DNA from: a virus
DNA length: 25,681 nucleotides
Strand: one strand, 5' to 3'
Virus record (IMG/VR): IMGVR_UViG_3300006802_000495
Span: 1 to 25,681 of that record
Below the pieces are notes generated by a model. That model was given only the letters and a program-made list of their open reading frames with translations, made no database searches and had not been told where the DNA came from. Both the position numbers and the translations under genes were made by a program. Shown in pieces: positions 1-25,681 of the stretch; position 1 is the stretch's first letter; the number at the start of each line of letters is the position of its first letter.

Positions 1-98
1 TCTTTAGTACGACGTTCTTGCGCTATACGCTCTTGTTTTAGTTCGTACAGAGCTCTACGCCATTGAAACTCTGCGATAACTAGTAGGTCACCGAACAT
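1..98 (-). CDS. N-terminus of an unknown protein (cut by window edge)
   Basis: An open frame of 32 codons runs leftward off the window. It begins MFGDLLVIAEFQWRRALYEL and continues with a charged Lys/Glu/Arg/Gln segment that looks like an amphipathic helix. The start ATG overlaps the stop of the upstream 48-aa gene as TAATG, and AGGAG lies 7 bases ahead of it, so the start is well supported. The protein is the last visible member of the leftward primase operon. Too little is present to assign a function. Confidence 0.6.
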   Translation of the reverse strand, partial: MFGDLLVIAEFQWRRALYELKQERIAQERRTK

Positions 99-244
99 TA
101 CTTAACTCCTAAAAGTAAGCGTAACTTCTTTTTAGCCATGTGTATAGACTTGTCAATCACGACGTGACCTTCAGATTCAACTCTATGCAAGCGCTCAGCT
201 TGCAAGTAAGTGTAAGTAGAGATAATAGGCTTAGGATAGTTCAT
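98..244 (-). CDS. Small hypothetical protein, 48 aa
   Basis: This 48-codon gene starts inside the last codons of the primase-helicase gene (14-base overlap) and ends in a TAATG overlap with the next gene. GAGGA lies 8 bases before its ATG. The product begins MNYPKPIISTYTYLQAERLH and ends in a basic Lys/Arg/Leu-rich tail. No domain is recognised. Coupling to the replication gene and an intact frame with proper signals on both sides make it a real gene; its role is unknown. Confidence 0.7.
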   Translation of the reverse strand: MNYPKPIISTYTYLQAERLHRVESEGHVVIDKSIHMAKKKLRLLLGVK

Positions 245-2480
245 CTGTTTCGTCCTCGAACATTTCAGTGGTTGATTTTTTGAAGCACTTCAGGTCATAG
301 TAGAACTTTTTAACATTGCCGACAGTTGTAGGGCGAATCTTAATACCTTTACCACGTATCAACTTAGTTAGAATTCGCATGTCACCTGCATTTTCGGTTA
401 GTGCGTCATACAAGTCTTCTAGAGCCTCAGAGTATATTCGACCTTCTTTTATCTGCTTGATGAGATTAGGACAGTCGTTAAGCTCAGACAGTTCTGTAAG
501 ATAGTCTAGCATGCCATGATCTAGAGCATAAGCTAATCGTGGCCCGGCTTGCATAGAGCTTGCAATTAGCTTGTGCTTGCCTGCAGTCCAGGGTGGCGTC
601 ACATACTTAGCTTTAGGCAACATGTCTACTTCAGTAGCTAAGTAGTACGCGAAGTCTTTAGTTTCAGCAAATATACGGTCGTGTACTTCTGTTACGTCAT
701 TTACCCACTCAGCTTCTTCAAGCTTATTTGGCGTTTCAAACAACGCTATACGACGGTCACCATCTTCTAAACCGAACGGGTTTTTATTAGCAGTACTAAT
801 GAATGTGACGTTGTGCTTGTACATATAACCTTCAGTACGCATCTGACGTATAGTAATTACTTCTTTACCTGTGTACGCCTTTAACTTACCTAATGCTTCG
901 TCTTTGTCACGGCTACTTAGTTGATTACCATACTCATCTAATTGCACAAAGTATGAGTCTAGCATCCAGCTGTTAAACTGTTCTAAGAACTCTTTTGACG
1001 TCGGCTTCGACACTCGCTCATTGCCCATGATAGCTTCTAGGATACCTACGAATGTGTCTTTACCAGAACCTTGTGCGCCTAAGAAGTACAGCATTACAGG
1101 ACTGTACTCAAACTTAGTTAGCTTACGCTTAATAAACTGCAGTAAGTATGTCCGCATCTCTTCTTCAGGCACCAGGGTCTCTAAGAACTTAATTATAGTC
1201 TCAGGTCTCTTATAGAACTGCGTATAAGTCTTAGGGTCATTTAGTATGTTTAGCTCAGGCGTACGTTTAAACAAGTTAAGTGTGCGCACACTGTCGTCAG
1301 TAGCGTAGAAGCCAAACGGTTTTTCAGGCGCTGTCGTAACGTTAATAGTCGGTAACGACTGTATTAGTTCAGGCTTCTTAGGCGCACTTTTAACAGAGGT
1401 GTTCACATACATGAACATGTCAGAGTCTCTACTAAACGCTTTTACATGTTCGTTTGCAACGTCCACACAATAATACATAGCACGACGGTCATCAAAGCCC
1501 AGCTCGATAGTTGACTGACGTTTAGTATGAAGTATACATCGGTATTGGGACCAGTTTTCGTCATACTGCCAGATAGGTACTCCGTCAATACTAGCGTTAC
1601 CAGAAACCATACTGTTAGTGATAGTAGCATCCAACCTGTCAGGATCCATGGCATTGTCACCCCATAGACCATTAATATCGTGCATTGCTGCATTGTATAG
1701 CTCTTCATCAATACTAATGTCTGCGCCTAGTATAGCACTAATCTTACTTAGATATTCGGACCCACGGCCTTCAGGGACGTTCTCAGGGTGCAAAAAGCCT
1801 TGATTAACGTACTGAGGTTCATCTCTGAATGAACGTGGTGTTATAATGCGAAATAAGCCTTGAGAGAACTTACCACTATCTACAAACTGTTTTACTGCTG
1901 GTGCAAGACAGTTAGCTGTCATTACGTTAGGTGCAATGGTCGGAGCTAACTTTGGCTTAGAGCTTTCTTTTAAGTGCAGTAGAAATGACAGTACACTGGC
2001 CGGCATTTCTTTAAGCTCTGGCATTTCTTTCCAGGTCTTCTTAGTTTTGTTCTTTTCTGTAGGTAAGTACACAAAGCCATTTTCACTGTACACATCTAAA
2101 GCTAACTTGTCATTGTTGATGCCGAAGCTATCAGGGAAGTCAGGATTAAAAGCGTATATAATGGTGCCACATACCTTAGGGTTACCTTCTTTGTCAATTT
2201 TGCCTTTGGACACAAATGTGAAGTCATAGTCTGGGTCCAAGCTTCTGAATAACTGCCACACCAGGTCGTTATCACAGTCTATAGCAATTATGCCTGACTT
2301 AGAGCCTGTTAGAACACCGCCTAAGCCTGAGACTTTTTCATTGCGTTCTTCAGCATACTTTTTGCGCCAGTCTTTCTCGAACACGGGTTCAGTTTTAGAG
2401 CCGTCTTCTCGTCTTTCCAGCTTACCCTTAAGCGGTACTGTATACCAGCCTAACGATATAAACGGTTCTATATTTCGCAT
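231..2480 (-). CDS. Primase-helicase (prim-pol-like N-terminus plus SF3/D5-like helicase)
   Basis: This replication protein of about 749 aa probably primes and unwinds phage DNA. The N-terminal 170 residues resemble bifunctional primase-polymerase domains: a GGVLTGSKSG loop followed by AIDCDND, which places two acidic residues where the metal-binding DxD lies, and a later LDVYSENGFVYLP strand. The C-terminal half is an AAA+ helicase of the SF3/D5 type, with Walker A GAQGSGKDT at about residues 468-476, a Walker B-like YFVQLDEYG and a sensor-like TFISTANKNP. ATG 2480 is preferred over ATG 2486, because GGGGAG lies 6 bases before 2480 but directly abuts 2486. It overlaps the upstream 103-aa gene by 13 bases. 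The primase assignment is weaker than the helicase one, since the usual second-motif histidine was not seen. Confidence 0.9.
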   Translation of the reverse strand: MRNIEPFISLGWYTVPLKGKLERREDGSKTEPVFEKDWRKKYAEERNEKVSGLGGVLTGSKSGIIAIDCDNDLVWQLFRSLDPDYDFTFVSKGKIDKEGNPKVCGTIIYAFNPDFPDSFGINNDKLALDVYSENGFVYLPTEKNKTKKTWKEMPELKEMPASVLSFLLHLKESSKPKLAPTIAPNVMTANCLAPAVKQFVDSGKFSQGLFRIITPRSFRDEPQYVNQGFLHPENVPEGRGSEYLSKISAILGADISIDEELYNAAMHDINGLWGDNAMDPDRLDATITNSMVSGNASIDGVPIWQYDENWSQYRCILHTKRQSTIELGFDDRRAMYYCVDVANEHVKAFSRDSDMFMYVNTSVKSAPKKPELIQSLPTINVTTAPEKPFGFYATDDSVRTLNLFKRTPELNILNDPKTYTQFYKRPETIIKFLETLVPEEEMRTYLLQFIKRKLTKFEYSPVMLYFLGAQGSGKDTFVGILEAIMGNERVSKPTSKEFLEQFNSWMLDSYFVQLDEYGNQLSSRDKDEALGKLKAYTGKEVITIRQMRTEGYMYKHNVTFISTANKNPFGLEDGDRRIALFETPNKLEEAEWVNDVTEVHDRIFAETKDFAYYLATEVDMLPKAKYVTPPWTAGKHKLIASSMQAGPRLAYALDHGMLDYLTELSELNDCPNLIKQIKEGRIYSEALEDLYDALTENAGDMRILTKLIRGKGIKIRPTTVGNVKKFYYDLKCFKKSTTEMFEDETDELS

Positions 2481-2779
2481 TCCCATCTCCCCAGAGGAAA
2501 TTTGCCAACATACTTATACTCGTATGGTTGTTCCTGTACAGCTTCGCCTGCTAACATTAGCCAGGGAGGCATTATACTGTCATAAATTAATTCTTGGGTT
2601 TTAAGGTCTTGCTCTCGCTCAGCGCTATCTAGAGTATCGACAAGCATAACGACCGTTGGTCGCGTTATGTCATTCTCAATATTGTGCTGAGCAATTGCTT
2701 TAGCTACTGGTACCTGCATTGCGATCTTTTTACGGATTGCATGCAATACATCTGGCCGTATTAGTTTACGTTGCTTCAT
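2468..2779 (-). CDS. Hypothetical protein, 103 aa
   Basis: The protein is basic at the N-terminus (MKQRKLIRPDVLHAIRKKIA) and then largely helical, with a Pro/Trp segment (MPPWLMLAG) and an aromatic C-terminus. The start at 2779 is chosen because it shares an ATGA overlap with the stop of the upstream 42-aa gene. A GTG 15 bases earlier (2794) would add five residues and is possible. The 3' end overlaps the primase-helicase start, which suggests translational coupling and a role in replication. No family is recognised. Confidence 0.75.
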   Translation of the reverse strand: MKQRKLIRPDVLHAIRKKIAMQVPVAKAIAQHNIENDITRPTVVMLVDTLDSAEREQDLKTQELIYDSIMPPWLMLAGEAVQEQPYEYKYVGKFPLGRWECEI

Positions 2780-2904
2780 TTGTTTGCGTACCACTCTATT
2801 GGTTTGCTGTGTTTTTCAATATTTGCCTGGCGCTCCACATGCTCTACATAAGCATGTGCGCAGACTAAAAGTAGTAAGAATGCGATGGCTGCTAGTTTAT
2901 CCAT
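2776..2904 (-). CDS. Small single-pass membrane or secreted protein, 42 aa
   Basis: This 42-codon gene starts MDKLAAIAFLLLLVCAHAYV. A short basic start and a hydrophobic core of about 15 residues look like a signal anchor or signal peptide. A polar tail (VEHVERQANIEKHSKP) follows and would face the periplasm if the core is a membrane anchor. AGGAG lies 9 bases before the ATG. It overlaps the previous gene by 8 bases and ends in an ATGA overlap with the next, so the frame is clearly used. A spanin-like or other envelope role is possible, but nothing specific shows it. Confidence 0.75.
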   Translation of the reverse strand: MDKLAAIAFLLLLVCAHAYVEHVERQANIEKHSKPIEWYANK

Positions 2905-3061
2905 GGGCTACAGCTCCTTTAGATACGGCTAAGGCATCTTCAAGTTCTATGACTTGTTCAGACAGTTCTTTTAATCTCAACAAAGCAACCTCTGCGTCAG
3001 GATCACCGCGATCCACAGCTTTGACTAGACGAGCTTGTATTTCTAACACTAGATCTTGCAT
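2897..3061 (-). CDS. Small helical (coiled-coil-like) protein, 54 aa
   Basis: The 54-aa product (MQDLVLEIQARLVKAVDRGD...) is almost wholly helical. Leucines, isoleucines and valines recur at heptad-like spacing and acidic residues dominate, so a short coiled coil or oligomerisation helix is likely. AGGAAG lies 7 bases before the ATG. It is the first gene after the promoter-like site at 3112-3141 and overlaps the next gene by 8 bases. Function unknown. Confidence 0.75.
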   Translation of the reverse strand: MQDLVLEIQARLVKAVDRGDPDAEVALLRLKELSEQVIELEDALAVSKGAVAHG

Positions 3062-3111
3062 GATAGCACTTCCTTATTGTTATTCTCGGTTACTTCATTT
3101 TTGAAATTAAA

Positions 3112-3141
3112 ATTATATCACGATTTTTTAGTCAGCAACAA
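3112..3141 (-). promoter_or_regulatory. Sigma70-like promoter with extended -10, upstream of the primase operon
   Basis: On the minus strand TTGTTG (3136-3141) and TATAAT (3112-3117) are separated by 18 bases, and the -10 is preceded by TGA, giving an extended -10 (TGATATAAT). It lies in the 87-base gap between the 185-aa gene and the 54-aa gene and points at the primase operon. The call rests on consensus match and position only. Confidence 0.6.
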
Positions 3142-3148
3142 CTACTAT

Positions 3149-3706
3149 TTATCCGCGCTCCGCGTTTAAGTCAGTTGGACTACGCTCAGGGTTGTACCGA
3201 CCTAAGATGTAGTCTGGGCGACGCTGGTCAGGCTGAGGACATGCTGTTATAATACGCCAGCCATTGTTTAGCTCATTCTGTAGTGCGTCAGAGCAAGCAT
3301 TTTCCATCAGCATAATGTCGTTGTATAGTGACAGAGCTTGACCTGGCATGTGGACTTCACACTTGTTGTTATAAGTGTTGCCTCCACCTTCATTTGACAA
3401 AGCTACTTCTATTGACTTATTCGCCATGTCCTGTAGCGCATCAGTAATGTCTACACGCAAGTCTTGAGGAGCTGCAACTTTCAGTGGTACACCTGCAATG
3501 GTTAGCTCAGCGATACGCGCTTTGTCTGCTGGGAATGTCTTGTGTTCACTATCAACTATGTAGTAGTTGTTACCTTCGTCACTCCACTCATTTGTGGCGA
3601 TACCTGCAGATTCATATTTCGCTGCCTCAGCCAGGAAACTTTTCTTATCCCCGTGATGAAATGGAGCGTCTACAGTTACCATGTATACTTGAGTCGTTAT
3701 TTGCAT
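3149..3706 (-). CDS. Hypothetical phage protein, 185 aa
   Basis: The protein begins MQITTQVYMVTVDAPFHHGD and ends with a conserved-looking block (GWRIITACPQPDQRRPDYIL) followed by an Arg/Pro/Asp-rich tail. A central segment (VDITDALQDMANKSIEVAL) is helical. I do not recognise a family. The start at 3706 is set by GGGAG 8 bases upstream and by a one-base TAATG overlap with the stop of the lipoprotein gene. An in-frame ATG at 3721 has no ribosome-binding site. It is the last gene of the operon that starts at 5015. Confidence 0.8.
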   Translation of the reverse strand: MQITTQVYMVTVDAPFHHGDKKSFLAEAAKYESAGIATNEWSDEGNNYYIVDSEHKTFPADKARIAELTIAGVPLKVAAPQDLRVDITDALQDMANKSIEVALSNEGGGNTYNNKCEVHMPGQALSLYNDIMLMENACSDALQNELNNGWRIITACPQPDQRRPDYILGRYNPERSPTDLNAERG

Positions 3707-3930
3707 TATCGTTTCTCCCATTCGGCGGCATAGTAGTTGTCTATCTTACCTGAGTGTAATATCCTGGCTTTGCATGTAGCTGTCCAATCGCCCTCCCTCA
3801 GAATTAGTAGTACTACGCCATGTGCGCCTGTTAGCTTATCCCTAACGCTATCGCCTGCTTTTAGAGGGCACGGGTTGTGCGGTACTGCACAGCCAGCCAG
3901 GAACAGCGTTAGTATTAGTAGTCTAATCAT
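3706..3930 (-). CDS. Small predicted lipoprotein, 74 aa
   Basis: The N-terminus MIRLLILTLFLAGCAVPHNP is a textbook lipoprotein signal with lipobox LAGC. Cys14 would be the lipidated residue, and the mature protein would be about 61 residues, anchored in the envelope of a Gram-negative host. The mature part contains LKAGDSVRDKLTGAHGVVLL, a pattern typical of small SH3-like barrels. ATG 3930 is chosen over 3936: AGGAG is 8 bases away and the upstream stop overlaps as ATGA. Phage lipoproteins of this size can act in superinfection exclusion or lysis; which applies here is not visible. Confidence 0.75.
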   Translation of the reverse strand: MIRLLILTLFLAGCAVPHNPCPLKAGDSVRDKLTGAHGVVLLILREGDWTATCKARILHSGKIDNYYAAEWEKR

Positions 3931-4157
3931 ACCCATATCTCCTCTACTAGTTTAAAGCTTTTAATTTCTACGGCCTCGTGATATAGTGCTAACAAAAGGT
4001 TGAACTCAAACAGAATTTCCATCTTCTCTGTCGCAGGTATCTCGTACAAACTACGCTTCGTGAACGTCTGACGTTCTCCGTGTTTCCAGAGTACGTCTAG
4101 CTCGTAGATGTACACCTTATGCTTGAACATCAAGATGTTAAGTAGCTTTTTTAGCAT
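3927..4157 (-). CDS. Hypothetical protein, 76 aa
   Basis: This short protein is rich in Leu, Lys and Glu, begins MLKKLLNILMFKHKVYIYEL and ends in EEIWV. The first 20 residues form a basic, hydrophobic helix that may touch membranes, and the rest alternates charged and hydrophobic residues. GGAG lies 8 bases before the ATG. It overlaps its upstream neighbour by 7 bases and the lipoprotein gene by 4 (ATGA). No family is recognised. Confidence 0.7.
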   Translation of the reverse strand: MLKKLLNILMFKHKVYIYELDVLWKHGERQTFTKRSLYEIPATEKMEILFEFNLLLALYHEAVEIKSFKLVEEIWV

Positions 4158-4336
4158 CCTAGTATCTCCTGCCGTACCTTCTCGTACAGCTCTCGATGAG
4201 CTGGTGACTGTCTGGATATAACTTGTAACTCACGCAGGCTATCCTCACCTGCTTGCCACACTTTGTGATCATCGCTCATCATGTGCCACCAGTCGTGAGC
4301 GCGCAACTGTTTCTTGTACTCATTTAGATCTGTCAT
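4151..4336 (-). CDS. Hypothetical protein, 61 aa
   Basis: A hydrophilic helical protein with an unusual Trp/His/Met cluster (AHDWWHMMSDDHKVWQ) near the N-terminus. GAGGAA lies 5 bases before the ATG. It overlaps the upstream HTH-protein gene by 17 bases and the downstream gene by 7, so it is translated as part of a tightly coupled operon. The function is unknown. Confidence 0.7.
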   Translation of the reverse strand: MTDLNEYKKQLRAHDWWHMMSDDHKVWQAGEDSLRELQVISRQSPAHRELYEKVRQEILGC

Positions 4337-5015
4337 CGTCTTTCCTCATGTGATAGTAAATGTTACTACGGGTTACGTTAAACTTCTCGGCTGCCTTAGT
4401 TATATTGTGCTCGTTTGCGTACTTCAGTATCTCAGGCCAGTTATCAATGTACTGTTTGTGCTGTCGCTCTAAGCCCAGGTCTATAGCTATCAAACTAACT
4501 GTCGACACACTACACTTTAGCTCATCAGCTATCTCTGCATACAGGACGCCTTCGCGTAGTAGCGGCTCAGCTAAGTGTGCCAGGTCTTGTCGCTTTACGT
4601 CACGCTTGCGATGATGAGCAAGCATCTTGTGGACGTAACTAATGTTTGCGCCAGTATACTCGGCGATTATCTCAAAGTCTGTCTTCTCAGGGTTAGCTAC
4701 TTTGATGCCGCACTGTAGCTCCTGGTATAAGCTCTCAAGCTGTTGTAGCGACGGTCTTCTTGTCTTCGGTGGTACAGTATACTTAGCTTTGTACAACTCC
4801 TGGTTGCTTATGCGGTACATGCGCATTAGCTCTGGCCCTGTATGCTCGTGACCAGTTTCATAGAATATCTCTTCTCTTGCTGCCTGGCTTAGCTCAGGCG
4901 ATGGCTCACGCATACACTGTCTAGCTTTATGGTGCGTTATCACCATGTGGTTTACTATAGTATCTTCATCAACGCCTGCAGCTTCCAGGTTACGTACTTG
5001 TTGCTTAACACTCAT
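4320..5015 (-). CDS. Multi-helix-turn-helix DNA-binding protein, 231 aa
   Basis: The protein appears to be a string of small helix-turn-helix units. Candidates are at about residues 3-33, 43-79, 92-135, 143-182 and 192-225. The last two are the clearest: EIADELKCSVSTVSLIAIDL and NITKAAEKFNVTRSNIYYHM both show the helix-turn-recognition helix pattern. The first three are more diverged. It is probably a transcription regulator or DNA organiser. It opens the operon that includes the lipoprotein gene and follows the hairpin at 5044-5069. Its Shine-Dalgarno is weak (GGA well upstream), so low expression from read-through is likely. The HTH nature is sequence-based; the target is unknown. Confidence 0.8.
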   Translation of the reverse strand: MSVKQQVRNLEAAGVDEDTIVNHMVITHHKARQCMREPSPELSQAAREEIFYETGHEHTGPELMRMYRISNQELYKAKYTVPPKTRRPSLQQLESLYQELQCGIKVANPEKTDFEIIAEYTGANISYVHKMLAHHRKRDVKRQDLAHLAEPLLREGVLYAEIADELKCSVSTVSLIAIDLGLERQHKQYIDNWPEILKYANEHNITKAAEKFNVTRSNIYYHMRKDDDRSK

Positions 5016-5043
5016 ATTTTCAATATCCGACAGTGGAGGTGTA

Positions 5044-5069
5044 AATAAGGGGAACTTAATCCCCTTATT
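5044..5069 (-). terminator. Hairpin after the 164-aa gene (terminator or attenuator)
   Basis: AATAAGGGGA and TCCCCTTATT form a perfect 10-bp stem with a 6-base loop, seven bases after the stop of the 164-aa gene. The run after the stem on the minus strand is only TTATTTA-like, so termination may be partial. That would fit a strongly expressed first gene with weaker read-through into the HTH operon. Confidence 0.7.
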
Positions 5070-5075
5070 GTGTTA

Positions 5076-5570
5076 CTAGTGAGCTACGCCACGGTTTGCG
5101 TTGTCTTCAAGTAACTCTTCAAGAGTCTCAAAGCCGTAACCGTCAGACTTCTCAACAACCGCATCGCGTTCCGCTTCAAGGTCAGCCATGATTGTTGGTA
5201 GGTCAGCCGCGTCAACTTCACCTGCCGCTACTTTACCAAGTAATGCAGCCTGAGCTTTCTTGTAACCAGCTTGCTGCTTAGTCCAGTGTGACACACCTTC
5301 TTTACACATGCTGTTCAAGCCTGTAGCACTCGAAGCTTTTTTACCGAAGTCTTCAATTTCCGGTGACATCCAAGTGCCGAAGTAATAACACTTAACGGCT
5401 ACAACTACGCCTTCTTCGTTGCGGTGGAATGTAGTAGCACGTGAACCACCGCCACCAGTCTTCGCACTTGCAATGGCGATAACTTCAGGCAGGACGTCTG
5501 CAACGATGGCGTCATCATTAGCTTGAAGTAATTCTACGATTTCGGTGTATGCTTTTTTAATACCAGCCAT
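5076..5570 (-). CDS. Conserved phage protein of unknown function, 164 aa (paralogue A)
   Basis: The protein is clearly related along its whole length to the 165-aa product at 7188-7685. Shared landmarks are a KK..E I..LL start, AKxGGGG near residue 38, a CYY...W segment near 61-67, and an almost identical MCKEGVS-WTKQ block near residues 87-98, followed by an acidic helical C-terminus. A lone, well-insulated gene with a good SD (AAGGAG), its own promoter (5624-5655), a leader stem-loop (5604-5616) and a hairpin after it suggests abundant expression. I know of no assigned function; the conserved Cys/Trp/Lys block and paralogy suggest a nucleic-acid or host-factor interaction, but that is inference. 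Confidence 0.85.
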   Translation of the reverse strand: MAGIKKAYTEIVELLQANDDAIVADVLPEVIAIASAKTGGGGSRATTFHRNEEGVVVAVKCYYFGTWMSPEIEDFGKKASSATGLNSMCKEGVSHWTKQQAGYKKAQAALLGKVAAGEVDAADLPTIMADLEAERDAVVEKSDGYGFETLEELLEDNANRGVAH

Positions 5571-5603
5571 GTTGTGGCTCCTTATTGAGGTTACTTAATT
5601 TAG

Positions 5604-5616
5604 CAGTTTTGAACTG
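5604..5616 (-). other. 5' leader stem-loop of the 164-aa gene
   Basis: CAGTT and AACTG form a 5-bp stem with a 3-base loop, starting about 8 bases after the predicted -10 and thus at the very 5' end of the expected transcript. Such 5'-terminal stem-loops can stabilise mRNA. Small and predicted by eye only. Confidence 0.35.
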
Positions 5617-5623
5617 AAATGAT

Positions 5624-5655
5624 ATATTAATCTAATTTTGAGACTTTGTACACTT
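5624..5655 (-). promoter_or_regulatory. Promoter of the 164-aa gene (AAGTGTAC-type)
   Basis: On the minus strand AAGTGTAC (5648-5655) is followed 18 bases later by TAATAT (5624-5629). Read as a sigma70-type promoter this is TGTACA, 17 bases, TAATAT. The same AAGTGTAC element with the same spacing precedes the -10 TATAAT in front of the capsid gene, which is the main support for the call. A 7-bp dyad (5637-5643 with 5660-5666) is centred on the -35 element and could be an operator. Confidence 0.55.
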
Positions 5656-5666
5656 TTAATCTCAAA
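5637..5666. repeat. Inverted repeat spanning the -35 of the 164-aa gene
   Basis: TTTGAGA and TCTCAAA are separated by 16 bases. The dyad sits 13 bases past the stop of the 137-aa gene and overlaps the promoter of the next gene, so it may act as an operator or as a weak terminator for the upstream gene. Confidence 0.4.
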
Positions 5667-5679
5667 TTATTTTTGTCAG

Positions 5680-6093
5680 TTACTCTTGCGATATCAGCAT
5701 GTGCTCGACACTCTCCAACGCGACGTATTGCGGTGGTGTATACTGCGGTAACCAAGCATACCGTTTTACCTCGGTGTACGCTCGCACCTTCAAGTCGTCT
5801 AGCCCAGGCACATGCATCCACGGTACTCCATTGTACAGCACCAGTGTGTCCTCATCGTATGTAACTATCCTGGCGACACTGTCTCCCTCGAAGTGAGTAA
5901 CTAATGAGCGCCCAAGCCGTGGATTCTGAGCTAAGGTTATCTCGCCGGCGACTACCTTGAAGGTACGTGACTTAAGGCTATGGAATGAGCAGTACGTGCG
6001 AATGGAAGCTGATGGGCTCAGTGGTTTGGGTTGCTTAAGTTGACGATGATGGAACTCAAGTAAGCTAAGTAAGTGACGGATTTCTTGTTTCAT
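5680..6093 (-). CDS. Hypothetical protein, 137 aa
   Basis: The N-terminal 20 residues form a helix (MKQEIRHLLSLLEFHHRQLK) followed by a proline/serine linker (QPKPLSPSAS). The remaining 100 residues look like a small beta-rich domain. No family is recognised. AGGA lies 10 bases before the ATG. It is the first gene downstream, on the minus strand, of the control region with the tandem LexA boxes, with about 250 bases of leader between, so it is the best candidate for a gene under SOS control. The hairpins at 6124-6162 lie in that leader. Confidence 0.75.
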   Translation of the reverse strand: MKQEIRHLLSLLEFHHRQLKQPKPLSPSASIRTYCSFHSLKSRTFKVVAGEITLAQNPRLGRSLVTHFEGDSVARIVTYDEDTLVLYNGVPWMHVPGLDDLKVRAYTEVKRYAWLPQYTPPQYVALESVEHMLISQE

Positions 6094-6123
6094 GATGTTG
6101 TCGTCCTATTTAATGGTTATGGA

Positions 6124-6162
6124 TAGGCCTCAGGCCTTGTGTATTAGTCCGTATGGACTTTT
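6124..6162. terminator. Two adjacent small hairpins
   Basis: AGGCCTCAGGCCT folds as a 5-bp GC stem. AGTCC-GTAT-GGACT then forms a 5-bp stem followed by TTTT on the plus strand. Together they could stop rightward transcription out of the 137-aa gene region, or attenuate leftward transcripts in its leader. Stems are short, so the call is weak. Confidence 0.35.
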
Positions 6163-6167
6163 CTGAA

Positions 6168-6344
6168 ATTTTATATACGTTTATCAAGATTCGTTGAAAA
6201 TTGATGGTGGTGGGCTTTAGGTTTGATCTGATATCAGTACCTCGAATTGACATAAGAATGACGCTGACAATACGGTGTATAGACTTTAGATTATGTAAAA
6301 AACCCATATTTTGATTTTCCATTTATATATATTTTATATACGTT
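6168..6344. repeat. Pair of 14-bp direct repeats (6168-6181, 6331-6344)
   Basis: The sequence ATTTTATATACGTT occurs twice, 163 bases apart, in the same orientation. On the minus strand each copy reads AACGTATATAAAAT and so contains a -10-like TATAAA. The right copy directly abuts the first LexA box. They may be two promoter cores or binding sites for one protein. Confidence 0.5.
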
Positions 6345-6380
6345 CTGTATATATATACAGTACTGTATATATATACAGTA
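6343..6380. promoter_or_regulatory. Two tandem LexA (SOS) operator boxes
   Basis: The 16-bp palindrome CTGTATATATATACAG occurs at 6345-6360 and again at 6363-6378, with centres 18 bp apart. The second copy with its flanks reads TACTGTATATATATACAGTA, identical to the E. coli LexA consensus; the first differs only in one flanking base (TT instead of TA). Two closely set boxes are known from colicin promoters. Repressor binding here by host LexA is inferred from the match. Confidence 0.75.
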
Positions 6381-6470
6381 GTATTATAAAATATATTTTA
6401 ATTTAATATATAATATATAAGTATTAAATACTAAATAATATTAGAACACTATACAAGTAATTGACCGCCT

Positions 6471-6650
6471 TCATGATGAAAGTTTAGTTACAACGGTCAA
6501 CGTTTTGTCATTTCTATACTCGCACAATAGCATTCGGAGTAACTTTAGTTGGTCGATTTGTGAACTACTATGGTACAACCTTAGCCATTCGTCTTCAAAC
6601 TTTTGCCACTCGAATGCCCTATAATGCTCGTCTAAGATACTCGTATTCAT
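6471..6650 (-). CDS. Small hypothetical protein, 59 aa
   Basis: A 59-codon frame begins MNTSILDEHYRAFEWQKFED and ends TVVTKLSS. It is acidic, helical and aromatic-rich in the first half, with one cysteine near residue 43. Its ATG follows the stop of the 63-aa gene by two bases (TAGTTATG), which supports reinitiation; no strong SD is seen. It is the last gene of the AT-rich cassette operon. No family is recognised. Confidence 0.65.
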   Translation of the reverse strand: MNTSILDEHYRAFEWQKFEDEWLRLYHSSSQIDQLKLLRMLLCEYRNDKTLTVVTKLSS

Positions 6651-6652
6651 AA

Positions 6653-6844
6653 CTAGTACACGATCGAGAGTATCTCGAACCCTTCTAATGCATCCTCGCC
6701 ATACTCGTTTAGTAAGGAATCGAGTAATAGCACCTCGGTTTCCTCGTACGACATACTTCTACCGTACAAGTAAGTTGTCTTCACATCTAAGTGATTAGTC
6801 GCGAAGACTATCACAATCATGTCGAGTGACTCTAAAGTTTCCAT
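6653..6844 (-). CDS. Small acidic hypothetical protein, 63 aa
   Basis: The product starts METLESLDMIVIVFATNHLD, a beta-like hydrophobic strand, and continues into an acidic helical part (SYEETEVLLLDSLLNEYGED). AGAGG is 8 bases before the ATG, which overlaps the stop of the 27-aa gene as TAATG. The layout (strand, loop, acidic helix) resembles many small phage proteins that mimic or block host factors, but no specific family is recognised. Confidence 0.7.
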   Translation of the reverse strand: METLESLDMIVIVFATNHLDVKTTYLYGRSMSYEETEVLLLDSLLNEYGEDALEGFEILSIVY

Positions 6845-6927
6845 TAGTTTAACCTCTCAAATGCGATTGACCATAGACAAACTATGAACAATATTGATGA
6901 TACTACGACTACACCGAACTCCACCAT
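6844..6927 (-). CDS. Membrane microprotein, 27 aa
   Basis: A 27-codon frame encodes MVEFGVVVVSSILFIVCLWS plus a short polar end (IAFERLN): one transmembrane helix and almost nothing else. GGAG lies 7 bases before the ATG, the ATG follows the upstream stop by a single base, and the stop overlaps the next start as TAATG. These three signals make it a credible gene despite its size. Possible roles are membrane insertion during lysis or exclusion; none is shown. Confidence 0.65.
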   Translation of the reverse strand: MVEFGVVVVSSILFIVCLWSIAFERLN

Positions 6928-6928
6928 A

Positions 6929-7126
6929 CTAGTACTCCACTACTTCTACGTTGAAGTCGATGTCTTCTTCACACATTAGATCAACGGTCGTTGGATGATT
7001 AGTAACCAACTCAAGACAATCATGAGGGAATACGGCGTCCTCGCCATTATAGATGGCCGTCGGTATACTATTTAGGTAACTCTCGAACACTTCAAGAGGT
7101 ACGTTTCTTATAACTACAAGTTTCAT
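6929..7126 (-). CDS. Small acidic hypothetical protein, 65 aa
   Basis: The product begins MKLVVIRNVPLEVFESYLNS and ends in a strongly acidic stretch (CEEDIDFNVEVVEY). AAGGAG lies 6 bases before the ATG. Its ribosome-binding site directly follows the left arm of the 26-bp inverted repeat (7139-7164), so this arm forms part of its leader. No family is recognised. Confidence 0.7.
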   Translation of the reverse strand: MKLVVIRNVPLEVFESYLNSIPTAIYNGEDAVFPHDCLELVTNHPTTVDLMCEEDIDFNVEVVEY

Positions 7127-7160
7127 TAGTTACTCCTTAATTTGGTGTTCTTCTTAGTAA

Positions 7161-7180
7161 GGGTACTATTTCTAGTACCC
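7161..7180 (-). terminator. Hairpin after the 165-aa gene
   Basis: GGGTACTA and TAGTACCC form a perfect 8-bp stem with a 4-base loop, 7 bases past the stop of the 165-aa gene. There is no T-run on the minus strand, so it may be an attenuator or an mRNA 3'-end stabiliser. The position mirrors the hairpin after the paralogous 164-aa gene. Four bases of it (7161-7164) belong to the left inverted-repeat arm. Confidence 0.55.
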
Positions 7181-7187
7181 ATTACGT

Positions 7188-7685
7188 CTATAGTTCTTCG
7201 TTGATGTTGTTCGCGAATACTTCACTAACTTCTTCGGCGGTGTCATAACCTTGACCATCTTCACGAGGAACGATGATTCGAGTTGACTCTTCAAGTTCTT
7301 CAATGGCACTCGCCAAATTCTCTTGAAGGATCTCGCCGTCTAATACTTTAGTTAGTAACTCATCCTTTCCTTTTTTGGCGAGTCGACGTTGTTTGGTCCA
7401 ATTAGATACACCTTCCTTACACATAGTGTTAAGGTTAGTTGAGGTACCTTTCTTAGAACCATATTCGCACTCACTAAGTAGTTCCCACTTCTTGTGGTAG
7501 TAACAATAGATCGCGAATACTTCGCCGTTCTCGTCTTTCAAGAAAGTCTTACCAATGTCACTACCACCGCCACTTTTCGCGGTCATGAGTTCCATTAGTT
7601 GAGGTAGTATTGTACTCACTTTCTTATTAGAGTTCTCTTCTAATAGGTTGGCGATTTCAACGAATACTTTCTTTACATTAGACAT
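7188..7685 (-). CDS. Conserved phage protein of unknown function, 165 aa (paralogue B)
   Basis: This is the second copy of the family at 5076-5570, with about a third or more of residues identical by eye. It shares the KK..EI..LL start, AKSGGGS near residue 37, the CYY segment, and MCKEGVSNWTKQ near residue 90, followed by a basic stretch and an acidic C-terminus. AAGGAG precedes the ATG. Codon choice is more AT- and TCG/CGA-rich than in copy A, and the gene lies between 26-bp inverted repeats, so it looks acquired rather than recently duplicated in place. Function unknown; the conserved central block is the likely active or binding surface. Confidence 0.85.
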   Translation of the reverse strand: MSNVKKVFVEIANLLEENSNKKVSTILPQLMELMTAKSGGGSDIGKTFLKDENGEVFAIYCYYHKKWELLSECEYGSKKGTSTNLNTMCKEGVSNWTKQRRLAKKGKDELLTKVLDGEILQENLASAIEELEESTRIIVPREDGQGYDTAEEVSEVFANNINEEL

Positions 7686-7705
7686 AATAGTCTCCTTAGT
7701 TTATA

Positions 7706-7738
7706 GTGACGACATTGTCACATTATAAGAGTTATAAT
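7706..7738 (-). promoter_or_regulatory. Promoter/operator region of the 165-aa gene
   Basis: ATTATAA-GAG-TTATAAT (7722-7738) is a 7-bp dyad that supplies a perfect TATAAT on both strands; the minus-strand copy (7722-7727) is placed to start the 165-aa gene. The -35 would fall in the right inverted-repeat arm and is poor (TTAGTA). GTGAC/GTCAC arms at 7706-7721 lie over the predicted start site and could be an operator. Confidence 0.45.
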
Positions 7739-8081
7739 AACCCTTACTAAGAAGAACACCAAATTGTTAAAGATCTAAGTTAATGCTCGATTAACCTTGA
7801 ATTAAATATATAACGTTTAACTCGAGAAGTACAATTAAAATTGAATTTAATTTACTTATTTGTGTATTCATATTTATTCTCTTAGTTGTTAGTTGATAAT
7901 TAAATAATATACTTTTATTTTCAAATGTGAAATACCGTTTGGTTATATTAAATTGATTTTTTATAACTTGAGTTATATTGACTTATTTATATATGTGTGC
8001 ATGCGAATATCATAGATTCTACTAAAAGTAAAATTTATTTTATCTATATAACTTATAAGTTTGATGAATATTGATTGTCTT

Positions 8082-8177
8082 ATTGTTTTAAAGTAAGATT
8101 GTCTAACAATCGGATTGCCTTGAAGTAAGATTGTTTGATTGTCTCATTGCCTTGAAGTAAGATTGTCTGACAACCTG
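8082..8177. repeat. Three tandem 32-bp repeats
   Basis: Units begin at 8082, 8114 and 8146 with an exact 32-bp period. Every unit contains AAGTAAGATTGT; units 2 and 3 also share ATTGCCTTG before it. The first unit contains the dyad GATTGT-CTA-ACAATC. Regular short direct repeats beside A/T-rich DNA are typical of iterons or of terminase recognition sites; either role here is inferred. Confidence 0.7.
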
Positions 8178-8194
8178 GTCGTAGGGCACCCTAG

Positions 8195-8232
8195 GGACAG
8201 CCTGGCCGCCTCTTGCCAATGGTTCACTGTCC
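8195..8232. other. GC-rich island with a long-range stem
   Basis: Bases 8170-8232 are strikingly GC-rich within a very A/T-rich region. GGACAG (8195-8200) can pair with CTGTCC (8227-8232), and CCCTAGGG (8189-8196) is palindromic. It could be a small structured RNA or a protein-binding site. It is not a tRNA: no cloverleaf or CCA-adjacent acceptor stem can be drawn. Confidence 0.35.
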
Positions 8233-8280
8233 AGTAAAATATGTTTCACCATAGTAAGTTAATAAATTTATTAAATTTCG

Positions 8281-8310
8281 CAGTATAATAAAGGCCGTCC
8301 GAAGACAGCC
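8281..8310 (-). terminator. Rho-independent terminator of the packaging operon
   Basis: On the minus strand GGCTGTC-TTCG-GACGGCC forms a 7-bp stem (one G-U pair) closed by a stable C(UUCG)G tetraloop and followed by TTTATTAT. It begins 7 bases after the stop of the Tad2-like gene, closing the leftward operon that runs from 11087. Confidence 0.9.
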
Positions 8311-8317
8311 AGTATGG

Positions 8318-8836
8318 TTACACAATAACCCAGTCTTCCGACAGCATATCGGATTGCGAAGCTAGCCACCCAGGAATCCACTGCTTCTGCGCATTATACA
8401 TTGCTATGTAAGGTTGGCAGTCCAATGGTGCATCTTCACCAATATGCTTCGCGGTCCGCGCGTTTACCTTAGGTCCGGGCTCAGGTGTGCTAGCTGGAGG
8501 GAGAAATAGTGGAGGCATATAGACGATAAACATGTCCTTGCCATTCCAACCTTTGCGAGCTACCTTCAAGCCGAGCTTCAGTGCTTCAATAGCATGCCCG
8601 AAGGTCATTGCATCAGACGTGTCGTTGTAAGCATTATCAAACTGCTCTTTCGGAGACCAAGAGATATAACCGGCGTGTCGTGGATCATTAGTTTTACCAC
8701 CATCGGTGTACTCAACTAAGTACCCTTCATCCGTACCGTCTTCATCGGCCGGTAACTCCCAACCACGATAGTCGTTATAAGCGTCACGGCGCATAGGCGT
8801 CGCGTTTACAATTTTAGTTCCGATATATTGTTTCAT
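8318..8836 (-). CDS. tad2: Tad2-like (DUF2829) anti-defence protein with an N-terminal extra domain, 172 aa
   Basis: The C-terminal part (about 78-172) has the DUF2829/Tad2 pattern: MTFGHAIEALKLGLKVARKG followed by WNGKDMFIVYMPP, then YIAMYNAQ, a W.PGW.ASQSDML segment and the ending SEDWVIV. Tad2 proteins from other phages bind and sequester the cyclic nucleotide signal of Thoeris defence, and some also bind CBASS signals, so this product probably acts in the host cytoplasm. An N-terminal domain of about 74 residues (GTKIV...RGWELP...EGYLVEY...GYISWSPKEQFDNAY) is of the type often found in front of DUF2829. A Pro-rich insert lies near 108-125. The start overlaps the TerL stop as ATGA, so it is the last gene of the packaging operon. 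Family assignment is firm; ligand choice is not known. Confidence 0.85.
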   Translation of the reverse strand: MKQYIGTKIVNATPMRRDAYNDYRGWELPADEDGTDEGYLVEYTDGGKTNDPRHAGYISWSPKEQFDNAYNDTSDAMTFGHAIEALKLGLKVARKGWNGKDMFIVYMPPLFLPPASTPEPGPKVNARTAKHIGEDAPLDCQPYIAMYNAQKQWIPGWLASQSDMLSEDWVIV

Positions 8837-10461
8837 AGTGCAAATCCTGAGGATTGTTGATAACGTTGAGGTATTGCTCTGACTGAGTCGTTAGAGCTCT
8901 CGCTCTCACTAACGCCCATAGCAATTTGTCGTACCATATCCGCACCGTGAGAGAACTCGTCGTGGCGGGGTGTTTTCTTCCAGACTTGAAGCTTGTCGTC
9001 AAAGTCTTTAGAGTAGTTGTTCATGCAATCGATAATGTAAGTACACTTAACGTCAATCCACATCATTGGTATTATGCGGCGCACTGCCTGAATACCATCG
9101 GCTAGTGCTGTACGAGCAAGAACACGTGTGCCCATGTTATAACTCATGCTATCTATATGCTCATCCGCGATGTCCCTGGTACTCTTAGCTAAGCCTGAGC
9201 CTGCAGTATTAGTTCCGCGTTGATTAGCGTCGTGTGGTAACACTAGGTCTCTGATGTCCCAGCCGGTGTCATGAGCATAGTCGATGTAGTGACCGATACC
9301 ATAACCGTTGTTCCAGTACTCAGCTACAATGCGATATGCACCACGATACCACTGTACAAAACCCATGACCGTATAGTCATCGACACCCAGGTCGAAAAAG
9401 ACGTCCACAGGCAAGTTAGGGTCGTACAGATCGGCTTGTACACGGCCTTTGCGAACAACAAGCTCGTTGAACTTCTTAGAGTAATAAGTACCGTCACGTG
9501 ATGCCAGGAATGCCTCTTCTGGTGTAGCAGGATACTCTTGGAACAAGTCCGGTCCGAGCTCACGGCGCTGCGCAATCCAGAAGTTCTTCTGCTCTTGGCT
9601 TAGTTTGACACCCAGTTTATGTTCGAGTTCCTGGAAGTACTTAGTTGCTTCAGAGTCTTCACTCTGGTATACTTCCTGAGTACAGTCAGGGTCGTCCAAC
9701 CAGGATAAGAAGATAGGGTAGAAGTCCTTAGCGGTCATTTGTCCAGAGTGGAGTGCCAGGATAGACGCATCCCACAAGTCCTTGAACATATTTCGACCTT
9801 CAGCTGTCGACTCGATTACACCAGTGTTACCTTTACCAAGAGCCTGGAGTGTACCAGTCTTAGTTTCTTTAGCACGCTGAGGGTTAGCATTAGCTATCTT
9901 ACCAAACTCAGAGATATGCAAGCGCTGTAAGGTGGTAGACCGGAAAGATACGCGTATAAAAATTGTGCTGTTGTTAGAGAACGCAAATTCTTTAGTGTTG
10001 TCTTTTGTCAGACGAATACCTAAAAACTCTTTGACTCCAGAATCTAAAGTGTCCCACAAGAATTTTGCACGCTCAAGCAGTGTAGTGGCCTCGTCGGTAC
10101 CCTGGGCCATGAGTCCTACGTTCAGGTAAGGACAGAAGGCACCGTCGTCGAAGTAACTAACAAGCCAGAAGGTAGAGATACCTTGCTGACGTGACTTTAA
10201 TATAATAACGCGCGGATGCATGCGCGTGGCTGCATACACTTTATGTTGCGCCAGGTTCATGCGGAACGTTACTGGTTCGCCATCTTTGTTGATAACTGTA
10301 TATAGGTTATTCAGACGCCACAACTTAGAGCTAAGGTAGCGTTGCTCAAAGTCATTCTTAGTTGTTGTAGACGGTGGTGGTTGATCAAAGTGGTCATACA
10401 AGCCTACGAGATCAGGGTACAGCTCGTCAAATTGCTGTTCAGTTATTCGAAGGTTTATCAC
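8833..10461 (-). CDS. terL: Terminase large subunit
   Basis: This packaging motor pumps DNA into the prohead and cuts it. The ATPase half has a Walker A variant, KSRQQGIST, at about residues 89-97, a Walker B-like LHISEFG at 181-187 and a coupling motif GVIESTAEG at about 214-222. The nuclease half begins near residue 350 with DVFFDLGVDDYTVMGF (RNase H-like first acidic motif), then LPHDANQRGTNTAG, and ends with FSHGADMVRQIAMG carrying the final acidic residue. The length of 542 aa is normal. It starts with GTG inside the end of the TerS gene; CGGAG lies about 9 bases upstream. It is encoded on the strand opposite to all other head genes. Confidence 0.95.
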   Translation of the reverse strand: MINLRITEQQFDELYPDLVGLYDHFDQPPPSTTTKNDFEQRYLSSKLWRLNNLYTVINKDGEPVTFRMNLAQHKVYAATRMHPRVIILKSRQQGISTFWLVSYFDDGAFCPYLNVGLMAQGTDEATTLLERAKFLWDTLDSGVKEFLGIRLTKDNTKEFAFSNNSTIFIRVSFRSTTLQRLHISEFGKIANANPQRAKETKTGTLQALGKGNTGVIESTAEGRNMFKDLWDASILALHSGQMTAKDFYPIFLSWLDDPDCTQEVYQSEDSEATKYFQELEHKLGVKLSQEQKNFWIAQRRELGPDLFQEYPATPEEAFLASRDGTYYSKKFNELVVRKGRVQADLYDPNLPVDVFFDLGVDDYTVMGFVQWYRGAYRIVAEYWNNGYGIGHYIDYAHDTGWDIRDLVLPHDANQRGTNTAGSGLAKSTRDIADEHIDSMSYNMGTRVLARTALADGIQAVRRIIPMMWIDVKCTYIIDCMNNYSKDFDDKLQVWKKTPRHDEFSHGADMVRQIAMGVSESESSNDSVRAIPQRYQQSSGFAL

Positions 10462-10951
10462 TTAAGAATGCTCCGTATGACGCTGCTGGTGACTCACCGC
10501 CAAAGTTATTCTGTACGTTAACTTGTGTGCGCTGATCTTGGAAGAATGACTTGTTTAAGTTAGCTAATGCATTTGCTAAACCTTCAAGCTCACTAACGTG
10601 CTCAATAGTACCGCTCATAGACTTAATGCGCGTTGTTAATGCTTTAGCTGTAATGACCATATCTTCAGACAAAGCGTCTAACAAAGTCTTAGCTTGCTTA
10701 ATCTCTGCTACATGTTCAATAACATCATCTTGTAAGTGTAGAGGTGAGTTATCGATCATCTGTTCAGTTAGTTGATCCAGTAACACTTTATCCATATCGA
10801 TGAATTCGTGAAGCTGGTCATTAGCTCGCGCCTTCTCAAACTCACGACGTATGCGCATAACGGTAGTCTTAGTAATTTCAAGCTCATTAGCTATTTCATC
10901 AACGCTTTGGTTATTTATCAGTCGGCTGACTACGTTGTACTTTATTTCCAC
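10439..10951 (-). CDS. terS: Terminase small subunit (predicted)
   Basis: The 170-aa protein has an N-terminal helix-turn-helix (SVDEIANELEITKTTVMRIR, about residues 16-35), a long helical middle (about 45-130) fit for oligomerisation, and a polar Gln/Asn/Ser-rich tail ending FLSDKPSNN. This is the usual plan of small terminases, which bind the packaging site and feed DNA to TerL. It starts with GTG, with AAGGAG 7 bases upstream, and overlaps TerL by 23 bases and the ribbon-helix-helix gene by 41. The assignment rests on layout and position rather than on a family signature. Confidence 0.85.
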   Translation of the reverse strand: MEIKYNVVSRLINNQSVDEIANELEITKTTVMRIRREFEKARANDQLHEFIDMDKVLLDQLTEQMIDNSPLHLQDDVIEHVAEIKQAKTLLDALSEDMVITAKALTTRIKSMSGTIEHVSELEGLANALANLNKSFFQDQRTQVNVQNNFGGESPAASYGAFLSDKPSNN

Positions 10952-11087
10952 AGTCGTGCTCCTTGATAAGGTTGATGATAACAGCGCTGAAGTTCACATT
11001 ATGGCGTTCACAGTGGGCTTTAAGAGCTTCTACTGCTTCAGCATCCTCTGGCCGCTTTGTCTTAGTAGAGAAGGTATATATAGCCAC
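10911..11087 (-). CDS. Small ribbon-helix-helix DNA-binding protein, 58 aa
   Basis: The 58-aa product fits the MetJ/Arc fold: a strand YTFSTKT near residues 4-10, helix A over about 13-30 (EDAEAVEALKAHCERHN) and helix B beginning NFSAVIINLIKEH at 32-44. The NFSA-type turn is typical of phage and plasmid copies. It starts with GTG, with AAGGAA 7 bases before it. It is the first gene of the leftward packaging operon and lies next to the palindromic divergent promoter at 11117-11160, which makes it the obvious candidate to bind there. Its last 41 bases overlap the TerS gene. Confidence 0.7.
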   Translation of the reverse strand: MAIYTFSTKTKRPEDAEAVEALKAHCERHNVNFSAVIINLIKEHDCGNKVQRSQPTDK

Positions 11088-11116
11088 TTGACAGTTCCTT
11101 ATTAAATTTATTATTT

Positions 11117-11145
11117 ATTTTATCAAGACTGTTTACAATTGTAAA
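11117..11145 (-). promoter_or_regulatory. Leftward promoter of the packaging operon
   Basis: On the minus strand TTTACA (11140-11145) is followed after 17 bases by TAAAAT (11117-11122). The -35 forms one half of a 14-bp palindrome shared with the rightward promoter. Predicted by eye from consensus and position. Confidence 0.6.
11132..11145. promoter_or_regulatory. Palindromic operator TTTACAATTGTAAA
   Basis: A perfect 14-bp palindrome lies midway between the two divergent operons. Its two halves are the -35 elements of the two opposing promoters, so a bound dimer would block both at once. The adjacent ribbon-helix-helix protein could be the binder. Confidence 0.6.
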
Positions 11146-11160
11146 TAAATTTGTTAAATT
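11132..11160 (+). promoter_or_regulatory. Rightward promoter of the structural genes
   Basis: TTTACA (11132-11137) is followed after 17 bases by TAAATT (11155-11160), 36 bases before the scaffold ATG. Spacing and layout mirror the leftward promoter. The -10 is less good than that of the leftward copy. Confidence 0.5.
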
Positions 11161-11196
11161 TAAGAAGTCACTCAGACATTAATATAAGGAACGAAA

Positions 11197-11913
11197 ATGA
11201 AAGACACTCCTGCAGAGCAGCCGTCTATTGAAGAAGTAGTAAATTCTTTAACAGATAGCATGACTAAAGACGACAACGGATCCTGGGCTCTTCCTGAAGA
11301 TACTGAAGTATCACCTGAATTAGCGTATGCTGCAATGGCTGAACGCCGTCGTCGCGATACACAAGCTGACTACACTCGCTCACGTCAAGACTTGAAAGTG
11401 CTGAAGACTGAAAACGAACAACTACTTACTGAGTGGGAAAAAGACGCAATGTCTAGGCTTAGTAAAGAACAGCAAGAAGACTTAGACGCCCTAAAACATG
11501 AAGATCCTGATGCCTGGCGTACTAAGCTAAATGAGTATGAGCAAGCTAACCGCGAGAACTTTGGCAACCGCACCAAAGAGATTAAAGAAAAAGCAGTTAA
11601 CGAGACAGAGCTTGAAAAGCGCACTCGTTTGCTAGAAGAGCATAACGCCGCGTACCCTGACTTTCAACTAACTGATGACGTTATTGATAACGACTTACCT
11701 CCACGCCTCACTAAGCAATTAGCTAGCGGTGAAATCACATTTGAGCAATTCTTAGCGACTTCTGCTGAGTACTTAGGTAAGCCTAAAGTGCTAGACAAGG
11801 GTACACAAGCGCCTGATGAGCCTAACTTAGGTAAAGCACCTGGTGGTAGTAAACCTACTGATCTGGCTGTTGAAGCAGATGTACGAGAATCGTACAAAGA
11901 CGAAACGTATTAA
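11197..11913 (+). CDS. Capsid scaffolding protein
   Basis: The 238-aa product lies directly ahead of the capsid gene, is strongly charged and has long helices suited to coiled coils (about residues 45-150, rich in Glu, Lys, Arg and Gln). Acidic N- and C-terminal tails flank them. This is the usual look of scaffolds that shape the prohead and leave before packaging. AAGGAA lies 5 bases before the ATG. No protease signature is seen, so release by proteolysis would need another gene. Assignment depends on position and composition. Confidence 0.8.
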   Translation: MKDTPAEQPSIEEVVNSLTDSMTKDDNGSWALPEDTEVSPELAYAAMAERRRRDTQADYTRSRQDLKVLKTENEQLLTEWEKDAMSRLSKEQQEDLDALKHEDPDAWRTKLNEYEQANRENFGNRTKEIKEKAVNETELEKRTRLLEEHNAAYPDFQLTDDVIDNDLPPRLTKQLASGEITFEQFLATSAEYLGKPKVLDKGTQAPDEPNLGKAPGGSKPTDLAVEADVRESYKDETY

Positions 11914-12042
11914 ATTTAATAAGTGTACTTTTTGAACGTCGAGCCGTATAATAAAGGACAGAGTAGATAAGTACCTCGAGCTCGGCGTCCGATACCTCGT
12001 TCACTTGTAACTCACTTACTAACTAACTTAAAGGAAATTATT
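11914..12042 (+). promoter_or_regulatory. Capsid promoter and leader
   Basis: AAGTGTAC (11921-11928) is followed 18 bases later by a perfect TATAAT (11947-11952), the same arrangement as in front of the 164-aa gene. The leader after it is about 84 bases and contains CTCGAGCTCGG, a palindromic stretch, before the AAAGGAA ribosome-binding site. A separate promoter would give the capsid gene extra transcription over the scaffold. Confidence 0.55.
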
Positions 12043-13194
12043 ATGCCAACTGGTGTAGTTAGCCTAAGTTCCGATCTGAAACGCAAGAAGTGGATGCGCG
12101 AAGGCTTGGTACAAGCGGCAAGTAAGTCTTTCTGGGCGCCTATGACAGGTACCACTAAAGACGCAATTGTAATGCAAGCCAATAACGAGAACTCCGGTTC
12201 TGGTCACACCGTAGTATTTGACTTCGATGGCAACCTAAGTGGTAAGGCTATTAAAGGCAAAGATACTGCTTTTGGTAAAGGCGAGCAAAAGAAGAAATTC
12301 TCTGACAAAGTGACTGTTGAGCGCTACCGTCTTGTTGTGGACAACGGTGACAAGTTCGATGGTGTGGACATTGGCGATTTGTCAATCAACGAACACTCTG
12401 ACTCTCGTAGCAAGCTTGGTGATTTATTCACTCGCTTCAAAGATCAGTCTCTTTTCGACGCGGCTCAAGGTAACTTGATCACTAATGAAGACGGTCGTCA
12501 AGCGCCTAGTCACGTAATTGACTTAAACGCGACTTTCGACTTTAACTCTTTGTTAGACATCGAAAAAACACTTAAAACCTCTCAAGGTTTTACTACTGGT
12601 GCTGTGCGTCGTCCTATGGACCCGTATATTACTGCTGACGGTAAACCTGTTTGGTTATTTGTTGTTGACTCTGCGATGGCTAATTTGCTTCGTAAAGACA
12701 CCGCAGGCTATCAGACTATCGTACGCTCTGGTGACTTTCGTGGTAGCAAAAACCGTAACATTAGCGGCGTTATCGGTAAACTTGGTAGCTTGCTAATTGT
12801 AGAAGCTGAACAGTTCTTTGGTGCTACTGGTGGTTCTACTGGCGGTTGGGGCTTAAGTGACTCAGAAATTGAAATTTCTGGTCTACGTCAGTATGCTGGT
12901 GCAGCTCCTGCTTCTGCTATTTGGACAGGTCAAGAAGGCTTTGACTACGCGTCTACTGAACTACACTCTCGCGGTGTTATTCTTGGCGCAGGCGGTCTTC
13001 AGACTGCATTCGGTAAAATGCCTGACTACAAGTATCAAGAGTCTCAAGACTTTGGTATTAAGTCTGAGTCTGCCGTTGAGTTCTGGATGGAAGCTCGTAA
13101 AACTAACCTTAAAGCGGAAAACGCCAAGTACAAGCAAGCCAAGATTTCTGATCTTGACTACGGTGTTATCGCTGTTGACGTGAAGGTGGCATAA
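12043..13194 (+). CDS. Major capsid protein (N4-gp56 / DUF4043 family)
   Basis: The 383-aa protein forms the icosahedral shell. Its N-terminal third carries the pattern I associate with the N4-gp56/DUF4043 capsid family: a KKWMREGLVQAASKSFWAP start, then VFDFDGNLSGKAIKGKDTAF and KKKFSDKVTVERYRLVVDNG, followed by SINEHSDSRSKLGDLF. The C-terminal part has the alternating Gly/Ser/Val-rich strands of HK97-type folds. The ribosome-binding site AAAGGAA is good, and the gene has its own predicted promoter. The accessory capsid gene follows after one base. Confidence 0.92.
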   Translation: MPTGVVSLSSDLKRKKWMREGLVQAASKSFWAPMTGTTKDAIVMQANNENSGSGHTVVFDFDGNLSGKAIKGKDTAFGKGEQKKKFSDKVTVERYRLVVDNGDKFDGVDIGDLSINEHSDSRSKLGDLFTRFKDQSLFDAAQGNLITNEDGRQAPSHVIDLNATFDFNSLLDIEKTLKTSQGFTTGAVRRPMDPYITADGKPVWLFVVDSAMANLLRKDTAGYQTIVRSGDFRGSKNRNISGVIGKLGSLLIVEAEQFFGATGGSTGGWGLSDSEIEISGLRQYAGAAPASAIWTGQEGFDYASTELHSRGVILGAGGLQTAFGKMPDYKYQESQDFGIKSESAVEFWMEARKTNLKAENAKYKQAKISDLDYGVIAVDVKVA

Positions 13195-13195
13195 C

Positions 13196-13639
13196 ATGGC
13201 TAACACAGATATCACTCGCTCAGGCGAGTTCGCCCAAAAGAAAAGCATCTGCGTGTTTGCCGCAGATGTGCGAGAAGGTACTAATTTGCAAGAAGGTGAA
13301 ATTCCTGCTGCAACCGGTAACTTCTTAATCGCGAAACTACCACCTGACGCAATTATCACTAACGCTTACGTTAACGTGGTTACTGCAGGTGACGCAGCGA
13401 CCAGCGCAAGTGCTAAACTTGGTACAGCTGAAGGCGGCACAGAAGTTCTTTCTGCTGCCAACCTGAAGACTGTAGGTAAGCAAGGCACTTTCACTGGTCA
13501 AAGTGTTACTGGTACAGGTGTAGACTTGTTCCTAGGGTTAACCGTGACTGGTGCGGCTACTAACGTGGCTCATTACGTTGTGGTTGTTGAGTACTTGGAA
13601 TACCAGAAGAATACTGGTGAGTACACTCAAATCAACTAA
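13196..13639 (+). CDS. Probable capsid decoration or accessory head protein, 147 aa
   Basis: A small Ala/Gly/Thr/Val-rich, mostly beta protein (LPPDAIITNAYVNVVTAG, VDLFLGLTVTGAA, VAHYVVVVEYLEY). Its ATG follows the capsid stop by one base, with AAGGTGG as ribosome-binding site, so it is made together with the shell protein. Gene order and beta-rich composition match head decoration or cement proteins. The terminator at 13651-13679 lies directly after it, suggesting that these two are needed in higher amounts than the genes beyond. Confidence 0.7.
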   Translation: MANTDITRSGEFAQKKSICVFAADVREGTNLQEGEIPAATGNFLIAKLPPDAIITNAYVNVVTAGDAATSASAKLGTAEGGTEVLSAANLKTVGKQGTFTGQSVTGTGVDLFLGLTVTGAATNVAHYVVVVEYLEYQKNTGEYTQIN

Positions 13640-13650
13640 TCCTAACCTCA

Positions 13651-13679
13651 GCCCAGGGTAAAACCTGGGCGCTTTCTTA
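13651..13679 (+). terminator. Intrinsic terminator or attenuator after the capsid genes
   Basis: GCCCAGG-GTAAAA-CCTGGGC is a perfect 7-bp GC-rich stem followed by GCTTTCTT. It lies 11 bases after the stop of the accessory capsid gene. The T-run is interrupted, so partial read-through into the tail genes is expected. Confidence 0.85.
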
Positions 13680-13689
13680 GGCTGGTCTC

Positions 13690-14625
13690 ATGGCTACACG
13701 AATAGAAAACATTCTACTACGGGCTAGAGACACTCTGGCCGATCCCGAAGCTGAACGTTGGTCAGACGATCGACTGCTCCGCATACTAGACGAAGGTCAG
13801 AAAGACCTCGCTAAGCAAACCCAAATTCTAAAAGGTCGACACGAGTTCGTAGTTGAAATCGGCGTTGATACTTACACTTTACCTGAAAACTTATGGCTCA
13901 TCCAGCGTGCTTCCTTTGACAGCACAGAGATACCTTTATATTCCTATGACAATATGGATGAGCGAGCTAAGAAACAGCGTTTATCACGTGGTACGTATGA
14001 CTCCAGAGAACGCGGACATAACGTTAGTATAGACTACATCGGTGAACAACGTTGGGAACTAGACGAAGGTGACCAAATTGCTGCACTGATATTTGATAAC
14101 CGTAATCTAGATCAAATCCGAGTATATCCTATACCTAATGAAGGCATAGCAGAAAATAACTACCCTTTTGAAAATACAGGAACTATAGAGTTTGCAGGTG
14201 ACGAGTACTTTGGTGTGGTCACAGGATTAACTGGTGAGCCTGACTATACTTTTGACTCAGTATTTGGTGAAGTAACTCAGCTGTTTGATCCTAGTATTCA
14301 GTCTGAGCAAATCGATGACTTCGGATTTGTAACTGACATAGTAGACTCTACAGGCGCAGTTAATATCTGGTATACTCGCATACCAGATACTTTGACAGAC
14401 GTCTTAGACGAGTTAGAAATACCTTCGATGTTTGATACTGCTTTAAAGCACTACGTAGTTGCACATGCATTCCGCGATGACTTAGATGTACAGTATCGAG
14501 ACATGGCAGCTGAGTCGATGCAACTGTATAATCGAGAACTTGACGTAGCTAAGAACACAAATAGTACTAACGGTACTAGTAACGCTAACAACTTTAGATC
14601 GACTTATTCAGGAGCATTCGACTAA
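13690..14625 (+). CDS. Head-tail adaptor protein (SU10-adaptor-like)
   Basis: The 311-aa protein would sit below the portal and join head to tail. The N-terminus (ENILLRARDTLADPEAERWS followed by DDRLLRILDEGQKDLAKQT) is the helical signature of podovirus adaptors of the SU10 type. A beta-rich central region carries an acidic, Phe/Gly-rich insert (about residues 160-225). A helical C-terminal segment (FDTALKHYVVAHAFRDD...) and an Asn/Thr/Ser-rich tail follow. It starts 10 bases after the terminator with a poor ribosome-binding site, and its stop overlaps the spike ATG as TAATG. Confidence 0.8.
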   Translation: MATRIENILLRARDTLADPEAERWSDDRLLRILDEGQKDLAKQTQILKGRHEFVVEIGVDTYTLPENLWLIQRASFDSTEIPLYSYDNMDERAKKQRLSRGTYDSRERGHNVSIDYIGEQRWELDEGDQIAALIFDNRNLDQIRVYPIPNEGIAENNYPFENTGTIEFAGDEYFGVVTGLTGEPDYTFDSVFGEVTQLFDPSIQSEQIDDFGFVTDIVDSTGAVNIWYTRIPDTLTDVLDELEIPSMFDTALKHYVVAHAFRDDLDVQYRDMAAESMQLYNRELDVAKNTNSTNGTSNANNFRSTYSGAFD

Positions 14626-16535
14626 TGGCAAATCAACGAGTGGTCCGCAAATCGAAAGCGGGCGTCCAAGACTTAATCTTAGGCAAAGGCCAGGTAACGC
14701 AACAGCGTGGTGAAAATGAGTACCAGATTGACCGCCTAGACGTGCCTGTAGCTGTTGACTCAATCGCAGAGATGACTGCCTTAGATACCGATGACTATAC
14801 TCGTGCTCGCGTATACTCTGATGCCACAACGTTTGTAGACTACATCTACGATGGAAGCGTTACCGAAGGCATCGCACCTGACGACGTGTCAGCCACAGGT
14901 TTCTGGGTTGAAAGTATTTCAACACGACATCGATCACTAAACTACGCTACTGTCGCACTAGCTGTACTAGACGCATCACTAAGAGTAGGTGACATAGTTA
15001 ACACTACAGAGTACTCGACTGGGAATAGTGGTGGCGCGCCTTACGTAGTAGTTGGAGCAGGGACTGGAACAGCTGACGGCGGTCTATACCACGATGTTAT
15101 AAACGGTTTGCAGCTTAAGTTGAGTGTTGTAGGCGCAGTGAAGCTTAGTCAGTTAGGCAACGTTCTTAGCGCCTCCGCATACTTCTTTAGGCACATCGTA
15201 ATTGATAGTAACATAACTAAGACAGGGACTTATGCGATACAAGAGTCCCAAGTAGTGGAGCTTCAGGCAGACATCCTACAGGATGACAACCTAACTTGCT
15301 TTAGCTCAACTGCTTCTAACTGGAAGCTAACAGGCAACGGTGAGGTTAGAAGATCAGCAGGGTTGCCTGTTGCACTCATACCCGGTTCAATTGGGCTATC
15401 AGTATCCCCAACCTGCTTTAAATATTCCATAACAGGTAATATCGTATTTAGACACTTCTCGCAGGTAGGTGTATTGCTTGATGGCGGTGATATTATCACT
15501 GGTGCAGTGGGTAGAAATAATATAGACAACATCACTTGCGTCAATAACTGGGACGGTTGGAATATTCTTGATGGGTTCCCCGTTGAGTACGTGTCTATAA
15601 GCAATAGCTTCTCAACGGACAACGTTAACGTCGGTGTATTACTTGAGGCCGGAAACATAAACTGGTTAGGAGGCACAATTTCAGGTAACAAAGGAGGATT
15701 ACACCTTCGACACCCTGTTGCTGGTGGTAATCCTCATCATGGTATGTTCGTTGGAACCAATATAAACCACAATGTAGATTACCAATTATGGGCTGATAAG
15801 GTGGCTAATGGGCATGATTTCTCAGGCTGCCATTTTTACAATAACGCAGACCCCTCCACGGGAAGGATCATCCTTGACAATTGCAGGGGGATAAATATAT
15901 CAGGCGGCACTATTGGTACTGTTATTGAGTACATAGACGATGGTCACGTGCATGTAGGGTATAACCGCATTGCTGGCAATAAGATGGAGCTGGCTAATAG
16001 CGGGATAGAGCCAACAGCGGGTAACTTCAATAGAAAGTGGCTGTACGTAGAAGATAATTTCAGTAAGCTTGGACGATGGGGTCAGAACGACAGCGCCAAT
16101 GTGCAGTTTTTAAGGTGGCAAGGCGGCGGCGCACAGGTATTATCCGGTTCAACAGAGTATAATCTAACCACCTTAATAGGGGATGTTGAAATAGATAACA
16201 GGGAAATATTCGACGGTGTTAATCTTACAATTCCCTATCTTGTAGGTTTAACGGTAAGCGTGAGTTTAGACTTATCAGCAAATGGGTTTCTAGTAGGAGG
16301 GGAGACATTGTTCATAGAGAGAGACGCCCAAGGCGATGACAATTGGCAACTCCTAAGAAACGTGAATCTACAGCCATTAGTCAATTCGGCCGGTACTCGC
16401 TACAGTATAGATGTGTCAATACCTTTCGATTTCGGTGCAGGCTCAAAAATCAGGGTGCGTCTGGTAGGAATGGACAATGCGACAACTTACACTATAGCCC
16501 CAGGCGGCCACGTATCGTGCATTTCAGGGCGTTAA
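14625..16535 (+). CDS. Tail spike / receptor-binding protein with beta-helix
   Basis: The 636-aa protein probably binds, and may cut, a surface polysaccharide. Residues 1-175 form an anchor with typical linker text (VDSIAEMTALDTDDYTRARV, then SLNYATVALAVLD...GDIVNT..YSTGNSGGAPYVV). From about 180 to 470 come repeated short Ile/Val/Gly/Asn strands (NITCVNNWDG, ISNSFSTDNVNVGVL, INISGGTIGTV) of a right-handed beta-helix. The last 130 residues are beta-rich (a tip or trimerisation domain). Base use shifts after the anchor to more GGG, AGG and ATA, which suggests a swapped receptor domain. No catalytic residues can be named with safety. Start overlaps the adaptor stop by one base. Confidence 0.85.
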   Translation: MANQRVVRKSKAGVQDLILGKGQVTQQRGENEYQIDRLDVPVAVDSIAEMTALDTDDYTRARVYSDATTFVDYIYDGSVTEGIAPDDVSATGFWVESISTRHRSLNYATVALAVLDASLRVGDIVNTTEYSTGNSGGAPYVVVGAGTGTADGGLYHDVINGLQLKLSVVGAVKLSQLGNVLSASAYFFRHIVIDSNITKTGTYAIQESQVVELQADILQDDNLTCFSSTASNWKLTGNGEVRRSAGLPVALIPGSIGLSVSPTCFKYSITGNIVFRHFSQVGVLLDGGDIITGAVGRNNIDNITCVNNWDGWNILDGFPVEYVSISNSFSTDNVNVGVLLEAGNINWLGGTISGNKGGLHLRHPVAGGNPHHGMFVGTNINHNVDYQLWADKVANGHDFSGCHFYNNADPSTGRIILDNCRGINISGGTIGTVIEYIDDGHVHVGYNRIAGNKMELANSGIEPTAGNFNRKWLYVEDNFSKLGRWGQNDSANVQFLRWQGGGAQVLSGSTEYNLTTLIGDVEIDNREIFDGVNLTIPYLVGLTVSVSLDLSANGFLVGGETLFIERDAQGDDNWQLLRNVNLQPLVNSAGTRYSIDVSIPFDFGAGSKIRVRLVGMDNATTYTIAPGGHVSCISGR

Positions 16536-16554
16536 TAACTTAAGGAGAACGATA

Positions 16555-17304
16555 ATGGCAGGACGCGGATTTTATTCGAATGGAATTGATGTAAGTCATG
16601 ACCCAATGATCGCTGTAGGAGCCGGTAAAGTTCCTGGTGTTAGCTTCTTTAACGTTAATGCCAGGCGCACTGCGCTGTCTACTACTAGCCCTACAGTGCT
16701 AGTAGACTTTACAGATGACTACGCATTCCCTAGTGAGACTGGCGAGGCTATGACTATTGTATCAGACAACGTGCTGGACACTAGTAATGTGATGTACATC
16801 GAGGGACTGGATGCTGATAAGTTGTACAAGGAGCTCACAGTTACACTCGCAGGTACAACTCCAGTAGATATCGGTGTGTGGAGTCGCATCAACGCGGTGT
16901 CTACCTTAGTTAAAGAGATAGTCGGGAGTGTTACTGTTGCTGGAGCTAACACTTACGCAGTAGTTCCTGCGTTAACTCAGCGGTCATCACTAGGTGTGCA
17001 CTCCACGCCAGATAACACGTCTTCGCAGGTGCTTTCAGTTATACCTACGATTATTAAAACTGGCGGTTCCGCGTCGTATGTTAATGGTGGAGTCTCTTTC
17101 CGCTCCGCTAGGCCTGGTTTATTAGGTGCGTTTAGTACGCCGTTCACCTACGGCTTGCGTACTGACGGTACGTCAGCAACAGAGCTGCGTAATGTAGTAC
17201 CCGCTTCGTTAGAAGGGTCTGTGGACTACAAGATTAACGCGATTGCAACAGCTAATGATACTACGCATTACGTCCGAATGACCGTACTCACACAAGAGAA
17301 TTAG
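16555..17304 (+). CDS. Predicted virion structural protein, 249 aa
   Basis: A beta-rich, Thr/Ser/Val/Ala-rich protein (MAGRGFYSNGIDVSHDPMIA, later VTLAGTTPVDIGVWSRI and SLEGSVDYKINAIATAND). AAGGAG lies 7 bases before the ATG. Position between the spike and the nozzle-like gene suggests a head-tail or tail-fibre accessory protein. No family is recognised with confidence; the composition is typical of virion surface proteins. Confidence 0.65.
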   Translation: MAGRGFYSNGIDVSHDPMIAVGAGKVPGVSFFNVNARRTALSTTSPTVLVDFTDDYAFPSETGEAMTIVSDNVLDTSNVMYIEGLDADKLYKELTVTLAGTTPVDIGVWSRINAVSTLVKEIVGSVTVAGANTYAVVPALTQRSSLGVHSTPDNTSSQVLSVIPTIIKTGGSASYVNGGVSFRSARPGLLGAFSTPFTYGLRTDGTSATELRNVVPASLEGSVDYKINAIATANDTTHYVRMTVLTQEN

Positions 17305-17305
17305 T

Positions 17306-19204
17306 ATGAAGGTACAACAGTTTCAAGGTGGCTTAAGCACTCGAGTAGCGCCACAGTTCTTAAACGTTAACGAAGGAGTTGTATACGAAAACGTAGATAA
17401 CTCTAAGGGTGTACTTGCACCTATTAAAGACCTAGAGGCTACAACTATCAGCGTAAAGCCTTACCACACTTGGTATGACTTTGCACAAGAGTGGGTAGAC
17501 TCAGATAAGTTACGCGACTATGTAGAATATAAGCGTAAGTTATATTGGACAGACCGGTCAGGTACTCCACAGGTCTATGATGGTACTAACACCTTTAACT
17601 TAGGTATTGAGCCTCCAGCGGAGTTAACAGACACAACAGTGCGTTCTATAGAAGACATAGTAGAAGCTTCCTTTGAGGTAGTGTTAGACACGGGCAACAT
17701 ACCCAATACAGATACTTTTTACGTCTTAGTTAATGAAGATGCAGATTACCAGACTAACGACATAGCTGTTCTAGTAGACTCTAGATCTAAGACTGTCACT
17801 GAGCGGCAGAGACGTGGCAAGGGCTTTAAAACAGTTACTAAAACTGTTACGCCTGAGCTACGAACTATTACTGTCTCTGGCGTAGCTGGAATGGTGTACG
17901 GTACCTTAGGAGTTGGTGTGTATCGTTTGTACGAAGGTGTATATCGAAGAGTTGGTTACTTAGCTAATGACACAGACACAGTAATAGACTCTGTTAATGA
18001 TATAAGTGCTAATGATGAATTAGATGAAGATAAGTTCTTCCCGCTACAAGGCGTGTATCAGTACGAGCTAACATTTTACAACAGTACTACAGGTGTTGAG
18101 TCAGGCCCTAGTCCTGTGTCTGTTGAGTACGATTTAGAGCGTGGCGGTTTAGTGACTTTTAATAACCTGCCTGTGTCTACTGATCCCCAAGTGGACAAGA
18201 AGCGACTGTACAGAGTAGGTGGCAATTTAACTGCGTTTACTTTAGTTACAGAATTAGGTAATGCTGTTACGACTTACACAGATGATACTAAAGACGTAGA
18301 TGTAGAAGGCAGTTTGTTGCCTTCGTCTATTGCAGCTCAAGCTCCTGGCGGTTTAGCGTTTATTACTGAAGCATACGCTATGTTATTCGGAGCTGTCGGA
18401 TCACTACTGCGTTTCACGCCTATTGGTGAACCTGAAAGTTGGCCAGTAACTTACTTTTTAACTTTTGACGCTGATATAACAGGTATCGCTGCTGTGTCTA
18501 ACGGCGTGCTAGTGTTTTCTAAGTTCAAGACTTACTTGGTTACTGGTACAGGCCCTACTTCTCTGTCAGTTCAAGTTTTGTCTAGCGATCAAGGCTGTTT
18601 AGCTTATGAGTCTGTGCAAACTATACGCGGTGCTGCACTTTGGGTATCTAGCGATGGGATCTGTACTTCTTCAGGTAACCAGGTAGACGTGATATCTAAG
18701 GACAAGTTAGGTAAGATCAGTGCTAATGTAATAGACTCGGTCGTATTCGATGAAGCTTACTATGCTTTAGAGACTACAGGTAGTATCCTTAGTTTCGACT
18801 TTGCGTATGGTAAAATATACAGACGCTTAAACCTAGGTGTTGAGTCTTTAGTTATAGCGAATGACGTGTTATACGGACGTAAGAATGGAGTACTCCAGGA
18901 GTTCTATGGCTCTTCACTTCCGGCTACTCAGAAGTACAAGTCTCCTCGCTTTATTGAAGGCTCAGTAACTGATAATAAAATGTACAAAAAGATTCACATT
19001 TATCACGAAGGTGATATAATTGTAAATGTTTGGATTAATAATCAGCTTGTCATACAGAATCGGCAACTGACTGGTACAGACAGTACTACAATCCAAGTAC
19101 CTCAGGAGTTACAGCGTGGCTTCTTTATTCAACTTGAATTTGAAGGTACTGGTACTGTACATGAATATGAATATGAAGCGACTATGTCAAAGAGTACTAA
19201 ATGA
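17306..19204 (+). CDS. Tail nozzle-like protein, 632 aa
   Basis: The protein starts MKVQQFQGGLSTRVAPQFLN, an opening common in podovirus nozzle/tail-tube proteins, and is followed by EGVVYENVDNSKGVLAPIKD. The C-terminal half has propeller-like blades: GEPESWPVTYFLTFDADITG, then a GVLVFSKFKTYLVTGTGPTS strand pair, SSDQGCLAYESVQTI and WVSSDGICTSSG. It would form the lower end of the short tail, through which DNA leaves. The start follows the previous stop by one base and the stop overlaps the next gene as ATGA. The assignment is by pattern; the fold was not tested. Confidence 0.75.
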   Translation: MKVQQFQGGLSTRVAPQFLNVNEGVVYENVDNSKGVLAPIKDLEATTISVKPYHTWYDFAQEWVDSDKLRDYVEYKRKLYWTDRSGTPQVYDGTNTFNLGIEPPAELTDTTVRSIEDIVEASFEVVLDTGNIPNTDTFYVLVNEDADYQTNDIAVLVDSRSKTVTERQRRGKGFKTVTKTVTPELRTITVSGVAGMVYGTLGVGVYRLYEGVYRRVGYLANDTDTVIDSVNDISANDELDEDKFFPLQGVYQYELTFYNSTTGVESGPSPVSVEYDLERGGLVTFNNLPVSTDPQVDKKRLYRVGGNLTAFTLVTELGNAVTTYTDDTKDVDVEGSLLPSSIAAQAPGGLAFITEAYAMLFGAVGSLLRFTPIGEPESWPVTYFLTFDADITGIAAVSNGVLVFSKFKTYLVTGTGPTSLSVQVLSSDQGCLAYESVQTIRGAALWVSSDGICTSSGNQVDVISKDKLGKISANVIDSVVFDEAYYALETTGSILSFDFAYGKIYRRLNLGVESLVIANDVLYGRKNGVLQEFYGSSLPATQKYKSPRFIEGSVTDNKMYKKIHIYHEGDIIVNVWINNQLVIQNRQLTGTDSTTIQVPQELQRGFFIQLEFEGTGTVHEYEYEATMSKSTK

Positions 19205-19587
19205 ATGAGTCACTAGTAGCTATACCTCCTGACGTAGCAGAACCTGAAGTACTCAGAAGGTTCCTGTTACGCCTGGTAGAGGAACTAGACTCAGTACTTG
19301 GTTTTCGCGGGAATGACAGCTTGGTTAGACAGTCTGACTTATCTCAAACTTCAGAAGGTTTAGATTCTGCCAGAGTTACGCTGTCAAGTTTGTCTGAAGA
19401 TCTAACAACTCTTAGTGATCTAGTAAGAGAGATAACTGAAGAGTCTGAAGTAGGCGCTGACTCTTTACAAGCTCAGATTAGCGATCTGGAGAGTAGACTA
19501 AGTTCTGCAGAGTCTACTATAGTAAGTCATACAGCAGAACTTGCAGATCACGAAACAAGAATAGCAGCTCTGGAGGCCGCGCCATGA
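19201..19587 (+). CDS. Coiled-coil virion protein, 128 aa
   Basis: After a short Pro-rich start (MNESLVAIPPDVAEPE) and a helical segment (VLRRFLLRLVEELDSVLGF), nearly all of the rest is heptad-like (LSSLSEDLTTLSDLVREITE; LQAQISDLESRLSSAESTIV; ELADHETRIAALEA), so a trimeric or dimeric coiled coil is expected. It overlaps both neighbours by four bases (ATGA), between the nozzle and the cupin-like gene. It may be a fibre stalk or connector. No family is recognised. Confidence 0.7.
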   Translation: MNESLVAIPPDVAEPEVLRRFLLRLVEELDSVLGFRGNDSLVRQSDLSQTSEGLDSARVTLSSLSEDLTTLSDLVREITEESEVGADSLQAQISDLESRLSSAESTIVSHTAELADHETRIAALEAAP

Positions 19588-20015
19588 CATCAGCACTAGC
19601 CCTTCGTAGTAAAATTGATCGTCTAGAAGATGCTATGAACTCTAGAGAAGACGTCGTTGGTGCTGAAGCATTCGAGCTAAAACACCACTTCACTGACAAC
19701 GGTATGTATGCTCGTGAAATCATCTTACCTGCTGGCTCACTAGTTGTAGGTAAGATAAAGAAAGAAGAACATATAAGCGTTATCTCAGCAGGCTTTGTAA
19801 CTGAAGTAACAGAAGAAGGTACGCAGCATATTAAGGCGCCTTATACTATGGTATCTCGTGCTGGAACCAAGCGAGTGGTGCTAGCACATGAGACTACTGT
19901 TTGGACAACCATACACTTTTCTAAAGAAACGGATATTGACAAAATGGTTGATGACATAGCAGTAGATAATCGAGAGCAGTACGAAAATTTACTGGAGGAA
20001 TTACAATGTCCGTAG
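19584..20015 (+). CDS. Cupin-like virion-associated protein, 143 aa
   Basis: A short N-terminal helix (LRSKIDRLEDAMNSRED) is followed by a cupin-type double-stranded beta-helix: KHHFTDNGMYAREIILPAGS, then LVVGKIKKEEHISVISAGFV, IKAPYTMVSRAGTKRVVLAH and TVWTTIHFS. Similar proteins occur between tail and ejection genes in many podoviruses. The usual cupin metal-binding histidines are not all in place, so a structural role is more likely than an enzyme. GGAGG lies 7 bases before the ATG, and the start overlaps the coiled-coil gene by four bases. Confidence 0.7.
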   Translation: MTSALALRSKIDRLEDAMNSREDVVGAEAFELKHHFTDNGMYAREIILPAGSLVVGKIKKEEHISVISAGFVTEVTEEGTQHIKAPYTMVSRAGTKRVVLAHETTVWTTIHFSKETDIDKMVDDIAVDNREQYENLLEELQCP

Positions 20016-20701
20016 TAGCAGCAGGAGTAGTAGCAGGCGGTACAATTATATCAGGTTACATGGCAGGTGAAGCAGCTGATAAAGCTAGTAAGCGTGCAGC
20101 AGCTATGTCAGCCGAACAGCTAGCATTTGAGAAGAAAAAATACGCCGAGTGGCAAGACACTTATGGCGGTATCGAAGACAACTTATCAGAGTACTACAGT
20201 AACCTTACTCCTGACTTTTACGCTGCCCAAGGCTTAGAGTTGTTCCAAAAAGAACAAGAGAAAGCTCTGACTCAAATCAAGACTTCATTAGCTCAGCGAG
20301 GTATTGAAGATAGCGGTTTAGCTATAGCTATGGAACGAGAAGCTGAACAAGACGCTGCAGTTAACCGAGCGACTATTCGAGCTCAAGCACCTGGACAAGT
20401 AGCTGAAGAAAAGAGACAGTTCCTACAAGTAGGCTTAGGCCAAAACCCAGGAGCAGGAATTAGCTCAACGTTATCGCAAAGAGCTCAAGACGCGTCAGCC
20501 ACTGCACGTCAAGCAGAACAAGCAGCAGGTGTAGCGTACGGTACCGCAGTAAAAGAAGTAGGTACTGCATTAACAGAGTACATAAACCAACCGGCAGTAA
20601 CACCGCCGTTACCACCTACAGCACCTGTGTATAATCCTGGTTACGCTGATGTGGGTCAAACTTCAGCTAATCAATATGGCGCCTACGATACTACGGCTTA
20701 G
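20006..20701 (+). CDS. Internal virion / ejection protein, 231 aa
   Basis: The N-terminus (SVVAAGVVAGGTIISGYMAG) is a small-residue-rich hydrophobic segment, followed by a long Ala/Gln/Glu-rich helical region (about 25-190) and a Pro-rich end (TPPLPPTAPVYNPG). This plan matches gp14-like ejection proteins of T7-type phages, which enter the host envelope to form a DNA channel. GGAGG precedes the ATG, which lies 10 bases inside the previous gene. Assignment is by architecture and position. Confidence 0.7.
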   Translation: MSVVAAGVVAGGTIISGYMAGEAADKASKRAAAMSAEQLAFEKKKYAEWQDTYGGIEDNLSEYYSNLTPDFYAAQGLELFQKEQEKALTQIKTSLAQRGIEDSGLAIAMEREAEQDAAVNRATIRAQAPGQVAEEKRQFLQVGLGQNPGAGISSTLSQRAQDASATARQAEQAAGVAYGTAVKEVGTALTEYINQPAVTPPLPPTAPVYNPGYADVGQTSANQYGAYDTTA

Positions 20702-20710
20702 GAGATACTA

Positions 20711-22315
20711 ATGGCAACAGCACAACGATACGCAGGCGTCACTCAAGGTTTAGCTAGTGTTGGTGATTACATGCGCAACACACCAGAGCGCGAAGCACGC
20801 ATGGCCGAAGCTAAGTTACGTCGAGAAAGATCTAAAATTGAGCTAGATGAGTTTGTTGAGCAAGGTCCTAACCGTGCAGCTGAAGCTGACTTAAAGCTAG
20901 CTAAAATGGAAGGCGAGCTTTACAATATGCGCACAGAAGCATTACGTAACGACACGTTTAACGCCTTCCGCGCTTATAACGCAGACAAGCAACCTCGCCA
21001 CTTAAACAATTTTCTTAAAGCTGCTAAGTCTAATCCTGCAGGCGCTAATATGTGGGGCAACTGGGTACGCTTTGACGAAGTTCAGCGTAACCAAGAAAAT
21101 GAGGCATTGTTAGGTCAGGCAGGTTACACACCAGAAATGATTGACCGGTACTTTGAAGACCCATCAATCGCTGACTTAGTTATTGGCACAGACGCGCAAG
21201 GCAGAAACTCACTTATTAATATGAATAAGTTAAAAGTTGCTACAGGTTATGCTCGCCACGCAAACCAGCAAGAATTGGCTGATATGAAGCTTCAAGCTCA
21301 GATTAATTCGCTTAACGCTGGTGAGATGTCTGCAGACACTAACGCGATCAATAAGTTATGGGAAGACGAAAAACGCTACAACCCTGACATGCCTTATAAA
21401 GAAGCTGTGCAACAGTACTACGATATGAAAAACTCGCAGCGTCGTACAGGATCAACAGTTGAACGCGAAGCTGATCGTTTACAACAAGACAACCCAGGTA
21501 TGGACCGTACTACTGCTTTGCATAAAGCTAAGACGACTCTTGAAGGTCGAACTAGTAGTATGAAAGATGTTGACGCAACTCAGGGCATTCGTGATCAACT
21601 CAATGCTTTAAATCCAGAAGGCGACTTCTACGACCTAGATCTTAGTGATCCGAAAATGCGTCAGCGCGCTGGCGAGCATATTGTTGCTTTAGAGCTTCTT
21701 ACTGGTAAGAAGCCTACTAATGAAGAAAAGCGCGTAGCTCGCCAGTTGAGAAGTTTAGCTAAGTTTAGTACTACCGCCAGTGCTGAGTTAACCGAAGACG
21801 AAACCGGCATACTAGATAGCATGTTCCACGACGTGCGTAAATACTTCTCTGACAACGTCGAAGGTATGGCCGGTACAACAGCTTATCACTCTTTCCGTAA
21901 CGTTATGCGTAACGCTTTAATGGGCGCAACGCTAACTAAGAGTGAGCTACAAGCTTTTGATAAAGCAGCTGGTACCTTAGGTCAGCAGTTAGGTCCTGTA
22001 CTCGCGGCTCTAAAAACTTCTATGGGCGATGTACAAACTCAGATGCGTTCTCTTACTCGAGATATGGATCCTATGGCTGCTAAGTACTATTTAGGTAGTG
22101 ACTTAGAGCAAGCCGAGATGGCCATGGACGCTATCGACGAGCGTATTCGCATGATATCAGATAAGCAAGAACTAATTAAAAAAGGTGACAGCTTAACAAT
22201 TAAACAGGCCAAGCCTAAGGTTCAGGTAAACATTCCTGCGCCAGTAACTCCTGACGGTAGTAAGCCTACTATTTCGGCGGCAGAGCGATTCAAGCAATTA
22301 CAAGGCGGTAACTAA
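20711..22315 (+). CDS. Internal virion protein, 534 aa
   Basis: A hydrophilic and almost wholly helical protein (MATAQRYAGVTQGLASVGDY, then long Ala/Glu/Lys/Arg/Gln-rich stretches) with a C-terminal linker of Pro/Ser/Thr and the ending AAERFKQLQGGN. There is no hydrophobic segment and no recognised enzyme motif. It lies between the membrane-active ejection protein and the portal, so it is probably packed inside the head and ejected or bound to the portal. GGAG lies 6 bases before the ATG. The stop overlaps the portal start as TAATG. Confidence 0.65.
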   Translation: MATAQRYAGVTQGLASVGDYMRNTPEREARMAEAKLRRERSKIELDEFVEQGPNRAAEADLKLAKMEGELYNMRTEALRNDTFNAFRAYNADKQPRHLNNFLKAAKSNPAGANMWGNWVRFDEVQRNQENEALLGQAGYTPEMIDRYFEDPSIADLVIGTDAQGRNSLINMNKLKVATGYARHANQQELADMKLQAQINSLNAGEMSADTNAINKLWEDEKRYNPDMPYKEAVQQYYDMKNSQRRTGSTVEREADRLQQDNPGMDRTTALHKAKTTLEGRTSSMKDVDATQGIRDQLNALNPEGDFYDLDLSDPKMRQRAGEHIVALELLTGKKPTNEEKRVARQLRSLAKFSTTASAELTEDETGILDSMFHDVRKYFSDNVEGMAGTTAYHSFRNVMRNALMGATLTKSELQAFDKAAGTLGQQLGPVLAALKTSMGDVQTQMRSLTRDMDPMAAKYYLGSDLEQAEMAMDAIDERIRMISDKQELIKKGDSLTIKQAKPKVQVNIPAPVTPDGSKPTISAAERFKQLQGGN

Positions 22316-24150
22316 TGAAAGCAGAAATACAAGACTTAAAAGATTCTTTTAAAGTCGGCTATGAAGCTTATGAAGCCTCTCGTAAAGAAGCTAACGCGAT
22401 ATGGGATCTATACCATAACCGCCACTACACTCAAGATCAGTTAGCTGTCCTTGAGCGTCGTGGCCAGCCTGCAGAAACGTTTAACGTAATCAAGTTGTTT
22501 GCTCGTATGCTCGTGGGCTACTACTCTACAATAGTTAACAACGTAGTGGCAAGTCCAGTTAATCCTCGAGATCGCGATAACGCTACCTTGCTTAATGATG
22601 CGATTGCACATGCCTTCGAAGACAACCGTTTTGATATCTTAGGTGACCAGATAAAACTATCTGGTCTAGTTTCAGGCGTACTAGTTTGCGAAACAACTAT
22701 TGAAGACACAGGTGCTCGTGACGCTTTTGGTCGCCCTATTAACCGTATCAACTACGACCATGTTGATGACGCTGAGATGGTGTTTGACCCTTCTTCTAAG
22801 AAAGACGACTACTCTGATGCTTCGTTCTTACACCGCTTCAAGTGGCTAACTGAAGATGCGGTTATTCGCACGTACGGTAAAAAAGCTTTAGAGAAGCTAG
22901 ACGCTTACCATAACTTCTTGAATATTGACGAAGCAGACTTCGCTTTTAACTACGGTTTTGAGTACACAGGTTACTACAAAGTATTTAATAACTACTTAGT
23001 AGTCCATACTGTGCTAGAAGATTCAGAAGGTAAGCGCTGGTCTTGTCACTGGTCTGGCGACGTCATGTTAAGTAAAAAAGAGATTACTTACCAGGATTGC
23101 CGCTGGCCTTACCGTGTTCAGTTCTTACATAGCTCTAACATTACTGAGTACTACGGTATCTTCCGAGAGATCGCACAGTCTCAGCACGCGATTAACCAGG
23201 CTTTGATAAAGCTTCAGCTAATGGTTAACTCTGAGAAAGCTTTCGTAGAGAAAAACGCGGTTGATGACATCGATGACTTTACAACTCGCTTTAATCGCGT
23301 GAACTCTGTTATACCTGTTAAAGACCTGAAAGGTATAAAAGTAGAGCAACTATCTCGCGAGATTATGGATCAGTACACAGTGATTGATAAATCACTAGAT
23401 CGCATCCAACGTGTGCTAGGTGTTAACGATAGCTTCTTAGGTATGGCTTACGCCTCAGACTCTGGCCGTAAAGTTAAGTTACAACAAAGCGCTACGATAA
23501 TGTCACTGCGCTACATCACAGCGCGTATCGAGTCATTCTACCGCTCATTAGGTGAAGATACAGCTCGTCTAATTCGCCAGTACTTTACTGCTAACCAGGT
23601 ATTAATGGTTACTGACGAAGTTGTTGGTGAGCGCTGGGTAGAGCTGAACAAGCCAGTGACTGAGTTTGTACAAGGCCCTAATGGTCCAGAAGAACGCCCT
23701 ATACTACTACCTGAGATTGATCCTGCTACTGAAGACTTTGTGCAGGATGAAGAAGGTAACATAGTTATGGCACCTGTCAATGAGTTTGAGACTGAATTCA
23801 AGTACATGGACTTCGTAATCCGCATTGACCCAGCTGCTTATAATGATGAAGACGAAAAAGCGCAACTAATGCTTGAGTCAGTAATGAGCGGTCAAATTGG
23901 TCAGATGATGAGTCAAATCAATCCGGCAGGCTTCTTTAAAATGTCAGCATTAGCTATGAAGTCTATGAAAACTAAGTACTCACCTGACATTGTTCAGGTG
24001 TTAGATGAGACTGCTCAAATGTTAGGAGGTAATCCTGCAGCCCAACAAGAAGCTCAAGCTGTAGCGCAAGGTGGTGGAGCTCCTAATGGCGCCGCACCAA
24101 TGAGTAAAGCACTTAAGCTACCACAGAATACAAATGAAGGAGTCGCGTAA
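22315..24150 (+). CDS. Portal protein (P22-like family)
   Basis: The 611-aa product should form the dodecameric ring at the unique vertex through which DNA enters and leaves. Recognisable segments are ANAIWDLYHNRHYTQDQL near residue 27, QPAETFNVIKLFARMLVGYY, the stem-region text VQFLHSSNITEYYGIFREIA...HAINQALIKLQLMVNSEK, and SGRKVKLQQSATIMSLRYIT. The C-terminal 60 residues (Gln/Ala/Gly-rich, MLGGNPAAQQEAQAVAQGGG) may form a barrel-like or flexible end. The length fits the family. Unusually, the gene lies far downstream of the capsid gene, after tail and ejection genes. Confidence 0.9.
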   Translation: MKAEIQDLKDSFKVGYEAYEASRKEANAIWDLYHNRHYTQDQLAVLERRGQPAETFNVIKLFARMLVGYYSTIVNNVVASPVNPRDRDNATLLNDAIAHAFEDNRFDILGDQIKLSGLVSGVLVCETTIEDTGARDAFGRPINRINYDHVDDAEMVFDPSSKKDDYSDASFLHRFKWLTEDAVIRTYGKKALEKLDAYHNFLNIDEADFAFNYGFEYTGYYKVFNNYLVVHTVLEDSEGKRWSCHWSGDVMLSKKEITYQDCRWPYRVQFLHSSNITEYYGIFREIAQSQHAINQALIKLQLMVNSEKAFVEKNAVDDIDDFTTRFNRVNSVIPVKDLKGIKVEQLSREIMDQYTVIDKSLDRIQRVLGVNDSFLGMAYASDSGRKVKLQQSATIMSLRYITARIESFYRSLGEDTARLIRQYFTANQVLMVTDEVVGERWVELNKPVTEFVQGPNGPEERPILLPEIDPATEDFVQDEEGNIVMAPVNEFETEFKYMDFVIRIDPAAYNDEDEKAQLMLESVMSGQIGQMMSQINPAGFFKMSALAMKSMKTKYSPDIVQVLDETAQMLGGNPAAQQEAQAVAQGGGAPNGAAPMSKALKLPQNTNEGVA

Positions 24151-25681
24151 TGGGTATTGGTTCAGTACTAAAAGCGGGTATAAAAGCATTGCCTGAAGAC
24201 ACGGTTGTGCCTGCACGATCAGTACCTAACTTGTTAAAGAAACAAGGTGTCAAAGACGAAGAGATCGCATTCTCGGGTGTTGAACTACCTAAGGAAGGTA
24301 AGGTTAACAAAGCTGACTTAGAAAAAATGGAGTCCGAGCGCCTTGACATCTTCAATGTTGAAGAAGTGCAAAATTACAACTGGGTTAGCTTAAAGCCTGG
24401 TCGCAATAACCCTACGTACAAAGAGAAGGTAACAACGTACTCCGAGAAAGGTGCTAAGCCTCCAATGGAAGACGGTAAAGAGTTCAAAGACTTGTACCAT
24501 AAGGCTCTTAGAGCTGAAGATGCTGGGGACTTCGCTACGGCTGATCCATTAGTTCAGCGCATGCGAGAAATTAAACCAGACTTACCGGAGCTTTGGGGCG
24601 ACTTTACCCCTGAAGATTTACTAGGTGTAGAAAAGTCACCTTCACGTTATACGTCAAGTCACTTTGGTGAAGTTCCAAACTACTTAATGCACTCTCGTAT
24701 TTATGACGATACACTAGATGGCGTACCTACTCGTGTAATCCAAGAAATCCAGTCAGACCTCCACCAAGCAGGCAGAGCTCAAGGTTACTCTAGAGAAGGT
24801 GGAGTTGGCGAAGCGGACGCGTGGGACATGATTAAGCGCTTGCAGGAAGGTGAAGCCTCTGGCAAGTACAAAGAGACTCGTCAAGCAATTATGGACGAGT
24901 ACAATATTGGTGATGAGTCCGTATTAGACAACATGTTTACTTATGGTGAAGTCGACGTAGACGCGTTAAACTTCGGTGTAGCACCTAAGTCGCCATTTGA
25001 AAAGACTTGGTTGCGTAAAGGTATGGAACGTGAGATTAGCGATGCTATTGACGAAGGTCGTGGTCAGATCGCCATCCCTATCTCAGGTGCTGTTGGTGAC
25101 CTTAAGCGTGCGCCAGGTGTACAGAAGTGGTACGAGACTACAGTAGCATCCACGGCTCAAAAGTTAGCTAAGTCATCAGGCATGGACTTCGAAATGAAGA
25201 CTGTCGTCGGAGAGTCTACCATATTAACACCTCAAGAAATGAAAAACACCATTAGGCTATTTAACTCTATGAGAGACAGTGGTGTGCTGCGCACCTTTAG
25301 CGGTAGCAGTGAAATGTATAGCGCACTTCCTGTTGTAGTTAGACGCTTACTAGACAATGCTATGGATGTCGGTATGTCTCCATCAGAGTTTAATACTGCT
25401 TTAACTGATACTTTAGGCGGTAACGGCGTAACCTATGCAGTTATAAAGCCTAAAGGCGGTGTAGCAGAACTTGCGGCAGAACTAGGTTTTGACCCTACCT
25501 ATCACAAGAGTGGGATAGAAGACTTTGCCTCTAGAGCCTTAGATGACCTTATTAATGATAAGGATGCAACTCCAGAAGACCTAGTACCATTTACTGATCT
25601 ACTAGAGCGCGTACAAACTACTGTGAAACCTAACTTTAGTTTATACGCTTCACCTGCTGGCGCTGCTATTATGGGCTACCA
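24150..25681 (+). CDS. N-terminal part of a very large virion protein (partial)
   Basis: An open frame of 510 codons begins with ATG (AAGGAG 7 bases before, TAATG overlap with the portal stop) and runs off the window. Two blocks stand out: SSHFGEVPNYLMHSRIYDD followed by TRVIQEIQSDLHQAGRAQGY, and FEKTWLRKGMEREISDAIDE...QIAIPISG...GVQKWYETTV. Both are typical of giant ejected or polyvalent phage proteins, whose EIQSD module is found in many phage types. No enzyme motif is yet visible. The protein probably enters the host with DNA. Its C-terminal domains lie outside the window. Confidence 0.8.
   Translation, partial: MGIGSVLKAGIKALPEDTVVPARSVPNLLKKQGVKDEEIAFSGVELPKEGKVNKADLEKMESERLDIFNVEEVQNYNWVSLKPGRNNPTYKEKVTTYSEKGAKPPMEDGKEFKDLYHKALRAEDAGDFATADPLVQRMREIKPDLPELWGDFTPEDLLGVEKSPSRYTSSHFGEVPNYLMHSRIYDDTLDGVPTRVIQEIQSDLHQAGRAQGYSREGGVGEADAWDMIKRLQEGEASGKYKETRQAIMDEYNIGDESVLDNMFTYGEVDVDALNFGVAPKSPFEKTWLRKGMEREISDAIDEGRGQIAIPISGAVGDLKRAPGVQKWYETTVASTAQKLAKSSGMDFEMKTVVGESTILTPQEMKNTIRLFNSMRDSGVLRTFSGSSEMYSALPVVVRRLLDNAMDVGMSPSEFNTALTDTLGGNGVTYAVIKPKGGVAELAAELGFDPTYHKSGIEDFASRALDDLINDKDATPEDLVPFTDLLERVQTTVKPNFSLYASPAGAAIMGY

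Follow-up and report, generated by a model that had tools for sequence, protein, structure and literature searches.

The window, by which we mean the whole stretch of DNA analysed here, is a virus record 25,681 bp long, a genome fragment from a podovirus of Kafunavirus-like type. The primase, TerL, and phrog_10459 proteins that it encodes match at 45–64% those of isolated relatives (Edwardsiella phages KF-1, IW-1, ETP-1, and ZHX of the genus Kafunavirus, Vibrio phage VPMS1, Dickeya phage Amaethon, and Pseudoalteromonas phage PH1) and of two environmental genomes. Primase, TerL, the phrog_10459 pair, and gene order are all held in common with this group; a megablast search of the window against phage DNA gave no match. 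The known hosts of the isolated relatives are gammaproteobacteria (Vibrio, Edwardsiella, Dickeya, and Pseudoalteromonas). Searches of five complete relatives (KF-1, VPMS1, Amaethon, PH1, and G001, a 44-kb genome) turned up no tyrosine integrase (PF00589) and no S24 domain of the LexA/CI type (PF00717), and so gave no sign of the integrase or repressor-held carrier state by which a temperate phage would be recognized; the window itself is a fragment. The features at the locus are as follows.

231–2486, minus strand: early DNA polymerase/primase (phrog_19785), on the same strand, with some 4 kb between it and the boxes upstream
5076–5570, minus strand: phrog_10459 protein, copy 2, on the downstream side of the slot that holds the boxes
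5680–6093, minus strand: first early gene to the left of the boxes, 137 aa, candidate LexA-controlled gene
6110–6322, minus strand: 70-aa open reading frame adjoining the boxes, judged not to be a gene
6314–6409: looser 96-bp dyad around the boxes, 79% complementary, within the 100-bp stretch of the window highest in AT (89%)
6345–6378: putative tandem operator, two boxes plus a TA spacer, a 34-bp perfect palindrome
6345–6360: LexA box 1, CTGTATATATATACAG, exact pattern match, matrix score 26.5, unchanged in the close relative L001
6361–6380: LexA box 2, TACTGTATATATATACAGTA, with core CTGTATATATATACAG at 6363–6378, matrix score 30.6, unchanged in L001
6383–6388, minus strand: putative −10 hexamer, TATAAT, belonging to a possible leftward promoter; it lies 4 nt ahead of box 2 when read along this strand
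7188–7685, minus strand: phrog_10459 protein, copy 1, on the upstream side of the slot

The two exact copies of CTGTATATATATACAG have their centres 18 bp apart, as a sequence-only reading of this DNA had stated, and the second copy with its flanks, which that reading equated with the E. coli LexA consensus, does match it at 20 of 20 bp. Box 1 in its 20-bp context (TTCTGTATATATATACAGTA, 6343–6362) deviates from the consensus by one base at its outer edge. Because each box and the TA spacer are palindromic, the pair forms a single perfect palindrome, and no further copy of CTGTATATATATACAG occurs in the window with up to three mismatches allowed. We scored sites with a LexA matrix derived from 18 known E. 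coli boxes. The window boxes (30.6 and 26.5 bits) lie at or above nearly all of the E. coli sites used (14.2–27.6); every other position in the window scores 9.2 or less. When the AT-rich gap containing the boxes (6094–6652) was dinucleotide-shuffled 20,000 times, the pattern CTGTA-N6-TACAG appeared in 0.065% of the shuffled gaps, and it occurred twice in none, nor did any contain a perfect box (0/20,000 for each). Judged from its sequence, the pair is very likely bound by LexA.

Hexamers resembling a −10 element also end 1–5 nt before the box in three other lineages discussed below (L160, L259, and G001), making four with the window. No convincing −35 was found for the leftward promoter at the boxes, promoter scans did not single this promoter out, and a common −35/−10 layout sought across all 40 of the contigs with tandem boxes (see below) was not found. 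The earlier reading took 5680–6093 to be the first leftward gene. That choice holds, because the nearer 70-aa reading frame is broken in L001, where stops interrupt it even though the two sequences are almost the same closer to the boxes; it was therefore rejected as the controlled gene. The 137-aa protein has no PHROG or Pfam match, and its sole homologue is in the close relative. Structure models of this protein (single-sequence) and of the helix-turn-helix (HTH) repeat gene that follows the box elsewhere were too poor for use. Some 250 bp separate the boxes from the start of the 137-aa gene, and the promoter-like ATTTTATATACGTT is present a second time in that interval (6168–6181), so the gene may have its own LexA-free promoter. 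G001, L160, and L259 share a family of repeat proteins, which supplies the first gene beyond the box in each; it has a weak HTH Pfam match (E = 0.0045) and is present also in relatives without a box.

Conservation in related phages supports the core of the earlier reading. The pair is identical letter for letter in L001, which shares 94% identity with the window over 10.5 kb. A search of IMG/VR with a TerL profile recovered 80 loci of relatives (840 kb), among which we counted as strong any LexA-like site scoring at least 17. There are five, every one in the homologous slot, the AT-rich gap past the first phrog_10459 gene and before the early genes, 1.7–2.5 kb after terL. They fall in three lineages: L147, the close relative of the window; L160, with a single perfect box; and L166 (the same as G001/L034), in which a pair is formed by two copies of CTGTATATACGTACAG, with the core TATACG replacing TATATA and the CTGTA/TACAG arms intact. 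A fourth lineage, L259, found with a phrog_10459 profile, has a further perfect single box. The CTG/CAG ends are thus not lost around a persisting A/T core; the reverse is seen in the distant G001/L034, where the arms are retained and the core is altered. The trait requires at least three changes on the TerL tree, and the box has therefore been gained or lost repeatedly. The majority of relatives that have the slot are without a box there, which means that the family can do without LexA control; in the closest boxless relatives (L148, and L156, sister of L160) the slot is filled by different sequence. The equivalent slot of KF-1 (about 3540–3790) holds three near-identical tandem repeats with promoter-like TTGTAC/TATACT, a different control arrangement.

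The AT richness of this stretch and its 96-bp dyad would also suit a replication origin, at which a phage initiator binds or the DNA melts easily, with the likeness to LexA sites incidental or with LexA gating the origin. By eye, the equivalent AT-rich gap of KF-1 and Amaethon lacks a LexA box and contains long inverted repeats of other kinds. The outer symmetry, however, has changed in L001 and is missing from G001, and the boxes stay in both; the dyad is therefore probably not the functional unit, and a hairpin or extended dyad was rejected as the main one. It is also the CTGTA arms that are retained and the core that varies, the same layout occurs at lexA and recN (below), and no initiator site common to the family was found in this gap. 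We consider it decidedly unlikely that the boxes are an origin dyad; a replication origin may coexist with them in the AT-rich gap.

Beyond the family, the tandem pattern CTGTA-N6-TACAG-NN-CTGTA-N6-TACAG occurs in 40 IMG/VR contigs. When spacers of 0–30 bp were allowed, 43 pairs had the 2-bp spacer and every other spacer had nine or fewer. A control with scrambled arms of the same bases matched 21 contigs over all spacers and, among the match lengths listed, none at 2 bp. With the shuffles, this control led us to reject a chance origin of the pair in the AT-rich gap. Common proteins sort the 40 contigs into 13 groups, the largest of which comprises 22 T7-like members with a phrog_239 primase-helicase; because the flanks of L030 are the same as those of L024 and L033, we count about 12 independent phage groups. 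The tandem lies outside open reading frames in 36 of the 40, with 11 in divergent gaps and one in a convergent gap. Among isolated phages, Pseudoalteromonas phage J2-1 has an 18-bp pair (scores 25.3 and 24.9), and Aeromonas phages Tola and Aer_P220 each have, close to the left end, four LexA-like boxes, which include two spaced 18 bp apart. Both Aeromonas phages are published as virulent, forming clear plaques on healthy hosts (PMC9145550, PMC9780818); SOS goes unmentioned in both, and 'LexA' does not occur in the text that was searched.

Single boxes were seen as well. Escherichia phage chee24, which is T5-like, has a near-perfect box (TACTGTATAAATATACAGTA, 2001–2020, 29.3 bits) in its left terminal repeat, and several T5-like food isolates have matches that resemble it. 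Strong intergenic LexA-like boxes also occur singly in the jumbo Serratia phage BF (22.5 bits) and the T4-like Vibrio phage V05 (24.3 bits).

Among GTDB species genomes we found 15 occurrences of the tandem, of which 12 are in beta- or gammaproteobacteria. It precedes recN in three Chimaeribacter and, in a Sedimenticola metagenome-assembled genome (MAG), a lexA gene with LexA_DNA_bind and Peptidase_S24 domains, which adjoins imuA/imuB-like genes (named by eye). The 18-bp layout is thus tied to LexA, as it stands before bona fide SOS genes. A Paraburkholderia and a Burkholderia genome carry the 18-bp pair before a small uncharacterised reading frame (MEHLVRV.NE.DRQTL..), which has no PHROG match and is probably a new SOS gene. 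Taken with the conservation of the pair and its repeated recurrence in the same slot, the tandem before lexA and recN lends good support to the earlier claim that these are two strong boxes for host LexA, as their sequences predict.

An unrelated phage or host regulator whose site happens to fit the LexA consensus is conceivable, given that an HTH protein is encoded nearby (4320–5015), that in G001, L160, and L259 the box is followed by a repeat gene with weak HTH likeness, and that the 22-contig T7-like group has no assigned hosts. The match to the gammaproteobacterial consensus is nonetheless perfect over 20 bp rather than over 4 + 4 bases alone, and genomic copies stand at lexA and recN. 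Gammaproteobacterial LexA, including that of the relatives' hosts, recognizes CTGT-N8-ACAG, and no S24 repressor was found in the five relatives searched. Such a regulator seems to us very improbable.

The sequence-only reading had also raised a LexA decoy, in which replicated ideal sites titrate host LexA and switch on repair or recombination genes useful to the phage. The window does have two near-ideal sites without a good −35, and boxes are repeated in other phages (several in L020, four in Tola and in Aer_P220); the array in Tola overlaps its direct terminal repeat and would therefore be present in more than one copy per genome. A decoy could sit anywhere, yet the boxes of this family all occupy one early-gene slot, at merely one or two per genome, and those of other phages prefer divergent promoter gaps. 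Moreover, any LexA operator, being a cognate site, unavoidably titrates LexA as a side effect. A decoy is possible, though in our view unlikely, and it is less favoured than an operator, which better fits the conserved location and the preference for divergent gaps.

We therefore return to the operator. The pair is probably a double operator at which host LexA represses a leftward early promoter and from which DNA damage releases it. A LexA dimer on each of the neighbouring boxes would mask the start site used by host RNA polymerase at a leftward promoter (TATAAT, 6388–6383) and so hold down the first transcript of the early region. DNA damage, or infection itself, would activate RecA, LexA would cleave itself, and the early transcript would be freed, the phage in effect borrowing the SOS sensor of its host. 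Most likely, the benefit would be to tune or delay part of the early programme according to the DNA-damage state of the host. We infer LexA binding in this host, the promoter position, the responding genes, and the benefit. Repression and damage release of 5680–6093, which the earlier reading also proposed, are a plausible prediction. Any repression is not absolute, since the virulent Aeromonas phages that have boxes make clear plaques on healthy hosts; LexA control may be confined to a subset of early functions, which would fit the plaquing of those phages on undamaged cells.

Several other features of the window lie near the slot. The palindrome TTAATAAATTTATTAA occurs at 8259–8274, just downstream of the large terminase gene; with core variants allowed, 26 of 62 relatives have it no more than 600 bp from terL, often in tandem. 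It is present also in KF-1, Amaethon, PH1, and MW202665, a far wider conservation than that of the LexA boxes, and is possibly a packaging or replication signal. Just upstream of it are tandem 39-bp repeats (8071–8109 and 8135–8173, 87% alike). Between terL and the early region, the minus-strand reading frame at 8318–8836 has a Tad2-like domain (PF11195, E = 4e-25) and is a candidate anti-Thoeris counter-defence gene. Exact 26-bp inverted repeats (7139–7164 and 7740–7765), both present in L001, flank the phrog_10459 gene at 7188–7685; they could mark an invertible segment or a duplicated control sequence.

The window pair shares with the SOS operators of gammaproteobacteria (recA, sulA, recN, and lexA) the same CTGT-N8-ACAG motif and 20-bp consensus, and its 18-bp tandem is identical to that at Chimaeribacter recN and Sedimenticola MAG lexA. 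It differs from them in being phage-borne, in having both copies ideal, and in controlling no known SOS gene. Colicin promoters, to which the earlier reading likened it, have paired LexA boxes that give tight repression and release on damage. Like them, the window has two strong neighbouring boxes over one promoter, in this case a putative one; its boxes, in contrast, do not overlap, are exactly 18 bp apart, and lie in a phage early region with no colicin or lysis gene.

Host-LexA control is a tool of temperate phages and plasmids. Host LexA controls transcription of Bacillus phage GIL01 (PMC4551915) and, according to a summary of Fornelos 2016 given in PMC9437464, is also used by tum of coliphage 186 and by the CTX phage. 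Those phages are temperate or persistent, whereas no integrase or repressor was found in the relatives of the window, whose slot heads the early genes of podoviruses of lytic type. A literature search that covered few subscription journals returned no paper describing either LexA operators in virulent podoviruses or a recurrent 18-bp double box. LexA control of phages is thus known, while a role for it in virulent podoviruses, like the recurrence of the double box, appears to be new.

A parallel in logic is offered by the CtrA-controlled phages of alphaproteobacteria, in which a co-opted host master regulator brings about 'lytic deferment' (PMC9437464). There and in phi29, with Spo0A, unrelated phages have independently co-opted a host master regulator through sites in promoter regions, as is proposed here; the regulator differs, and the signal would be DNA damage rather than the cell cycle or sporulation. 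We suggest tentatively, at chances we would put below even, that unrelated virulent phages have convergently adopted the 18-bp double LexA box as an SOS-gated 'lytic deferment' or a check of host-DNA integrity, without lysogeny; many seemingly virulent phages may read the DNA-damage alarm of their host. If lytic podoviruses and T7-like phages do repeatedly evolve this double operator, the boundary between virulent and temperate control blurs, and UV and quinolones are predicted to alter infection by phages held to be strictly virulent. This could bear on phage–antibiotic synergy, and is testable with the published Tola and Aer_P220. These two Autographiviridae resemble the window in having 18-bp tandem LexA-like boxes ahead of their early genes, and differ from it in being T7-like, unrelated, and equipped with four weaker boxes.
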